The notes under the pieces: generated by a model | What the model saw: only the letters and a program-made list of their open reading frames with translations | Told to the model about the DNA's origin: nothing | The model's database searches: none | Source: Thermoplasma volcanium GSS1 | Lineage (GTDB): Archaea > Thermoplasmatota > Thermoplasmata > Thermoplasmatales > Thermoplasmataceae | Reading direction: 5' to 3' | Assembly: GCF_000011185.1 (NCBI RefSeq) | Contig: NC_002689.2 | Coordinates: 1,302,001-1,366,000, forward strand | DNA length: 64,000 bases | Program-made: the position numbers and the translations under genes | Shown: positions 1 through 64,000 of the stretch, piece by piece | Numbering within the stretch: position 1 is the stretch's first letter | How the letters are laid out: every line of letters begins with the position of its first letter

Positions 1-261
1 TCTATCAGAGACACGTGAGTCCATGAAACATGATCTCATGCATTATTTAAATTTTTTCTAATTATATATGAAACGTTCGTCTGCTTAGACTTATTGATAA
101 CCATATTAATTTAGTAGCAAACATTTTTTTAAAAATTATCAAATCCTTTAATGAAATGTCATAATCCATCACACGGAAAAAATGCTAATAGCAAGGTGAA
201 TCATGTATTTTATCGTTCGGAGATAGACAACGTTAAAATATGATGACTAATTCTGTTTCTT

Positions 262-2136
262 ATGTATGGAATCAACGGCAAGATACTTTGGGTCGACCTG
301 ACCTCTGAAAAGATATGGGAAGAATCAATTCCAGAAACTATTTACAAAAAATACCTTGGTGGTGTAGGTTTAGGTGCGTACATACTGAACAGGGAAATCA
401 AAGGCCCGATTGATGCTCTTGGCCCGGATAATGTGCTCGGTTTCGTCACTGGTATTTTTAACAGCCATAACGTTCCATTAGGCGGAAGACTGGAAGTTGT
501 AGCAAAGTCACCGATGACTGGTACTTGGGGCGATTCAAACTGCGGAGGCAAGTTTGCTCCAGAGCTTAAGAATACAGGATATGACGGCATATTCATCCGC
601 GGCATAGCAAAGAAACCCGTATATTTGAAAGTGATAGATGATAAGGTTTCAATAGAAGATGCTTCTGCTCTCTGGGGAAAAGATGCTTACGAAACGGAGA
701 CGGAATTGAAAAAGATAGATCCAAAAGGGCAGGCAATGGTCATCGGTGTTCCTGGGGAGAAGATGATGTACGCGGCCGCAATAATGAACGAATACGGAAG
801 GGCAGCAGGCAGATCGGGCCTGGCGGCGGTTATGGGTTCCAAAAAGTTGAAGGGAATATTCGTAAGAGGAACAAAGAAAATACAGCCTTACGATGAAAAG
901 CTGCTCATGGAGACGATAAAGAAGATACAGATTCAGTTCAGAAATTCTATGGATTTAGTTAATCCATGGCACATGTTTGGTACTACACAAATCACAGAAT
1001 CTTCCCATCTAAATGGAGATACACCTATAAAGAACTGGGCCGGAGTAGGCATAGTAGACTTTGGAGAAGATAACGCAAAGAAAATAAGCGGTGAAGAAAT
1101 AAGAAAGGACGTATTGAAATCCTATGGGTGCGCGCAATGCACCCTTGCATGTGGTGGACACGTAAGAAGGGAAACAAGATACGGTAAAGTTGAAGGGCAC
1201 AGGCTTGAGTATGAAGGTACGGGTGCTTTTGGTGGCTTAAATCTTGTTTCTGATCTGGATGCTATGTCCATGAGCTTTGAACTCTGCAACCGCTATGGGC
1301 TTGATATTATAACTACTGGCGCTGTGATAGCTTTTGCCAACGAGTGCTATGAAAAGGGGATACTTACGGAAAATGACGTTGGATTCAAGCTTGGCTTTGG
1401 AAACGCTGATGCAGAGGTAAAGCTAACCGAACTCATAGGAAAAGGAGAAGGGATAGGCCGTATACTTGGGATGGGCCAAAAATATGCTTCAAAAGTGATA
1501 GGCAAGGGAAGTGAACAGTTCGCAATGCATATTGGAGGCCAGGATCTGCCAATGCACGATCCTAGGCTAATGCCATCACTTGGAAACACGTATATCTCTG
1601 ATCCTACACCAGGCAGGCACACAGCAGGAGGCATAGGCTTTAATGAAGGCTTCGAGCTTGTTCTGCCATTTAATCATAGTACATCCAATACGAAGATAGA
1701 AAGGTACCAGTATAACGGTAAAGGGAAGCTTCAACTTTTCGCAGCTGCTGGACAGGAGATCATAAATTCCACAGGTATGTGCATGTTTTCAACGAACATT
1801 TGGCCTAACAGCTATCCGTACAGAGATTTGATAAAGGCCATAACAGGCTGGGACATAAATGAAGATGAATTAATAAAGATTGGTTGGAGGATTCAAGTTA
1901 TTAGGCACATGTTCAATGCAAAGCAAAACGTTAACCAGTATGAGATAAAGCCACCTGGCCGGGTAATGGGATATCCTCCGCTGACAGCGGGACCTACCGC
2001 AGGCGTATCTATTGACTATGAAACTCTCAGAAAAGAATACTTAGAGGAAGCGGGAATTGACAGGCAGGGGAAGCCTACAAAAGAAGTAATAGAAAAACTG
2101 GAAATTGAACCTGAACTTATAGCGGGGTTATATTAA
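262..2136 (+). CDS. aor: Aldehyde:ferredoxin oxidoreductase (tungsten/molybdopterin AOR family)
   Basis: AOR-family enzymes oxidise aldehydes to carboxylates in the cytoplasm with ferredoxin as acceptor, using a tungsten bis-pterin cofactor and a 4Fe-4S cluster. The 624-residue length and the start MYGINGKILWVDLT are typical. Three cluster cysteines lie near residues 290-297 in the form C-x2-C-x3-C (YGCAQCTLAC), and a fourth lies near residue 507 in GMCMF, as the family requires. Glycine-rich pterin-binding stretches (GGRLEVVAKSPMTGTWGDSN) are present near residue 75. The gene stands alone, with its own upstream A+T-rich region, and ends 8 bases before the convergent copper ATPase. Substrate cannot be read from sequence; aldehydes from amino-acid or sugar breakdown are likely. 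Family assignment is secure, exact subfamily is not. Confidence 0.93.
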   Translation: MYGINGKILWVDLTSEKIWEESIPETIYKKYLGGVGLGAYILNREIKGPIDALGPDNVLGFVTGIFNSHNVPLGGRLEVVAKSPMTGTWGDSNCGGKFAPELKNTGYDGIFIRGIAKKPVYLKVIDDKVSIEDASALWGKDAYETETELKKIDPKGQAMVIGVPGEKMMYAAAIMNEYGRAAGRSGLAAVMGSKKLKGIFVRGTKKIQPYDEKLLMETIKKIQIQFRNSMDLVNPWHMFGTTQITESSHLNGDTPIKNWAGVGIVDFGEDNAKKISGEEIRKDVLKSYGCAQCTLACGGHVRRETRYGKVEGHRLEYEGTGAFGGLNLVSDLDAMSMSFELCNRYGLDIITTGAVIAFANECYEKGILTENDVGFKLGFGNADAEVKLTELIGKGEGIGRILGMGQKYASKVIGKGSEQFAMHIGGQDLPMHDPRLMPSLGNTYISDPTPGRHTAGGIGFNEGFELVLPFNHSTSNTKIERYQYNGKGKLQLFAAAGQEIINSTGMCMFSTNIWPNSYPYRDLIKAITGWDINEDELIKIGWRIQVIRHMFNAKQNVNQYEIKPPGRVMGYPPLTAGPTAGVSIDYETLRKEYLEEAGIDRQGKPTKEVIEKLEIEPELIAGLY

Positions 2137-2144
2137 CCCTGCTA

Positions 2145-4205
2145 TTAGGACACAAAAGTTTCCCCTTGGTTCTTAGTATATTCATACATTTTCTCTGATT
2201 GGATGCTTTTTCTTATACTTTTCTTAAGCCTCAAAGAGTTGAGTACCACGGTGGTAGAGCTCATCCCCATTGCAAGTGCAGCTAGAATTGGCAACACAGA
2301 ATATACGGACGTGGAGAACACTGGAACTAATACGCCGCCGGCAATAGGTATCAAAGCGCTGTTGTATATTATAGCCCAGAATATGTTTTCTTTAACCTTC
2401 TTTATTGTGCTTCTTGATATTGTCAATATGTCTATAATAGTTGATAATTTATTATTCACAAGGACGATGTCTCCGGCCGCCTTTGTTATGTCAGAGCCTG
2501 AACCCATAGCTATACCTGCGTCTGCTGTCTCTAAAGCTACGGTATCATTTATCCCGTCTCCGACAAACATTACGTACTCTCCTTTTTCCTGATATCTTCG
2601 TACTACCTCGGCCTTCTCTTCCGGATTCGAACCTGTTATTACTTCATCTAGTTTAAGAGGTTCAAGGACGGATTTAGCTTCTTTCGATGTATCGCCAGAC
2701 AAAACCGAAACCTTTATTTCCATCTTTTTTAATGCGCTAACTGTCTCTATAGCATCATCACGCAACTTATACCTTAATCTGAACCTGCATGCAACATCTC
2801 CATCAATTTCTACTATTGTAGCTCCGCTCTCATCTTGTGCTATTCGCACTTCTTTTCCATCGACCTTTCCCGTTATTCCTATTCCAGGTTCTTCTACAAC
2901 TTGATAAGCTTTTTCTATTCTTAGCCCAAGATCCCTGGCCTTATTAACTATGGACAACGCAACCGGATGGTTTGATCCGGATTCTACAGAAGCTGCATAA
3001 GCCAGGGCCTTTATATCTCCAGTAAGATCGTAAATTTCCGGCAGCGGGCTAGTTAAAGTGCCTGATTTATCGAACACTATACGATTTATCTTTCTTATTC
3101 TATCAAAAACACCCGTATTCTTGACGAGTATTCCGTGTTTAAACGATTCCTCGGCCGATATCAATAGGGTGATAGGGCCAGCTAGCCCAATTGCGCAAGG
3201 ACATGCTATAACAACGACTGAAACGAAAGCAAGTATGCCTATTTCAGGAGCTAATGGGTTTCCTATTGATTTCAAATAAAAGTACCAGAAGAGAAACGAA
3301 GCGGTAGCGGCAACAAGAACTACAGGTACAAAATAAGATGAAAATATGTCCGCGATCCTTTGAACCTTTGTTCTCCCTGATGAGGCCATGACTATTAGGC
3401 CGTGTATTTTTGACACCGTCGTATCTGCTCCAACAGCTTCCGCCTTAACTATTAGCATTCCATTCAAGTTTTTTGTTCCAGATATGACCCTATCTCCTGC
3501 TGTCTTGAGGACAGGTTCTTGCTCTCCAGTTATACTAGATTCATCAACCTCGCTCCTCCCTTCCAATATGGTACCATCAACTGCTATAATCTCACCTGGC
3601 CGCACTTGCAATGTAACGCCTGCCTTCAGCGATGAAGCCTCTGCATCCTTAATGGATGCACCAGAAACGATGTGCACGATCTTTGGCATCATCTGCAGCA
3701 GCTTGTCGCCGGCACTAGACGCCCTCTTTTTTGAAATGTTCTCAATGTAGCTTCCAGTCAGTATTAAAGATACGATAAAATCAGAAGAATCAAAATATAC
3801 AGACGAATTCGGTATCGCCTGTGGGAAAATGGACACAAAGAGCGAAAAGAAGAATGCTGTGAGTACACCTATAGATATGAGAAGATCCATATTTCCCGAA
3901 AAATTTCTTATTGCTGAATATGCCCCTCTATAAAATGGGAACCCAGAGTAAAATACAACAGGAATAGATAATATGAATAATACCCAATCCTTTTGCGGAA
4001 AGAGCGCGTAGCTCAATATTAATACCGGAATGGAAAATAGCCATGCAATTACTAACCTTCTCTTTAGGCTTCGACTCTCTCCTTCAGGAGACAGAAACTT
4101 TTCCATGCATCCCTTTGAACAGAAATAATAACGTTGACCATCTTTATCGACGTAAAGGTCGGACGTTTCTGGAACATACATTCCACATACCGGATCAGTT
4201 GGCAT
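2145..4205 (-). CDS. copA: Copper/heavy-metal P1B-type ATPase with N-terminal YHS metal-binding domain
   Basis: An efflux pump that exports copper-type metal ions at the expense of ATP. Residues 1-45 form a YHS/TRASH-like domain with cysteines in DPVCGM and YYFCSKGC, taking the place of the usual HMA domain. Several membrane helices follow, then the TGE actuator motif (SSITGEQEP, about residue 225), the CPC metal site in helix 6 (IACPCAIG, about 335), the phosphorylation site DKSGTLT (about 376), an SNHP nucleotide-site motif and the hinge GDGINDTVAL (about 548). The invariant DKTGT threonine is serine here. It is divergent from a 45-residue free YHS protein, fitting a metal-homeostasis locus. 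Copper versus silver or other metals is inferred from CPC. Confidence 0.93.
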   Translation of the reverse strand: MPTDPVCGMYVPETSDLYVDKDGQRYYFCSKGCMEKFLSPEGESRSLKRRLVIAWLFSIPVLILSYALFPQKDWVLFILSIPVVFYSGFPFYRGAYSAIRNFSGNMDLLISIGVLTAFFFSLFVSIFPQAIPNSSVYFDSSDFIVSLILTGSYIENISKKRASSAGDKLLQMMPKIVHIVSGASIKDAEASSLKAGVTLQVRPGEIIAVDGTILEGRSEVDESSITGEQEPVLKTAGDRVISGTKNLNGMLIVKAEAVGADTTVSKIHGLIVMASSGRTKVQRIADIFSSYFVPVVLVAATASFLFWYFYLKSIGNPLAPEIGILAFVSVVVIACPCAIGLAGPITLLISAEESFKHGILVKNTGVFDRIRKINRIVFDKSGTLTSPLPEIYDLTGDIKALAYAASVESGSNHPVALSIVNKARDLGLRIEKAYQVVEEPGIGITGKVDGKEVRIAQDESGATIVEIDGDVACRFRLRYKLRDDAIETVSALKKMEIKVSVLSGDTSKEAKSVLEPLKLDEVITGSNPEEKAEVVRRYQEKGEYVMFVGDGINDTVALETADAGIAMGSGSDITKAAGDIVLVNNKLSTIIDILTISRSTIKKVKENIFWAIIYNSALIPIAGGVLVPVFSTSVYSVLPILAALAMGMSSTTVVLNSLRLKKSIRKSIQSEKMYEYTKNQGETFVS

Positions 4206-4230
4206 ATATGTTCATAAAATTTAGACTGAT

Positions 4231-4254
4231 AAATATATGCTGTGCATTTTGCAC
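4231..4254. promoter_or_regulatory. Divergent promoter with GTGCA-TTT-TGCAC palindrome
   Basis: Between the metal ATPase (start 4205, minus) and the free YHS protein (start 4291, plus) lies a perfect inverted repeat, GTGCA at 4242-4246 and TGCAC at 4250-4254. A TATA-like stretch at 4231-4239 is about 26-30 bases from the ATPase start codon, so the palindrome sits directly upstream of the ATPase TATA box. This is the expected place for a metal-responsive operator; the binding protein is unknown. Confidence 0.45.
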
Positions 4255-4290
4255 TGAATAGAATTAAATCCTTTCACGAAATGAGGATAT

Positions 4291-4428
4291 ATGATTGATC
4301 CTGTCTGTGGAATGAAAGCTGATAAGAACTCAAAATGGAAATCAGTATACAACGGCAAAGAATATTATTTCTGCAGCGAGCACTGCAAAATTCAGTTCGA
4401 CAAAAATCCAATAAGATATACTAGATGA
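4291..4428 (+). CDS. Small YHS/TRASH-domain metal-binding protein (45 aa), copper-chaperone-like
   Basis: A 45-codon gene too short for most ORF cut-offs. It begins MIDPVCGMKADKN and carries YYFCSEHCK, matching the DPVCGM...FCS..C cysteine pattern of the YHS domain at the N terminus of the neighbouring P-type ATPase. The stand-alone form resembles the small TRASH-domain proteins encoded beside archaeal copper ATPases (CopM-like). GAGGATAT just before the ATG is a possible ribosome site. It lies in divergent orientation to the ATPase, across a 85-base promoter region. A cytoplasmic metallochaperone or metal sensor partner is inferred from family and position; no direct proof of the metal. Confidence 0.82.
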   Translation: MIDPVCGMKADKNSKWKSVYNGKEYYFCSEHCKIQFDKNPIRYTR

Positions 4429-4494
4429 ATTACATTTATTATTGCATAACTAGTATAAGAAAATATTTATTAATAACTATAAGTTATGTTATTC

Positions 4495-4680
4495 ATGGCG
4501 AAATATGTGTTTAAGTGTAGCGATATCGGCATGAATTGTGGTTTTGAAGCCTCCGCAAAGAGCATAGATGAACTGATGCCAAAAATTGTGGAACACGCTA
4601 AGACGGCACACAACATAACTGAGATCAACGAAGATCTAAAGAACAAGGTCACATCGGCAATTAAGAAAAAAATGTTTTAA
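4495..4680 (+). CDS. DUF1059 family small protein
   Basis: A 61-residue protein starting [12 protein letters not shown] with a second cysteine in GMNCGFEA, typical of the DUF1059 family (small cytoplasmic proteins of unknown function with a beta-strand/helix pattern and a C...C pair). The ATG at 4495 is preferred over the in-frame ATG at 4486 because family members begin at MAKY. It follows the small YHS protein by 66 bases with a TATA-like tract (about 4465-4475) between, so it probably has its own promoter. Its stop overlaps the stop of the convergent nicotinate phosphoribosyltransferase gene by two or three bases. No function is known. Confidence 0.8.
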
Positions 4681-5855
4681 TTTGAAGATCTAAAATATTC
4701 TAATTCTGAAAGAGTTCTTTTCCTTATTTCTTTTGGTTCAGGGTATTGGCTTAAAAGCTTCCCATGTTCCATGTACTTTACAATAATATTGTGCATTACA
4801 CCTCCACAGCTGCAAGGCTTTGATTCAACTCCATATGGTACTACTTCAACTTTTCTGCACTTTTCACACCTTAATACGCTCTTCTTACCAGATAATTTTC
4901 CTCTCTTTGTTTTAGGTTTATCGTCTATGCTTACTATATCAAGGGCAAAATCAAATGGCTTTGCTGAAGATATGGAGGTACCGACTCCAAAAGCCTGTGC
5001 CCCTGCTTCTCGAAGTTTGGCTACGGTATTTTCATCAAGGCCGCCAGATACCATTATTTTTATATCGCTTCTGCCCCTCAGAGCAAGTTCCCACTTTACT
5101 TCCCTTACAAGTGCTTCAAAGTTACCTCTCCTCGACGATGGTGTATCTAGCCTTATATAATCAACGTGTTCGAATTCTTCTGCTACCTTTATGGCAGCGA
5201 ATTTTTCATCCATATAAGTATCTATCAAGATCACAGATTTTTGGCCATTTTTTGTATTCTTTAATGTTAATCTCCATGCCTCATCGTCACCAAGAATAAT
5301 TGATAATGCATGTGGCATAGTTCCTATAGGTTCTTCCCCTATCAGCTTTGCTCCAAGTATTCCAGATACACCGTCAGCCCCTCCTATAAATGCAGAACGG
5401 TCAATCATTGGTGAAACTGCTGGATGCATCCTCCTTATTCCAAAGGAAAAGAATGGGCAATCACCGGCGGCTATTCTAACCTTTGAAGATTTAGTCGAAA
5501 TACCGGAGGCCTGGCATATCATCCCTAAAATGGAGGTTTCGTACATTCCGAAATCGCAGTAATTTCCCTCAATACGAATGAACGGTACAGGAATACCGTT
5601 AGAGTCTCTTGGGTACAGGATGGTGCCTTCAGGGATAGCGAACACATCTACATCTATTCCCTCTAACAGCTTCAGAACTTCGTCAAGGCCAGAAAAGTTT
5701 ATCCATGTGTCGAGCGGCCCAGATACTGTAGCTTCCATTGCAACCCTGTGATCTTTGCATGTTTCTGTCAGAGTTGAAATGCTTCTTTCAAAATAAACAT
5801 CTGAGGCAAGACCCTTCTTTATGTCGTCCTCAGAGGCAATGTTAAACATCTTCAT
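4677..5855 (-). CDS. pncB: Nicotinate phosphoribosyltransferase
   Basis: Converts nicotinate and PRPP to nicotinate mononucleotide in NAD salvage. The sequence closely follows the T. acidophilum enzyme of known structure as I recall it, including [20 protein letters not shown] near the N terminus, the PRPP/nicotinate region [11 protein letters not shown] with HPA residues, and IMVSGGLDE of the barrel. A C-terminal zinc knuckle is visible in CEKCRKVE and CSCGG. The start at 5855 (MKMFNIAS) fits the family better than the upstream GTG at 5864. A TATA box (TTTAAATA, 5893-5900) lies in the gap after cysS, so it is transcribed on its own. Confidence 0.94.
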
Positions 5856-5892
5856 ATTCCCCACTTTTTGTTATCACCCTATTTTTCCGAGG

Positions 5893-5900
5893 TATTTAAA
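5893..5900 (-). promoter_or_regulatory. TATA box of nicotinate phosphoribosyltransferase gene
   Basis: On the minus strand TTTAAATA lies 38-45 bases before the chosen start codon at 5855, within the 56-base gap behind cysS. It would place transcription start near 5870. Seen as a consensus match only. Confidence 0.45.
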
Positions 5901-5911
5901 TTGAGCAAGAT

Positions 5912-7276
5912 CTATTCTTGCCACCAAACGGTAACGTCACCACGATCCTCTATATGTATTCCATTCTTCTTCAAGACGTCTCTGATCGCATCGGAAATTA
6001 GGAAGTTCTTTTCCTTCCGCATTCTTGTCCTCAATTCAACAAGGTCATCTACTATTCCTTTGCTTACCTCCTTTTTTTGCTCTAAGATTCCGAGGAAGGT
6101 GTCAACCCATAAGTACACTTTCTTAAGTTCTTCCGCAACTTCCTTGTTTATCCCTTCAAAGTTCCTATTTATTTCTCCAGTGATGGCGAGCAGTTTAACT
6201 ATTACCGAATGGAAATCGAAATCGTTTTCGGCAAGTGAACGCATCTCAGAAATTACCGAATTAACATCAATCTTGAAATTGCCAGAACCATTGACATACT
6301 CTAGCTTTCTATAGGTATCGTTTATGTAATCAATCAACTTCTTTGACTCTTCCATCAATTCCTTGGAAAATTCAATTTGGGTCCTATAATTTGCATTAAG
6401 TATTGCAAATCTAAGGTCTTCCGGTCTATAATCCTTAAGTATATCCCGTATAGTTATGAAATTTTTAAGCGATTTAGACATTTTCTCCTTATTTATGTTT
6501 ATCATTCCCGTATGTATCCAGTAATGGGCTAGATATCGTTTTCCGCTAATTGATCTCATCTGTGCGATTTCCGCCTCGTGATGCGGGAAAATAAGATCTG
6601 ATCCGCCTCCATGGATATCATACTCATCGCCAAAATAAGTTTCTGTTATTGCAGTATCTTCAATATGCCAACCGGGCCTTCCTTCTCCCCATGGAGATGG
6701 CCACGATGGCTCTCCTGCTTTCTTCTTCTTCCATAGTACAAAATCTTCAGGGTTTCTCTTGTTTTCATTTACTGCTACTCTATACCCAGCTATAATTTGA
6801 TCTAAGCTCTGGTTAGATAATTCACCATAATCTTTGAATTTCCGTACTTCAAAATAAACGCCGTCATCTGTTTCATATGCGTATCCTTTCTCCATCATCC
6901 TGCTGATTTGCGATACGATCTCATCTATGTAAAGTGTTGCCCTTGCAAAGAAATTGACAGAATCAACCTTAAGCCTTTTCATGTCTTCCTGGAATTCGCT
7001 AAAATATATTTTTGCAACTTCAGATGGCTCGATTCCCATTTCTTTAGCTCTGTTTATTATTTTATCATCAATATCAGTAATATTTTGGAGGTAAAAAACA
7101 GAGTATCCTTCCAACTTCAGAAACTTCGCAACAGCATCGAAGAAAATATAGGTCCTGGCATGCCCTATATGAAAGTGATCCTGAACCGTTGGCCCGCACA
7201 CAAACAGGTTCACCCTACCCCTGTGCATCTCGTTGAACTCTTGCAAACGTCTGGTCAACGTATTATATATAAGCAT
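5912..7276 (-). CDS. cysS: Cysteinyl-tRNA synthetase
   Basis: Class I synthetase charging tRNA-Cys. From the chosen start (MLIYNTLTRRLQEF, 7276) it has CGPTVQDHFHIGHART with the HIGH motif near residue 37 and a zinc-ligand cysteine at the preceding CGPTV, the zinc-site region GGGSDLIFPHHEAEIAQ with histidine pair, and the KMSKSLKNF signature near residue 265, followed by a helical anticodon-binding part. About 454 residues is normal. The open frame extends 18 codons further upstream to 7330, but that part (IDQTNNIIIIACYEQ) has no family counterpart. Presence of CysRS means this organism does not depend solely on the SepRS/SepCysS route. Confidence 0.95.
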   Translation of the reverse strand: MLIYNTLTRRLQEFNEMHRGRVNLFVCGPTVQDHFHIGHARTYIFFDAVAKFLKLEGYSVFYLQNITDIDDKIINRAKEMGIEPSEVAKIYFSEFQEDMKRLKVDSVNFFARATLYIDEIVSQISRMMEKGYAYETDDGVYFEVRKFKDYGELSNQSLDQIIAGYRVAVNENKRNPEDFVLWKKKKAGEPSWPSPWGEGRPGWHIEDTAITETYFGDEYDIHGGGSDLIFPHHEAEIAQMRSISGKRYLAHYWIHTGMININKEKMSKSLKNFITIRDILKDYRPEDLRFAILNANYRTQIEFSKELMEESKKLIDYINDTYRKLEYVNGSGNFKIDVNSVISEMRSLAENDFDFHSVIVKLLAITGEINRNFEGINKEVAEELKKVYLWVDTFLGILEQKKEVSKGIVDDLVELRTRMRKEKNFLISDAIRDVLKKNGIHIEDRGDVTVWWQE

Positions 7277-7343
7277 TAATTGTTCATAACACGCAATAAT
7301 AATAATGTTATTGGTTTGATCAATTACCATCTGCTACGGTTTC

Positions 7344-7366
7344 GGAGATTTGGTTTCTAAATCTCC
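7344..7366. repeat. 8-bp perfect inverted repeat between thiamine transporter and cysS
   Basis: GGAGATTT (7344-7351) and AAATCTCC (7359-7366) are exact inverted repeats with a 7-base loop. The site lies 68-90 bases upstream of the cysS start and 119 bases past the stop of the upstream co-oriented transporter. It could be an operator of cysS or an RNA hairpin ending the transporter message; no U-run follows, which weighs against a classical terminator. Confidence 0.4.
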
Positions 7367-7484
7367 TATAACATTAAAATCTAGTTATAAGGCCCTCCTT
7401 TAGTATATAATGCGAATATGTGATAATGACATGTTTCTGCTTCAAATATTATTATTAATTTAGTTTAAAAATAAAAATATTGAC

Positions 7485-8729
7485 TTAGCTGTAATAGTCC
7501 ATGCTTACGTTCTTTGTTTCTACGCCTATGAACATCCATACTATGGCTGCTACCAACCCCAAGCACCACAACGCAAGATTAAAAAATATATACTGCGACA
7601 GTGTGAACGAAGCGGTCAGGTAAATAGATGCAATATACGCGAGTATAGGAAATACTCGAACAAGGCCTATGGATGTGGATCTACGCTTTGTTCCAAAGAG
7701 TTCTGGTTCAAGTGTAGTCCTTGAAGCCCAAGCAAATTCTGAGAACATCATATTGATAAAAAGAAGCGGGAGAAAAACTAGCATGTTATCTACGTATTTT
7801 ATCGTGGCAAGTATAAGTAGTATAGAAATAGTGCCACCCAAGTATGATAATATAGCATACTTCTTTCTGCCGATATCAACTAGGAACATAGCGATTATGC
7901 CGGCTACAGAAGCACCAAGCAATGCATAGAAAATTATCTCACTTACCTGGGCTGGTGAGAAATAATAAGGGCCTACGATGTATGCCATAAGCCCGAACGT
8001 TAGATATTGTGATATTCCAAGGATAGCAAGAAAAGCTAACGAAACACTGAAATTCGGTTCTTTTATCCGTATACCGTCTTCACTGATCTTTAATTTTTTA
8101 TAGAGATTTTCAGCTTCCTTCTCCGATCCAGTTTCACGAAGCCACCTGAACGACTCCGGTATAGATCTTCTAGTGTATAAAGCGAGAAACACAGCAAAGA
8201 AGGCGATAATTAGGAAATACAACTTTTGTATTTGGATAGAGGATGAGTTAAAATATAGAAACACAAACGCAATAACAGCACTTCCTACATTATTCATATT
8301 AGGCACAAATGCGAGGAATTTACCCCTGTGTTTTATCGGAACATCTTCAGATATCAGGGATAAAGTCGTAACCTCTTCGCCCCCTACGCCTATCTCAGAT
8401 AGGGCGATACCTATAACAAGCAATACTACATTATTCGAGGCAAAGATGATGAGAAGTCCAGCCAAGTAAAAAAGAATTGTCATTAGGTATATTGGTTTTC
8501 TACCTAGGATGTCTGAAAGTTTACCAAGGATCGTATTCCCAGTCAGTAAAAAAACAGATGGCAAAGAAAGAAAAACAGATAAATAAACTCTTGGAAGCCC
8601 TTTAACATAAGGCCACGCAGTAGCAAGCGGAGCTATGCTTGCTATTATGCCCCATATAAACATCCCAGCTGAAGCAGACACTAAAAGAGATCTTACATAA
8701 TTTCTATCTCTACTATATGCATCCGACAT
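7485..8729 (-). CDS. MFS transporter, probable thiamine (or precursor) permease under TPP riboswitch
   Basis: A 414-residue major facilitator with about twelve hydrophobic segments. The loop between helices 2 and 3 reads GKLSDILGRKPIYL, the classical MFS G-x-L-x-D-x-x-G-R-(R/K) signature, and the homologous loop GRKKYAILSYLGG is seen in the second half. A long central loop (EKEAENLYKKLKISEDG) separates the halves, as in sugar/metabolite porters. A complete TPP riboswitch immediately precedes and overlaps the start codon, so uptake of thiamine or a thiamine precursor is strongly inferred; comparative work on THI elements proposed MFS-type thiamine transporters (ThiT1/ThiT2) in Thermoplasma, from memory. 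The ATG at 8727-8729 is fixed by the riboswitch geometry. Confidence 0.85.
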   Translation of the reverse strand: MSDAYSRDRNYVRSLLVSASAGMFIWGIIASIAPLATAWPYVKGLPRVYLSVFLSLPSVFLLTGNTILGKLSDILGRKPIYLMTILFYLAGLLIIFASNNVVLLVIGIALSEIGVGGEEVTTLSLISEDVPIKHRGKFLAFVPNMNNVGSAVIAFVFLYFNSSSIQIQKLYFLIIAFFAVFLALYTRRSIPESFRWLRETGSEKEAENLYKKLKISEDGIRIKEPNFSVSLAFLAILGISQYLTFGLMAYIVGPYYFSPAQVSEIIFYALLGASVAGIIAMFLVDIGRKKYAILSYLGGTISILLILATIKYVDNMLVFLPLLFINMMFSEFAWASRTTLEPELFGTKRRSTSIGLVRVFPILAYIASIYLTASFTLSQYIFFNLALWCLGLVAAIVWMFIGVETKNVSMDYYS

Positions 8730-8818
8730 AATTTCCCTCCGCCGGCATTACCCGGATCAGGTTCAAAGGGTCGATCCTCCTCGGATCCTCTCAGCCTCCT
8801 ACGAAGCTCCCCTTTATG
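8727..8818 (-). promoter_or_regulatory. TPP (THI-box) riboswitch overlapping the start codon
   Basis: Read on the minus strand, the element has GGGGAGC, GGCTGAGAGGAT, GACCCTTTGAACCTGAT and CCGGGTAATGCCGGCGGAGGGA in order, all hallmarks of the thiamin pyrophosphate aptamer including the CUGAGA pyrimidine-binding loop and the ACCUGAU/GGGUAAUGC J and P4-P5 parts. The closing P1 stem can form between CATAA (8818-8814) and TTATG (8731-8727), and the latter contains the ATG of the transporter. Ligand binding that stabilises P1 would therefore hide the start codon. The GGAGGG just upstream of the ATG is also inside the aptamer. Confidence 0.95.
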
Positions 8819-8926
8819 AACTGATATTCTCATCGCATATTTAAGGTTTGATCATGTTGACATTAATTGAGACATACAAAAATATATGTAATAAACTATT
8901 ATAAGAGTAAAAGTACAGTGATTGAG

Positions 8927-9382
8927 ATGGCATACGATGATGACGAGAATTCCATGGCCATCAAGGTATGGAGACTCTACGTAGACCTTTGGAAACTTTG
9001 GTATAAAAAGAACGAGAGGAATTTAAATAAGATCGACCTGTCGATCACCGAGTTCACCATAATGAGGCATTTAATTGAAAATGGACCTATGTCAATGGCT
9101 GCTATAGCCTCTCTCATAAACGTTACTCCAGGTTGGATCACCGGCGTAGTAGATAAAATGGAAGAAAAAAATTTAGTCACTAGAAATAGAGATTCTACCG
9201 ACAGGAGAATAATTAAAATAGCAATAACAGACCGGGGAAGGGAAGTATACGAAAATGCAAAGAAAAATCATTATGCATTCATAAGAAAAGCCCTTGCTGA
9301 ACTCAATGAAAACGAGTTACAACAAACCTATGTTTTGCTACAAAAAATGATGGATGATGTCTCTAAACTTGAATCAAATTGA
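8927..9382 (+). CDS. MarR family winged-helix regulator
   Basis: About 151 residues from MAYDDDENS. The middle holds a MarR winged helix: LSITEFTIMRHLIENG, then the recognition region SMAAIASLINVTPGWITGVVD and the wing DSTDRRIIKIAITDRG, with the DxRxxxIxLTxxG-type signature. Flanking helices would form the dimer interface. The start at 8927 is chosen because the upstream extension to a TTG at 8867 has no family character; an in-frame GTG at 8918 is also possible, and a TATA-like ACTATTATAAG lies about 20-30 bases before. It is divergent from the TPP-riboswitch-controlled transporter; a MarR regulator here may respond to an aromatic or drug-like ligand. Target genes are not evident. Confidence 0.88.
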   Translation: MAYDDDENSMAIKVWRLYVDLWKLWYKKNERNLNKIDLSITEFTIMRHLIENGPMSMAAIASLINVTPGWITGVVDKMEEKNLVTRNRDSTDRRIIKIAITDRGREVYENAKKNHYAFIRKALAELNENELQQTYVLLQKMMDDVSKLESN

Positions 9383-9709
9383 ATATAAATAATGCGAAAC
9401 ATAGTATTAACCGCTTCATAGAATATCAGAAGATATACACCTCCTCAAATCTAATCAACACTTGGTTATTCGACTTTTGGATCGCCAGCATTTTTATTTT
9501 TCTGCGTTATATTCTCAGCAAGCGATACATTTACGACGGGTACTTACTATGAATAAACTTACGTTTAAATTTTATGAAACTTTTTTAAAAAGAAAAATGA
9601 TCCTGTTGAGCTAAGGAAATTTACATTTTAAAAACAGTTAAACTTTGTCTGCCTATATTATAGAAAAATTAGGCTCTTAGATCTTTATCTCAAATTTCAT
9701 CAGTTTATA
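9383..9709. other. Intergenic stretch with no recognisable gene
   Basis: About 330 bases between the MarR gene and the tRNA-Met 3' end. Several A+T-rich tracts and a minus-strand GGAGGTG ribosome-site-like word near 9440 are present, but no coding sequence follows it beyond 18 codons. Nothing else could be supported. Confidence 0.5.
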
Positions 9710-9796
9710 TGCCGGGATCGGGGATCGAACCCGAGACCTCCGGATTTCTCAGATTACCTTATGAGTCCGGCGCTCCTCCAGCTAAGCCACCCCGGC
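9710..9796 (-). tRNA. tRNA-Met (CAT), elongator type, with 14-nt intron
   Basis: Folds as a cloverleaf: acceptor GCCGGGG with TCCCGGC, D arm, anticodon stem CCGGA with TCCGG, and T arm TCGGG-TTCGATC-CCCGA, discriminator A at 9710. The loop CTCATAA is interrupted after position 37 by a 14-base intron. The bulge-helix-bulge is clear: CUCA pairs UGAG, flanked by three-base bulges UAA and AAA, with cuts after the second base of each. Mature length is 73 bases with no encoded CCA. Elongator tRNA-Met introns at 37/38 are common in archaea. A CAT anticodon could also belong to tRNA-Ile2, but the GCCGGGG-TGGCTTAG body resembles elongator Met. It starts 8 bases after the rps3ae stop. Confidence 0.93.
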
Positions 9797-9804
9797 ATCT
9801 TTAT

Positions 9805-10452
9805 TTAATTTTGCACGACAGGCTCCTCTCCGGAATTCTGAGATCCGGCATGGATTTCAGAAATACCGGAAAGTGAAACTAACTCAGATTTCCTAACCTC
9901 GATCTTCTTGAGTGGGTATATATCCTTGGTAGCGGATATCATATCATTATAGATGTCATCGCCTATCAAGTATCTAACAAATTCGGAATATGGCAATGAC
10001 AACCCCTTATTTAATATGAAATCCGTCAATACCTTTCTTATCTGGAACTTCTTAGTGTTGGTCACCTTCCCATCTGTTACAACAACAATTTTTACGGTTA
10101 TGATGCTATTATCTGAAGTTTTGACGTCTTCGATTATATCTATTCTCTCTTTCCTTCTTCTTACAAGGCGCCTGATATAATCGTCACCTATGTAATGACC
10201 TATGAAAATAGTTTTACACTTTGTACCCTCACAATTTGTTATCCTAAATAAGGCCTTTTCATTAGATTTTTTGAAATTTCCGGTAAGCTCAGATATCGGA
10301 ACCTCTACTACCCTATTTACCATAGAATTTGAATCCTCACCCAGAGCAACCGAAACTTCTTTTGAACCTAGGTACGGAGGGGCCTCTACAGTATACCAGA
10401 CTTTTTCTTTCCATTTTTCTTTTCCTTTCTTTTGAAACTTTTCACCAGCCAT
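9805..10452 (-). CDS. rps3ae: 30S ribosomal protein S3Ae
   Basis: The archaeal/eukaryal small-subunit protein eS1 (S3Ae), 215 residues. The basic N terminus MAGEKFQKKGKEKWKEKVWY, the segment GHYIGDDYIRRLVRRRKERID and the domain KVVVVTDGKVTNTKKFQIRK-like strand region match the family. GAGGGATTG precedes the ATG as a ribosome site. The gene is followed after 8 bases by tRNA-Met on the same strand with no visible TATA box between, so co-transcription is likely. The C-terminal tail (SGEEPVVQN) is acidic and probably disordered. Confidence 0.95.
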   Translation of the reverse strand: MAGEKFQKKGKEKWKEKVWYTVEAPPYLGSKEVSVALGEDSNSMVNRVVEVPISELTGNFKKSNEKALFRITNCEGTKCKTIFIGHYIGDDYIRRLVRRRKERIDIIEDVKTSDNSIITVKIVVVTDGKVTNTKKFQIRKVLTDFILNKGLSLPYSEFVRYLIGDDIYNDMISATKDIYPLKKIEVRKSELVSLSGISEIHAGSQNSGEEPVVQN

Positions 10453-10500
10453 TCAATCCCTCATCATTCGATTAGCGTGAATATAGGGGTAATTATTGCA

Positions 10501-11103
10501 CTAAATTAAACCTTTCGTATGGGAGCTTTGCCAAATGTCATTTGACATTTGACTTCCTGCCATCTGTCCCACATCTTCACTTAACAAGACCTTAAAGGAT
10601 CTTTTCGAACATGTACAAACACTTCTCGCTACATCCGTGTATGCATTCACATCTCTATTTATAGTAAGACAATAGGAATCACAATTCAGTATTCTGCCTT
10701 ATTCTATTCTGATAGTCGATCTACATACCTATCATTACGTATGGGAACTATGAGGTTCCCATCTATGATCTTAAAGCCAAAGTATGCAGATAGCATTGGC
10801 TTTTCCACATGTAGTATAATTGAGTTTTCCTTTTATCTCGGCCTTTTCCTGCAGGCTTCAACAAGTGCAGCTGATTTATTAATTATATTCTAATAATAAT
10901 ACGAAGGCATATTGTATTTTTTAAGATCATTGTAAACTTCCTTTGATGCAGAATTTCATTACGTAATATTCCTTACCGATCATAATATTCATCATGAAAG
11001 TGACCATATCAGTAAATTCGTACATGATGTCTTTCAACTTATCATATGGCAAGAAATTCTGTGTTATGGCCTTATAGCATACACAGATGTGTATAGTTAC
11101 CAT
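10501..11103 (-). pseudogene. Decayed TnpB (IS200/IS605-type OrfB) gene, internally deleted and frameshifted
   Basis: Several frames on the minus strand join into one degraded TnpB-like protein. From an ATG at 11103 the first frame reads YKAITQNFLPYDKLKDIMYE for 58 codons to a stop at 10927; a shifted frame continues SKEVYNDLKKYNMPSYYYY, IINKSAALVEACRKR, then YFGFKIIDGNLIVPIRNDRY. A final frame carries NRDVNA, the conserved third RuvC-site motif of TnpB C termini, and ends at 10501. The total is about 600 bases against roughly 1.2 kb for an intact gene, so the central RuvC part is deleted. No TnpA gene or target-site repeat was recognised. Identification is by pattern recall, not by search. 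Confidence 0.72.
10532..10551. repeat. Perfect 9-bp palindrome inside the TnpB relic 3' end
   Basis: CAAATGTCA (10532-10540) and TGACATTTG (10543-10551) are exact inverted repeats separated by TT. It lies in the last 50 bases of the degraded tnpB, where IS200/IS605 elements carry end hairpins and the guide-like RNA. A right-end hairpin is possible but unproven. Confidence 0.4.
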
Positions 11104-11265
11104 ATATGAATTTACTTATACTATTTCATTATTTTTCATCATTTTACTTGAGATATCGATCCATTAAAAATCAACAAAAAATTGAAAACATCAGTATGAG
11201 AAAAAATGTTTGTTAAAAATATTTCTCAATAACGTGAATAATATGAATTTTAAAGTTATAGTTTA

Positions 11266-11502
11266 TCACTTAACCTTCTTCATGACTATTTCGTAGTAGC
11301 CGTTCCGGTCGAATACACCAACGAGCTCCTGCCCAGACTTTGATATCCATGCAGGGGCATCCTTCTTTGTGCCTGCATCCGTAGAATAAACGGATATGAT
11401 TTCGCCAACCTTGGCCTGCTTGTAAGCCTTTATAAGCTCCATCAATGGACCTGGGCAGTAGCTGCCCCTTGCATCAATAACCCTATCTGGTTTTACATCC
11501 AT
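11266..11502 (-). CDS. tusA: TusA/SirA-like sulfur carrier protein
   Basis: A 78-residue TusA-family protein. The sulfur-carrying cysteine is in [20 protein letters not shown], matching the C-P-x-P motif, followed by the conserved strand [10 protein letters not shown] and a KDAPAW helix start. TusA proteins hold a persulfide and pass sulfur between partners. The ATG at 11502 is chosen because GAGGTGAT lies six bases before it and overlaps the stop codon of the upstream DsrE-like gene; the in-frame GTG at 11511 is inside that ribosome site. The pairing with a DsrE-like protein supports a sulfur-relay role; partners such as a rhodanese or heterodisulfide-reductase-like complex are not in the window. 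Confidence 0.9.
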
Positions 11503-11512
11503 TGCTATCACC

Positions 11513-11926
11513 TCATATAAACAGCGTAGTGTAAGAAGATTCCGTCATTGATACGAACTCACCTACACCTATTATGTCCTCGACCATATCATCCAGATCG
11601 TCTTTGGATATGCCCATTACATCGGCCATAAGCGCACATCCGTAGACATGAACGTTTCCGACCTCCTTTGCATTCCTTATCATCTCTATGCCGCTCTGTA
11701 TCTTCTTTTCATTCATCTTCGACAGGACGAGATCGCTTATCTCAGAGCCATCGTAGCTGAGCTTGTTCACAGTATTGTCGTTCTTCCTAAACTTCATGAG
11801 CGCCCAGAATGTGACGAATATGTTGACATCGATGCCGTTTGCGACTGCTCCAGACGTTATAACACCTGCAGCTGCTATCTTGTCTATCGTGCCCGATGCG
11901 AGCACAATGGAGAGTGTCTTTGACAT
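11513..11926 (-). CDS. DsrE/DsrE2-like peroxiredoxin-fold sulfur-relay protein
   Basis: A 137-residue DsrE-family protein. The N terminus [16 protein letters not shown] followed by [20 protein letters not shown] is the DsrE2-like pattern, and [16 protein letters not shown] carries the likely active cysteine near residue 97. It is translated just before TusA, with overlapping translation signals, so the two probably work as a persulfide relay. DsrE2 proteins are often membrane anchored, but no obvious transmembrane helix beyond the hydrophobic first strand is seen. Regulation may involve a TAGACA-TT-TGTCTA palindrome 67-80 bases upstream (11993-12006). Confidence 0.86.
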
Positions 11927-11992
11927 AACTATCGAAAAGATATACTAAAAAGATTAATAAAACTTTTCATTAATGCAAAAAAAGATTGAGAA

Positions 11993-12006
11993 TAGACATT
12001 TGTCTA
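11993..12006. promoter_or_regulatory. Palindrome TAGACA-TT-TGTCTA in divergent promoter region
   Basis: A perfect 14-base palindrome midway between the DsrE-like gene (start 11926, minus) and the DUF981 gene (start 12147, plus). A half-site-like ATAGTCTA occurs about 30 bases further on. Position suggests an operator for one or both genes. Inference only. Confidence 0.35.
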
Positions 12007-12146
12007 CAAATAATAAATTTATTAAGTCGAGGATAGTCTAATAAAAGTTAATACTAGTAGAATTAGTAAAAAAACCGAAATTGAAATATGTATAATTGAA
12101 TAAAAAATATTTATATCAATATTCGTAATATCATGACGGTGATAAA

Positions 12147-12728
12147 ATGAGTGAGTTTATCGATCCGCTTGCTGTAATGCTTCTTGGGCTTGGAATGGGC
12201 ACAGCTCTAGGCGCTGCCTATTTCCTCGCGCATGGCTTAAACAAAAGGGATGCTGTTAAGAGCCTTGTCGTACCAGCTTTCGGTGTTGGATTTTTCGATT
12301 TTGTAAGTGGATTTATAATGTCATTCACATGGCCTTTACCATCTAGTTACAACATGCTATTCGGGGATCCTCTACTGATGTTCGGTCTGATACTGATGAT
12401 GTCATCATATATGGAGTACCGCGGTTTTGACCTTAGGTTTAATTCAATACTGCTACTTTTCCTAGGTATTTACGTGCTGGTCGCCTCAGCTGGAATTGTG
12501 CACTACAAATTAGAAACCGGAGACGATCTTCTCTCTTCAATGGGACTGTATATATTGGATGGTATAGCTGCGGTTCTAGCCCCGATTATGTATATAAAAC
12601 CAGAAAATGGTAAATATCTCTACTTGTTAGAGTTCATCATCCTTCTCCTTGGTACTTTTGTTGCCCTTTTCATTGGATATGAGGCAATATGGGGCCATCT
12701 CCTAGACTTCATTAAATACTTCCCATAA
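12147..12728 (+). CDS. DUF981 family membrane protein
   Basis: A 193-residue protein with about six or seven hydrophobic helices. The phrase SSYNMLFGDPLLMFGLILM resembles the DUF981 signature, and the last helices are followed by a short GHLLDFIKYFP tail. DUF981 is an archaeal integral membrane family of unknown function. GGTGAT at 12139-12144 lies three bases before the ATG as a ribosome site, and a TATA-like TATTTATAT is about 40 bases upstream. It is divergent from the TusA/DsrE pair and convergent with a winged-helix regulator. A role in sulfur compound transport is conceivable from position only. Confidence 0.78.
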   Translation: MSEFIDPLAVMLLGLGMGTALGAAYFLAHGLNKRDAVKSLVVPAFGVGFFDFVSGFIMSFTWPLPSSYNMLFGDPLLMFGLILMMSSYMEYRGFDLRFNSILLLFLGIYVLVASAGIVHYKLETGDDLLSSMGLYILDGIAAVLAPIMYIKPENGKYLYLLEFIILLLGTFVALFIGYEAIWGHLLDFIKYFP

Positions 12729-12740
12729 TGGAAGTCATTT

Positions 12741-13058
12741 TTATGAATTTTTTTCAACTTTATTTTTAAATTCATCATAGATAGGAAGTTTATCTAGGAA
12801 ACTTTGTGATATAAAAAATGTTCGTCCATATTTATCGCCCATCCCATAAACTATGTTGTTTTGCTCAAGAATATGCAGATGATGCTCAACTGTTCTATAA
12901 TTAACACCAAGTACCCGTGAGATCTGATGCTGATTAGATGGATTGTTTCTTATCAGATCAATTATCTTTCTTCGCATATCGCCTCCTCTAGTAGCATAAA
13001 AAAGCCACCAGATTAAACGTTTATACTCCCCTGAATAGTCCGAATCAACCAATGGCAT
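12741..13058 (-). CDS. ArsR-like winged-helix transcription regulator
   Basis: About 105 residues from MPLVDSDYSG. The core is a winged helix: YATRGGDMRRKIIDLIRNN, helix-turn-helix NQHQISRVLGVNYRTVEHHL and wing NNIVYGMGDKYGRTFFIS. The opening LIWWLFYATRGG followed by RRKII is typical of a widespread archaeal ArsR-like family of about 100 residues. The frame extends to a GTG at 13115, but the added part KELYQRISKIYNCF has no family counterpart, so the shorter start is preferred with moderate confidence. Target and ligand are unknown. Confidence 0.83.
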   Translation of the reverse strand: MPLVDSDYSGEYKRLIWWLFYATRGGDMRRKIIDLIRNNPSNQHQISRVLGVNYRTVEHHLHILEQNNIVYGMGDKYGRTFFISQSFLDKLPIYDEFKNKVEKNS

Positions 13059-13210
13059 AATATATAAAAAACAGTTATAGATTTTACTAATTCTCTGGTA
13101 TAGTTCTTTGCACACGCTTTAGCCCATACGAATATTATAAATCACAATATGCTTTCATATAGCTAAAACGTATATATCAGCGGCTAATAGAAGATTGAAC
13201 CGGTGGTTTA

Positions 13211-14233
13211 ATGAAAGTTATAATAGACGGAGAAGTCAGGACATTAAAGGCAGCATGGTACGAAGATGGTGAAGTCAAGCTCATAGACCAGAGGGAACTC
13301 CCAGACAAGATCAAAATATTTTCTGCAAAAAATTCTGATGACATAGCATATGCAATAAAGAACATGGTAGTCAGAGGTGCACCAGCTATTGGCGTAACAG
13401 CAGCTTACGGACTCGCCATGGCAAGCAAAAATGGAGAAGATATGAACAAAGCAAAGGAAAAGATAAGGGCGACAAGGCCAACCGCCTATGACCTATTCAA
13501 AGCGATAAGATACATGGAAGTCAATGGCTACGATATGAATGCGGCAAGAAGATACGCAATGGAAATAGAAGGCCGCAGCAAAAAGATTGGTGAATTGGGT
13601 AACGAACTTATAAGAAATGGGGCAAAGATTCTAACTCACTGCAATGCAGGTGCGCTAGCCGTCCTCGACTGGGGCACGGCACTTTCTCCAATGAGGATTG
13701 CTCATAATGAGGGAAAGAACATATTTGTATTCGTAGACGAAACTAGGCCCAGGCTTCAAGGAGCCAAGTTAACTGCTTGGGAGCTTGCTCAAGAGGGAAT
13801 AGACCATGCTATAATTGCAGATAATGCAGCTGGTTTTTACATGCGCAGAAAAGAAATAGACCTTGTTATAGTGGGAGCGGACAGAATAGCTAGTAATGGT
13901 GATTTCGCAAATAAAATAGGCACCTATGAAAAGGCTGTATTAGCAAAGGTAAACGGGATACCTTTCTACGTAGCAGCACCTGGGAGCACATTCGACTTTT
14001 CTATACGAAGTGGGGATGAGATCCCGATTGAAGAGAGGGATGAGAATGAAGTACTTGAGATCAACGGCATCAGGATCGGTCCTAACGAAAGCCATAGTAA
14101 GAACCCGGCTTTTGACGTTACTCCAAATGAATATGTAACGGGATTCATAACTGAATATGGGATATTTAAGCCTAATGAACTTAATAAATTGAAAGATTTG
14201 ATGGACAAAGATCTATTCATGAATATAAAGTGA
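13211..14233 (+). CDS. mtnA: S-methyl-5-thioribose-1-phosphate isomerase (eIF2B-alpha-like)
   Basis: Isomerises methylthioribose-1-phosphate to the ribulose form in methionine salvage. The substrate loop VVRGAPAIGVTAAYG, catalytic cysteine in ILTHCNAGALA (about residue 140-145), catalytic aspartate in IVGADRIASNGDFANKIGTY and the closing APGSTFD are all present; 340 residues is usual. These motifs separate it from ribose-1,5-bisphosphate isomerase and from aIF2B subunits. GGTGGT before the ATG may act as a ribosome site, with TATATATC upstream. Its end overlaps the convergent trpS gene by 21 bases. Confidence 0.9.
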   Translation: MKVIIDGEVRTLKAAWYEDGEVKLIDQRELPDKIKIFSAKNSDDIAYAIKNMVVRGAPAIGVTAAYGLAMASKNGEDMNKAKEKIRATRPTAYDLFKAIRYMEVNGYDMNAARRYAMEIEGRSKKIGELGNELIRNGAKILTHCNAGALAVLDWGTALSPMRIAHNEGKNIFVFVDETRPRLQGAKLTAWELAQEGIDHAIIADNAAGFYMRRKEIDLVIVGADRIASNGDFANKIGTYEKAVLAKVNGIPFYVAAPGSTFDFSIRSGDEIPIEERDENEVLEINGIRIGPNESHSKNPAFDVTPNEYVTGFITEYGIFKPNELNKLKDLMDKDLFMNIK

Positions 14234-15493
14234 TAATTTTTCTCTTGCAATTTCCCTTTTTTCCTTTATATCTTTTAAAAATATGGACATTTTATCGGCT
14301 ATTTCCCTCTTGCAGTATCCGCACATCCTCTTTCCCGATTTGCACTCTTCAAATACTTCGTTTACGTATTTGTCATCGTCTATTTCATAGTTGTATAGAT
14401 CGAAGACTGGGCATTTTTCAGGTTCACCTCCCAGTTTTCTCTGTTCTTCTTCAGTATCCCTGCCTCCAGTTAGCGCACGCATTATTTTCCTTTTAGCTTC
14501 CTCCACATCATCATTCATCGAAATAAGAGAATCTGGAACCGATGAAGACATCTTTCCTCCTTTTAAACCCTTCATAAGTTTCTGGTAGGTTGCAGATGGA
14601 GGAATGAATGAAAATACATTAAACTCTGATCCGATCTTAGCAAGATCGATGTCTGTTCTAACAATATCTTCTTCCTTGCCATCCTTGGCCTTTACCACTC
14701 TGTATTCATAGTCTTTTGTCACTTCAGAAAATCTCTTTGAAAGGTATTCATAAGCCTGATCTACAGGCATCGTCGAATCTCCCTTCCCTTTTATTGAAAC
14801 TGTAATCCCACCATCATAGAAGACATTGAAAATCCTCATTCTTTTAGCTAGATCCCTCATGAGCCTTATATGTGGATCCTGATCAAAACCTACAGGAACT
14901 ACAGTGGGTGCTGGCCCGCCATAATTGTTCAGCTGTGTATGGAGAACGTCAGCTGCCTGGATGAGAGGCGCATTGATGTGTAAGATATCATTTGAATCAG
15001 TAAAACCGTACAGAGCTTTGAGCTCATTCATATTAGTCCAATTTCCAAGGATATAGGATAGAAACTGAACATCTTTGTTTTTAGATTGAAAATAGATCTC
15101 ACAAGGTTGAAGGCCCATAGCGATGTAGTTAAGTATGTATTTCTCAATAGCTATTTCCCTTGCTTTATCGAGCGGTATACCCCTAGTAGAGTACGATTCA
15201 AGATCAGCTACCGCTATAGATACGCTTCCTCCAAGCTTCTGAAAGTAAATAACTTGATCGATAGCACTCTTATTTCCCAGATGCATTTCTCCTGACGGCA
15301 TTAACCCGGTCATTACGTTGAACTTGATCTTATTATCAATTGCATACTTAATGTATTCAAAGCCACGCTGACCGAGAATCACCTTCCGTCGAAACAAGAA
15401 ATGATCAATATTATCGGATTGATCTGAAATTCCAAATTCCTTCTTCAACCTCTCATAATCAAAGAAGTCGCTCGAAGACCACGGATTTATCAT
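14213..15493 (-). CDS. trpS: Tryptophanyl-tRNA synthetase
   Basis: Class I synthetase for tRNA-Trp, 426 residues, as usual for archaeal/eukaryal-type TrpRS. It shows the HIGH-like MPSGEMHLGNK, the tryptophan-binding region PVGFDQDPHIRLMRDLA and the KMSKS-like GKMSSSVPDS. A cysteine cluster near the C terminus (CKSGKRMCGYCKRE) is typical of the archaeal form. The gene is convergent with mtnA, with a 21-base overlap, and lies 44 bases downstream of the 5S rRNA gene on the same strand. Confidence 0.95.
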   Translation of the reverse strand: MINPWSSSDFFDYERLKKEFGISDQSDNIDHFLFRRKVILGQRGFEYIKYAIDNKIKFNVMTGLMPSGEMHLGNKSAIDQVIYFQKLGGSVSIAVADLESYSTRGIPLDKAREIAIEKYILNYIAMGLQPCEIYFQSKNKDVQFLSYILGNWTNMNELKALYGFTDSNDILHINAPLIQAADVLHTQLNNYGGPAPTVVPVGFDQDPHIRLMRDLAKRMRIFNVFYDGGITVSIKGKGDSTMPVDQAYEYLSKRFSEVTKDYEYRVVKAKDGKEEDIVRTDIDLAKIGSEFNVFSFIPPSATYQKLMKGLKGGKMSSSVPDSLISMNDDVEEAKRKIMRALTGGRDTEEEQRKLGGEPEKCPVFDLYNYEIDDDKYVNEVFEECKSGKRMCGYCKREIADKMSIFLKDIKEKREIAREKLSLYIHE

Positions 15494-15537
15494 TACACCC
15501 TTATCTATAACCTATTAAAAAATTTTATAATCAAATG

Positions 15538-15656
15538 GCAACAGCATACTACGCTTCCCGTACCCTCGCGGAATACAGTACAACGTAATACGCAACAGGC
15601 TTAACCGTCGAGTTCGGAATGGGATCTGGTGTTTCCCTATTGCTATGACCGTTGCC
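15538..15656 (-). rRNA. rrf: 5S ribosomal RNA (unlinked)
   Basis: The 119-base minus-strand sequence begins GGCAACGGTCATAGC and ends GCTGTTGCC, so the ends pair. It contains the conserved loop words CCCATTCCGAACTC, GACGGTTAAGCC and GCGAGGGTACGGG found in archaeal 5S RNA, and closely matches T. acidophilum 5S as recalled. Neither 16S nor 23S is adjacent, which fits the known unlinked rRNA genes of Thermoplasma. Confidence 0.96.
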
Positions 15657-15677
15657 AAACACTAAATAGATAGGCTG

Positions 15678-15685
15678 TATATAAA
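15678..15685 (-). promoter_or_regulatory. TATA box of 5S rRNA gene
   Basis: TTTATATA on the minus strand is centred about 26 bases upstream of the first base of the 5S RNA at 15656, the standard archaeal spacing. Confidence 0.75.
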
Positions 15686-15773
15686 TTTTACATATTGCGG
15701 AATATGCGTGGCTTCGTTGTTTGAATCAAATGAAATGCTATCCATTTAAATACGATGGGATAATATTAACTTG

Positions 15774-17114
15774 ATGAGGTACGTAATAGCCTCCAGTAGG
15801 TGTCCCTTTTCGCATGATGTTGTAATGGGTAGAGAACTTGTCAAAGAGAATGTTGGCGGCGTAGCTACCGCCCTTAAAAGGGCAATATCTAAACATGGTG
15901 GGACGTGGATATGCTGGGGAGACGGAAAGGCAGATAACCGATACGTTAACGAGGATGTTGGGACTTATAAAATAAAAAGGATAATACTGACCCCACAAGA
16001 GAAGAGAGGATATTATGACATGTATTCAAACAGAACTCTGTGGCCGCTCTTCCATTATTTTAGGGAGAGAGTACAGTATACAGATAATGGATACGAGACA
16101 TACAGAAAGGTAAATGAAAAATTTGCAGAGGAGATACTTAATAATACGTCACAGGAAGATATAGTTTGGGTACACGATTATCAGCTTTCTCTCGTACCTG
16201 GAATACTACGGCAAAAAGGCCTTAAAAACAGGATCATTTTCACTTGGCACATCCCGTGGGTATCTAGAGAGATGTTTGAAACTCTTACTGAAAGCGATGA
16301 AATAAAGGAAAGCGTTGGTTCAGCGGATTTTATAACATTTCACACTGACCTATACAGAAAGAACTTTGAAAGCCTCTTTGAAAATAGAAAACATGGTAAG
16401 TCTATAGCTGTGCCTCTTGGTATAGACTACCGATACTTCGAAAAGGCTAAGTCAAGTCAAATTAAAAGTTACGCTCTTAAAGACAAAATAATGCTATTCT
16501 CTATTGATAGATTAGATTACACCAAAGGGCTTACAAATAGAGTTCTCTCTATAGAGAGACTTATTCGAAATCATCCTGAAACATCAGGGAAATTTGTTTA
16601 CGTCATGATAGTTACACCAAGCAGAACTTCTGTATCGGATTACGTATCAATGAAGAGAGAACTTGAAATGAATATAGGTAGAGTTAATGGAGAATTTGGA
16701 ACCATTTCCTGGATGCCAATACTATATATGTACAGAAAAATTTCAGATCATTCGCTAGTCTCATACTATAAGTCCGCCGATATCGCTCTTATTACCCCGC
16801 TTATAGATGGCTTAAACTTGGTCAGCAAGGAATTTATTGCATCTACTGAGAAAGGCATACTTGTATTATCTAAATTCGCAGGAGCTTCAAATTGCCTCAG
16901 AGGTGCGCTTATAGTTAACCCAAATAGCCCGGATGAGGTTGCTGATGCTATATACAAGGCGATGAACATGGAAAGAAAGGAAGCTGATGAGAGGCTTTTA
17001 AAAATGAAGGCCATTGTCAAGGCAAGAGACACGGATTGGTGGATAAAAAGAATATATAGGTTAGCCATCGCTAAAGAACATGATAGACGGGTTACTAATA
17101 ACAGAATTGAATAA
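15774..17114 (+). CDS. otsA: Trehalose-6-phosphate synthase (GT20)
   Basis: Transfers glucose from a nucleotide sugar to glucose-6-phosphate. Conserved GT20 features appear in order: SSRCPFS with glycine-containing GGVATALKRA, WPLFHYF, the strand DIVWVHDYQLSLVPGILR, ITFHTDLYRKNF, the phosphate-site SIDRLDYTKGLTNR, and the C-terminal TPLIDGLNLVSKEFIAS. 447 residues is near bacterial OtsA. The ATG at 15774 is chosen over the TTG at 15771. The gene is followed by trehalose-6-phosphatase in the +1 shifted frame with a 35-base overlap, so translation is coupled. Trehalose is a compatible solute and thermoprotectant. Confidence 0.95.
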   Translation: MRYVIASSRCPFSHDVVMGRELVKENVGGVATALKRAISKHGGTWICWGDGKADNRYVNEDVGTYKIKRIILTPQEKRGYYDMYSNRTLWPLFHYFRERVQYTDNGYETYRKVNEKFAEEILNNTSQEDIVWVHDYQLSLVPGILRQKGLKNRIIFTWHIPWVSREMFETLTESDEIKESVGSADFITFHTDLYRKNFESLFENRKHGKSIAVPLGIDYRYFEKAKSSQIKSYALKDKIMLFSIDRLDYTKGLTNRVLSIERLIRNHPETSGKFVYVMIVTPSRTSVSDYVSMKRELEMNIGRVNGEFGTISWMPILYMYRKISDHSLVSYYKSADIALITPLIDGLNLVSKEFIASTEKGILVLSKFAGASNCLRGALIVNPNSPDEVADAIYKAMNMERKEADERLLKMKAIVKARDTDWWIKRIYRLAIAKEHDRRVTNNRIE

Positions 17115-17820
17115 ATTGACTCCTGGTTCGTCTTACATTTTTTTAGACTACGATGGAACACTCGTCCCTATAATAATGAACCCAGAGCAAAGTTTAGCTG
17201 ATCCTGAATTAATAGAGATGCTTACCGAATTGAGATCTAAATACAAGCTTTTTATAGTATCTGGCCGTTCCCCGGAAGAAATAAAGAGATTTATTCCCCT
17301 GGATTTAAACCTTATATGCTATCATGGCGCCTGTTCTATAGTGAACGGCAAAACGTACTACTATAACAATGCCCAGTCTTTCTTAGGCATATTTAACGAG
17401 ATATATCAAAGTTCATTAAATCTAGTGAATGAATTTCCAGGTCTAAGGATCTACAAAAAGAATCTTGCCGTACTGTATCATTTTGGGCTTATGAAACCCC
17501 AAGATGTTCCCGCATTGGAAAGGGTTATTGTAGAAATATCCCAAAAAGAACACGTAGATGTGTACAAAGGAAAGATGATATTTGAGCTCCGTGTTCCCGG
17601 CGTCAATAAAGGCATAGCTATTAAAAATGTTAGAGACGAAGAAACTGCGCTTATTGCTGGAGATGACGCTACGGATGAATGTTCCTTCAAATACAACGAA
17701 GATGCAATAACCATAAAGGTTGGCCCTGGTAAAACCTCAGCACATTTCAGAGTTAATGACTATTCCGAGATGAGAGAAGTGTTGAAACTCCTATTAAATA
17801 ATGCCGAAAAAAGAAGTTAA
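17080..17820 (+). CDS. otsB: Trehalose-6-phosphate phosphatase (HAD superfamily)
   Basis: Removes phosphate from trehalose-6-phosphate. HAD motif I is [11 protein letters not shown] near residue 25, motif [13 protein letters not shown] (serine/Arg), the lysine region [16 protein letters not shown], and motif [16 protein letters not shown]. 246 residues matches the T. acidophilum TA1209-type phosphatase of known structure. The start at 17080 overlaps otsA by 35 bases; later TTG starts near 17110 cannot be excluded. The overlap argues for one transcript and matched amounts of both enzymes. Confidence 0.94.
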
Positions 17821-17864
17821 CCGGCAAAATTTATTATACTTATAATATTCATGTTTTGATAAAT

Positions 17865-18830
17865 ATGGTACTTCAAGACATAGATGATATATTTGATTCA
17901 CAGGCTGTTTTAAAGGGTTATCTAAATAGTGATTTGACTGTCATTAATGAAAAATATGGCCTTTTCTACCTTATGCTGCCAACAATAGATGAAAGCAAGC
18001 AGGTTTCCTTTTATGTGTTCCTAAATGACGACGAAATACCTGAAAAGCATAGAGAGGAAATAGAAGCCGTCATAGGGACATACAAGCCTACCTTTAAAAA
18101 CGGAGTGTGGAAAATCTACTTAAATACAGAAAAATTTGAGTTTAGCGAACCATTCTCTAAATATTTCGATGTTGATAGCATAGTATTTGACATGGCTTCC
18201 ATGAAAAACGGTGAACTTATTCTGCCTATAAGGTTCATGTCAAGGGATAAGGAGGCACTAGTGGATTCAATAGTCGAATCTGCAGGCTATGGTAACAGCA
18301 TTTATCTGCACTACCTTGGGCAAAATAAGGGATTCGAATACTCCTTTACTGCGATTAAACTTTTAGACCAGATCTACAGGATCTCAATATTCGTTGACAA
18401 TCCTTCATCACTTCACGGCATATACGAGGAGACAAAGAGATCCATAGCTTGGAGGAGGGAGTCTAAGGCACCTTATAAGGACAACACAGAAGATTACATA
18501 TACGCACTAGACGATTCTCATTCGATACCAGAGTTGCTTATTGATACCGCTTATACGGGGGAAAAAGGGACAAAATATATAGGGAAGCACTCAAATTACG
18601 ACATATATCGCGCGTTCTTCGGTGATGCCCTTGCAAACCATATGAGCAATATAATGATGGCGGAGAATGTTTATTATCTCAGAAGGTGGTCGAAGTACGA
18701 AGACGGAAAACTTTACCTGTATTTTTACACTACAGACGATCTTTTAAAGATCATACCTAGCGTAATTAAAAAGACAAGAGAAAGCTTTACTAGAGTGCAT
18801 ATAAATGTAGAAGAAATAACCACAACATAA
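17865..18830 (+). CDS. Unknown soluble protein, Thermoplasma-type
   Basis: A 321-residue protein from [13 protein letters not shown] that I do not recognise. It is mixed alpha/beta and acidic, with no transmembrane segment or signal peptide. The middle [20 protein letters not shown] and the late [20 protein letters not shown] suggest repeated beta-alpha units; [12 protein letters not shown] loosely resembles the N-terminal domain of archaeal bacterio-opsin activator-like regulators, but no helix-turn-helix is seen. It follows otsB by 44 bases on the same strand with a TATA-like TTATACTTATAAT between, so it may have its own promoter. The ATG at 17865 is chosen over the TTG at 17856. Confidence 0.75.
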
Positions 18831-18837
18831 TTTGCAC

Positions 18838-19650
18838 TCAGATTTTTTCAAAGAGGCTTACGTCAAGCACATCGTAAATATCCGTTCTTCTCTCTTTTAA
18901 CAATGGTACTTCGGATCTATACTTTTCCACAACTCCTAGGTCTATATCCATAGATATGTAATTTTCATCCTTATCCAGCTCAGCTACAACATCGCCATAA
19001 GGTGATACTACCATTGAATGGCCAGTGAACATATCGCCTGTCTGAGCTGAACCGATAACAAAAACTCCGTTTTCCATTGCCCTAGCCCTCAGGAGAGTTT
19101 TCCATTGATCATATTTTCTTTCTCCAGAGAACCATCCTGCCTGATATACCAATATCTTGGCACCGTACAAGGTAAGTATTCTTGCTGCCTCTGGAAACCT
19201 TAGGTCATAGCATATTTGAACACCAAACGGGGTTTCTGAAGAATTAAAAACCATAGGGCTCATGTTCCCTTTCTCAAAAAAGGCGCTTTCCTTGAAGTTG
19301 AAAGCATCAAAAAGATGGAGTTTTCGATATTTCATAGTAGTTCCTAACTCATCTATAAGGACTGCAGTATTGAATGGCTTCAGGTTAAAGGCATTTTTCT
19401 CTGGTATATTCACAAGTATTTTACTCTTCCTCTCCTTTGCATAGTTTGCTATATTTGACATGAACTCTCCACTTTCAGATTCCGCAATGTTTATCATATC
19501 CGATCCATTTTTGAAATCTGGTACAAAAATCTGGTATTCCGGGAATATTATAAGGTTTGAATTTCCAATACTATCAAGGAACTTAAATGTTTTTTCTATG
19601 TTTTCGCTTTTATCTGAAGTAGAGGCCATCTGAACCACGGTTACTCTCAT
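18838..19650 (-). CDS. Carbon-nitrogen hydrolase (nitrilase superfamily)
   Basis: A 270-residue amidase-like hydrolase. The Glu-Lys-Cys triad is visible: glutamate in LIIFPEYQIF (about residue 39), lysine in YRKLHLFDAF (about 105-110), and cysteine in GVQICYDLRFPEAARIL (about 147). The closing MVVSPYGDVVAE is also standard. The pattern suits omega-amidase/deaminated-glutathione amidase-type members (NIT2/NIT1), but substrate is not certain. It converges with the unknown gene at 18830 and has a long non-coding stretch upstream. Confidence 0.9.
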   Translation of the reverse strand: MRVTVVQMASTSDKSENIEKTFKFLDSIGNSNLIIFPEYQIFVPDFKNGSDMINIAESESGEFMSNIANYAKERKSKILVNIPEKNAFNLKPFNTAVLIDELGTTMKYRKLHLFDAFNFKESAFFEKGNMSPMVFNSSETPFGVQICYDLRFPEAARILTLYGAKILVYQAGWFSGERKYDQWKTLLRARAMENGVFVIGSAQTGDMFTGHSMVVSPYGDVVAELDKDENYISMDIDLGVVEKYRSEVPLLKERRTDIYDVLDVSLFEKI

Positions 19651-20047
19651 AATTGTTTCACCATATTTGGATCACTATTTGAAATGTTAAGTACGTTAGT
19701 CCTTAACGTTAATATGATCACTCAAACAGATATTATTTTTTCCAAAGGGAACCTTGTCAATTTTTTCGTTGATCTGTCAACTTGACTTGCAGGTAAATTT
19801 AAAGGGATAAATTACTTGAATTTCTAATGCGCTTAAGGCAGTAAAACATGGCTTTCTCTCTTCCAATGGACTTATCGAGATCATGCACAGGTTTGCCGGC
19901 CTGGTTAATTTTAGCATTCAAAACTTGAATCAAGAAAAGCTATAACCATACATTAAAGGCCATTCAAGTGAAAATATGAAAAGTATATACAGATAAGCCA
20001 AGTATCGAAAAATATTGATAAAGTTAGATGCTGCTAAGTATAGAACC
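19651..20047. other. Intergenic stretch with a possible coding remnant
   Basis: About 400 bases without a confident gene. On the plus strand around 19824-19950 an open frame reads ALKAVKHGFLSSNGLIEIMH then RFAGLVNFSIQNLNQEKL to a stop, about 43 codons without an ATG start. Its composition looks protein-like, so it may be the remains of a lost gene, but no family was recognised. A palindrome-like TTAAGTACGTTAGTCCTTAA occurs near 19687. Confidence 0.3.
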
Positions 20048-20512
20048 TCAAAAATCGAAATTGCCATAGTAGCGGGTAATGTATGTATTAAGTATTCTAT
20101 AAGTAAGGCCCCATATTATCCAATCTCCAAATCTAAATATGTTGCCCTTTTTTTCGTCATAATCCTTTACTAAATCGCCTATATCTGCAATTTTTATCTC
20201 ATCGACCTCATCTCCAGGCAATGCATCATCAAAGCTATACGACTTTATTATGAAAGGATGGACAGGCAACTGCTTTGATATAGGGTAGTGCAGCGGCATC
20301 TCAGCCAATATATCGTACTCGGTGAAGTAAAGAGAGACTTCTTCCTTTATCTCCCGTATTACAGCTTGAGCTGGGCTCTCCATTTCCTTCAAAAAACCGC
20401 CCGGGAAGGCAATGTCCCCAGACCACGGATCATCCGGTCTTGCCTTCCTCTTTATAAACAATACCTCACTTCGCTGAACTATCAGACCCACAGCAGCCTC
20501 AGGTTGCCTCAT
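20048..20512 (-). CDS. NUDIX hydrolase
   Basis: A 154-residue Nudix enzyme that would cleave a nucleoside diphosphate linked to another group. The Nudix box GFLKEMESPAQAVIREIKEE starts near residue 38 and fits G-x5-E-x7-REUxEE; the usual glycine after EEx is serine (EEVSL). The preceding GDIAFPGGF is shared with CoA-pyrophosphatase-type members. It is the last gene of a three-gene set (thiolase-like, DUF35, Nudix) with TAATG overlap to the DUF35 stop. A CoA or acyl-CoA ester substrate is a reasonable guess from that linkage. Confidence 0.86.
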   Translation of the reverse strand: MRQPEAAVGLIVQRSEVLFIKRKARPDDPWSGDIAFPGGFLKEMESPAQAVIREIKEEVSLYFTEYDILAEMPLHYPISKQLPVHPFIIKSYSFDDALPGDEVDEIKIADIGDLVKDYDEKKGNIFRFGDWIIWGLTYRILNTYITRYYGNFDF

Positions 20513-21006
20513 TACTTATCTACGTCCGGCACGAAGTACACGTCCGTAACGTTCATCTTTTGATTCCTTCTAAACTTTGCTTTTACCGGCATGCCTATGT
20601 ATATATCCTCCGTGTCTGCACCGATCAGCCTGCTCATAAACAACGAGTTTACACCCTCAAATTCAACCATTATTAGGTTGAATGGAGTCTCGTTCAGGAA
20701 CTCCTCTCCGCTGAAGTAGCAAGTAGTGAATGTATGTACTTTTCCTTTTAGTGGAAGCTCATACCATTCAGTCTCAGATCCGCACATCATACAGTGTGCC
20801 CTAGGAGTTGCGTATACGTATCCGCACTTTTTGCACTTGCTTCCCATAAGTTTATGCTTTCCTAAGGCCCTGAAAAACTCACTGTCCTGTGCATAGCTGT
20901 GGATGTAGTCGATCTCGTAATGGTACTTGATCACTAGCGGGTCCGTGCTGAATACTATCGTACCGCTCTCGTCTTCCGGTAGTTTTGCATTAGGATTTAT
21001 CGTCAT
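20512..21006 (-). CDS. DUF35 OB-fold protein with Zn-ribbon, thiolase partner
   Basis: A 164-residue protein with a rubredoxin-like zinc knuckle, CKKCGYVYATPRAHCMMCG, followed by an OB-fold beginning KGKVHTFTTCYF and ending VKAKFRRNQKMNVTDVYFVP. DUF35 proteins pair with archaeal thiolases and in methanogens bridge thiolase to HMG-CoA synthase (known from a Methanothermococcus complex). Here the start overlaps the thiolase stop as ATGA, supporting a physical partnership. The N-terminal helix (HSYAQDSEFFRALGKHKLMG) fits the usual acyl-CoA-associated module. Confidence 0.92.
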   Translation of the reverse strand: MTINPNAKLPEDESGTIVFSTDPLVIKYHYEIDYIHSYAQDSEFFRALGKHKLMGSKCKKCGYVYATPRAHCMMCGSETEWYELPLKGKVHTFTTCYFSGEEFLNETPFNLIMVEFEGVNSLFMSRLIGADTEDIYIGMPVKAKFRRNQKMNVTDVYFVPDVDK

Positions 21007-22265
21007 TTTACCGCCTCCATTATTGTTACAGTAACATAAGTACCTGTACCGGCATGGCTGTGTATGAGGCCACGCTTTGCGTTAGGTACCTGCAGATAAT
21101 CGTCGTGGAAGTGCTTCTTGATTGTGTGCTGCAACTGCCAGAACATGAAGACAGCCTGCATTATGCCTGTGGCGCCCACAGGATGACCTGCAGCTAGAAG
21201 TCCCCCAGACGGATTTACAGGGATCTTCCCCTTAAGTTCTGGCTTTCCTTCGTCTATGAATTGGCCACCTTCGCCGTATTTGCACAAACCGAGATCTTCA
21301 TAGGTTTGGATCTCAGACGATGTGTATGCATCGTGCAGTTCGATCAGGTCTAGATCGTTGATCGGATCCGTTATTTCAGCTTTTTCGTAAGCTTCCTTTG
21401 CCGCCATTCTGCCTGCCCTGAATGAATGTACGCCAGGATATTTCAGACCTTTGTAATCGGATGGGCTTTCATTGGGGAGGAGAGGTACTTCACCAAATGG
21501 CCTATCTGAAAGTCTCATAGTATCGGTACCAGTACCTATTGCCTTCACAAGGACTGGATGATCCGTTATCTCAAACGCTTTGTCTTCAGATGCAAGTATG
21601 GCTACAGCCGCACCATCAGACATAGCACATACATCTAGCCTAGTTAAGGGGTAAGACACCATAGGCGCTTTCCTAACATCTTCAACCGTGATCTTCATCG
21701 GGCTCTGCGCATAGGGGTTGTGAATTGCGTTGCCATGGTTCTTCACAGATACTTTTGCCATCTGTTCGACAGTTGTACCGAACTCATGCATATGACGGAC
21801 TGCCATCATCGCGTAATAACCGGTATAAAAACCGCCGATAGGATAGTCGAAATTTGTATCACTAGCTAGAGCGATGAACTCATTTCCCTTCCACGTATTT
21901 ACGTGAGACATTGTTTCGAATCCGTAAACTACGACTGCATCCATCCTTCCGGATGCTATCTCTTCGTATCCTGCTTGGAAAGCCAGACCCCCTGTTGCAC
22001 CACCGCCTTCAATTCTCTTGCTTGGCTTCGGTACTAATCCAAGGTAATCCTGCACCATTATTCCCGCCATAAGCTGCCTCTGGAAGTGGTCCGAAAAATA
22101 GGAGGCCACGGATCCATCTATATCGGCCAATGTAAGGCCGGCGTCGTTCATGGCGTAGTCAAATGCCTTCTTTACACGAAGGCGAAAATCCATGTCCGGA
22201 GAAGCCTTGGAAAACTTTGTTACACCTCCGGCAACCATGTATACGTCTCTACCCTTCGATTTCAT
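21003..22265 (-). CDS. Thiolase-family protein (SCP2/acetyl-CoA acetyltransferase type) lacking the nucleophilic cysteine
   Basis: A 420-residue thiolase-fold protein. The second-half motifs are intact: ELHDAYTSSEIQTYEDLG with the active histidine, and NPSGGLLAAGHPVGATG with the GHP oxyanion part. However, where thiolases have E-x-x-C-A-(S/T)-G the sequence is RIEGGGATGGLAF, so the acyl-accepting cysteine (about residue 89) is glycine; the DNA codons GGC GGT GGT GCA ACA confirm it. The C-terminal HSHAGTGTYVTVTI also lacks the usual CxG cysteine. It is the first gene of an operon with DUF35 and Nudix. It may be a non-catalytic partner or use a different chemistry. A TTGCGCAA palindrome lies before its TATA box. 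Confidence 0.9.
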   Translation of the reverse strand: MKSKGRDVYMVAGGVTKFSKASPDMDFRLRVKKAFDYAMNDAGLTLADIDGSVASYFSDHFQRQLMAGIMVQDYLGLVPKPSKRIEGGGATGGLAFQAGYEEIASGRMDAVVVYGFETMSHVNTWKGNEFIALASDTNFDYPIGGFYTGYYAMMAVRHMHEFGTTVEQMAKVSVKNHGNAIHNPYAQSPMKITVEDVRKAPMVSYPLTRLDVCAMSDGAAVAILASEDKAFEITDHPVLVKAIGTGTDTMRLSDRPFGEVPLLPNESPSDYKGLKYPGVHSFRAGRMAAKEAYEKAEITDPINDLDLIELHDAYTSSEIQTYEDLGLCKYGEGGQFIDEGKPELKGKIPVNPSGGLLAAGHPVGATGIMQAVFMFWQLQHTIKKHFHDDYLQVPNAKRGLIHSHAGTGTYVTVTIMEAVK

Positions 22266-22287
22266 ATATCTTTAACTTATTACAATT

Positions 22288-22305
22288 AATAAATATTTTG
22301 CGCAA
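22288..22305 (-). promoter_or_regulatory. Thiolase-operon promoter with TTGCGCAA palindrome
   Basis: A TATA-like ATATTTATTAA (about 22288-22297, minus strand) lies about 26-30 bases before the thiolase start. The perfect palindrome TTGCGCAA (22298-22305) abuts it upstream. A similar TTGCA/TGCAA palindrome abuts the TATA box of the permease on the other side of the ACT regulator gene. Confidence 0.4.
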
Positions 22306-22342
22306 TTATTACTGATATAATGCTACCATACCAGAATTGAAG

Positions 22343-22987
22343 CTATTTAATTAATGATTGGCTTAACCTTATTTCCCTCATAAGTATATTAAAACTTCTT
22401 ACTAGATCTTCAGGATCGAGTATAAACGTAACGTCCGTGTAGAACGACACTATTTGTATTATGTTTATGCCATTGTGTGAAAGTATGGAGGACAGGTAGG
22501 CCACATAGCCACGGGTAAAAGTTATAGTCTCGGGACTGGTCATCACGATCTCTGAAAGCTTCCTATCCATCTGTATTACTTCTCCCTTAGGTATGCTTCT
22601 AACAATCTTTTCCGCATCGTTATCGTTCATGACAAGCGCTGCACCCTGAACACCCTGTATTAGCCTAAACCTGCCGTAGTTGATAGATTGCCTCTCGGCT
22701 AGCGAAAGTATGAGCTTCATGTTTTCGCTCTTTGGTTTAAGAATTATTACCGTTACGTTAGTATACATCTCTACGGTTGATCTAGAAAGTATATTCTTGT
22801 AGTCAGGTTCGCCTGACTGCGGCTTATATCTTTTCAGGGCCGCTTCTACGGCCTGGAAGCTTTTGATGTTGTACTGTTCCATTATCTTTCTAGAAAGGGA
22901 TGAAAAATTAACTATCCCTTCACTCAAGGCTTCCATCACGTAAGGATGTCTACTTACATATTCCTTGACAAGATCTGAAACATTCAT
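22343..22987 (-). CDS. ACT-domain putative regulator
   Basis: A 214-residue protein. The N terminus (KEYVSRHPYVMEALSEG, VNFSSLSRKIMEQYNIKSFQ) looks like a winged or simple helix-turn-helix. The C-terminal half carries an ACT-like fold, TFTRGYVAYLSSILSHNGIN followed by IIQIVSFYTDVTFILDPED, a pattern of amino-acid-sensing regulators in archaea. It stands between the thiolase operon and a divergent amino-acid permease, so amino-acid-dependent control of one or both is plausible. No catalytic domain is seen. Ligand is unknown. Confidence 0.75.
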   Translation of the reverse strand: MNVSDLVKEYVSRHPYVMEALSEGIVNFSSLSRKIMEQYNIKSFQAVEAALKRYKPQSGEPDYKNILSRSTVEMYTNVTVIILKPKSENMKLILSLAERQSINYGRFRLIQGVQGAALVMNDNDAEKIVRSIPKGEVIQMDRKLSEIVMTSPETITFTRGYVAYLSSILSHNGINIIQIVSFYTDVTFILDPEDLVRSFNILMREIRLSQSLIK

Positions 22988-23046
22988 ATTTAGTAAACTA
23001 AATCGCTTTTATGAATGTATATTTTTGGGCACTTAAGTCCAATATT

Positions 23047-23070
23047 TTGCAATTATGCAAGATTTAAATA
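23047..23070 (+). promoter_or_regulatory. Permease promoter: TTGCA-ATTA-TGCAA palindrome beside TATA box
   Basis: TTGCA (23047-23051) and TGCAA (23056-23060) are exact inverted repeats; TTTAAATA follows at 23063-23070, about 26 bases before the ATG at 23093. That spacing predicts a leaderless message. A regulator bound to the palindrome would sit on the BRE/TATA region. Confidence 0.55.
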
Positions 23071-23092
23071 AAGTTTGGCCGGAAGCTTATAT

Positions 23093-24649
23093 ATGTCTGC
23101 AACAATCAATTTTCTAATGTTGAAGAGAGAACTCGGCATAATCGATCTAACGATGTCTTCCGTTACAGGAATGATAGGATCTGGGTGGCTTTTCTCTGCA
23201 TTATACGCATCTTCTATTGCAGGGCCATATTCTATTATATCTTGGATCGTAGGCTCCCTAATAGTCGCTGTCCTCGCACTGATCTATGCAGATCTTAGCG
23301 GCAGAATGCCAACTGCAGGGGCCGCAGCTGCCTATCCGTTCCTGACTAATGGAGATGCAGCTGGCTCGATAAACGCATGGTCACTGTTTCTTGGCTACGC
23401 TTCGACTCCGCCTTTAGAGGTTATTGCATCAATAACTTACATGAACTTTGTAATGCCTGGACTAATAAATAGTTCAGGAATGCTAACACTAAGGGGAATG
23501 CTTATCGCTATCTCCCTTTTATTCGTTTTCTTCATCATAAACGCTATGGGTATAAGGCACACTTCCAAGGTAAACAACTACATTTCTTACCTTAAGATCG
23601 GAATTCCGATAATAACAAGCTTCTTCTTTATATCAACTATGTTCTCCATCTCAAATTTCTCTTATGTGTCATCCGTTCATCCTGAAGGCATTTTCACTGC
23701 AATACCTGATGCAGGCATAGCCTTCTCTTTTCTTGGCTTCAGGCAGGCTGTTGAACTTTCTGGAGAAGCGAAGAACCCACAAAGAACAGTTCCAATAGCC
23801 ATAATGCTCTCTGTTGCCATAGCGTCAGGGATATACCTCCTAGTTCAGGTGGCCTTCATAGGCTCGCTTAAGTGGTTTAGCTTAACACCTGGAGACTGGT
23901 CTGGACTTTACAACAGTGCATATTCATCTGGCCCAATGCTGGTGCTGGCTTCAGCTCTAGGCCTCGGAGCACTTGCCTCGGTACTGCTATTCGACGGAGT
24001 AGTTTCACCTCTAGGTACGAGCAACGTATATCAGACGTCAACTTCTAGGGTAGTATACAGGATCAGTCGCATGGGTTTCCTAACTAAGAAGATCGGAACG
24101 CTCAACTCAAATTCAGTACCGTTCTACGCATTGCTGCTCGACTTCTTTGTAATGTCCCTCTTCATTCTGCCTTTCCCATCCTGGTATGACCTTGTTTCAG
24201 TTAATTCCGACTTAACCATAATTGCATACATGACGGGGCCTATATCCCTAGTCATAATGAATCAGCTGGGAATTGCACCGAAAGGATTCAAGTTACCTTT
24301 GGCAAAAATTCTTGCACCTTTGGGCTTTGTTTTCTCAATTCTCATAATTTATTGGTCAGGGTACCCTACTACACTATACATGAGCATAATTGCACTTGCA
24401 GGCCTTGTTCTTTTCATATTTGCACGCAGGAGTCCGTTAAAGAGCCTTGTGGGGGCTTCCTACATGATATTTATCCTCATATTCGTGCCAGTGGCATCAT
24501 TCCTTGGCAGTTATGGGATTGGCCTTTTTCCGTTTCCATACGACATAGCAATAGTTGCTGTGGCTTCCCTTGGAGCCTTTGCCATTGGTACAAGGTTGTA
24601 CGTCCCGTCAGCGGATATGAGTGATAGGATCAAAGAAACTGTCAATTAA
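23093..24649 (+). CDS. APC-superfamily amino-acid permease
   Basis: About 518 residues with around twelve hydrophobic helices. The first helix region, MSSVTGMIGSGWLFSALYAS, contains the G-(S/T)-G unwound substrate motif of the APC fold, and helix 6 contains AFSFLGFRQAVELSGEAKNP with the conserved glutamate and R-x-x-P-I region (QRTVPIAI). Transport of an amino acid or polyamine is expected. The ATG at 23093 is chosen from the TATA spacing; the frame also opens at a TTG at 23075. The divergent ACT-domain gene may control it. The 3' end converges on an MFS gene across a 28-base A/T tract. Confidence 0.9.
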   Translation: MSATINFLMLKRELGIIDLTMSSVTGMIGSGWLFSALYASSIAGPYSIISWIVGSLIVAVLALIYADLSGRMPTAGAAAAYPFLTNGDAAGSINAWSLFLGYASTPPLEVIASITYMNFVMPGLINSSGMLTLRGMLIAISLLFVFFIINAMGIRHTSKVNNYISYLKIGIPIITSFFFISTMFSISNFSYVSSVHPEGIFTAIPDAGIAFSFLGFRQAVELSGEAKNPQRTVPIAIMLSVAIASGIYLLVQVAFIGSLKWFSLTPGDWSGLYNSAYSSGPMLVLASALGLGALASVLLFDGVVSPLGTSNVYQTSTSRVVYRISRMGFLTKKIGTLNSNSVPFYALLLDFFVMSLFILPFPSWYDLVSVNSDLTIIAYMTGPISLVIMNQLGIAPKGFKLPLAKILAPLGFVFSILIIYWSGYPTTLYMSIIALAGLVLFIFARRSPLKSLVGASYMIFILIFVPVASFLGSYGIGLFPFPYDIAIVAVASLGAFAIGTRLYVPSADMSDRIKETVN

Positions 24650-24677
24650 AAATTTAAAAAAAATTTATTTTTTAAGG
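24646..24677. terminator. A/T-only bidirectional terminator tract
   Basis: Between the convergent stops of the APC permease and the MFS gene is a run made almost wholly of A and T with T-runs readable on both strands. Archaeal termination often occurs at T-runs. No hairpin was needed or seen. Confidence 0.45.
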
Positions 24678-25868
24678 TTATGCTGCTGTATATTGCCCCC
24701 CAGACTTGCCTATGCTAAGGAGCTTCATCTCGTGGTGCAAAAGCAAAAGTATGATCAATATTACTGGTATAACTGAAACAAAGGAATACTTCAAACCTAT
24801 GTAAAGTACTACCGAACCTGATACGAACGGCATAACGGAGCCGATAGCCATCATTATTGAGAAAAACAGGCTGTTTGCAGCGTTCCTTGATGATATATCA
24901 AAGGCCCTGGATATGGAAATCACGGACAATGGATAGGTGAATCCATGCGGGAAGCCCAGTATTAACATCGATAGCTCCATAACAGTTAAGCTTGGCGACT
25001 CCACTATGCCCATAAGGCCAACAGTAGTAAGCAAGACTGAAAGGATCATTAGGCGCCAGAGGTTTTCGGGAGGCTTGAGCGCAAGGAGCAGCCTGCTTAT
25101 AAATGAAGTAAAGAAGAAGCTTGAGAACATTAAAGTAACGGTCGAATACGAAGCGCCGAAGAAGTCCCTGGCGTATATGCCTCCGAATGTCAGTATAAAC
25201 GCGAACGGTATATTGTAGGTCATTATGTTGTATACTGAAACTTTGAACCCGTGATTCTTAATGACGTTCTTTGCCTCTATCTTCACGTTGCTTTGCTCTT
25301 CAGGAAACTTTATGAAAAATGAAGTAACGAAAACTAATGCGGGGAATATGCTGAAGAATATAAAAGTCTCTAGTAACGGGTATATCCTAAGCAGATAACC
25401 TTCTATTGCAGGTCCGGCTACAAGTGAAATGCTAAGCGTAAGAGTATATATGGAAAGTACGCGTTCCCTAGCTTTTCTGTCTGGCAAGAGGCTTGCAGAT
25501 GTTATAATGTTCGGCATTATTGCCCCAAGAACAAAGCCAGACACGAAGACTATTGGCCATATTGTTATTGAATTTGAAAAATAGAATGTTGGAAAAACTA
25601 ACGCATAGGCAAGTGAAGAAGCGATAAAGACTTTCCTCCTCAAAGTACTGGATAACTTTGAATTGATGAACGCACTCATCACGAATGTGGCCAGTGCACC
25701 AACAGCAGAGACCGAGCCTACTAGGAACTCGTTAAAGTGTATTATGTACCTTGCAACAAGGGGTATTTCTGTCATGAACATGTTGTTGCTGGCCCTTACT
25801 GCAAAGGTTATTGTGACGATTACTAATATTGCGTACAGTAAGGAAATGTTACCCTTCTTTCCATTCAT
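24678..25868 (-). CDS. MFS transporter
   Basis: A 396-residue major facilitator with about twelve hydrophobic segments. The loop between helices 2 and 3 is NSKLSSTLRRKVFIASSL, a degenerate form of the MFS GxxxDRxGRR motif. The second half has GGIYARDFFGASYSTV and GFPHGFTYPLSVIS. Substrate cannot be told. It stands 10 bases behind a DUF3834 gene and may be cotranscribed with it, DUF3834 being substrate-binding-like. A PadR gene is further upstream on the same strand. Confidence 0.87.
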   Translation of the reverse strand: MNGKKGNISLLYAILVIVTITFAVRASNNMFMTEIPLVARYIIHFNEFLVGSVSAVGALATFVMSAFINSKLSSTLRRKVFIASSLAYALVFPTFYFSNSITIWPIVFVSGFVLGAIMPNIITSASLLPDRKARERVLSIYTLTLSISLVAGPAIEGYLLRIYPLLETFIFFSIFPALVFVTSFFIKFPEEQSNVKIEAKNVIKNHGFKVSVYNIMTYNIPFAFILTFGGIYARDFFGASYSTVTLMFSSFFFTSFISRLLLALKPPENLWRLMILSVLLTTVGLMGIVESPSLTVMELSMLILGFPHGFTYPLSVISISRAFDISSRNAANSLFFSIMMAIGSVMPFVSGSVVLYIGLKYSFVSVIPVILIILLLLHHEMKLLSIGKSGGQYTAA

Positions 25869-25878
25869 AAAAGCGCTC

Positions 25879-26544
25879 TCAACTGGAATGGTTTAGGACA
25901 ATCGCCCTGAACTCTTCATACGGCTTAACCTCAAGAGGGCCGGATTCTGACTTAAGGATAGCTGCATGTATGAATTCTGTGTCGAATTTTATCGGTAATA
26001 CTGAAGCTACGTATTCAGCTGTTCCGGAAGGATCTTGCCTAAACCTATCAATGCCCTCCGAATAAACTGAATTAAAATAGTCAAGAATCTCCGGCTTGAC
26101 GTATGCGGCACAGCTGCCAGGCATATATAATTTAGTTTCTGCAAATAGATCCTCAAATGCTTTGCCCTTAGCAAACGCAGATGATAGCACTGCAGAGTCT
26201 ATCTTATTTTGGGTAAGCATATTCCTTATTTCACGTTGGTCTTCCGCGTAAACTATCTCTGACTCCTTCTTGTTGAGATCTAGCAATGCCCGCAGAAGGA
26301 CGTCGTTCGCGCTACCCTTCCTCCATACACCGATCTTTTTACCAATATCAGGGTACACAACAGAGAGCTTCCTTATAAGTGAGATATTAAAATTTATGCC
26401 TCTTTTTACTAGAGAAACTGTCGAATCAAGAACTATGTCCCCCTGACCCTTTTTATCAAATATCATATCGATGTCCTTTGCCTTAGCAGCTATCAATGGA
26501 TAAGAAACAGGACCAGGTGCTACAATTGCTTTTATCTTTTCCAT
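25879..26544 (-). CDS. DUF3834 protein, substrate-binding-protein-like fold
   Basis: A 221-residue soluble protein beginning KAIVAPGPVSYPLIAAKAKD. Short strands alternate with helices, as in type-2 periplasmic binding proteins, and the pattern LLRALLDLNKKESEIVYAED with SAVLSSAFAKGK is like an NMT1/ABC-substrate-binding domain. There is no signal peptide or lipobox, so it is cytoplasmic. I assign DUF3834 from recall. It sits between the MFS gene and a PadR regulator on the minus strand. A ligand-sensing role beside the transporter is inferred. Confidence 0.68.
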   Translation of the reverse strand: MEKIKAIVAPGPVSYPLIAAKAKDIDMIFDKKGQGDIVLDSTVSLVKRGINFNISLIRKLSVVYPDIGKKIGVWRKGSANDVLLRALLDLNKKESEIVYAEDQREIRNMLTQNKIDSAVLSSAFAKGKAFEDLFAETKLYMPGSCAAYVKPEILDYFNSVYSEGIDRFRQDPSGTAEYVASVLPIKFDTEFIHAAILKSESGPLEVKPYEEFRAIVLNHSS

Positions 26545-26579
26545 ATATTGATATGGAGTTTATCTATAAATAGTTTATT

Positions 26580-26930
26580 CTACTCTTCGTCTATAAGATC
26601 GACCGTCTTTAATAGATCATCAATTATTTTCCTCGCTATCAACAACGATTCCGAATGAGAACAAAGGAACTTTTTCCCCTCCTCCGTAATGTAATACTTG
26701 GTAAGCGTTTGACCCTTTTCGTTCTTAGCGTTTTCTGATGTTACGAAATTCCTCTCCTTCATTGTTTTCAGGAGTACATAAATCGAGCCCTGGGGAAGAG
26801 GATTTCCAATGACAGATGATAAGGTCTTTTGTAGTTCGTATCCGTGCATAGGCCCCCTAACAAGCTCCTTCAACAGGTATAGGGTAATAAGGCCATGGAG
26901 TATCCTCTCCTTGGTTGGATCACTGTTCAT
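26580..26930 (-). CDS. PadR family regulator
   Basis: A 116-residue PadR winged helix. The signature LYLLKELVRGPMHGYELQKTL gives helices 1-3, PLPQGSIYVLLKTMKERNFV the recognition helix and strand, and TKYYITEEGKKFL the wing. A short dimerisation helix follows. PadR repressors usually regulate a nearby gene and themselves. The 10-base word ATAAACTATT (minus strand) occurs in its own promoter region (26939-26948) and before the DUF3834 gene (26569-26578), so it could be a shared operator. Confidence 0.9.
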   Translation of the reverse strand: MNSDPTKERILHGLITLYLLKELVRGPMHGYELQKTLSSVIGNPLPQGSIYVLLKTMKERNFVTSENAKNEKGQTLTKYYITEEGKKFLCSHSESLLIARKIIDDLLKTVDLIDEE

Positions 26931-26970
26931 AATATAGTAATAGTTTATAGCTTAAAAGATTGTCTATAAG

Positions 26971-28911
26971 TCACTTATTCCTACTTTCTATTCTATTTCG
27001 CAATACTGATTTCAATTTTTCTATAGACGCCGGATTTTCAAGGCCGGTACGGTCTCCGACAATGTCTCCATAAACATAGATCTCCCTAAGGAACCTTCTG
27101 AGTATTTTTCCACTTGGGGTCTTCGGCATCTCTTCAACAACGATTACATCGGACGGTGCTGCAAACTTCCCAATGCCCTCCTCAATCATCTTTGATATAG
27201 TTTCTTCAATGCCTGTCGCTGATATATCATTCTTCAATGAAACGAATACAACGGGAGTGAGACCTCTGATTTCATCAGGGATTCCTACAACTGCACATTC
27301 AGCTATTCCGTTTACGCTAGCTACAAGGCTCTCCATCTCCATCGTGCTCAGTCTATGGCCGGAAACGTTGATTACATCATCATTCCTCCCGAGAACCCAA
27401 AAGTGGCCATCTTTATCCTTTACAGCAACATCATAGGTGAAATACAATCCTTCTAACTTTCCATAGTATTCTTTTAAGAAACGTTCGTGTTCGTTCCATA
27501 GATCGCGGATCATCATAGGGAACGGTTTCTTTATTACTAAATTTCCTGGACGTTCAAGCACTGGATTACCCTCATCGTCAACAACATCCAAGGATGCTCC
27601 CAGGAACTCGATGCCGCTAGATCCTGGCTTCATGCCAGTAGCAAAGGCAGATCCTGCAAGCGGAGTTCCAGCAGTTTCGGTTTGCCCCCACGTATTATTA
27701 ATGTATGCAGATCTGAAGTGTTTATTCATCCAGTGCCACGCTTCTGGATTCAACGGCTCGCCCACTAGTCCTATTACACGAACGGATGAAACATCATACT
27801 TGCCCTCTGGAAAGCCGTACTTCATCAGCATCCTTATCAAAGTTGGAGCTGTGAAAATTTTTGTTACTTTGTATTTTTGCACTATTTCGTAGAAACGATC
27901 TTGAGAAGGGTAATCGATTGCCCCTTCATAAAATAGAGTCGTAGAGCCATTAGCAAGAGCCCCAATTATACCCCATATATGCATAGTAAGCCATCCTATG
28001 TCAGCTGTGCACCAAAGTACATCAGATTTACTCAAATCGAGGTGGTGCTTTGCATACACGTAGTTGTTCACCAGAAATCCGGCACCCGAAAGCACCACTC
28101 CTTTTGGCTTACCTGTTGTACCTGATGTATAAAAGACTATGCCAGGCTCGTTTGCCTCGACATCTCCCCCTTTGTCTTTATCGTTAAACTTCGCTATTAG
28201 GCTGTAAAAGTCTAAATCTCTTTCTGTAAAATTCAGATTGAGCCCTACATTTTTTACTACGATGATCTTTTCAAAATTAGAATCTCGAATCTCATCCACT
28301 TTTTTCTTTAACTCCACTAGTTTGCCTCTTCTGTATGTTCCGTCTGCAGTTATTATTATCATAGGGTTAAAATGCTTTAACCTGTTCTCCAATGCCTGCG
28401 TAGAGAAACCAGAAAATATTGTATTGAAAACAGCACCAACCCTGTAGCACGCGAGCACACTGAATAATGTTTCAGGTATGTTTGGCAGAAATATAGAGAC
28501 TCTGTCACCTTTCTTTACGCCTAGGCTTCTTAGAGCATTTGAAAGTTTGTTTACAATAGATTGCAGCATTGCGTATGTATATACAGCGCTTCGCCCTGTT
28601 TCGCTCTCAAATATCAAAGCAGCTCTATTAGCTTCCCCAGCTTCTATATGTCTATCTATGAGGTTTTCAGCAACGTTTAAATAGCCTCCCTTGAAAAAGG
28701 AAAATTCAGGAAGTCTGCCTTCCATTACGGTATCCCATTTCTTTCTCCAAACTAGATCAGAAGCAATACTCTCCCAAAAGCCATTTGGATCGTTCTTCGA
28801 GAATTCAAGCAAACGCTTAAATTCATCCCTTTTCTTCTCGTCTATTCTAAGGATCTCCTTACTATTTAAAACAAAATTCGGTAGATCATATGTCATGGCA
28901 TTTACTAACAT
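26971..28911 (-). CDS. acs: AMP-forming acetyl/acyl-CoA synthetase
   Basis: Activates acetate or a short acid as the adenylate and then the CoA thioester. The ATP loop is IVFYTSGTTGKPKGVV (about residue 255), the adenine region YINNTWGQTETAG, the hinge region WVLGRNDDVINVSGHRLS and the C-terminal lysine motif PKTPSGKILRRFLRE. The N terminus FWESIASDLVWRKKWD is shared with acetyl-CoA/propionyl-CoA synthetases. 646 residues is usual. The frame begins MLVNAMTYDL, so a start six codons in is possible. Two such synthetases and an acyl-CoA dehydrogenase lie close together on this strand, pointing to carboxylic-acid use. Confidence 0.94.
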   Translation of the reverse strand: MLVNAMTYDLPNFVLNSKEILRIDEKKRDEFKRLLEFSKNDPNGFWESIASDLVWRKKWDTVMEGRLPEFSFFKGGYLNVAENLIDRHIEAGEANRAALIFESETGRSAVYTYAMLQSIVNKLSNALRSLGVKKGDRVSIFLPNIPETLFSVLACYRVGAVFNTIFSGFSTQALENRLKHFNPMIIITADGTYRRGKLVELKKKVDEIRDSNFEKIIVVKNVGLNLNFTERDLDFYSLIAKFNDKDKGGDVEANEPGIVFYTSGTTGKPKGVVLSGAGFLVNNYVYAKHHLDLSKSDVLWCTADIGWLTMHIWGIIGALANGSTTLFYEGAIDYPSQDRFYEIVQKYKVTKIFTAPTLIRMLMKYGFPEGKYDVSSVRVIGLVGEPLNPEAWHWMNKHFRSAYINNTWGQTETAGTPLAGSAFATGMKPGSSGIEFLGASLDVVDDEGNPVLERPGNLVIKKPFPMMIRDLWNEHERFLKEYYGKLEGLYFTYDVAVKDKDGHFWVLGRNDDVINVSGHRLSTMEMESLVASVNGIAECAVVGIPDEIRGLTPVVFVSLKNDISATGIEETISKMIEEGIGKFAAPSDVIVVEEMPKTPSGKILRRFLREIYVYGDIVGDRTGLENPASIEKLKSVLRNRIESRNK

Positions 28912-28970
28912 GTAATTAAGATTATTTAAAGATTTTCAAATACGTATATCTTATATCTATATAATATATA

Positions 28971-29393
28971 CTAAAATGATATCTTTATTGTACTTCCTAT
29001 TTTCTCTTCTTGTATATCTACATCTAGCCCCTCAGTACGCATTTGTTCGTAGATCTTCTGGGCCTTATCTCTGCTAGTAAAATAAAGGTATAGGGCTTCA
29101 ACTCCGAATTCCGGGAGACGGTCAGAAGCATATATGGCTTCCATAGCTTTTTCAACAGTACTAATAAACTTTGATCTATCGCACGAAAGCCTTCCAGATT
29201 CAATCCTTGAAATGCCCTCTTTAACAACCCATTCATATTTAACCTTGCCTTCAACCTTTGAATCGGATTTAGTGAAAAGTAATGAATTCAAGTTAAGACC
29301 ATAAATTATTAAAATGATGCCAATTATAATATCAACTAATCCAAGATAAATGTCAACAACTATTGTCACTGCGCCAACTATCGCAATAGCCAA
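28971..29393 (-). CDS. Small membrane-anchored protein of unknown function
   Basis: About 140 residues. The N-terminal part is two hydrophobic segments (IVGAVTIVVDIYLGLVDIII, GIILIIYGLNL), followed by a soluble domain with RSKFISTVEKAMEAIYASDR and a strand-helix-strand end LDVDIQEEKIGSTIKISF. No family was recognised. The only conventional start is a TTG at 29393; the frame remains open a further 12 codons (EAHDVIIGL) to a stop but has no ATG or GTG there. The start is therefore uncertain. It lies between the two acyl-CoA synthetases on the same strand. Confidence 0.6.
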   Translation of the reverse strand: MAIAIVGAVTIVVDIYLGLVDIIIGIILIIYGLNLNSLLFTKSDSKVEGKVKYEWVVKEGISRIESGRLSCDRSKFISTVEKAMEAIYASDRLPEFGVEALYLYFTSRDKAQKIYEQMRTEGLDVDIQEEKIGSTIKISF

Positions 29394-29498
29394 TCCTATT
29401 ATTACATCATGGGCCTCTATGCTAATCGGTTAGTTATTGAAGTAAACTTTTTGAATTTTCTGATCCCAAAATATTCTAAGGCACATGTCCGTATCCTT

Positions 29499-31358
29499 TC
29501 AATCGTTGTTGAATATGGTCCTTCCGAGTTCTTCTATTTCTTTAATGGAATCTAGGTCTTCAGTGTTGCTCAAGTCTCCGGGGTCTTGGCCAAGGAATGA
29601 GGATCTTATAACACGCCTCATGGTCTTGCCATTCCTCGTCTTTGGCAGTTTTCTCAATCGCAGCACATAGGACGGCGAGAATGGCTTTCCCATCTTAGAT
29701 TCTATAGCGTCTTTTATCCTACCTGATAGATCCGGTTCGCCAACGTAAAACACAGCGAGAGCTTCACCCTTTATTTTATCTGGTATGGAAATTACAGCTG
29801 CCTCTATAACGCCGTTCACTGCCATTACAATATCTTCCAATTCGTTGGGCCCGACCCTTTTGCCAGCTACCTTTATCACATCGTCCGCCCTTCCATAGAG
29901 ATAAAAATAGCCATCTTCATCCATTTCTCCAAAGTCGCCGTGAAACCAAACACCCTGAAATCTAGACCAATAGCTTTCGAGGTAGCGGTCCTCTGCCATC
30001 CACAAACCCCGCGTCATAGAAGGTGATGGCTTCTTTGCTACAAGATAACCGACCTTTCCATAGACCTCTTTTCCGTTTTCGTCAAATATGGATGCGTTCA
30101 TTCCGAGCCCGCGGTAGAGGCATTTCGGTTTAATCGGTATTGCCGGGTTCGATGCAAGGAAGCAGCCGATAATGTCAGTGCCTCCAGAGATATTCGAAAT
30201 AGGCGTTTTGCCTCCACCAAGAACATTGAACAAGTAGCTCCACGACTCGTCGTCCCAAGGTTCGCCGGTAGATCCAAAGAGCCTTACTGTATTGAATCTT
30301 CTCTCAATATTTTTATACCTCAGCATGCGAACGAGAGTTGGCGATAGACCAAGCAGTGTAACGTTGTTATCTTCAAGTATGGTGAAGAGTCTAGAGGCAT
30401 CCGGATAATCTACAGCACCGTCATACAGATAAATCGTCCCGTGCAGTACATTCGTACCTATTAAGGCCCACGGGCCCATCATCCACCCAAGATCGGTTAT
30501 CCAGTGAAGCACGTCACCGTCCTTCAAGTCCATATAGTACTTCACCTCTTTGGCTATGTTAATCAAGGCTCCACCGTGGACGTGTACAGTTCCCTTAGGC
30601 TTTCCTGTTGTCCCAGATGTATAAAGCATTATGGCTGTGTCTTCCGATCCCGTTTTCTCCGTCTCTATCCGCTTCTGCCCATGCATAGCATCTTCGAAAC
30701 TATAGCCTTTTTTGCTACCGCCTTCAGCTATTATGGGCAAGCCAACCTTCTCGGCTACAGACATCATGTCGACAAATTTTCCTTTTCTGGAGTATCCTTT
30801 GGATGTAAAGAGAAGCTTCACTCCAGCATCTTCAACGCGTGTTTTTACAGCTTCATAGCCGTATCCTGAGAACATAGGAACGGCTACTGCTCCAATTCGA
30901 AGTATGGAATAGAAAGCGATTGCACTCTTTAAGTTAAAAGGCATGTAGATGCCAACCCTATCGCCTTTCCGTATCCCCATATCAAGAAGAGTAGAGGCAA
31001 CAGAAGATACATATATATTGAGTCCGGAATAGGAAAGCGTTTCCCTTTCGAGATATTCATTCTGGTAAATTACTGCAGGCTTTGACGAATCCTTATACCT
31101 TGAGACTGCGTTATACTCTATGTTTATGAGTCCTTCAGTAAACCATTTCGTATGTTGCGGCCCGCCTGAATTGTCAAAAACTTTTTTGTATGGAGAAAAG
31201 AATTCAATTCCAGTATCTTTAATCACCTGAGGCCAAAACCATTCTGGGTCTGAATCTGCTTTATCGTAGAGTTCCTTTACAGTGATTCCAACAGAAGAAG
31301 CAAACATCCCCAAATTCGTTGATGCTATCTCCGCTTCATCAGGCTTATAAACAAACAT
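29499..31358 (-). CDS. AMP-forming acyl-CoA synthetase (second copy)
   Basis: A 619-residue adenylate-forming enzyme. It carries TAIMLYTSGTTGKPKGTV near residue 245, NISGGTDIIGCFL in the adenine-binding part, YLYGRADDVIKVAGKRVGPN at the domain hinge, and the C-terminal lysine motif PKTRNGKTMRRVIRS. It is only distantly like the first copy and has the N terminus VKELYDKADSDPEWFWPQVI, closer to the acetoacetyl-CoA/acetyl-CoA synthetase branch. The specific acid is not known. It is followed upstream (on the chromosome, higher coordinates) by acyl-CoA dehydrogenase, only 47 bases away, so the two may be cotranscribed. Confidence 0.92.
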   Translation of the reverse strand: MFVYKPDEAEIASTNLGMFASSVGITVKELYDKADSDPEWFWPQVIKDTGIEFFSPYKKVFDNSGGPQHTKWFTEGLINIEYNAVSRYKDSSKPAVIYQNEYLERETLSYSGLNIYVSSVASTLLDMGIRKGDRVGIYMPFNLKSAIAFYSILRIGAVAVPMFSGYGYEAVKTRVEDAGVKLLFTSKGYSRKGKFVDMMSVAEKVGLPIIAEGGSKKGYSFEDAMHGQKRIETEKTGSEDTAIMLYTSGTTGKPKGTVHVHGGALINIAKEVKYYMDLKDGDVLHWITDLGWMMGPWALIGTNVLHGTIYLYDGAVDYPDASRLFTILEDNNVTLLGLSPTLVRMLRYKNIERRFNTVRLFGSTGEPWDDESWSYLFNVLGGGKTPISNISGGTDIIGCFLASNPAIPIKPKCLYRGLGMNASIFDENGKEVYGKVGYLVAKKPSPSMTRGLWMAEDRYLESYWSRFQGVWFHGDFGEMDEDGYFYLYGRADDVIKVAGKRVGPNELEDIVMAVNGVIEAAVISIPDKIKGEALAVFYVGEPDLSGRIKDAIESKMGKPFSPSYVLRLRKLPKTRNGKTMRRVIRSSFLGQDPGDLSNTEDLDSIKEIEELGRTIFNND

Positions 31359-31405
31359 TATATGATTATAGTAAGTTATATATTTAATATTTATCCAATA
31401 TACCC

Positions 31406-32569
31406 TTAGTTAATGTCCTCTCCAAGCTTATATTTCCTTATCAAGCTCTTTGCTATGATCCTCTTCCTTATCTCTGTCGTACCAGCTCCTATTTGGCCCA
31501 AAATTGCGTCCCTCAGGAACATCTCAATACCAGTATCCTTTATGTATCCGTATCCGCCAAATATTTGTATTGCTTCCCTCGCAATGTATTCTGCTGATTC
31601 TGATGCGTGCATTATGGCTGCTGCTGCGTATAAAGGATCGTCCCTGCTGCTTTCTAGCTTCTCCAATGCCCTATATGCAAGAATCCTGCTTGTTTCGTAC
31701 TTTGTATACATATAGGCGAGCTTCTCTTGTATTAGCTCAAACTCACTAATAGGCAGGGAGAACTGTTTTCTTTCACTTGAGTACTTTACTGCCTCATCTA
31801 GTGCCCTTCTAGCCAGTCCAACAAATATAAATGCAAGTATTACCCTCTCTGAATTAAGGCCAGACATTATTATCCTTTTGCCATCGCCTCTCTTTCCAAC
31901 TATCCTTTCATTTCCTATATCAATATCATTGAAAAACAGTTCTCCCGTCGGAGATCCTCTCATCCCCATCTTCTCAAACTTCTTTCCACGCTCAAAGCCT
32001 TTATCTGATGAAAGTACAATAACAGAAGTGTATGAATCTCCATCTTTAGCGTGCACGAGAAACAGATCAGCATACGGGCCATTAGTTATGAACGTCTTAC
32101 TTCCTGTCAGAAAAATTCGACCACCGTGATCGTGCAACGTAGTATGCATAGCAAGCGCGTCTGAACCTGAACCTGGCTCCGTCAAACATAACGAACCTAT
32201 CCACTCACCGGATGCAAGTTTAGGTACGAATTTTTCCCTTATAGCCTGGGATCCGTTCCTATAAACGTTATCAAGGCACAAGTTGCTGTGCGCACCATAG
32301 GATAAGGCGAGGGAAGGTGATGAATAGCCTAGTTCTTCCTCTATCACAGCCTGTGTAATATATCCCGCATCCGATCCGCCGTATTCCTGAGGTATGGTTA
32401 CACCGAGGTAGCCGAGCTTTCCCATTTCCTTGAAAACGTCCACAGGAAAATAATCTTCCCTGTCTATCTTCATCCTTATGGGTTCTACTTCCTTCTTTAC
32501 GAATTCCTTTATAGAGTTCCTAAGCAGATCATCCGCATCGACATAACTGTGCATGCGTGTATGAATCAC
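31406..32569 (-). CDS. Acyl-CoA dehydrogenase
   Basis: FAD enzyme introducing the alpha-beta double bond in acyl-CoA. Family marks are LGVTIPQEYGGSDAGY, the flavin loops SLCLTEPGSGSDA and KTFITNGPYADLF, SERKQFSLPISEFELIQEKL, and IFGGYGYIKDTGIEMFLRDA near the C terminus; the glutamate in TGIEMFLRDA aligns with the medium-chain-type catalytic base, while GLNSERV provides the isovaleryl-type candidate. 387 residues is standard. Electrons would pass to ETF; a complete fixCXAB set lies about 8 kb away. Branched-chain or short-chain acyl-CoA is likely given the neighbours. Confidence 0.94.
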   Translation of the reverse strand: MIHTRMHSYVDADDLLRNSIKEFVKKEVEPIRMKIDREDYFPVDVFKEMGKLGYLGVTIPQEYGGSDAGYITQAVIEEELGYSSPSLALSYGAHSNLCLDNVYRNGSQAIREKFVPKLASGEWIGSLCLTEPGSGSDALAMHTTLHDHGGRIFLTGSKTFITNGPYADLFLVHAKDGDSYTSVIVLSSDKGFERGKKFEKMGMRGSPTGELFFNDIDIGNERIVGKRGDGKRIIMSGLNSERVILAFIFVGLARRALDEAVKYSSERKQFSLPISEFELIQEKLAYMYTKYETSRILAYRALEKLESSRDDPLYAAAAIMHASESAEYIAREAIQIFGGYGYIKDTGIEMFLRDAILGQIGAGTTEIRKRIIAKSLIRKYKLGEDIN

Positions 32570-32635
32570 TGATTCAATATATAGAGTTTATCATTGAATT
32601 ATTTCACGATTGAATGAGATATAACGATGAAATAT

Positions 32636-33196
32636 CTATAATTGTACTAGAAGATCCCGATATTTTTCGATATCACTTTTATAGTTTATGTTTATGAAGT
32701 TCACTTCATCATCCGATCCTATATCATAATATTGCAAAGGTTGTGTAAGAAGAAAAGCATGGAGGCTTTCTCCGCCTTTGTCCAGGTATTCCTTCAAAGC
32801 ATTGTAAAGATCTTCCGTGTATATACCGAAGAGCGGTTCAAGCATGCCGTCCATGTGACGCGGAAAGAGCGGTGAGCCTTTGTATTGGGAAAGCATCTTC
32901 GAAACTAGCTCAGGCTTTATCAATGGCATATCCCCGGCTACAGCAAAGAATGTACCAAATTTGTCGATTGCTGCAAGGACGGAATCGGTTATTATTCCAT
33001 TCGTTGTATCAAATTCTATGCTGCAGCCGTTACATATAATATCTTTGTCCTTCGTAAACACGTAAACCTTGCCTATATTTGATAATTTTGAAACAATAAT
33101 CTCCAAAAGGCTTTTTCCACCAATCATGTATGAATGCTTGCCTGGAAATCTTACGCTCCTCTTGACAAAAACCACGAATGGCATTTTAACTTCCAT
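32636..33196 (-). CDS. MobA/CobY-like nucleotidyltransferase
   Basis: A 186-residue GT-A-type transferase of the MobA/CobY group, which makes a guanosine or other NDP-linked cofactor. The GDMP metal site (FFAVAGDMPLIKPELVSKML) and the PLFG strand (MLEPLFGIYTED) fit MobA. The usual N-terminal nucleotide loop (LAGGxSxRMGxxK) is poorly conserved, reading VKRSVRFPGKHSYMIGGKSL. It may serve molybdopterin guanine dinucleotide synthesis or the adenosylcobinamide pathway. Start at ATG 33196, or 33184 (MPFVVF) is possible. No cofactor genes adjoin it. Confidence 0.72.
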   Translation of the reverse strand: MEVKMPFVVFVKRSVRFPGKHSYMIGGKSLLEIIVSKLSNIGKVYVFTKDKDIICNGCSIEFDTTNGIITDSVLAAIDKFGTFFAVAGDMPLIKPELVSKMLSQYKGSPLFPRHMDGMLEPLFGIYTEDLYNALKEYLDKGGESLHAFLLTQPLQYYDIGSDDEVNFININYKSDIEKYRDLLVQL

Positions 33197-33286
33197 AGGA
33201 TCATTACCTCATAATTTGCAATATCTATCGCCATATTTAAGAGTCACCTATCCCAATTTATCCTCAATGAGTTAAAAATATTAATT

Positions 33287-34408
33287 TTAATCTTCAGATA
33301 TAATTATCCCGTACTGCCCGAGATAATTTATAAATTGTTTGTAAAAATTCTCATCTTTTCCGAGGATTTCAGGTGCAACAACACCATATTTACCAATCTC
33401 ATTTTTAGAGAGGAAGTCTGCCGTTGCTGATGCTGGAACAGAAGTTACGTTTGCCATTGAAGACCGCTTTCTTTTCTCATCGTATGGCGCCACCATGCTG
33501 GCCTCATGCTTTACAATGTCACCATTCCTTGTTCCAGTAACTTTAACGTACATGAGAGAAACATCCTTCACGCCGCTCATAGAGAGATTATTCCTAAATA
33601 TCTCAGCTGTAAAATCAAAGGGTGCTATTTCGCTGTTTCCTACTTTAACCTTTTTACGGCTAAAGAAGCCTAGGTCCTTAAGTAGCCTTATCTTTTCTGC
33701 ATGCCCGCTGTATCGTACAGTTTTCTCCCACATGCTGCCAGATGCACGGATGGTCTTGCCTAATGTGCGTAGGCCGTCAGTGTAGAATGCTTCAAGGTCT
33801 GTGTATTTCTGTATATTAATTTTCTCAAGGCCGCTAAGTGGTTCTACCTGAGTGATGCTACCGTTCTGTACGATGTGAACAGGCCTTGTATATTCGTCAA
33901 GCAAGCCTTCAACCGACCACGTTATTACGTAGTCCAGGCCGCCTATACGTTTCTCTGGTATACCACCCACATATATGTGTACATCCTTTACGTCTTCCAG
34001 TTCGTACGAAAAATGGCCTACAAGTACGTTGCTTATGCCTGGAGCAAATCCTATATCTGGCACAATAACTGAAGAACTCTTCTTCGCAACATCGTCAAGA
34101 AGAAAGACATCATCTTCATAATAAGATATATCTATCATCCTTACCCCAAAAGGAGCGATAGATTTTGCAAATTGAAAACCTACGCTTCCAGGAAGTGCCG
34201 ATACCACTATATCGTAGTCAGATATTATGTGCTTTATATCGTCGCGAAGGGCATCCACCTGGATCACGCTTACTCTGCTACCAATATTATCCTGAATCTT
34301 CCTTAGGTTTGTTGGATCACGGTCTGCAACCGTCACATCCATCCCGTCCACCAAATTGAGTGCTACAGATGAACCTATTTGTCCCGATCCAAATACAATG
34401 CCTTTCAT
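33287..34408 (-). CDS. Saccharopine-dehydrogenase-like oxidoreductase
   Basis: A 373-residue member of the saccharopine dehydrogenase/homospermidine synthase-like family. The N-terminal Rossmann motif is VFGSGQIGSSVALNL, with an acidic end to strand two (VTVADRDPTNL). SALPGSVGFQFAKSIAPFG and ISYYEDDVFLLDDVAKKSS continue the fold, and the C-terminal catalytic domain has VYVGGIPEKRIGGLDYVITW. Substrate may be saccharopine, a carboxyspermidine-like compound or another imino acid; the family has many specificities. It stands alone on the minus strand. Confidence 0.85.
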   Translation of the reverse strand: MKGIVFGSGQIGSSVALNLVDGMDVTVADRDPTNLRKIQDNIGSRVSVIQVDALRDDIKHIISDYDIVVSALPGSVGFQFAKSIAPFGVRMIDISYYEDDVFLLDDVAKKSSSVIVPDIGFAPGISNVLVGHFSYELEDVKDVHIYVGGIPEKRIGGLDYVITWSVEGLLDEYTRPVHIVQNGSITQVEPLSGLEKINIQKYTDLEAFYTDGLRTLGKTIRASGSMWEKTVRYSGHAEKIRLLKDLGFFSRKKVKVGNSEIAPFDFTAEIFRNNLSMSGVKDVSLMYVKVTGTRNGDIVKHEASMVAPYDEKRKRSSMANVTSVPASATADFLSKNEIGKYGVVAPEILGKDENFYKQFINYLGQYGIIISED

Positions 34409-34485
34409 GTTTGTATATAAGTTGAAATAATTTTATTTTATCCATTGCGTAATGAGTAACGGCATAATCCCAAAAAATAGAGTAA

Positions 34486-34839
34486 TTAATCGCCATTCCT
34501 ATCTAATACCGATATGTATTGCAGGAGAGGCATTAGGCTGTTCCTTACATTCATCCCTTTCTCTGTTAGGGCGTAGGTAGTAATTTGACCAGATCTTCTT
34601 TCAACAAGACCAGAGTCTATAAGGTCCTTTATCCTCCTAGATAGGATCGTACTGCTTATCCCGGGTATAGAGGACCTAATGTCATTGAAGTTTTGCCTTG
34701 TGCTGCCGTTTCCCAACACGGATATGATCAGCATTGTGTATTTCTTGCCAAGGAGATGAAGGACAGATTCTGATGGATCGATACATATTTCTGTATCCCC
34801 GTATCTCAACATGCAAGCTTTAGACCTTGTTTGATCCAT
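34486..34839 (-). CDS. HxlR family winged-helix regulator
   Basis: A 117-residue HxlR-like DNA-binding protein. The core is PSESVLHLLGKKYTMLIISV, then the recognition region RQNFNDIRSSIPGISSTILS with RRIKDLIDSGLVERR and the wing TTYALTEKGMNVR. HxlR proteins typically act as redox or aldehyde-responsive dimers; the only cysteines are CMLRYGDTEICID near the N terminus. The start overlaps the end of the endonuclease III-like gene by 20 bases on the same strand; MLRYGD at 34812 is an alternative start without overlap. Confidence 0.88.
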   Translation of the reverse strand: MDQTRSKACMLRYGDTEICIDPSESVLHLLGKKYTMLIISVLGNGSTRQNFNDIRSSIPGISSTILSRRIKDLIDSGLVERRSGQITTYALTEKGMNVRNSLMPLLQYISVLDRNGD

Positions 34840-35515
34840 ATGGATCCATACTATTATTGCTATATAATTCCTTCCTGACCCTTTGCCCAGTTGAGCATGC
34901 TTTCAAAGGGCACTTCATGCATATCGGTTCTTTCCTGCAGAAGTCCTTGCTTAATTGAACTATCATCGCATGAAAATTCTGCATCAGTTTTACATCAGCG
35001 AGTTGTTCTTCAACGCTTTTCTTTATGGAATCCACTTCATCAAAGGATGAATACCTCTCAAGAAATCTTACTGTATACTTATCTATAACAAAAACAGGAG
35101 CGTCGAGAGCGTAAAGGAGTATAGAATTGAGGGTCTCTTGCCCGATTCCTTTGATAGATTTCAATCTCTCAGCAAATGCATCAATATCCTTTATCCTATC
35201 AATTCCATTGAATTCCCCTACTATTAAGCAAGATACAGCTTTAAGCCTCTCCGCCTTCTGGTTGTAAAAACCTGAGCTCCTTATTAGTTTGGCGATCTCA
35301 TTCTTCTCTATTTTGCAAACATCTTCGAGTTTCGTTATGCCGTGCGATTTCAGGTTTGCTATTGCTTTTTCCACGTTTTTCCAACTGGTATTCTGCGTTA
35401 GAATTGCTCCTATAACGATCTCATCTTTAGTTTCTGCCGGCCACCATCCAAGATCACCGTAGTAACGAAAAAGCTCTTCGTAAATATTTGCAAAATTCGG
35501 AGGGTTTGATGTCAT
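34820..35515 (-). CDS. Endonuclease III-like HhH-GPD DNA glycosylase
   Basis: A 231-residue base-excision glycosylase of the HhH-GPD superfamily with a [4Fe-4S] cluster. The helix-hairpin-helix is LKSIKGIGQETLNSILLYAL, the catalytic aspartate is in VFVIDKYTVRFLERY, and the cluster cysteines are CRKEPICMKCPLKACS (spacing C-x5-C-x2-C-x4-C, slightly shorter than canonical Nth). The hairpin has GQET where bifunctional EndoIII has a catalytic lysine, so this is probably a monofunctional relative. The start at 35515 (MTSNPPNFANIYEE) is chosen because it gives an ATGA overlap with the aIF2 gamma stop; the open frame extends to 35554. Confidence 0.88.
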   Translation of the reverse strand: MTSNPPNFANIYEELFRYYGDLGWWPAETKDEIVIGAILTQNTSWKNVEKAIANLKSHGITKLEDVCKIEKNEIAKLIRSSGFYNQKAERLKAVSCLIVGEFNGIDRIKDIDAFAERLKSIKGIGQETLNSILLYALDAPVFVIDKYTVRFLERYSSFDEVDSIKKSVEEQLADVKLMQNFHAMIVQLSKDFCRKEPICMKCPLKACSTGQRVRKELYSNNSMDPYGSNKV

Positions 35516-36729
35516 TCCAAGGATTCTATTACACCGTACCCTATAAGTCTCCACCTATTCAATACGCGCCTTCCTATAGCCACGCGCATTCCGTTAAATG
35601 CAGCAACAGGATATTTTAGAGAAACTTCTATATCCGTACCTTTCACGTTGCTTACTACACCAACAGTATTTGCAGTAGCCACTGTAAACATCAAGGTCTC
35701 CTTTGCCCTTATAGGCTCAACGTTAAGTTCCTGGTCTGACCCGACAACACGCTTAAGCAGGTGTGCTTCCAGCCTCATTGAGAACGAGATAGGCGGCACC
35801 TTGCCTATGTATCCAGCTATCCTGCCAGTGAACGCATCTCCCTTTGTCAAGAATGGATCTAATTTTGTACCAACGGCGGCAAGGCCGCCTGGTTTTATCA
35901 TATCATAGGAATATTTTCCAGCCATAAGGCTTACCACTTCCGTGGTAACATTGGTCCAAACAGTCTTATTTCCCCTGGTATTTTGTATGCCAGGTACTAT
36001 TTCGATCTCATCGCCTATTTTTAGTGATCCCTGTGTAAGGGAACCCCCTATTATTCCTCCCTTAATCTGATCGATTGGCGTACCTGGTTTATTTACATCA
36101 AAGGATCTAGCAATATACATTATCGGATCGGATCCTTCGTTGTACTCGGGTGTAGGTATATACTTTTCAATAGCTTCAAACAAGATATCTATATTTGTAT
36201 TATGATATGCACTGACCGGTATTATGGGTGCATTTTCAGCAATGCTGCCCTTAACAAATGCCTTGATCTCTTTATAACTTTCCAGTGCTCGCTCTCTTGT
36301 TACTAAGTCTATTTTATTTTGCACAATAACTATGTTCTTTATGCCCATTATCTCTAATGCAGTAAGGTGCTCCCTTGTCTGCGGCTGAGGGCAATGTTCG
36401 TTAGCCGCTATAACCAATAGCGCACCATTCATGAGGGCCGAACCAGATAGCATAGTGGCCATAAGCGTTTCATGGCCAGGAGCGTCTACAATCGATATCA
36501 CACGTTCAAGTTCGCAATTCTCACTGGGTTGCCTTGTATAATAAGGATTCCCAGAAGCATCGTAACACTTATAAACCGGCGTATCAGCATAACCTAGCTT
36601 TATAGAAATTCCTCTCTTTATTTCTTCAGAATGCGTATCCGTCTTTACGCCTGTCAGGGCGAGAGTTAAAGTGCTCTTGCCATGATCGACGTGACCCACC
36701 ATACCTATGTTTACAGTGGGCTGAGGCAT
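35512..36729 (-). CDS. Translation initiation factor aIF2 gamma subunit
   Basis: The GTPase subunit of archaeal initiation factor 2, delivering initiator tRNA. G1 is GHVDHGKSTLTL, switch 1 lies around IKRGISIKLGYAD, G3 is DAPGHETLMATML and G4 is VQNKIDLV. Domains II and III continue with IGGSLTQGSLKIGDEIEI and EAHLLKRVVG. The zinc-knuckle insert keeps only one cysteine on each side (VYKCYDASG, SENCELE) where others have CxxC pairs. The start at MPQPTVNIG (36729) is preferred: S6e ends one base earlier (TAA-A-ATG), whereas the longer frame to 36747 would overlap S6e. It belongs to an S6e - aIF2 gamma - endonuclease III-like - HxlR string. Confidence 0.95.
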   Translation of the reverse strand: MPQPTVNIGMVGHVDHGKSTLTLALTGVKTDTHSEEIKRGISIKLGYADTPVYKCYDASGNPYYTRQPSENCELERVISIVDAPGHETLMATMLSGSALMNGALLVIAANEHCPQPQTREHLTALEIMGIKNIVIVQNKIDLVTRERALESYKEIKAFVKGSIAENAPIIPVSAYHNTNIDILFEAIEKYIPTPEYNEGSDPIMYIARSFDVNKPGTPIDQIKGGIIGGSLTQGSLKIGDEIEIVPGIQNTRGNKTVWTNVTTEVVSLMAGKYSYDMIKPGGLAAVGTKLDPFLTKGDAFTGRIAGYIGKVPPISFSMRLEAHLLKRVVGSDQELNVEPIRAKETLMFTVATANTVGVVSNVKGTDIEVSLKYPVAAFNGMRVAIGRRVLNRWRLIGYGVIESLE

Positions 36730-36730
36730 T

Positions 36731-37117
36731 TTAAGCTTGCTGATCATCTTTTTTCTCCTCTATGGGCGTCGGCCCATACTGAGTTATCTTGAGATTAATC
36801 TGCGTTATGTCCGATCCGATTATAGAACCACGTGCAGTGATCCTCTTTCTTATGCCATTCTTGCCACGGTATCCAGAGGTATACTTAACAAGTATCTGCT
36901 TCTTGCCTTGGGTCTGCAGGTCCGGCCTCATAGCGAAACCGTCAACCGAACTTCCACCAGTTATCTTCATCTTATAGCCTACGAGATCAAAGAATACACC
37001 GTCTACTTCTTCGCCTATTTTTCTTCCGATTAGAGAACTCATTCTCTCGCTTGGAATTTCCCTCTTATACGTCTTACCTGTCTTAGGATCTGCAATTATT
37101 GCCAATGAATTTGCCAT
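36731..37117 (-). CDS. rps6e: 30S ribosomal protein S6e
   Basis: Small-subunit ribosomal protein eS6, 128 residues. The N terminus ANSLAIIADPKTGKTYKREI and the segment IGEEVDGVFFDLVGYKMKI lead to TGGSSVDGFAMRPDLQTQGK, and RRKRITARGSIIGSDITQIN-like strands end the domain. Archaeal S6e lacks the eukaryotic kinase-target tail, as here. Directly followed by aIF2 gamma with one base between stop and start, an arrangement conserved in many archaea. Confidence 0.95.
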   Translation of the reverse strand: MANSLAIIADPKTGKTYKREIPSERMSSLIGRKIGEEVDGVFFDLVGYKMKITGGSSVDGFAMRPDLQTQGKKQILVKYTSGYRGKNGIRKRITARGSIIGSDITQINLKITQYGPTPIEEKKDDQQA

Positions 37118-37244
37118 GCTAATCTGATGGCTAATATCAATACCCTTTATAAGAATTTAGGGATGATATGCTGTGCCCTAAAATTTACCTTTGCTTTTAT
37201 GGATAATTAATTGCATTTAAATCGAAATAAAATATACGGGTTCT

Positions 37245-38828
37245 GTGATAGTTCTTGGACTTGAAGGTACAGCACACACGATAAGCTGTGGGATACTGGA
37301 TGAAAATAGCATAATGGCTAACGTCTCATCCATGTACAAGCCAAAAACTGGCGGCATCCATCCAACTCAGGCTGCAGCTCACCATGTAGATAAGGTCTCT
37401 GAAGTAATAGCTAAGGCTATCGAGATTGCAGGAATAAAACCCTCAGATATCGATCTTGTGGCGTTCTCTATGGGACCAGGGCTTGGCCCATCGCTGAGGG
37501 TAACGAGCACTGCAGCAAGGACTCTCGCGGTCACCCTAAAAAGACCCATAATTGGTGTGAACCATCCGCTTGGCCACATAGAGATCGGGAAGAGGTTAAG
37601 CGGTGCACAAGATCCAGTTATGCTATACGTATCTGGCGGAAATACGCAAGTGATTGCACATCTTAACGGAAGATACCGTGTACTTGGCGAGACTCTCGAT
37701 ATCGGAATAGGAAATATGATCGACAAATTTGCCAGGTATGCGGGCATTCCCTTTCCAGGAGGCCCTGAAATTGAGAAGCTTGCAAAGGACGGTCGCAAGC
37801 TTCTTACTCTACCCTACTCCGTCAAAGGCATGGATACTTCGTTTTCCGGCATCCTAACCTCAGCGCTCGAATATCTTAAAAAGGGAGAACCAGTGGAAGA
37901 TATAAGCTTCAGCATTCAGGAAACAGCTTTTTCAATGTTAGTTGAGGTGCTTGAAAGGGCACTTTATGTTTCAGGCAAAGACGAGGTACTTATGGCTGGC
38001 GGTGTTGCCCTCAATAACAGGTTAAGGGAGATGGTTTCTGAAATGGGGCGCGAGGTGGATGCCACTACGTACATGACTGATAAGAACTACTGCATGGACA
38101 ACGGAGCTATGATAGCTCAGGCCGGACTCTTGATGTATAAATCTGGTATAAGGATGAATATAGAGGATACAAGCATAAACCCAAGGTATAGAATCGACGA
38201 AGTTGATGCACCTTGGGTAATTGAAAAAAATGTAAAATACAGGGATGCCGGTGCTGAATCAAGGATCGTTAATACAGATTTCTATGGGCGTAGCGCTGTT
38301 AAGAAGATCCGCATAGCAAAGGGATACAGGCTTAAGGAATTAGACGAGAGGATCAGGGGCGAACGTATGAAAAACGAGTTTACGGTGATCAGAAGGATGA
38401 GGGATGCTGGAATATGCGTGCCAATTGTATATGATTATGATCCATTTGAAAAAACACTTACCTTGAGCCAAATTCAAGGGGAATTACTTAGGGATGTCAT
38501 ACGTGCGAGGCCGAACGTTATGGGCAACGTAGGACATGATGTTGCAGTTATGCACAAAAATAAAATTTCACACGGAGACCTTACAGTGAACAATATAATC
38601 GTATCTGACAGGATATGCTTTATCGATGCGAGTATGGGAAAGGTAAACGCAGAACTAGAAGACCTTGCAGTCGATGTGTATACTCTTGAGGATTCAATAA
38701 ATAGCCTGAGTGAAAATGGAAAAACACTCATGAAGGAATTTAAAATGTCGTATAGAGCAAATTTTCCACAAGCAAATGATGTACTGAACATAGTTGAAGA
38801 CATAAGAAGGAGGCATAGGTATGTTTAA
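37245..38828 (+). CDS. kae1-bud32: Kae1-Bud32 fusion (tRNA t6A threonylcarbamoyltransferase and atypical kinase, KEOPS)
   Basis: A 527-residue fusion of two KEOPS subunits for tRNA t6A37 formation. Residues about 1-325 are Kae1, an ASKHA ATPase: [10 protein letters not shown], the metal histidines in [41 protein letters not shown] and the C-terminal [10 protein letters not shown]. Residues about 335-527 are Bud32: a kinase with [11 protein letters not shown] and FIDASMGKV, where the usual DFG is DAS. Leaderless GTG start with a TTTAAATCG tract about 26 bases earlier. The same fusion is known in several euryarchaea. Sua5 in this window (58240-59325) makes the threonylcarbamoyl-AMP it uses. Overlaps rdgB by 8 bases. 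Confidence 0.96.
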
Positions 38829-39378
38829 ATTCGTTACAAGCAACAAGCACAAGTTTGAAGAGATCAAAGAGCTTGGGACACGTTATGGCATAGACATTGA
38901 ATGGGTCAACATGAAATACGAAGAAATTCAGGAGGAAAGCACAGAAAAAATATCCTATGACAGCTGCAAGAAATTAATTAATTTGGTAGATAGCCCGTTC
39001 TTCATAGACGATACTGGGCTATATATTGAAAGCCTTAACGGCTTCCCTGGCCCATACTCATCATATGTTTCAAAAACCATAGGTAATTACGGCATATTGA
39101 AGTTGATGAACGGCATAGAAAAGAGAAGCGCTTACTTCGTTACTGTAATATCATTAAATGAGGGTGGAAAAATAACTCAGTTTACTGGCAAGGTCATTGG
39201 CGAAATATCAAAGGAGATCAGAGGAAAAAATGGATTTGGTTACGATCCTATATTTATTCCGAATGGAAGTGAAAGAACATTCGCAGAAATGGAAACTTCT
39301 GAAAAAAATATGGTTTCGCACAGGAGCATGGCATTCAAAGGGTTATTCAGCTATATTAAGGAAAACTACAATAAGTGA
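38821..39378 (+). CDS. rdgB: XTP/dITP diphosphatase (RdgB/HAM1)
   Basis: House-cleaning pyrophosphatase removing deaminated purine nucleotides. The N-terminal [16 protein letters not shown], the segment [21 protein letters not shown] and the C-terminal [13 protein letters not shown] with [13 protein letters not shown] are the family hallmarks; 185 residues is normal. The start overlaps the Kae1-Bud32 stop by 8 bases on the same strand, so the two are cotranslated. Confidence 0.95.
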
Positions 39379-39632
39379 GAAAAACAAATTTAAATGCACA
39401 GAAAATAATTGAAACTTATAAAAAGCGAGGCATAATTTTTATATGTTGATCCCTCTTTTATTCATAAATAATCGACTTTCTGATGTTTTTTGAAAGGAAT
39501 GAAAACCAATCGATCATTTTATGAGCTTCTATTTATTTCTTTCGATTGTGAAGGTATTTTTAACCAGTCTAATGTCGAATTACGTCATCTGTGATGTACA
39601 TTCTGAAATAAATTAGAAAAAAACAAAAAACA

Positions 39633-39640
39633 TATAAATA
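39633..39640 (+). promoter_or_regulatory. TATA box of fixC operon
   Basis: TATAAATA is centred about 24-26 bases before the ATG at 39660, predicting a leaderless start for the operon. The 280-base region before it shows only A+T-rich DNA. Confidence 0.6.
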
Positions 39641-39659
39641 AACTCGCTATGTTCTGTCA

Positions 39660-40946
39660 ATGAGTGAATTTGACGTTGCGGTAATAGGTGCAGGGCCGGC
39701 AGGATCTTCCGCTGCCATAAGGCTTGCCCAAAACGGGATGAATGTCCTACTTGTTGAACGTGGTGACCCTCCAGGAACAAAGAACGTATCAGGTGCAGTT
39801 CTCTGGGGCAATGAACTTGCTAAGGTTGTCCCAGATTGGGAGAGGAGTGCACCAGTTGAAAGATACGTTACAAGAAAAGAAGTAGCCTTCCTCACGGAAA
39901 AATCCAAGATTGCTATTAGTTTTAGCTCAGAGGAACTCCAGAATAGTAAGTCTGGAAAGATTATTGTCAGAGGCAAGTTTGACCAGTGGCTTGCAAAAAA
40001 GGCCAAGGATGCTGGAGCGATGCTTGTAACCGGCGTTACTGTAGATAGACTCGCCATCGACAATGGAAAAGTAATCGGCATACAGCAGGACAATGACGTA
40101 ATTACTGCTGATGCCGTAGTGGTAGCAGAAGGGGCCAATCCTAGGGTACTTATAAACTCAGGCCTTAGGCCGAAATTATCCGACCGTGATGTTGCGCTCG
40201 GAATAAAAGAAACAATTAAACTTCCCGAAAATGTCATAAACGAAAGGTTTAACGTCGATTCAAAAAGCGGATTTGCATCTGAGTTCGTGCTTGGTTTCCT
40301 CGATGACGGATTGCTTTCTGGCGGTTTTCTCTATACAAATAAAGATACAGTCTCACTCGGTATAGTTGCTTCATTAGATCGCCTTAGGGCAAATGGAGTG
40401 ACACATTCTTACGATATAATGGGAAAGTTCGAAGAACATCCTTTCATAAAGAACCTTATAAAAGATGGCATACCGGATGAATATGCGGCTCATCTTGTAC
40501 CCGAAGGTGGAATTTCGAGCATGCCAAAACTCTATGGAAATGGATATCTTGTGGCCGGTGATGCCGCAGCATTCACATTCAGCAATGGCATGGTGCTGCA
40601 GGGAATAAATTATGCCATTACATCTGGCATACTAGCTGCCGATACAATAATAGAAAACAGAAATAACATAAATGAAAATACACTGGCAAAGTACGTTGAT
40701 AAACTAAGGGAAAGTTACGTACTCAGCGATCTCTACAACTTCAATGGCATACAGAACGTAACGTGGAGTGATTTTGTACAAAAAAGCCTCCCTACCCTTG
40801 CGGAATCAGTTATGATGAGCCTCTTCGATGAAAAGGGAATGCCGAAAAAGCATCTTAGGCAGATTGTCACAGACGCAATGAAGAGCGGCCACATGAAGTA
40901 CAGCGATCTCATTACAAATGGGTACCGTGTTATAAAGAGGATGTGA
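39660..40946 (+). CDS. fixC: FixC-like electron-transfer flavoprotein dehydrogenase
   Basis: FAD protein that passes electrons between ETF and quinone. The N-terminal dinucleotide motif is VAVIGAGPAGSSAAIRLAQN-like (AVIGAGPAGSSAA), followed by ERGDPPGTKNVSGAVLWG, the FixC/ETF-QO signature. GYLVAGDAAAFTFSNGMVLQ is the second FAD motif. 428 residues matches FixC rather than the longer mitochondrial ETF-QO, which has a fused ferredoxin; here the ferredoxin is the next gene. First gene of fixC-fixX-fixA-fixB. Confidence 0.94.
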   Translation: MSEFDVAVIGAGPAGSSAAIRLAQNGMNVLLVERGDPPGTKNVSGAVLWGNELAKVVPDWERSAPVERYVTRKEVAFLTEKSKIAISFSSEELQNSKSGKIIVRGKFDQWLAKKAKDAGAMLVTGVTVDRLAIDNGKVIGIQQDNDVITADAVVVAEGANPRVLINSGLRPKLSDRDVALGIKETIKLPENVINERFNVDSKSGFASEFVLGFLDDGLLSGGFLYTNKDTVSLGIVASLDRLRANGVTHSYDIMGKFEEHPFIKNLIKDGIPDEYAAHLVPEGGISSMPKLYGNGYLVAGDAAAFTFSNGMVLQGINYAITSGILAADTIIENRNNINENTLAKYVDKLRESYVLSDLYNFNGIQNVTWSDFVQKSLPTLAESVMMSLFDEKGMPKKHLRQIVTDAMKSGHMKYSDLITNGYRVIKRM

Positions 40947-40956
40947 GGTGAAGTTA

Positions 40957-41229
40957 ATGAAAATAGAAGAAAAATTATCGTTATTAAATTATAAAACGGA
41001 TAAATCATACGCACATATAACAATAAACCCGGATATATGCAGTACATGCCCAGATCATTTCTGCGTGTTTGCGTGCCCTGCCAACTGCTATACGCTTATA
41101 AATGGCAAGCTTAACTTCAAATATGAAGACTGCGTAGAATGTGGAACCTGCGATATAGCCTGCTCCCATGGGAGTGTTAAGTGGACGCTACCAAAGGGGG
41201 ATAACGGAGTTATATACAAATACGGGTGA
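40957..41229 (+). CDS. fixX: FixX-like ferredoxin partner of FixC
   Basis: A 90-residue ferredoxin-like protein. Cysteine sets are CSTCPDHFCVFACPANC near residue 28 and CVECGTCDIACSHG near residue 65, followed by the FixX ending VKWTLPKGDNGV. The second set would hold the single 4Fe-4S cluster. The ATG at 40957 is chosen because GAGGTGA (40945-40951) is a good ribosome site before it; the in-frame GTG at 40948 is part of that site. It couples FixC to the quinone pool or ferredoxin. Confidence 0.93.
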   Translation: MKIEEKLSLLNYKTDKSYAHITINPDICSTCPDHFCVFACPANCYTLINGKLNFKYEDCVECGTCDIACSHGSVKWTLPKGDNGVIYKYG

Positions 41230-41235
41230 TGCCGA

Positions 41236-42033
41236 GTGTTGAACATAGTGGTTATGATTAAGCAAGTTCCTGACAGCAGTGAAGTTGAAATTGATCCGGT
41301 GAAGATGACGTTAAACAGAACGAAGGCTAGGAACGTAGTAAACGCTTCTGACTTAAATGCACTGGAATACGCCCTACAGATAAAGGATAAAGTGGGTGCC
41401 ACGATAACTGTAATATCTATGGGGCCACCGATGGCAGATTCAGCCATAATAGAATGCATGGCTAGGGGCGCAGATCGTGGCATACTCATAACTGATAGGG
41501 CATTTGCTGGTGCCGATACTTATCCGACAGGCCTAACGCTTGCGGCAACGATATCTAAAATAGGGAACGTTGACATAATATTTGGAGGAGACGAAACAAC
41601 TGATTCTAGTACAGGTCACGTAGGTCCCGGGGTAGCAGAATTCCTCGGTATAGATCAAATTACATATGCAAAAACAGTAGACTACGAAGATGGATATGTA
41701 GTAGCTACTCGTGAACTTGAAGATGGTGACGAAATTGTAAAAGTAAAGCCTCCGGTACTGGTAACTGTACTCTTGAATTCAAATTTACCAAGGCACCAGA
41801 GCCTCAGGAAAAAGATAGACGCTTTGAGGAAAGGCGTTGAAAGTTGGGGCGTAAATGAGCTCGGTTTAAAGCCTGAGTGGGTTGGTCTTCGCGGATCTCC
41901 TACCATAGTAAGATCTATGAAGACAATAAAGGAGATTGAGCATATGAAGAAGAAGATAGATATAGATCACCTTGGCGATATGGTTAAGGAACTTGTTGAC
42001 AAGGGTCTAATAAAGGCAGGTGGTTCCCAATGA
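41236..42033 (+). CDS. fixA: Electron transfer flavoprotein beta subunit (FixA)
   Basis: The 265-residue beta subunit of ETF. VVMIKQVPDSSEVEIDP opens the protein, followed by NALEYALQIKD, ITVISMGPPMADSAIIECMA and GADRGILITD, then IIFGGDETTDSSTGHVGP. GTG is the first codon (41236) with GGTGATG as a possible ribosome site; the next in-frame TTG is an alternative. Overlaps fixB by four bases. In FixABCX-type systems FixAB may bifurcate electrons from NADH to ferredoxin and quinone. Confidence 0.94.
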   Translation: MLNIVVMIKQVPDSSEVEIDPVKMTLNRTKARNVVNASDLNALEYALQIKDKVGATITVISMGPPMADSAIIECMARGADRGILITDRAFAGADTYPTGLTLAATISKIGNVDIIFGGDETTDSSTGHVGPGVAEFLGIDQITYAKTVDYEDGYVVATRELEDGDEIVKVKPPVLVTVLLNSNLPRHQSLRKKIDALRKGVESWGVNELGLKPEWVGLRGSPTIVRSMKTIKEIEHMKKKIDIDHLGDMVKELVDKGLIKAGGSQ

Positions 42034-43079
42034 CTGGACTCATAAATGCTATACCTGCAACAAACAAGGACGAATATAAGAATGTTGGAGTATATATAGA
42101 GCATAGGGGAGACGAATTAAAAAGGCCTTCCATAGAAATGATAGGCATAGGGAAGCAGCTTGCAAGGAAGGTAAACGAAAAGCTTATCTGCGTAGTTATT
42201 GGCGATAAGGTAGATGGCATTGCCAAGGAAGTTGGAGAATATGGCTGTGATATAGTGCTGGCTGCTGAATCTCCAGAACTAGCCGAATATAGGACTATGC
42301 CCTACGCTGAGATAATCGGCGGCTATATTCAGGAATATAAGCCGAATATATTCCTGCTTGCCGCAACTAGGAACGGCAGAGACTTGGCTTCAAGGATAGC
42401 GGTTAAGTCCAGGACAGGTATAACAGCAGACTGTACCGTACTTGATATAGATGAAAACAGAACTCTTCTTGCAAACAGGCCTACGTATGGTGAGAGTACT
42501 CTAGCAGAGATACTATGCAGGAACCACAGACCACAAATGGCTACTGCGAGGCCGGGCATATTTCCGCCTGCAGAGAAGGAAAAAGACCATAAATACGAGG
42601 TAATTAAAAAGAAAGTTGACGTAGACAAGAAACTTCTCGGAAAGCAGATACTCAAATTCATCCCAAGAAAATCAACAGACCTTACTAGTGCGAAGATCGT
42701 CGTAGCTGGAGGCCTGGGGCTTGGCGGGCCTGATGGCTTTAAGATGCTTGAGGAACTTGCGAATCTCATTGGAGGCGCCGTAGGTTCATCAAGGCCGCCG
42801 GTTGATCTTGGCTGGATAACAAGGGATCACCAGGTCGGGCAGACAGGCCAGTCGGTGAGGCCTGACCTATACATAGCGGTAGGCATATCTGGAAAGCCGC
42901 AGCACATAGCCGGAATGAAATTTTCCAAGGTTATAGTATCCATAAACAAAGATCCAAACGCTGAAATCACGAAATACTCAGACTATATAATCACCGAAGA
43001 CTACAGAAAGGTGATTCCTGCCCTAATAGATGCAATAAAGAATTCCAAAAAGGCCCAGGCACCTGTTCAAAAGGCCTGA
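42030..43079 (+). CDS. fixB: Electron transfer flavoprotein alpha subunit (FixB)
   Basis: The 349-residue alpha subunit of ETF. The C-terminal FAD signature is clear: IVVAGGLGLGGPDGFKMLEE, then GSSRPPVDLGWITRDHQVGQTGQ and LYIAVGISGKPQHIAGM, with VSINKDPNAEI at the end. The N-terminal half has GRDLASRIAVKSRTGITADC. Start by ATGA overlap with fixA. The 3' end overlaps the convergent thrS gene by 13 bases. Confidence 0.95.
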   Translation: MTGLINAIPATNKDEYKNVGVYIEHRGDELKRPSIEMIGIGKQLARKVNEKLICVVIGDKVDGIAKEVGEYGCDIVLAAESPELAEYRTMPYAEIIGGYIQEYKPNIFLLAATRNGRDLASRIAVKSRTGITADCTVLDIDENRTLLANRPTYGESTLAEILCRNHRPQMATARPGIFPPAEKEKDHKYEVIKKKVDVDKKLLGKQILKFIPRKSTDLTSAKIVVAGGLGLGGPDGFKMLEELANLIGGAVGSSRPPVDLGWITRDHQVGQTGQSVRPDLYIAVGISGKPQHIAGMKFSKVIVSINKDPNAEITKYSDYIITEDYRKVIPALIDAIKNSKKAQAPVQKA

Positions 43080-45049
43080 CCTACCGACCTTTTTTCTATT
43101 TCATTTTTTATAATTTCAAGGAACTCGTTCATGCCGTAGGTCTTTGATTTGCCTGCTCTGTTTCTCACCGTTACTGTATTATCCTGTTCCTCCTTCGCCC
43201 CTACTACTACTATGTACGATGGACGCTGGTCATGTATCATTTTTATCTTTTTGCTCACTGTATCAGGGCCGTCGTCAACTACACTCCTTATACCCGCATC
43301 AAGGAGACTCTTGTTAACTTTCCTGGCATACTCTGCATTGGCCGTGCCCACAGGTATGACGTAGGTCTGTATCGGTGTTAGCCAAGTCGGCAATTTACCA
43401 GCAAAATGCTCAAGCAGTATTGCCATGAAGCGTTCATAGCTGCCGTATATTGCCCTATGTATGATCACGACCCTCTCTTCCTTCCCCTCACTGTTGGTAT
43501 ACGTAAGACCAAAATTTATTGGCATAAAGAAATCGACCTGTATTGTGGAAAGCTGCCACATTCGGCCTAGCGCATCTTTAACATGAACATCTATTTTTGG
43601 GCCGTAAAACGCGGCTTCTCCAGGGTATTCCTTATACGTAATTCCCATACTATCCATTGCCTGCCTAAGTTGTTCAGTAGCGTTGTCCCAGGTAGAAAAA
43701 TCAGGATCCATATTATGTGAATGGCATACCGGGCATTCTATATCGGTACCGCGCAGACCCTCGACTCTATTGCCACAATCTTTGCAAACATAACTTAAAA
43801 GATAATTTTCCGGGTGTTCCTTGTCTATTACGCTTAGATCAAAGGCCATTTCTATGTTTCCGAATACAGTAGTAAAGGTCTCCCTGACCATGCCAAGCAG
43901 AGTCTTTATCTCACCTACTATTTGATCCATCCTTATGAATTCGTGACCATCATCTTGGGTAAATGCCCTAGGCCTGGTGAGACCACCAACTTCTCCGGAC
44001 TTCTCGTACCTGTAAACAGTACCCGGCTCTGAGTACTTAACCGGAAGGTCTCTGTAGCTGTACTTTCTCCTTGCAAATATTGCTATATGGCCCGGGCAGT
44101 TCATTGGCTTTATGCCATAACTGTCTCCGTCCGGCAATACAAACAAATACATGTTCGGTTTGTACTTTGCATAGTGCCCAGACTGCTTCCATATAGTATC
44201 TTTAAACACATGGGGAGTCCAAACGTCAGTCCAGCCGTTCTTTCCATTTACGTAATCCATGTACTTTATGAGTTCTTTCCTAATTATCTGGCCGTTCGGC
44301 GTGTACATAGGAAATCCGGGTGCCCATTCAGAGTTAAAAACGGCAAGGTCCATCTCAGCTATTATTTTTCTGTGATCTCTCTTCTTTGCCTCCTCAAGGT
44401 TCTCAAGGTAGCGTCTCAGTGATTTTTCGTCTGGAAATGCAGTTCCGTATATTCTAACAAGGTTTTTACTTTCGTCGTACTTGTATACCGCACTTGCTAT
44501 TGAGAGCAGCTTAAATGCCTTTATGTATCCGGTTGATGGCACATGTGGACCAAGGCACAGATCTACAAAGTTTCCCTGCTGGTACACGGAGCTTTTTCCT
44601 TCCACATTTTCATTTATAATCCTTATTTTGTATGGATTTTTTGAAAAAATCTTCAGCAATTCATCTTTACTGTATATCATTCTCCTTATTGGGACATTCT
44701 CCTTAACTATTCTCTTCATCTCTTCTTCTATCTTCGATAAATCTTCTTCGGTAATCGGCTTCATATCAAAATCGTAGTAGAAGCCATTTTCAACTACCGG
44801 CCCAGTGTTCGGAAGGGCTTCTGGAAAGAGATTGGTAACAGCATTTGCGAGAAGATGAGCAGCTGAATGCCTTAGTATGTAGAGGCCATCTTCGGAATCT
44901 AGGTATACTGGTTGAACGGCCTCGTCTTCTCCCGCAATTTCATCCAGATCGAGAAATTTATCACCTTTTTTTACCGCTATTACCTTCTTATCATTTATGG
45001 CATCACGGTACCTCTGTCCTTTCTGTACCCGGATCTCGTTAATTGGCAT
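43067..45049 (-). CDS. thrS: Threonyl-tRNA synthetase, bacterial type with Zn-ribbon insert
   Basis: Class II synthetase, 660 residues. N-terminal TGS-like segment, then an editing domain of bacterial type with LRHSAAHLLANAV (HxxxH) and CLGPHVPSTGYIKAFKLLS. The catalytic core has motif 1 near RKELIKYMDYVN, the zinc ligands in GIKPMNCPGHIAIF, motif 2 TVYRYEKSGEVGGLTRPRAF and motif 3 RAIYGSYERFMAILLEH. Most euryarchaea have a different, DTD-like editing domain, so this gene looks transferred from bacteria. A four-cysteine Zn-ribbon (VCKDCGN and CPVCHS, about residues 420-445) is inserted between motifs 2 and 3, which I do not know in the common bacterial enzyme. Confidence 0.95.
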   Translation of the reverse strand: MPINEIRVQKGQRYRDAINDKKVIAVKKGDKFLDLDEIAGEDEAVQPVYLDSEDGLYILRHSAAHLLANAVTNLFPEALPNTGPVVENGFYYDFDMKPITEEDLSKIEEEMKRIVKENVPIRRMIYSKDELLKIFSKNPYKIRIINENVEGKSSVYQQGNFVDLCLGPHVPSTGYIKAFKLLSIASAVYKYDESKNLVRIYGTAFPDEKSLRRYLENLEEAKKRDHRKIIAEMDLAVFNSEWAPGFPMYTPNGQIIRKELIKYMDYVNGKNGWTDVWTPHVFKDTIWKQSGHYAKYKPNMYLFVLPDGDSYGIKPMNCPGHIAIFARRKYSYRDLPVKYSEPGTVYRYEKSGEVGGLTRPRAFTQDDGHEFIRMDQIVGEIKTLLGMVRETFTTVFGNIEMAFDLSVIDKEHPENYLLSYVCKDCGNRVEGLRGTDIECPVCHSHNMDPDFSTWDNATEQLRQAMDSMGITYKEYPGEAAFYGPKIDVHVKDALGRMWQLSTIQVDFFMPINFGLTYTNSEGKEERVVIIHRAIYGSYERFMAILLEHFAGKLPTWLTPIQTYVIPVGTANAEYARKVNKSLLDAGIRSVVDDGPDTVSKKIKMIHDQRPSYIVVVGAKEEQDNTVTVRNRAGKSKTYGMNEFLEIIKNEIEKRSVGQAF

Positions 45050-45138
45050 AATTAGGTAAATGTAAACGGTATAAAAAGATGAAGATTACAAATAATCATT
45101 CTCGATTTAGATCATAAAGACAGGGCAAAAAATAGGTG

Positions 45139-45354
45139 TCATAGAGCTATATCCACAGCATATCCTTTGTTTCTATGTTTCGTGAAGGATTTTGTTTTAG
45201 CAAGCACCATTGACACAAAATTAAATGCAATAACTATGAAAATTCCGGTATCGTAAAAAAAAGTTAAAAACGCGCATATTCTGCCGACAGTCCATCACTT
45301 AAGATGCATAAGGCAATAAGGAATGCCGCAGGAATTAAAAAAGCAGTTCTTTTA
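45139..45354 (-). pseudogene. Possible remnant of a membrane protein
   Basis: The 337-base gap between thrS and the aldehyde dehydrogenase gene holds two minus-strand frames that look like parts of one protein: RTAFLIPAAFLIALCILSDG to a stop near 45280, and FFYDTGIFIVIAFNFVSMVL followed by AKTKSFTKHRNKGYAVDIAL to a stop at 45139. Both are hydrophobic, and a one-base shift in a run of T would join them. No ATG precedes. It may be the decayed C-terminal end of a transporter. Family not known. Confidence 0.35.
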
Positions 45355-45386
45355 TATTTAGATATTTGTTATAAAATATATAAATA

Positions 45387-46697
45387 TTAATTTATCCAGA
45401 CGGTCTTTATGTTTGTAAACTCTAGCATTCCATATCTGGACAATTCTCTACCAACTCCGCTTTTCTTAACACCGCCGAATGGCAGCCTTGGATCCGATGC
45501 AACTATCTTGTTGACAAACACCATTCCGGCCTGTATTTCTGGGATGAGTTTTTCGGCCTCATCAGGATTCCCCCATATCGAAGCCCCTAAACCGAACGGT
45601 GTCTCATTGGATATCTCGACTGCTTCTTCCGGTTTGTCAAAGTATTTTACAACCGCTACGGGCCCAAAGATCTCCTCATTATACCTTACGTCAGTCTTTA
45701 TTATTGTTGGCATTACTATGTTACCCTGATAATCTCCGCCGATTACCAATTCCGATTTTCCTTTGAGATCCGATACCTGCCTTAGTACGGTTTCCTTTTG
45801 ATCCTGGCTAGAGAGCGGCCCTAGGAATGTATCAGAGTTCAGCGGATCTCCTATTTTTACCCTTGAAAATTCATCCTTTAGCATTTCCACAAATTTCTCC
45901 CCGATCTTTCTGTTTACTATGAAACGCTTGGAAGCTATGCAACTTTGGCCATTATTCTGAAGCCTACCAAAAACAGCATTTTTTACAGTATCTTCTAAAT
46001 TATAATCGTCCAAAACTATAAATGGGTCTGAACCACCAAGCTCCATAACAAACTTCTTTATATTTTTCCCCGCAATCTCTGCTATCCTAGAGCCTGTCGA
46101 AGTAGATCCAGTAAAAGACACTCCATCTACTTCTGGTATTACCGAAGAAGCAGTTTCACCAGACGTTATAACGGATCTAAATGCATCTGTATTAAGCAGA
46201 TCTTGAATTTTAAGGCTTGTTCCAGAAACTATAGAGGCATGTTTGAGTATGACTGTATTTCCAGCTGCCAAGGCAGGAATTGCAGCCCTCATAACCTGCC
46301 AGACAGGGAAATTCCAAGGCATTATAATTAGGATAACTCCAATTGGATCGAATCTCACATAACTCTTTCGTGCTTCGGTCTTTACATCTTCGATCGCCAG
46401 GAACTTTTCTGCGTTCTCAATTACATAGTCCATTAGCCAAATAGATTTCTTTACCTCGGAGATGCTCTGGGAAATTGGTTTTCCCATTTCCAGGCTCATA
46501 AGCTTTGAAAGATCGTCTATTTGAGTTTCAAAATTCTTTTTTGCCGCCTTTATTACCTCTATGCGTTCACCAATATTCTTTCTCCACTTAGCCTGGTACT
46601 CTCTTAGATCCTTTATTTTCCTAATCACTTGTTCTTTGTCTTCCTCATTGTAACTGGCTATGACCTCTCCCGTATATGGATTCAAGGTCTTAATCAT
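45387..46697 (-). CDS. Aldehyde dehydrogenase, succinate-semialdehyde-dehydrogenase-like
   Basis: NAD(P)-dependent aldehyde dehydrogenase, 436 residues. Motifs: IIMPWNFPVWQVMRAAIPAL near the NAD site, SFTGSTSTGSRIAEIAGK, the general-base glutamate in FVMELGGSDPFIV and the catalytic cysteine in NNGQSCIASKRFIV, then EIFGPVAVV and LPFGGVKKSGVGREL. It is the third gene of a tight operon, starting by ATGA overlap with the alcohol dehydrogenase gene. With a lactonase and an Fe-dependent 4-hydroxybutyrate-type dehydrogenase before it, oxidation of succinate semialdehyde to succinate fits best. Glyceraldehyde dehydrogenases of Thermoplasma belong to the same superfamily, so that substrate is an alternative. 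Confidence 0.9.
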   Translation of the reverse strand: MIKTLNPYTGEVIASYNEEDKEQVIRKIKDLREYQAKWRKNIGERIEVIKAAKKNFETQIDDLSKLMSLEMGKPISQSISEVKKSIWLMDYVIENAEKFLAIEDVKTEARKSYVRFDPIGVILIIMPWNFPVWQVMRAAIPALAAGNTVILKHASIVSGTSLKIQDLLNTDAFRSVITSGETASSVIPEVDGVSFTGSTSTGSRIAEIAGKNIKKFVMELGGSDPFIVLDDYNLEDTVKNAVFGRLQNNGQSCIASKRFIVNRKIGEKFVEMLKDEFSRVKIGDPLNSDTFLGPLSSQDQKETVLRQVSDLKGKSELVIGGDYQGNIVMPTIIKTDVRYNEEIFGPVAVVKYFDKPEEAVEISNETPFGLGASIWGNPDEAEKLIPEIQAGMVFVNKIVASDPRLPFGGVKKSGVGRELSRYGMLEFTNIKTVWIN

Positions 46698-47995
46698 CTT
46701 CCCATCGCTTCCTTGAATAGGAATTCAATATCTGATTTATCAATTTTCTTCGGTGATAAGCCTATAAGCCTCTGCTGAGCCATTGTTCCATCTACCAATT
46801 TTTCGATGTCCGAAGATGTAAAGTCTAAATCTGATAAATTGTCTGGAATCTTTAGGGCATGGAGCAGGTCTATGTAGTAGCCGTACAGGGTATCTCCAAT
46901 GTCTTCCGCACTCATACCTTCTGTATCGTAACCCAGCGCTGTGAGAACATCAGCAAATCTTTCAGGGACAAACTTTGATAGGTACCTAAAAACGTAGGCT
47001 GCTGGTATGGCGGTGCTTATTCCATGTGGCGATATTGGATAGCCGAAGTCGTAGTCATCTGGATGCCACTTCTTTATCATTCCGGCAATTGGATAAGCCA
47101 TCGCATGCGGTATATGGACACCTACATGGCCGAAGCCCATTCCCGCTATGCTTGCCCCCATAGTCATATAATATCTGGCTTCTAGATCAAGCGGATCTGC
47201 AAAGGCCCTTCTTAGATACTTGTGCACCCACTCTATGGCCTGCAACCCAAAGAGATCTCCTATTGGCGTACTTCCAGAGTAAACTGGCCTTTCATCAGGT
47301 GATGCTACAGGCGGCCTAGCTGTATATGGGTGTGAGGTATAGGATTCTATAGCGTGGTTAAGTACATCTAGGCCTGTCGATGCCGTTACCTTCGGCGGCA
47401 TGGTTAGAGTATTAACAGGATCAATTATGGCTAGGCTTGGCCTTATGAAGGGATTGCTTATCCCTGTCTTCACATGCAAGCGCTCTACATCAAATATAGT
47501 AACGTTAGTTGTCTCGCTCCCAGTTCCGGCCGTAGTAGGTATAGCTATATGTGGGAGAAGGTCCCCCTCTGGAATCATACCCTTTCCTATAGGCTTGTTA
47601 ATGTAGTCATTGATATCACGGGGATACTTGTAGAGCAGATTGAGTATCTTAGCGGTATCTATTGTAGAGCCTCCTCCAAATGAGATTAAGCCATCTATCT
47701 TCTTTCCCTTTATGGCCTCATAGCCTTTTGTTAGATTTTCGTCATCTGGCTCAGTTTTAACCTCATCAAACACTGCATAATTAATACCAGATTCAGAGAG
47801 CGATGACAACACATCATGGAATTGCTTTGAGTCTTTCAGTCTGGGCCCAACAACAACCAAAGCGTTTTTGATCTTAAGCCCAACAGCGTCTTTTCCAACT
47901 TCTTTCGTAGTATTCATCCCAAACTTTATTTTCGGTACGTTTATGACAAAAGCGGTATCGTTAAAATTCGTCGATATTAGGTAGTTTCCTTCCAT
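46694..47995 (-). CDS. Iron-containing alcohol dehydrogenase, hydroxyacid-oxoacid transhydrogenase-like
   Basis: A group III alcohol dehydrogenase of about 433 residues. Features are ISFGGGSTIDTAKILNLL in the NAD-binding half, IPTTAGTGSETTNVTIFDVE, the iron-binding ASTGLDVLNHAIESYTSHPY (Asp/His) and GFGHVGVHIPHAMAYPIAG (His). The phrases SGSTPIGDLFGLQAIEWVHK and YYMTMGASIAGMGFGHVG are typical of ADHFE1-type hydroxyacid-oxoacid transhydrogenase, which converts 4-hydroxybutyrate to succinate semialdehyde. The ATG at 47995 is preferred because GGAGTGATC is an excellent ribosome site six bases before it; the GTG at 48004 lies inside that site. Lactonase and aldehyde dehydrogenase genes overlap or adjoin it. 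Confidence 0.91.
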   Translation of the reverse strand: MEGNYLISTNFNDTAFVINVPKIKFGMNTTKEVGKDAVGLKIKNALVVVGPRLKDSKQFHDVLSSLSESGINYAVFDEVKTEPDDENLTKGYEAIKGKKIDGLISFGGGSTIDTAKILNLLYKYPRDINDYINKPIGKGMIPEGDLLPHIAIPTTAGTGSETTNVTIFDVERLHVKTGISNPFIRPSLAIIDPVNTLTMPPKVTASTGLDVLNHAIESYTSHPYTARPPVASPDERPVYSGSTPIGDLFGLQAIEWVHKYLRRAFADPLDLEARYYMTMGASIAGMGFGHVGVHIPHAMAYPIAGMIKKWHPDDYDFGYPISPHGISTAIPAAYVFRYLSKFVPERFADVLTALGYDTEGMSAEDIGDTLYGYYIDLLHALKIPDNLSDLDFTSSDIEKLVDGTMAQQRLIGLSPKKIDKSDIEFLFKEAMGR

Positions 47996-48000
47996 AAAGA

Positions 48001-48816
48001 TCACTCCACAAATTTCGGTGCATGTGGATATTTATCCCAAATTCCTGGATCATGGCTTATTATAAGTTTCTGCTTCCTTGCCTTTTCACGTATCTTCATC
48101 TTCTTAATATAGGAGTTCCATTCCGTAGCATTAGATAGAAGCCATCCCTTCGCCTCCACATCGTACTCTTTGGGGAGATGTAGGAAATCGCCCGTTAAAG
48201 TGTACATGCTACCCTTTTCTGTTTTCACCGTGAGAACTTGATGGCCGGCAGTATGCCCTCCTGTGAACTCAGCATAAACACCATCGACTATCTCGAAGAC
48301 AGGATCGTCTAAGGGCATCCACGCGGCACCTTTCAAAGGTAAAAGGTCTGAGTAATCATATGCACCACTCTTTCCCTGCCAAATCAATGAAAGAGCACTT
48401 TCAAGTTCCTTTTTTTGTACTATTATGGGCACATGCGAGTCCTTAAAGACAGCTGCTTGGCCAATATGATCAAGATGGAGATGTGAAATGACAACGAAAT
48501 CAATGTCTTCTGGTTTTAGGCCGATAAGCTTAAGCTGGTTCTCTATATGGTTTTGATCATCCATCTTTGTTATTGGAAAAGCCTCCATGAGTCCTCTTTC
48601 ATGTGTTTTCATAGCATCTGGGGCTATGCCAGTATCGAAAAGTATTCTAGCATCAGGATGATCGATGAGTGCGCCGGTGATCGGTATCTCAACCCAGTCA
48701 CGCCTAGGGTTCCTTTCACTGTTTGTCATAGCACCGCCCAGCTGCCCTGGCAAAAACCAACCTATGTCGCCTCCGAGCCAACCGTAATCCAACAAGTATA
48801 TCTTGCTAGCAGGCAT
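48001..48816 (-). CDS. Metallo-beta-lactamase-fold lactonase (AttM/BlcC/AiiA-like)
   Basis: A 271-residue di-zinc hydrolase. Metal ligands: HxHxDH in VISHLHLDHIGQ (about residue 110-115), histidine in GGHTAGHQVL, aspartate in TLTGDFLHLP and the last histidine in ISHDPGIWDKYPHAPKFVE. The region DFVVISHLHLDHIGQAAVF and the end HDPGIWDKYPHAPKF closely follow my recollection of Agrobacterium AttM/BlcC, a gamma-butyrolactone/N-acyl-homoserine lactonase, which is ahead of other MBL families. It is the first gene of the lactonase - Fe-ADH - ALDH operon, whose stop codon lies within the ribosome site of the second gene. Substrate is inferred as a small lactone. Confidence 0.88.
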   Translation of the reverse strand: MPASKIYLLDYGWLGGDIGWFLPGQLGGAMTNSERNPRRDWVEIPITGALIDHPDARILFDTGIAPDAMKTHERGLMEAFPITKMDDQNHIENQLKLIGLKPEDIDFVVISHLHLDHIGQAAVFKDSHVPIIVQKKELESALSLIWQGKSGAYDYSDLLPLKGAAWMPLDDPVFEIVDGVYAEFTGGHTAGHQVLTVKTEKGSMYTLTGDFLHLPKEYDVEAKGWLLSNATEWNSYIKKMKIREKARKQKLIISHDPGIWDKYPHAPKFVE

Positions 48817-49022
48817 ATCTGAAATAACGAAAAAGCATATTTTAGCTTTATGGATTTATATATTACAATAATACCACTGGAACATCGCGAAATCACAGTA
48901 TCCCCGTAAAAATCATTGCATAATCGTATCCATAGGATCATCTTCCATTTATTATTTTGAATTTTGAGACTAAATAAAATATACAAACTAGAACTTCCTC
49001 TTAGAATAATGCGTTAATCTCA

Positions 49023-49095
49023 TGCAGGTGTCGGGATTTGGACCCGAGTCGAAAGCTTGGAAGGCTCTCGTGCTACCAGGCTACACCACACCTGC
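49023..49095 (-). tRNA. tRNA-Gly (TCC)
   Basis: Minus-strand cloverleaf of 73 bases: acceptor GCAGGTG with CACCTGC, D arm GTAGCCTGGTAGC, anticodon stem AGAGC/GCTTT with loop CTTCCAA giving anticodon TCC, T arm TCGGG-TCCAAAT-CCCGA. Discriminator A. No intron and no encoded CCA. Confidence 0.93.
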
Positions 49096-49118
49096 TCCCA
49101 CCTGTATCATTGCACGAG

Positions 49119-49127
49119 ATATAAAAT
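49119..49127 (-). promoter_or_regulatory. TATA box of tRNA-Gly
   Basis: TTTTATATC on the minus strand is centred about 27 bases upstream of the first tRNA base at 49095. Confidence 0.65.
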
Positions 49128-49158
49128 TTATTGGATTATTAATGGTTTAAGGAATGCC

Positions 49159-49854
49159 CTACCCAATAGTCGGAGCGTTTTGCGTGATACTTGCATACAT
49201 GTGGTACGTCATTTCAGAGGTTAAGTTAGCGCCGTTGACATATGTGGACGCATACACACTAACGTAGTAAGTTGAATCATAGTTCAAATTGGTAAGGTTG
49301 AAGTAAAGATAGTTGCCGCTTAGATGTGAAGATATAATTGATGGAGGGCCTCCAGCTTCATATTCGACTACTTTAGTAAAATTTACGCCTGAATAAGCAA
49401 ATACGTAAACTCGAAAACTATCATTTGGTACTGCTATATTGTATACGCCGTTTGAGAAAGGCACCGAAGTCCAGCCGCCATTGCTGAACATTTGGATGTT
49501 GGATATTTCAGGACCAGAAACATGGCTGAAAGGAGGATTAAGCACTAATATCCAGAAAACTATCCACGTCAAAAAAAGTTCGCCTATGAAAAGGATCCTA
49601 TGTGTTGTTTTCTTCGACACCTTTACCCCAAGGCCCTTGAGTATGTATTCCGAAAACACAAGAACAATTAGAAGCAGAAGCACAGAAAAATACCAATAAC
49701 CGATGAGTTGAAGATAACCGGACAATATACCTATTACTGCCCCAATTATAAATATCATTACTATGGATTTTGCCCGTTCCTTCTCATCAAATAGGAATTG
49801 CTTTTCGTCGAATTCTGGAACTTTGACCAATGGCTCTTCTGTATCCTTGGGCAT
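49159..49854 (-). CDS. Membrane protein with extracytoplasmic beta domain, unknown function
   Basis: A 231-residue protein. A cytoplasmic N-terminal 30 residues precede three hydrophobic helices (VMIFIIGAVIGILSGYLQLI, YFSVLLLLIVLVFSEYIL, ILFIGELFLTWIVFWILVL). The C-terminal half SHVSGPEISNIQMFSNGGW onward is rich in S, T, N and Y with strand-like pattern, ending YVSVYASTYVNGANLTSEM; it should face outside and carries several N-glycosylation sequons (NFT, NLT). No family was recognised. It is encoded just downstream of triosephosphate isomerase on the same strand with 15 bases between. Confidence 0.75.
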   Translation of the reverse strand: MPKDTEEPLVKVPEFDEKQFLFDEKERAKSIVMIFIIGAVIGILSGYLQLIGYWYFSVLLLLIVLVFSEYILKGLGVKVSKKTTHRILFIGELFLTWIVFWILVLNPPFSHVSGPEISNIQMFSNGGWTSVPFSNGVYNIAVPNDSFRVYVFAYSGVNFTKVVEYEAGGPPSIISSHLSGNYLYFNLTNLNYDSTYYVSVYASTYVNGANLTSEMTYHMYASITQNAPTIG

Positions 49855-49869
49855 TTGGCAACCCTATTT

Positions 49870-50511
49870 TTACTTTATTAATGAATTTAACGATCTTACT
49901 GGATCTGGACTCTTGACTACGCCAGAAGATACGAGTATTCCTTGTGCCCCTAGATCCAGCGATTTCCTTACGTCCTGCCTGTTTTTTATCCCTGCACCGA
50001 CAAGCACTGGAACTCCTTCTGTACCGCATATATCAACGATTTCACTTATTATTTCAGGCTTTGCAGTCGATACGGACACGTTTCCGCCAATTAACTCTTT
50101 AGGTTCATAGGCTATGAACGACGGCTTAAGTGCAGAATACCTTTTTGCTTCTTCCATTGACTCAACGCAAAGGGCTATTTCAAACCCTAGCATCTGCGCT
50201 TTCTTTACCGTTGAAATGATCTTGTCCTCACCCAATCGCCTCTCTGAATGATTAAGCAAGGAACCTATTATACCGTAATTCATAAGCGATTCTATAGCTA
50301 TGTGGCCTGTGTACGGACCATATCCCACATCATCCACGTGCTGCGAAAAAAACTCAACATTCCTAAATTCATGCGCATTATGCAGATCTAAAATAGCAGG
50401 TGCAATTATCAAACGGACACTGTCGTATTTTGGCAGTTTGGAAACAAATTCTACAAAATTCTTCCCATTAGCTTCTGCATAATTTTTCAAATTAACTATT
50501 ACAGTAAACAT
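49870..50511 (-). CDS. tpiA: Triosephosphate isomerase (archaeal)
   Basis: Interconverts dihydroxyacetone phosphate and glyceraldehyde-3-phosphate. The active-site lysine is in IVNLKNYAEANGKNF, the histidine in SLLNHSERRLGEDK, and the glutamate in IAYEPKELIGGNVSVS; phosphate loops are VPVLVGAGIKNRQDV and LGAQGILVSSGVV. The 213-residue length fits compact archaeal TIMs. The start MFTVIVNLK at 50511 matches the family; the upstream frame to 50541 adds FEIRRHTFS without counterpart. Confidence 0.94.
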   Translation of the reverse strand: MFTVIVNLKNYAEANGKNFVEFVSKLPKYDSVRLIIAPAILDLHNAHEFRNVEFFSQHVDDVGYGPYTGHIAIESLMNYGIIGSLLNHSERRLGEDKIISTVKKAQMLGFEIALCVESMEEAKRYSALKPSFIAYEPKELIGGNVSVSTAKPEIISEIVDICGTEGVPVLVGAGIKNRQDVRKSLDLGAQGILVSSGVVKSPDPVRSLNSLIK

Positions 50512-50609
50512 TGAAAACGTATGTCGACGTATTTCAAACATTTTTCTGATTCCTGCGTAGAGGATAAACTAAAATAATATCATCCATCAATGAATCGCGC
50601 TGAATATCA

Positions 50610-51122
50610 TTAGTCCTCGCCCTCAAGGTAGTAAAAGTCCCCTATCATTGCCCTTACCTCTTTTTCAGGCAAAGAGAATCGCCTTACTTTAACGTTGCTT
50701 TCTAGGAGCATAAGTTCAGCAAGTTCGTCGGGATATCCTTCTGCGTAGACAATTTCCTTTATTTGTGCGTTCATGATCATTTTAGAGCACACTACACACG
50801 GGTGGGTAGTAACATAAATTGTTGAATCCTTTATACTCACACCGTGAACAGCTGCTTGAATTATTGCGTTCTGTTCGGCATGCAGGCCGCGGCAGAGTTC
50901 ATGGCGCTCTCCCGATGGTATCTTTAGGTCTTCCCTTATACAGCCGACTACGTCGCAGTGCGCTGTCCCTGAGGGTGGGCCATTGTACCCTGTGGCGAGC
51001 ACGTTCTTGTCCTTGACTATAACGGCACCAACCTTGCGCCTTATGCAGTTAGTCCTAGATGCAGCTAAATAAGCCATCCTCATAAAGTATTCGTCCCAAG
51101 ATGGTCTCTTTACAAGCTCCAC
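50610..51122 (-). CDS. dCMP deaminase (zinc-dependent cytidine/deoxycytidylate deaminase)
   Basis: Deaminates dCMP to dUMP for thymidylate synthesis. The zinc site comprises [16 protein letters not shown] (H-A-E) and [17 protein letters not shown] (P-C-x-x-C). The extra [24 protein letters not shown]-terminal segment and [11 protein letters not shown] are features of ComEB/dCMP deaminases. 170 residues. It sits on the minus strand, 68 bases before tpiA. An adenosine or other substrate is unlikely. Confidence 0.92.
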
Positions 51123-51175
51123 ATTCTCACAGCCATCATTTAGATATAAATGTTTTCTACAAAAATAGAAAAAAA

Positions 51176-51472
51176 TTACTGCCTTAAGGAAACAAAAAGA
51201 ACTATGAATGACGCTAACCCAATTGAATTGATCAGTATTAACGGTACAGAAACTGATGCCCCAACAAAGTGTGAAAAGTTATAGTAGTAATAAACGGACA
51301 AAATGGACTGCAATAAAAATAAGGTGGAAAATAACACGATGGGCAAGAGGAATTTCGACTTAACAGCAATTATAGTCTTAACATAGAAAGCTATTATAGT
51401 TGCAAGAAGAGCAGCTTCGATAAGTATTATTATTATGTTAGTTAGCCAGAATATGCCCATCGTTTTCACCAA
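51176..51472 (-). CDS. Small three-helix membrane protein
   Basis: A 98-residue highly hydrophobic protein with three segments: [38 protein letters not shown] and [20 protein letters not shown]. No family was recognised. The ORF begins MVKTMG; the second ATG (four codons in) is also possible. It lies 27 bases downstream of the three-repeat surface protein gene and is probably cotranscribed, so it may act with it in the membrane. Confidence 0.62.
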
Positions 51473-51499
51473 TCATAAAAAATATAAAAATTTATTTAA

Positions 51500-52918
51500 T
51501 TACACCTTGTTCAGTGGGCCAGGAGCTCCGCCCAGCACGTTGAAGACTTCACTAACTATCTCGAACTGGAATTGCCCGGTCTTTACGTTGAATCCCATAT
51601 TCTGATATACGATTTGGTATGAAACGTTGATGTAGTCGAAGGTTGTCGCGTTCTTCTGCACTACAAATTGTACTGTTGCATTAACGTATGCCATGTCTCC
51701 CTTCATAGCTACAGTCGGTGGCTCCTCGGCATAGAACCATACTGCAATCCAAGCCTTGAAGAATTTGTTCCAGACTGCGCTTATGTTAGAATATCCCTGG
51801 TAAGTTCCATTGAGCGTGCTGTTCACCCAATAGAGCGTCGCGCTGTCGTTATACTGTTCCATCACGGACGTTAAGTTTTCAATTGCTATATTGTTCCAGT
51901 GGCTGAATGCAAGTGCAAGCACCTGATTGTACATATCCTGATTTTCATTGGTTGATATGTATCCTGTACCTACGATGTGCCAAGTCTCGCCAACGATTTT
52001 GTATTGGCCCATTTCCTTGTAATAGTTGAGCGTATAGCTAATATTCAGGTATTCTACCGTATTATTCGCAGATGTAGGCGTAACTATAAACTGATTCATT
52101 GATGTGACCGTAGCTGTTTTTCCAATAACAGAAACAGATGGCGGCGTCACAGTATAGAACCAGACGGCGGACCATAGGCCAAAGAATTTGCCCCATGTAC
52201 CTATTATGCTTGATACCCCTGAATACGTTCCAGTAAGTGGGCCGCCGATCCAGTCTAATGTGGCGTTAGACGCGTACTCAGGCTGAAGGAGGCTTGTGTT
52301 TTCTATGGCTATGTAGTCCCAGTGTTCCATTGCCTGTGCTTCTACCTCTTGTGTGAGAACTGCTGATGGTACACTTGCTAAAATGCCCGCACCTGTTATG
52401 TGCCATACCTCATGGGTAATGTAGAACTGCCCGCCTGATTTCATGAAGTCAAGAGTATATGACACATTAATGTACTCAACCGTGTTGTTAACGTTAAATG
52501 GTGTTACAATAAATTGCACTGGTGCAGTGACCTGTGCGGTATCGCCACTCGTTGTTACTACTGGCGGGTTAGAGGTATAGAGCCATACTGCAGACCATAG
52601 GCCAAAGAACTTATTCCAAGTTGAATCTATAGCAGACAGCCCAGTATACGTGCCGCTTAGCGGACCGCCTATCCACTGTAGAGTAGCGTTAGACAAATAC
52701 TGCGAAGAGACAAGTGTGGTATTTTCTATTGCAATGTTGTTCCAATGTTCAAAAGCATCTCCAAGCACGGCATTTGGTTTGTAATCTTGCGCATTCGCCT
52801 GCGCTGTGCTGTACGCAGACGAAGTCTTAGAGTTCTGATAGTAGGAATAGCCAAAAGCACCTGCAAAAACTATTACAAGTGCTATGGCTACGCCAAGAGC
52901 TACCTTTAGAGTATCCAT
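51500..52918 (-). CDS. Membrane-anchored surface protein with three NTF2/SnoaL-like tandem repeats
   Basis: A 472-residue protein. An N-terminal hydrophobic segment (VALGVAIALVIVFAGAFGYS) is a signal anchor; the rest is outside. Three repeats of about 130 residues each begin FEHWNNIAIENTTL, MEHWDYIAIENTSL and FSHWNNIAIENLTS, each followed by SNATLxWIGGPLxGTYxG, a W-NKFFGLWSAVWxY stretch, and NNTVEYINVSYTLxF...WHI. The helix-then-curved-sheet pattern with conserved W, F and Y resembles NTF2/SnoaL-like domains. Many N-x-S/T sequons suggest heavy glycosylation. Three helically phased TGCA words lie upstream at 52962-53000. Function unknown. Confidence 0.8.
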   Translation of the reverse strand: MDTLKVALGVAIALVIVFAGAFGYSYYQNSKTSSAYSTAQANAQDYKPNAVLGDAFEHWNNIAIENTTLVSSQYLSNATLQWIGGPLSGTYTGLSAIDSTWNKFFGLWSAVWLYTSNPPVVTTSGDTAQVTAPVQFIVTPFNVNNTVEYINVSYTLDFMKSGGQFYITHEVWHITGAGILASVPSAVLTQEVEAQAMEHWDYIAIENTSLLQPEYASNATLDWIGGPLTGTYSGVSSIIGTWGKFFGLWSAVWFYTVTPPSVSVIGKTATVTSMNQFIVTPTSANNTVEYLNISYTLNYYKEMGQYKIVGETWHIVGTGYISTNENQDMYNQVLALAFSHWNNIAIENLTSVMEQYNDSATLYWVNSTLNGTYQGYSNISAVWNKFFKAWIAVWFYAEEPPTVAMKGDMAYVNATVQFVVQKNATTFDYINVSYQIVYQNMGFNVKTGQFQFEIVSEVFNVLGGAPGPLNKV

Positions 52919-52961
52919 ATATGCTTATTATAGACTTAGTACAAGTGAATTTTTCAAAATT

Positions 52962-53000
52962 ATTTGCAAATTATGTGCAAATCTTTTGCATTTTGCGCAT
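52962..53000. promoter_or_regulatory. Three 11-bp-phased TGCA repeats upstream of surface-protein gene
   Basis: TGCA begins at 52965, 52976 and 52987, exactly 11 bases apart, in the contexts TTTGCAAAT, TGTGCAAAT and TTTGCATTT; a fourth, imperfect GCGCAT follows. The array is 47-85 bases before the start codon of the repeat protein on the minus strand. Such phasing is what a regulator binding several times on one face of DNA would need. Confidence 0.45.
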
Positions 53001-53048
53001 AGAAAAGGATTTCCTTATATTCATACAGATAAAATAATATTCTTTGCT

Positions 53049-53933
53049 CTACCATTTTTGGCCAGTTATCTTTTCAAACATCATTCTGTATAGATCGGAC
53101 ACTTTCGATACCATATCATCGGAGAGTGCGGGTATATCTGGTTCTGGTAGCCCATTCTCCCTGGCATAGTATAGTTTATCGTGGTACCCTATAGATCTAT
53201 AGTACTGCCTTACCATTTCCTTGCTGAGCTCAACCACCCTGCCGTTATCATATTCTTTCTCGTCCCAGAACCTGTCTTCATCTGCTGTGCCAAAGGTGTC
53301 AACTACAACTATCCTTCTTTCTCGGTCTAGAGCTATTTCTTTCTTTCCATCTGCATGTATGAGTCCTCTTTTTGATACTTCCATATCAATTCTTCGATCT
53401 ATCTTGAACACTGCCTCCATTATTTCGCAGTAATCTTCTAAAGTTAAGCCGCCTATTTCCATAGCTTCCTTTTTTGTGAGCAATCGATCGGTCTCTTCCC
53501 TCTTGGTTGTAGCCTCGAATATAGGATCTATTAATTTTTCACCGTATTCAGGTACATGCTTTAGGCCTATGTCCATTGGCTTAACTTTGCCCTCCTTTAT
53601 TCTATCATAAAGAGAGCCGGCTACATAGTACCTTGTTATAAACTCAAGGGGAATTACGTAATTGCTTGATCCTAAGCTAACTTTATTCGGGACCGCAAAC
53701 TTCCGAACGCGCATTGTCCTATTATCGATCAATTCGATGAAGTGGGACTTCATTCCATAAGATTCTATGAGCTGAAACCAGAATGCAGAAGTCCTGCAAA
53801 GTGATTCTCCCTTGTTGTCTATTTCGTTTGGTATAATCTTATCGAATACAGATATCCTGTTTGAAAATTTGAATACAAGCGTGTCACCGTCATCGTACAC
53901 ATCCTTTACTTTTCCTGTAGTAAGTAACTTCAT
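53049..53933 (-). CDS. purC: Phosphoribosylaminoimidazole-succinocarboxamide synthase (PurC)
   Basis: Makes SAICAR from CAIR and aspartate in purine synthesis. The N-terminal GKVKDVYDDGDTLVFKFSNR, then VFDKIIPNEIDNKGESLC, EFITRYYVAGSLYDRIKEGK and the late HADGKKEIALDRERRIVVVD with DEDRFW are family hallmarks. 294 residues is close to the archaeal/eukaryal-length enzyme. It is divergent from hemE. purE lies about 4 kb away, not in the same operon. Confidence 0.94.
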   Translation of the reverse strand: MKLLTTGKVKDVYDDGDTLVFKFSNRISVFDKIIPNEIDNKGESLCRTSAFWFQLIESYGMKSHFIELIDNRTMRVRKFAVPNKVSLGSSNYVIPLEFITRYYVAGSLYDRIKEGKVKPMDIGLKHVPEYGEKLIDPIFEATTKREETDRLLTKKEAMEIGGLTLEDYCEIMEAVFKIDRRIDMEVSKRGLIHADGKKEIALDRERRIVVVDTFGTADEDRFWDEKEYDNGRVVELSKEMVRQYYRSIGYHDKLYYARENGLPEPDIPALSDDMVSKVSDLYRMMFEKITGQKW

Positions 53934-54016
53934 ATTGGCATATTATCGCCGAGAATAATAAGCTTAGCAGTTGTTTTGGGTTTAAGACTTTATACTACAT
54001 ACTACTCATGTGACCA

Positions 54017-55015
54017 ATGAATGCCTTTTTAAAGGCTCTTCATGGGCTCGACCACGATTATATTCCAGTATGGTTCATGAGACAGGCTGGTAGGTATTTG
54101 AATGTTTACAAAGATTATAGAAAAAAACTTGGGCTGGAAGGCATGATGACAGACGCCGATGTTATAGTTAAAATTACACACTCTCCTGTAGATATGATCG
54201 GAGTGGATGCTGCTATAATCTTTGCTGATATAACTACACCTCTACCAGGTCTTGGTTTCAAGGTTAGGTTCGAAGATAATGTAGGCCCTATTGTGCTGAA
54301 CAATTTAAGCGATAACGGGTTTTCCGGAATTAATGAATTCGATGAAGCAAGTTTTAATCATCCTGTATTGAAAGCAATATCTATGTACAGAGAGATGTAC
54401 AGAGAACCTTTGATTGGTTTCTGTGGGTCTCCAGTTACACTTCTCTCTTATCTTATAGCCGGATCTTTTGACAAAGATTTGGCCAAGACGAAGCGGCTTA
54501 TGCTTACAGATCCCTCAAAATACAAAGAAATATCAACCTTGCTTACAGATGCCTCCGTAAAGTACGCAAAGCTGCAAATTAAAAAGGGCGTGGATGCCTT
54601 TCAATTGTTCGACAGCTGGGCAGGATATCTTTCCCCACGCCAGTATAAAGAATTCGCCGTTCCATACATAAACGACATACTAAGTGAAATCGCAGGGAAG
54701 GTACCGACCATATATTTCAGTACAATGACATCCTCTTTCGTATTTCAATCCGGCATCATTTCCGATTTCATTTCAGTTGACTGGAGAGTAGAAATGGATA
54801 AAGTAGTAAAAGAATCAGGCGACTATGGGCTCCAAGGGAATCTAGATCCATTTATAGTCAACTATGATTATGCATTTGCAGAATCCGAACATATAATAAA
54901 TGCCGTGAAAGGAAATAATAGATACATATTCAATACAGGGCACGGCATACTGCCTGATACAGATCCAAAAAGGTTAATAGAAATTGTAAAATACGTCCAC
55001 AGCGTGAATCTATGA
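54017..55015 (+). CDS. hemE: Uroporphyrinogen decarboxylase
   Basis: Decarboxylates uroporphyrinogen III to coproporphyrinogen III. The N-terminal substrate site VWFMRQAGRYLNVYKDYR (Arg pair), then DAAIIFADITTPLPGLGFKV with the essential aspartate, GFCGSPVTLLSYLIAG, VDAFQLFDSWAGYLSP and FNTGHGILPDTDPKRL with the conserved histidine are present; 332 residues. Starts with a TATA-like TTTATAC about 26 bases before. Overlaps hemH by ATGA. Many archaea lack the bacterial route, so hemE-hemH here indicates classical-type haem synthesis. Confidence 0.94.
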   Translation: MNAFLKALHGLDHDYIPVWFMRQAGRYLNVYKDYRKKLGLEGMMTDADVIVKITHSPVDMIGVDAAIIFADITTPLPGLGFKVRFEDNVGPIVLNNLSDNGFSGINEFDEASFNHPVLKAISMYREMYREPLIGFCGSPVTLLSYLIAGSFDKDLAKTKRLMLTDPSKYKEISTLLTDASVKYAKLQIKKGVDAFQLFDSWAGYLSPRQYKEFAVPYINDILSEIAGKVPTIYFSTMTSSFVFQSGIISDFISVDWRVEMDKVVKESGDYGLQGNLDPFIVNYDYAFAESEHIINAVKGNNRYIFNTGHGILPDTDPKRLIEIVKYVHSVNL

Positions 55016-55926
55016 AAACAGCAGTTCTGCTTCTCTCCTACGGAAGCCCTGAGAAAATGTCAGATATTGATGAATACCTTTCAAAAATTTTCGGAGGAAA
55101 GCCTGTTCCAAAGGGCGTTGCAGAAGAGAATTACAGGAAATACGAAATGTTCGGCGGACTCTCACCGTCAAACAGGATAATTCAGAGCATTAGGGATAGG
55201 CTTCAGAAAAGGTTCGATCAAAGCGGGGATGTGGATGTATTCACAGCCTTCAAGCATTGGTATCCCTCCATCGGAGAGGTTGTTCCAGATCTGAAAGGTT
55301 ACGACAACATAGTTTCTATCCCACTTTTTTCCTTTTTTTCAGAAAATGTAAAAGCGAGTTATTATAAGCCCCTTGCCGAAGCACTTGAGAAAAATGACAT
55401 ACGAACTAAGATGGAGTTTGTTAACGGCATAAGCAATTACGATCTCTTCATCCCAATGTGGATACATCTAATAGAAGAGAAAGAAAAAGGTGATTCATTC
55501 TATCTCTTCGATGCACATAGTCTCCCGCATCCTGAAAACGAAGAGGATTATCTCTTCTGGCTCAGGTACTCGACGTACAAGATAACCCAGATAATGGGCC
55601 TTCGCTCTTCTGACTTTGGATTTCAGGGAGGCCATGAAGGATGGCTAGGCCCGAGTATATACAACGTCTACAGAAAGGCCAAGGAGAAGAAGATAATTGC
55701 TGTTCCCATATCCTTCCTCTACGACCACTTAGAGATTCTATACGATCTGGATTATGAATTCAGGAAAAAGATCGAGGAAGACGGCTATTCTTATGAAAGA
55801 GTGCCAATGCCAAACGATTCAGCTATCTTCATAACTCTGCTCGAGAGGATAGTTTCATCATCTATAACTCACCTTAGCGGGGAATTAATTGGAAACGGAA
55901 AAGAAAAGAGTGAAAACTTCATTTAA
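55012..55926 (+). CDS. hemH: Ferrochelatase
   Basis: Inserts iron into protoporphyrin or coproporphyrin. The start VLLLSYGSPEKMSDIDEYL, then FGGLSPSNRIIQSIRDRLQK and IVSIPLFSFFSENVKASYY agree with the family, and the C-terminal metal/porphyrin site is in YLFDAHSLPHPENEEDY with active histidine, QGGHEGWLGPSI, and VPISFLYDHLEILYDLDYE (Glu/Asp). 304 residues. The protein resembles bacterial coproporphyrin ferrochelatases in length. Start by ATGA overlap with hemE. Confidence 0.94.
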   Translation: MKTAVLLLSYGSPEKMSDIDEYLSKIFGGKPVPKGVAEENYRKYEMFGGLSPSNRIIQSIRDRLQKRFDQSGDVDVFTAFKHWYPSIGEVVPDLKGYDNIVSIPLFSFFSENVKASYYKPLAEALEKNDIRTKMEFVNGISNYDLFIPMWIHLIEEKEKGDSFYLFDAHSLPHPENEEDYLFWLRYSTYKITQIMGLRSSDFGFQGGHEGWLGPSIYNVYRKAKEKKIIAVPISFLYDHLEILYDLDYEFRKKIEEDGYSYERVPMPNDSAIFITLLERIVSSSITHLSGELIGNGKEKSENFI

Positions 55927-56011
55927 ATAGCACGATTTGGATCATATATTTGACAACTGACGAATTTGAAATAGACGAAATATATTTTAAATCCGTGGGT
56001 ATAACTTCATT

Positions 56012-56959
56012 ATGATAGGTGCAGTGATAGAGGCAGGTGTTGGGATTACCGCTGCACTCATATCACTGATCGAGGATAAGCAAAACTTCCTTAAAAAGTA
56101 TGAAGTTTCTTTAATAATACTTCCAATACTTGTGATATTTTTTCACTCCATGCTTATAGTGCCAATATACGTTTTTTCAATAATATCAGGTACTTACCTA
56201 TACAGCAAGAAGTTCTATTATCCATTCCTTTTGCTATTCGTGTCTGTATTCCTTATCTATATAGTTTATGGGATAAACTACCCATGGAAATCCACAGACA
56301 TCGCGATCTCAGCAGGCATGATCGTTGTAATGGTTTTTGATAGCAGGGAAAAGGAATACGTAAAGCAAAACGAGATGAACAGGGGAACGGATAGGAAAAA
56401 GGAGATCAGAAGGGACTACGTTCAAATACTTGCAGGTGCAGTTATAATTCTTCTGATATATTATTACGGAATAGACGTATCGCGAATACTTGTCACATTC
56501 GGTTCTCTCGTTTTATACGTTACAGGAAATTTTCTTGCAGGGCGACCGGATCTCTTGCTTGGAAAGCTCCTTAATAGCCTTGAAAGGAGCAGTACAAAAC
56601 TGGGGATCGGATCGCTCTGGTTCGCATCAGGCATACTCATAGCATATAGTCTTCACGACAGCACAGCTGTTGTGATGATGATAGTATTCTCCATAGCTGT
56701 AGGAGATTCTCTGGCAACAATAATAGGGACTTCAGTATCGAGCCCAAAGCTTCCTATAAACAGAAAAAAGAGTGCTGCTGGATCGATCGCTTTCTTTGCT
56801 GCTTCCGCAGCCTTTGCCATCTTTGTCCTAGGTTATGCCGGCCTCTTCTACGCTGCTGTAGCAACCATTACTGAGGCAGTTTCTGGATTTCCTTTGGACG
56901 ATAATCTCACTGTCCCGTTCATCCTTTCAATTTTAGCTTATGTATCAAAAATGTTATGA
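56012..56959 (+). CDS. Polyprenol/dolichol-kinase-like membrane protein
   Basis: A 315-residue membrane protein with about seven to nine helices. The last third carries the CTP-dependent kinase signature: VFSIAVGDSLATIIGTSVSS followed by INRKKSAAGSIAFF, as in COG0170 (phytol kinase, Sec59 and diacylglycerol kinase Dgk1). The basic loop KEYVKQNEMNRGTDRKKEIRR lies in the cytoplasm before it. A CTP-dependent polyprenol or related lipid phosphorylation for S-layer or membrane lipid metabolism is inferred. Starts at ATG 56012 with TATTTTAAATCC about 30 bases before. Adjacent haem genes are likely unrelated. Confidence 0.8.
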   Translation: MIGAVIEAGVGITAALISLIEDKQNFLKKYEVSLIILPILVIFFHSMLIVPIYVFSIISGTYLYSKKFYYPFLLLFVSVFLIYIVYGINYPWKSTDIAISAGMIVVMVFDSREKEYVKQNEMNRGTDRKKEIRRDYVQILAGAVIILLIYYYGIDVSRILVTFGSLVLYVTGNFLAGRPDLLLGKLLNSLERSSTKLGIGSLWFASGILIAYSLHDSTAVVMMIVFSIAVGDSLATIIGTSVSSPKLPINRKKSAAGSIAFFAASAAFAIFVLGYAGLFYAAVATITEAVSGFPLDDNLTVPFILSILAYVSKML

Positions 56960-57070
56960 CAGCATCGATCTCTATCCGCTACAAAATAAAATGGGATTTA
57001 TGTTAAGCCAAACAATAATATCTTTATCTTCAGTTAAAAGGAATCTCAAAAAATTGATGATAAAAGGCGA

Positions 57071-57370
57071 CTACCTATATTTGCTATAATCGTATATGAG
57101 ATTTATCAGTTTTTTCTGCGTATCGTAGTCTATTACGCCTTCTTGGTACTTTCTACCAATAAACTCCTTTGCTTCCTTTATCCCTTTTTTGGATGCCAAC
57201 GAATAGATGGTGCCTCTTATAGCCCCCCTGACACTGTCTGGAAGGCCCTCGACCGTTTTGCCGAGCATGTATCCAAACTCTTCGCTTCTACTCATATCCA
57301 ATTTCTTTTCTCTTTTCTGGAACTCCCCCCTATCAGAGAATCCTCTCTTTTCAAACTGTTGTCTTTTCAT
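57071..57370 (-). CDS. Hypothetical small basic protein
   Basis: A 99-residue protein, strongly charged at the N terminus (MKRQQFEKRGFSDRGEFQKR) and helical later (AKEFIGRKYQEGVIDYDTQK with KLINLIYDYSKYR). No family was recognised. A TATA-like ATACAGTATAAAA lies upstream at about 57390-57405. It has only a 68-base gap to the DUF357 gene upstream of it. It looks Thermoplasma-specific; not obviously a ribosomal protein. Confidence 0.6.
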   Translation of the reverse strand: MKRQQFEKRGFSDRGEFQKREKKLDMSRSEEFGYMLGKTVEGLPDSVRGAIRGTIYSLASKKGIKEAKEFIGRKYQEGVIDYDTQKKLINLIYDYSKYR

Positions 57371-57438
57371 GTTGCTTTATATTCCTAATTTTATACTGTA
57401 TTTATACTTTTTTATGAGGCGGATATTGAACATCGATT

Positions 57439-57741
57439 TCATTCGTATAAGGTAAAGAGCTTTTGGTCCCTCATGCCGTCAAATATTCCCAAGCGAACCC
57501 CGCTATCAATCCATCCATAGGAATAATTAAGGGATGCGAAGGCGTTTATGATATCTCCCTTTGCATAAAAAAACTTGGCATCTTCGAAATAGCTCTTAAT
57601 CATTTTAAAGCTATCTTCTGCGAATTTCCTTAGAAAAGACCTTTCCGGAACAGCTATACTGAGTTTTGAGAGAGCAGCTTCTTCAACCTCTATATAATGT
57701 TTTACCTTTGCAATAAGTTCATCTTCAATCAAGGGAAACAC
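57439..57741 (-). CDS. DUF357 family protein
   Basis: A 100-residue all-helical protein beginning ELIAKVKHYIEVEEAALSKL and ending AFASLNYSYGWIDSGVRLGIF, the typical DUF357 helix pair and C-terminal signature. This archaeal family is cytoplasmic and of unknown role, often linked to nucleotide or repair genes. It is two bases downstream of purE on the same strand, probably in one transcript. Confidence 0.83.
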   Translation of the reverse strand: MFPLIEDELIAKVKHYIEVEEAALSKLSIAVPERSFLRKFAEDSFKMIKSYFEDAKFFYAKGDIINAFASLNYSYGWIDSGVRLGIFDGMRDQKLFTLYE

Positions 57742-57743
57742 CC

Positions 57744-58214
57744 TCAGATCTTTTCTTGAAGAACCCGCTGTTTTTCAGATTCCATAAATTCAGACATTTT
57801 GGCCATAAGATCGGGATATTTTATTGACAGTATTCGAATTGCCAACAGAGCTGCATTCTTCGAATTGCCAATAGCAACAGTAGCTACTGGCACACCAGAA
57901 GGCATTTGCACTATTGATAGCAGGGAATCCATCCCTCCTAGGTTTTTCGTAGGAACTGGCACTCCAATCACCGGCAATGGAGTCATCGCAGCAACCATGC
58001 CAGGCAGGTGTGCAGCTCCGCCTGCTCCAGCTATTATAGCTTCTATTCCAGAGGAAGCTGCCTCCTTTGCAAACTGCATCATAAACTCTGGAGTCCTATG
58101 TGCAGAGACCACTTTCGAGATTACATCTACACCGAACTCGTTGAGTGTATCTATGGCGGCTTTCATTACTTCGTAATCGCTTGAACTCCCCATGATTACT
58201 GCAACCTTTGGCAT
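57744..58214 (-). CDS. purE: N5-carboxyaminoimidazole ribonucleotide mutase (PurE)
   Basis: The class I PurE enzyme making CAIR. The N terminus is [20 protein letters not shown], with [18 protein letters not shown] next (active histidine), [19 protein letters not shown] and [20 protein letters not shown], all signature segments. The start MPKVAVIMG at 58214 is preferred over the frame start at 58232 by family length (156 residues). Next to it is DUF357 downstream and Sua5 upstream, all on the minus strand. Confidence 0.95.
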
Positions 58215-58239
58215 GAATCGCAAATCTCTCAACCACTAG

Positions 58240-59325
58240 TTAAGTTTTGTCCTTAATCTCTTTAGTATTATCGCTGATACCATACTCATCGAGATATTCT
58301 TTTAACTCTTCTGATGAGCTGATGACTGCGGTTGAAGCTTTCCTTATCCTATTCATTATTGCAAGGCCTATACCTTTCTCTTCAAATGGGATAATGACGC
58401 CGTAATTGTAGCTACTATCGTCTAATTCGATAAAGCTCGAGAATAGGTTGTGCGCAACTGAATAGAGGTCGGAATCTCTGCCTACTATAATCTTATTCGT
58501 GCTTATCCCTTGAGATACCTCTTCTGTACACATCAATACACCATTGTTTGGTAGCTCTTCTTTAAGAGATTCAACAACTTCCCTATCTTTACACAGAAAT
58601 ATCTTCTTGTTAGGGGAATAGTGCCTATACTTCATGCCGGGTGTTATAGCAACCTTTGCCTCTGCCTTGCCCAGCGCAACCTTATCAACTGTTATTTTAC
58701 CAAATAAAGGTTCTAGATCTTCTACAGAAAATGCCCCTGGCCTAAGCAACCTTACAGGATCCTGCGTTAGATCTATTATTGTGGATTCTATTCCGAATTT
58801 GACTTTTCCGGCATCTATAATAACATCGACCCTGCCATCAAGAAATCTTATGGCATCCTTCGAATCAGTTATACTAGGTTTTGTCGATATATTGGCAGAA
58901 GGAGCTGCTATAGGACCGGCCATATCGATTAGGTTCCTAGCTATACTATCATCGGGCATCCTTATTGCGACAGTAGGAAGCTTCGCCGTCACCGTATCCG
59001 GAATACCGTTGGCTTTCTCGACAACTACGGTAAGTGGGCCTGGCCAAAGCTCTTTTAAAATAGCTTTATACTCTTCTTTAACATTTTTTGAGAAATTTTC
59101 CAACTGATCCATATCTGAAATGTGAACTATCAAAGGGTTATCAGACGGCCTACCCTTTGCAATAAAAATTTTTTTACAAGCCTCATCATTCATCGCATTT
59201 GCACCTAGGCCGTAAACTGTTTCGGTAGGAAATACGACCGTGCCCCCATGCTTTAGAGCTTCAACAGCATAGTACAGATCATCCTTGGAATAAGAGTTTC
59301 GGTCAATGTGGATTACCCTTGTCAT
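58240..59325 (-). CDS. Threonylcarbamoyl-AMP synthase (Sua5, two-domain)
   Basis: Makes threonylcarbamoyl-AMP from threonine, bicarbonate and ATP for t6A. The YrdC domain (residues 1-205) has FPTETVYGLGANAMND, KGRPSDNPLIVHISDM, LKELWPGPLTVVVEKAN and AAPSANISTKPSITDSKD; the C-terminal Sua5 domain (about 230-350) follows TPGMKYRHYSPNKKIFLC. The two-domain form is the archaeal/yeast type. Kae1-Bud32 in the same window uses its product. ATG start with basic TRVIHIDRN. It has 26 bases to purE. Confidence 0.95.
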   Translation of the reverse strand: MTRVIHIDRNSYSKDDLYYAVEALKHGGTVVFPTETVYGLGANAMNDEACKKIFIAKGRPSDNPLIVHISDMDQLENFSKNVKEEYKAILKELWPGPLTVVVEKANGIPDTVTAKLPTVAIRMPDDSIARNLIDMAGPIAAPSANISTKPSITDSKDAIRFLDGRVDVIIDAGKVKFGIESTIIDLTQDPVRLLRPGAFSVEDLEPLFGKITVDKVALGKAEAKVAITPGMKYRHYSPNKKIFLCKDREVVESLKEELPNNGVLMCTEEVSQGISTNKIIVGRDSDLYSVAHNLFSSFIELDDSSYNYGVIIPFEEKGIGLAIMNRIRKASTAVISSSEELKEYLDEYGISDNTKEIKDKT

Positions 59326-59434
59326 ATGCTCCGATATTTATCGTTCATATATATCGGTTATTTGAGCGATCTATTGCGCCAGCGAAAGCCTATGAGCTAA
59401 CTAACATTTTTATAATTGCAGGTAATCAAAAAAT

Positions 59435-61786
59435 ATGGATTTCAGTATAGAAGAATATGATTTGACCTTCGATTTTGACCTCAGTGAGTTCACCTATCGT
59501 GGGAAAGAAAAAATAAAACTTTCTGGTGAAGCAAACGAACTCGTACTTGACTCTGTCAGGTTATCCATAGATAGCGTCAAATTGAATGGGTCAGCCGTTG
59601 ATTTTGATGTTAACGACAAGGCGCTCAGAATAGAAAGCAGAATTAAGAGTGGAGATGTAGTAGATATCGACTTTCATGCAAAGGTAAGCGACACACTAAT
59701 GGGATTATACCTTTCGAAGACAAGAGAAGGTACCATGATAACTACACAGTTCGAATCAACAGGCGCTAGGATGGCTTTTCCCTGTATTGATCATCCTGCC
59801 TACAAGGCAGTCTTCTCAATAACTCTTGTAATAGACAAAGACTACGATGCAATATCGAACATGCCTGTAAAGAAGGTAGAGACATCTGACAGGAAGATAG
59901 TGGAGTTTGAGAAGACTCCAAGGATGTCAACCTATCTGCTGTACATAGGTGTTGGAAAGTTCAAGTATGCATCAGAACGTTACAAGGACAGGGAGATAAT
60001 ACTTGCATCCCTTAAGGACATTAAGTCGAAGTATCCAATCGATATAGCTAAAAGGTCAATAGAGTTCTACGAAGGTTACTTCGGAATACCCTATGCACTG
60101 CCAAAGATGCACCTGATATCAGTTCCGGAATTCGGAGCAGGTGCAATGGAGAACTGGGGTGCAATAACATTTAGAGAGATCGCACTTATGGCGACTGAAG
60201 ATTCTGGATCCCTTATGAAGCAAAATGCAGCCATAACCATTGCCCACGAAATAGCCCACCAGTGGTTCGGAGATCTCGTCACAATGAAGTGGTGGAACGA
60301 TCTGTGGCTGAATGAGAGTTTTGCAACATTCATGAGTTATAAGACGGTCGATTCGTTCAGCAAACAGTGGGACGTATTTTCCGATTTCATAAAGAGCGAG
60401 ACTGGCGGCGCACTTCGCTCAGATTCTCTCAAGAATACGCACCCTATAGAGGTTGATGTAAAGGATCCTGATGAGATATCGCAGATATTTGATGAGATAA
60501 GCTATGGAAAGGGTGCGTCAATACTCAGGATGATAGAAGACTATGTTGGTGCTGAAGACTTCAGGAAGGGCATATCGAAATACCTAAAAGAACATGCATA
60601 TGGAAACGCAGAAGGCTCTGATCTATGGAATGCAATAGAAACAGAATCAGGAAAACCAGTGAACAGGATAATGGAGGCATGGATAACAAAGGCAGGCTAT
60701 CCAGTATTAAAGGTAAACAAAGACGGTAATAGGATAAGGCTAACGCAGGAACAGTTTTACCTGGACGGGACAAGTGGAAACACGGAGTGGCCAATACCGC
60801 TCACCATAATAACAAAAAAAGGCAAGGTATCTATGCTAATGGAGGATGAAGTGTACATAGACGAAATGCTCAAACTAAACGCAAACAACAGCGGCTTCTA
60901 CAGGGTTATGTATGACAATGATACTTTCAACACGGTTATAAGTAGCTTAGACAAATTCTCAAATCTCGACAAATGGGGCCTCTTAAACGATATGTATGCT
61001 TTCTTAGTATCCGGCAGGCTCTCAGTCAACGAATATGTGGAAAGGATAAAGAACTTCCTAAATGATGAAGATCACCTGGTTGTTGAAGAAATAGCTTCTC
61101 AGCTTACCTCCCTATATCTGATAAAACCATCCTCTCAAGTGGTTTATCAGCTTGCCAAGGACTATCTTAGGAATCAAGTTCAGAGACTTGGAACGAAAAA
61201 GAAAGGTGAAGACGACAAGATCTCTAAGCTAAGGGGTATAGTTTACCAGGACCTCGTAACTGTGGATGAGGATTTTGCAAAGGAGCTTTCTCCGCAGTTC
61301 GCCAGCCTGAGTGAGGATCCCGATCTTGCCTTGGCAAAAGCAGTAGCTAAAGCGAGAACAGATGGCCTAAATGAACTCATTGACGCTGCAAACAAGTATA
61401 CAGACGATGAAATAAGGGTAAGAGTGATAGCTGCCATGGGTTGGTGCAGCAAGGACCAGCTCTCCACAATATTCAGTCTTATCGACAACGGCACCATTAA
61501 AAAACAAGACATGCTATATGTATTTTCTTTCGTGGTTACAAATCCGTCAGGAAGAGATTTCTTCTTCCAAAATATTGACAAAATCGTCTCGCTGATGGAA
61601 CATGCGTTCGAAGGAACAGGTTACACAAGTAGGATACTTGAGGGTTCCATTCCGTATATAGGTCTCGAAAAGTATGAAGAAATCAAAGCTAAAGCCAGCC
61701 AGATCAGAAGCCCAAGCTACAATGTTGGAATAGATAAAGGGCTCGAAACTCTTGAAATAATAAGAAAGTTATATAATAAATTATGA
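59435..61786 (+). CDS. Tricorn-interacting factor F2-like M1 aminopeptidase
   Basis: A 783-residue zinc aminopeptidase that trims peptides released by the proteasome and tricorn. The exopeptidase motif is GAGAMENWGAITFREI, the zinc site is IAHEIAHQWFGDLVTMKWWN with the third ligand in LWLNESFATFMSYK, and a catalytic tyrosine is in IFDEISYGKGASILR. Thermoplasma has paralogues F2 and F3; the length and C-terminal sequence, unlike F3 in recall, point to F2. An upstream TATA-like TTTATAATTG at about 59408 sits 26 bases before the ATG. Alone on the plus strand, convergent with the symporter gene. Confidence 0.93.
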   Translation: MDFSIEEYDLTFDFDLSEFTYRGKEKIKLSGEANELVLDSVRLSIDSVKLNGSAVDFDVNDKALRIESRIKSGDVVDIDFHAKVSDTLMGLYLSKTREGTMITTQFESTGARMAFPCIDHPAYKAVFSITLVIDKDYDAISNMPVKKVETSDRKIVEFEKTPRMSTYLLYIGVGKFKYASERYKDREIILASLKDIKSKYPIDIAKRSIEFYEGYFGIPYALPKMHLISVPEFGAGAMENWGAITFREIALMATEDSGSLMKQNAAITIAHEIAHQWFGDLVTMKWWNDLWLNESFATFMSYKTVDSFSKQWDVFSDFIKSETGGALRSDSLKNTHPIEVDVKDPDEISQIFDEISYGKGASILRMIEDYVGAEDFRKGISKYLKEHAYGNAEGSDLWNAIETESGKPVNRIMEAWITKAGYPVLKVNKDGNRIRLTQEQFYLDGTSGNTEWPIPLTIITKKGKVSMLMEDEVYIDEMLKLNANNSGFYRVMYDNDTFNTVISSLDKFSNLDKWGLLNDMYAFLVSGRLSVNEYVERIKNFLNDEDHLVVEEIASQLTSLYLIKPSSQVVYQLAKDYLRNQVQRLGTKKKGEDDKISKLRGIVYQDLVTVDEDFAKELSPQFASLSEDPDLALAKAVAKARTDGLNELIDAANKYTDDEIRVRVIAAMGWCSKDQLSTIFSLIDNGTIKKQDMLYVFSFVVTNPSGRDFFFQNIDKIVSLMEHAFEGTGYTSRILEGSIPYIGLEKYEEIKAKASQIRSPSYNVGIDKGLETLEIIRKLYNKL

Positions 61787-61799
61787 AAATATTAAAAAA

Positions 61800-63323
61800 T
61801 TATGCTTTTTCTTTAGATATATTTGGCTGTTTATGCATCGCATAGACTATTGCGGTTCCAATCACTACAACTACAAGGTTTATAACTAGTGCAGTTAAAC
61901 CGACAAATATTAAACCGAAAGCAGATGGCATGAGGGTCGTCTTAATAATTGAATAATGCAAGTATACAAAATTTGAGTATATTTCGAAGTAGACACCGGA
62001 TGCTATTCCCGCTAGCCATCCAGCTGCAATAGCGTATTTTTCAAGGTGCTTTACATACATACCAAGGAATACTGCCGGGAGAGTCTGCAGTATTATTATG
62101 CCGCCTATAAGCTGCAAACTGATAGCGTATGTTTCAGGCACTATGAAGACGAAGCCAAGTGCGAGAAGCTGGAAAAATACCATGGACAGTTTGGCTATAA
62201 ACGTCTCCCTTTTCTCCTCTAAGTTTCGATTTACATATCTTATAACATTCCTTGTTAGTAGTGTTGCCTGCGACATAGACATTATAGCGGCCGGAACAAG
62301 CCCGCCTATGAATATGCCAAGGAATGCAAAACCAGTAAACCACTGCGGTGTTACACTTGCTATTATTGTTGGCACAACCAAGGCACCCTGGATGGAAGAC
62401 GGATATATTTTGAGAGCAGATTCAGCTGCAGGTATTCCGTATACGATGACACCAAACAACGCCAGGAATGCCAGTCCTATCCCGTATATTGGCAAAAGCG
62501 CGGTGCTTAGCCTGAGTTTTTTGGCTGACATTGAACTTAAGCTTCCATTTATTGCATGCGGGTAAAGGTAAAGGGCAGCTGCACTCATCAGAAACAGAGA
62601 CCAGTAAGCGTTGTACAATTTAGGAGGCAGATCAGCGTATACCGGCTTTACAGTAAATGCAGTTGTAAAAGCACTGTGGTAGGCTACGAGAGCTACCACA
62701 ATCACGACTATCACTGTGGTAAATATTATTATGTCTTTCATCACAGCTGTCAAAGACGCACCTCGAAGACCACTTGTATAGGTGAATGCTATAAGCGCAA
62801 GAAAAGCCAGCACCAGTGCTATGTTACTGATCAAAGTGACGTTGCCGCCGACAGGATGAAGTAGAGCAGTAAGTATGGCTCTCATACCGACTATTTGCAG
62901 GGCTATATAAGGTAGCTCAGCAACGATTCCTGTTAGTGCTATAACTATTGCCAGCGATTCGCTATTGAACCTGTCTTTTACGAAATCTCCTGCAGTCACA
63001 TAGCCTTTTTCCTTCGCTATTGCCCACAGTTTCGGCATTGTGAGCATGGCTATCGCGAAAGCCAAAGACACATAAGGTACTGCGAAGAAATAGACACTTC
63101 CAACCGAGTACATTGAAGACGGCACAGCAATGAAAGTATAAGCTGTATACAGATCAGCTCCCACAAGGAACCACACCAGAAAAGTGCCAAGTCGCCTGCC
63201 GCCGAGTGCCCACTCAGGCAGCTGATTCAGATTTCCCTTCCTGAAATTCTTTGCGAGAAACCCAATCGCTATGAAGACAATAAAGAAAACCAGGAACACT
63301 GAAATTTCAACTGTATCGATCAC
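61800..63323 (-). CDS. Sodium/solute symporter (SSS family)
   Basis: A 507-residue permease with about thirteen helices. The N-terminal ALGGRRLGTFLVWFLVGADLY, then YTAYTFIAVPSSMYSVGSVY, YVTAGDFVKDRFNSESLAIV and AAIMSMSQATLLTRNVIRYV are SSS features; the C-terminal tail is short and basic. Substrate may be a monocarboxylate, amino acid or sugar. GTG is the start codon, overlapping the TGA of the DUF3311 gene; AAGGAGTGATC is the ribosome site. SSS with DUF3311 is a recurrent pair. Confidence 0.92.
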   Translation of the reverse strand: MIDTVEISVFLVFFIVFIAIGFLAKNFRKGNLNQLPEWALGGRRLGTFLVWFLVGADLYTAYTFIAVPSSMYSVGSVYFFAVPYVSLAFAIAMLTMPKLWAIAKEKGYVTAGDFVKDRFNSESLAIVIALTGIVAELPYIALQIVGMRAILTALLHPVGGNVTLISNIALVLAFLALIAFTYTSGLRGASLTAVMKDIIIFTTVIVVIVVALVAYHSAFTTAFTVKPVYADLPPKLYNAYWSLFLMSAAALYLYPHAINGSLSSMSAKKLRLSTALLPIYGIGLAFLALFGVIVYGIPAAESALKIYPSSIQGALVVPTIIASVTPQWFTGFAFLGIFIGGLVPAAIMSMSQATLLTRNVIRYVNRNLEEKRETFIAKLSMVFFQLLALGFVFIVPETYAISLQLIGGIIILQTLPAVFLGMYVKHLEKYAIAAGWLAGIASGVYFEIYSNFVYLHYSIIKTTLMPSAFGLIFVGLTALVINLVVVVIGTAIVYAMHKQPNISKEKA

Positions 63324-63520
63324 TCCTTCACCCCTTTATCTATTATGTAAGCAGCTATGCCAAAGAGAAGTGCAGATATAGCAAGCCAAAGCGTCTGGTA
63401 CCAATAGAAAAATGAGAGACCACCTATTGCTGGATTCACCCTATTGTATGTAGGTATCGCAAAATATGCGACAAACGGGATGATCAGCAATATCCCGACA
63501 ATAATGTCTTTAGTGTTCAT
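63320..63520 (-). CDS. DUF3311 small membrane protein
   Basis: A 66-residue protein with two transmembrane helices (IVGILLIIPFVAYFAIPTYN, FFYWYQTLWLAISALLFGIA) and the closing AYIIDKGVKE, as in DUF3311. These often precede solute:sodium symporters of this type and may be accessory. Stop overlaps the start of the symporter as GTGA. Upstream 73 bases hold a TATA-like AATATTTAAAT tract. Confidence 0.84.
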   Translation of the reverse strand: MNTKDIIVGILLIIPFVAYFAIPTYNRVNPAIGGLSFFYWYQTLWLAISALLFGIAAYIIDKGVKE

Positions 63521-63593
63521 TGATAGCTAATGATCTGGGCAATATTTAAATTTTTTTAAATCAATTTAATACATTATTTATACTATAAAGGTT

Positions 63594-64000
63594 TTATTGA
63601 AAAATTAATTGCAACTCATTTACCCCTTCTTCTATTTCGAATAAGTTATCTTCTATGTACTTAGTATTTCCGTTTATAGTAATGCCCTTAACGTAAACTC
63701 CGTGGAATTTAATTGTAACCGCTTTGATGCTACTTCCACGATGTATATTTATTTTTCCGTCTTTTGATACAGAAATATCGAGTTCTGAGTCTTCTCCTCC
63801 AGCATCTATGTAAATTTTTGCAGATTCTCCCTCTTCGGAATGGAATACGTGCAGGATTAATTTCCCCTCATCCCTTGCTATTATTGATCCGGATCTAATG
63901 TATATAGGTATCATGTTAAGAGGCGCTTCTACCTTAATTTCACCAAATACCTTTTCATCACTGTATAGGTTATACCATAATCCGGGTGGAAGCTTAACTA
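63594..64000 (-). CDS. GH31 alpha-glucosidase, C-terminal fragment (cut by window edge)
   Basis: The frame is open from the window end through residue-like LPPGLWYNLYSDEKVFGE, then VEAPLNMIPIYIRSGSIIAR to the stop at 63594. The sequence L-P-x-G-x-W-Y-x-x-x...PLxxIPIYIRxGSII is the beta-sandwich C-terminal domain that follows the barrel of GH31 glycoside hydrolases (MalA, YicI). The ATG of the detectable frame (63914) is internal. Only the last 135 codons are inside the window; catalytic residues are beyond it. An intracellular alpha-glucosidase is likely. Confidence 0.85.
   Translation of the reverse strand, partial: VKLPPGLWYNLYSDEKVFGEIKVEAPLNMIPIYIRSGSIIARDEGKLILHVFHSEEGESAKIYIDAGGEDSELDISVSKDGKINIHRGSSIKAVTIKFHGVYVKGITINGNTKYIEDNLFEIEEGVNELQLIFQ

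Follow-up and report, generated by a model that had tools for sequence, protein, structure and literature searches.

A TPP riboswitch aptamer that holds the Shine-Dalgarno sequence of a transporter gene in Thermoplasma volcanium

A TPP aptamer immediately upstream of an MFS gene

We analysed a stretch of 64,000 nucleotides of the Thermoplasma volcanium GSS1 chromosome (hereafter the window; NC_002689.2, positions 1,302,001 to 1,366,000), in which a 414-aa open reading frame (ORF) lies on the minus strand at 8729..7485. Its product matches MFS_1 and Sugar_tr (PF07690, PF00083), the NCBIfam subfamily models giving matches below cut-off only, and its N-terminal region can be aligned with those of its orthologues. 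The ATG at 8729-8727 is the earliest start codon in this frame. Around it, cmscan places a TPP riboswitch aptamer (RF00059; 8823-8715, minus strand, flanks included) with 74.2 bits against a gathering score of 54.3 (E 9e-13), which is far above chance and spans the full length of the model (positions 1-105 of 105). CUGAGA, GAACCUGAU and the AGGGA core are all present in the Rfam alignment, together with P2, P3, P4 and P5. The full THI element ahead of an MFS gene that a preliminary description had recognised at this place is thus borne out. An element predicted to sense vitamin B1 stands immediately ahead of a gene that it putatively controls; both the binding of TPP and the substrate of the transporter are predictions from sequence. 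A divergent gene for a MarR-family regulator (8867-9382, plus strand) has its upstream region in common with the riboswitch.

THI elements had already been noted in Thermoplasma (reviewer remark, PMC2974657), and in its aptamer core, its P2 to P5 helices and its transporter context the window element belongs to this known set. The same genome carries a second TPP riboswitch (L002) before a second MFS gene, which has the same layout with the Shine-Dalgarno sequence in the core, an ATG 3 nt after the core and a P1 of 3 bp at best. The statement that archaeal TPP riboswitches are few could not be upheld: 86 of the 117 genomes of the order Thermoplasmatales have one, and others are found elsewhere in the phylum and in records from Bathyarchaeota and Thermoproteales. 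According to a 2021 paper, the only experimentally determined natural archaeal riboswitch was the fluoride one of Thermococcus kodakarensis (PMC8241225).

The Shine-Dalgarno sequence in the aptamer core

The core of the window aptamer, CGGAGGGA, holds GGAGG (8740-8736), which is an archaeal Shine-Dalgarno (SD) sequence (PMC7531240), lies 6 nt before the ATG and is complementary to the 3' end of the 16S rRNA, the 16S gene of the same genome ending in GGATCACCTCC. The 3' strand of P4 (GAGG, 8739-8736) is part of this motif, and faces the 5' strand CCUG (8761-8758) in the Rfam alignment and in our hand-built list of pairs. Three P4 pairs are made with CCU (8761-8759) and the fourth, G8758:G8739, is unformed; in the secondary structure, P4 therefore engages only three bases of the five-base SD motif and leaves two unpaired. 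Because the last three bases of GGAGG lie in the P4 3' strand, the conserved aptamer CCU doubles as an anti-SD sequence.

For a comparative set of 123 TPP riboswitch loci from 86 genomes of the order, we determined where the aptamer, its core and the start codon lie, and sorted the loci into three classes. In class A (n=53), a transporter or substrate-binding-protein gene starts 3-7 nt after the core; in class C (n=49), a short ORF follows right after the core in nearly all loci; in class B (n=21), the gene start is mostly ~36-43 nt downstream and the core carries another base. What is conserved is CGGAGGGA, that is, an SD sequence GGAGG partly formed by the P4 3' strand, 3-8 nt before a start codon, and it occupies the same position in 103 of the 123 loci. 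All deduplicated class A and C loci (100%) form P2 (GGG:CCC), the three pairs of P4, and P5. With G at the variable core base, the fourth P4 pair is formed in none of the 56 deduplicated class A and C loci, as if the SD function outweighed pairing.

Since class B was defined partly by the core base, it would be circular to say that all class A and C loci have G, and core base and ORF position were tabulated without that circularity. Of the 103 loci of the order with G, 96 have an ORF of at least 12 codons whose start lies 3-8 nt past the core; of the 20 without, 4 do. For loci outside the order, both bacterial and archaeal, taken from a pattern scan (100-codon minimum, one near-identical Thermoplasmata locus excluded), the counts were 11/28 with G and 6/86 without (p 1.5e-4), a p-value that is rough because the loci are related. 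TPP riboswitches with the GCGGAGGGA core outside the order (L154, L169, L212) likewise hold the SD sequence in the core with a start codon 3-8 nt on; they are titled as bacteria, so the arrangement is not confined to archaea. An SD of at least 5 bases was found before 10 of 50 genes in the window and at 2 of 50 control positions, so SD-led initiation serves a minority of genes and the dependence of this organism on SD sequences is not assured.

Predicted promoter, proposed P1 stem and rival switches

A TATA-box-like sequence, CTTAAAT (8845-8839, minus strand), lies ~31-33 nt before the GGGG of P2, a position that is common across the order. A+T content peaks at 0.83-0.90 between -35 and -26 relative to this GGGG (122 upstream regions), and strong TATA matches at -37 to -26 occur in 82 of 123 loci against 9.8% of background windows. 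Promoters were scored with a fixed consensus, an unconstrained EM motif search having been dropped when it drifted to a meaningless motif; a looser threshold, which 51% of background windows pass, is uninformative, so we base the promoter assignment on the stricter count and the A+T profile. A TATA box at that position is lacking from few loci, L003, L004 and L035 among them. In T. kodakarensis, transcription initiates ~23 bp downstream of the TATA box (PMC4247193); with a TATA box at -33, the same spacing predicts a transcript start at ~8815 +/-3 in the window, and the near-fixed distance between TATA box and aptamer suggests that across the order the mRNA may start at the first bases of the aptamer.

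The preliminary description had proposed a different main switch, in which TPP stabilises a P1 stem between CAUAA (8818-8814) and UUAUG (8731-8727), so that the start codon is paired and initiation is blocked. The two strands are indeed exactly complementary over 5 bp, ATG included, and the Rfam P1 is exactly this CAUAA/UUAUG pairing, at the price of two bases (8733-8732) inserted between AGGGA and the stem, which are absent from the family consensus. The putative closing stem of the window element consists of five complementary pairs, needs an insertion, and sits at the predicted transcript start. Set against the window's 3' strand, 1.2% of random 5' flanks of the same composition gave at least five Watson-Crick pairs over the ATG, and 15% gave any 5-bp helix; among the 63 flanks in the deduplicated SD-type set, the window's own included, 9 pair with that strand over at least 5 bp. 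A chance of 1.2% per locus over ~63 non-redundant SD-type loci leads one to expect close to one such case, so the complementarity is real, yet not clearly above chance.

Conservation of P1 was assessed by scanning registers, permuting partner strands, and comparing with shuffled flanks and with slid registers. Across all registers, P1 was formed in 40-48% of deduplicated class A and 39-48% of class C loci, none standing out and all at the level of the slid controls; class B keeps P1 better, with 75% in the canonical register. A permutation test on class A and C together detected a weak excess of the P1 score (mean 3.16 vs 2.15, p 0.0025) and no excess of P1 helices of at least 4 bp. P1 was therefore rejected as a conserved element of class A and C loci, no register exceeding the slid controls and long helices not being enriched. 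The preliminary description had itself held that a start codon excluded from the pairing among relatives would count against its model, and this is what the genus displays: in the nearest relatives of the window gene, L003, L004 and L035 (64-65% identity), the possible P1 (GCGA/UCGU) stops right before the AUG, and L017 (61%) has none. The set includes a few other loci in which the whole start codon could be paired: L037, chiefly through G-U pairs, and L045 and L050, with 6 bp.

Folding adds nothing in favour of the stem. With the aptamer pairs forced, the energies with and without P1 were -28.5 and -28.7 kcal/mol at 37 °C (+0.2) and -13.6 and -15.0 kcal/mol at 60 °C (+1.4), so P1 contributes nothing in an energy model that leaves out tertiary contacts, and its probability in the unconstrained ensemble was at most 0.01. 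With its 5' strand holding the predicted transcript start as well, start-codon pairing is improbable as the main switch; P1 is apparently dispensable, and the pairing with the AUG is at best a local extra or reinforcement.

Strand exchange could also proceed without P1. When TPP is absent, the 5' end CAGUUCA (8823-8817) would extend P2 by pairing with UGAA(C)CUG (8765-8758), thereby occupying the P4 5' strand, holding P4 open and freeing the SD sequence, and TPP would reverse this. That structure is the apo minimum-free-energy fold at 37 °C, its pairing is worth -7.4 kcal/mol in the window, a value reached by 0 of 200 shuffles, and 14 of 123 loci have CAGUUC within the 12 nt immediately preceding P2, with a chance of 0.0013 per locus. 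These loci are, however, mutually related, and CAGUUC may instead belong to the promoter; in the window, the strand precedes the predicted transcript start and may not be transcribed at all. Pairing of the 5' flank against P4, strong though it is in the window, is not general in class A or C, so we retain this exchange as a rival that we consider unlikely. A relic or inactive aptamer with no regulatory role is less plausible still, given that the core and P2-P5 are kept across the order and that the aptamers stand before transporter or ThiB-like genes.

Proposed direct occlusion and other designs in the order

The best explanation of the window element, and in our view a probable one, is a TPP riboswitch that represses translation of the transporter by direct occlusion, a mode that calls for an SD sequence inside the aptamer and close enough to the start codon to function; GGAGG is found in just such a place. 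With its SD part of the aptamer, overlapping the P4 3' strand, and the P4 CCU acting as anti-SD, the gene would be expressed without TPP, when the short P4 may be open for enough of the time that the tail of the 16S rRNA can bind GGAGG and translation can start at the ATG downstream. The unconstrained P4 probability was 0.07-0.08 at 37 °C and 0.45-0.49 at 60 °C, which in the model leaves the SD free part of the time when TPP is absent. With TPP bound, P4 and the junction would be locked, the SD hidden and less transporter made. The preliminary description had also noted that a separate expression platform or terminator is lacking and that the device is unusually compact; we agree on both counts, and translational control is the likely mode.

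Extended to the order, this reading becomes a model that we hold to be about as well placed to be right as wrong. In the Thermoplasmatales, P1 would no longer be required, transcripts would start at the aptamer edge, and the core would have been adapted to GGAGG with the loss of one P4 pair, making the aptamer its own expression platform. Its output would be either direct initiation at a transporter gene or a short leader ORF translationally coupled to one, and a third group, before ThiB-like genes, would use a separate anti-aptamer platform. The element itself is known; what may be new is, at most, this order-wide direct-occlusion design without P1. Unlike RF00059 members in general, the SD-type loci of the order have no conserved P1, place the SD sequence in P4 and have no separate expression platform.

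The E. coli thiM TPP riboswitch represses translation in a TPP-dependent manner by hiding the SD sequence. The window element would share this hiding, whereas thiM uses a downstream platform, and class B is nearer to thiM than the window is. Early comparative work on THI elements reportedly proposed an overlap with the ribosome site. The window element provides a precise archaeal case in which the ribosome site and part of the aptamer are the same nucleotides. In a review of riboswitch mechanisms, the direct-occlusion types (Group 1; SAM-II and the preQ1 classes) are pseudoknot riboswitches and TPP riboswitches serve as the example of strand exchange (PMC10907184); the element described here resembles the former in having the ribosome site within the ligand-bound fold, and differs from them in that theirs are H-type pseudoknots. 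If our reading is correct, a class usually described as strand exchange would here act by direct occlusion, and a single core base may record the choice of occlusion across prokaryotes.

Class C points to a further step between aptamer and transporter. Its leader ORFs comprise 12-42 codons, are served by the embedded SD sequence (for example in L012, L020, L024, L042, L046, L057 and L077) and, in 45 of 48 loci, terminate between -14 and +12 nt from a potential transporter start, often overlapping it, which suggests translational coupling downstream of an archaeal riboswitch. Between related leader ORFs, no clear excess of third-position changes and no clear purifying pattern in the peptides were detected, so the coupling, not the peptide, may be what matters. 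Two TPP aptamers with an CGUAGGGA core (L006, L036; genome G097) stand before MFS-like genes whose frames are apparently interrupted.

Class B has an apparent strand-exchange design, with an anti-aptamer platform before ThiB-like genes. The class B protein that we tested is ThiB-like (TIGR01254 over cut-off), and a Pfam search of it returned no family. An extended pairing is possible between the aptamer 5' strand GCUAGGGGAGC and CGCUUUUCUGGC, or variants of it, just before the gene's SD sequence, and the energy of this duplex was below that of shuffled controls at p <0.05 in 17 of 19 loci, L085 and L122 lying above that level. Within the 5' strand of the aptamer, the segment GCUAGGGGAGCG has complementarity, G-U pairs included, to CGCUUUUCUGGC just upstream of the gene's own SD, as in L044, L082, L083, L087, L094 and L108, and, outside the order, L132. 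By eye, the UUUUCU that follows CGCUUUUCUGGC in class B loci such as L083 could pair with AGGAGA across a GGC loop, which would hide the SD sequence when TPP is bound.
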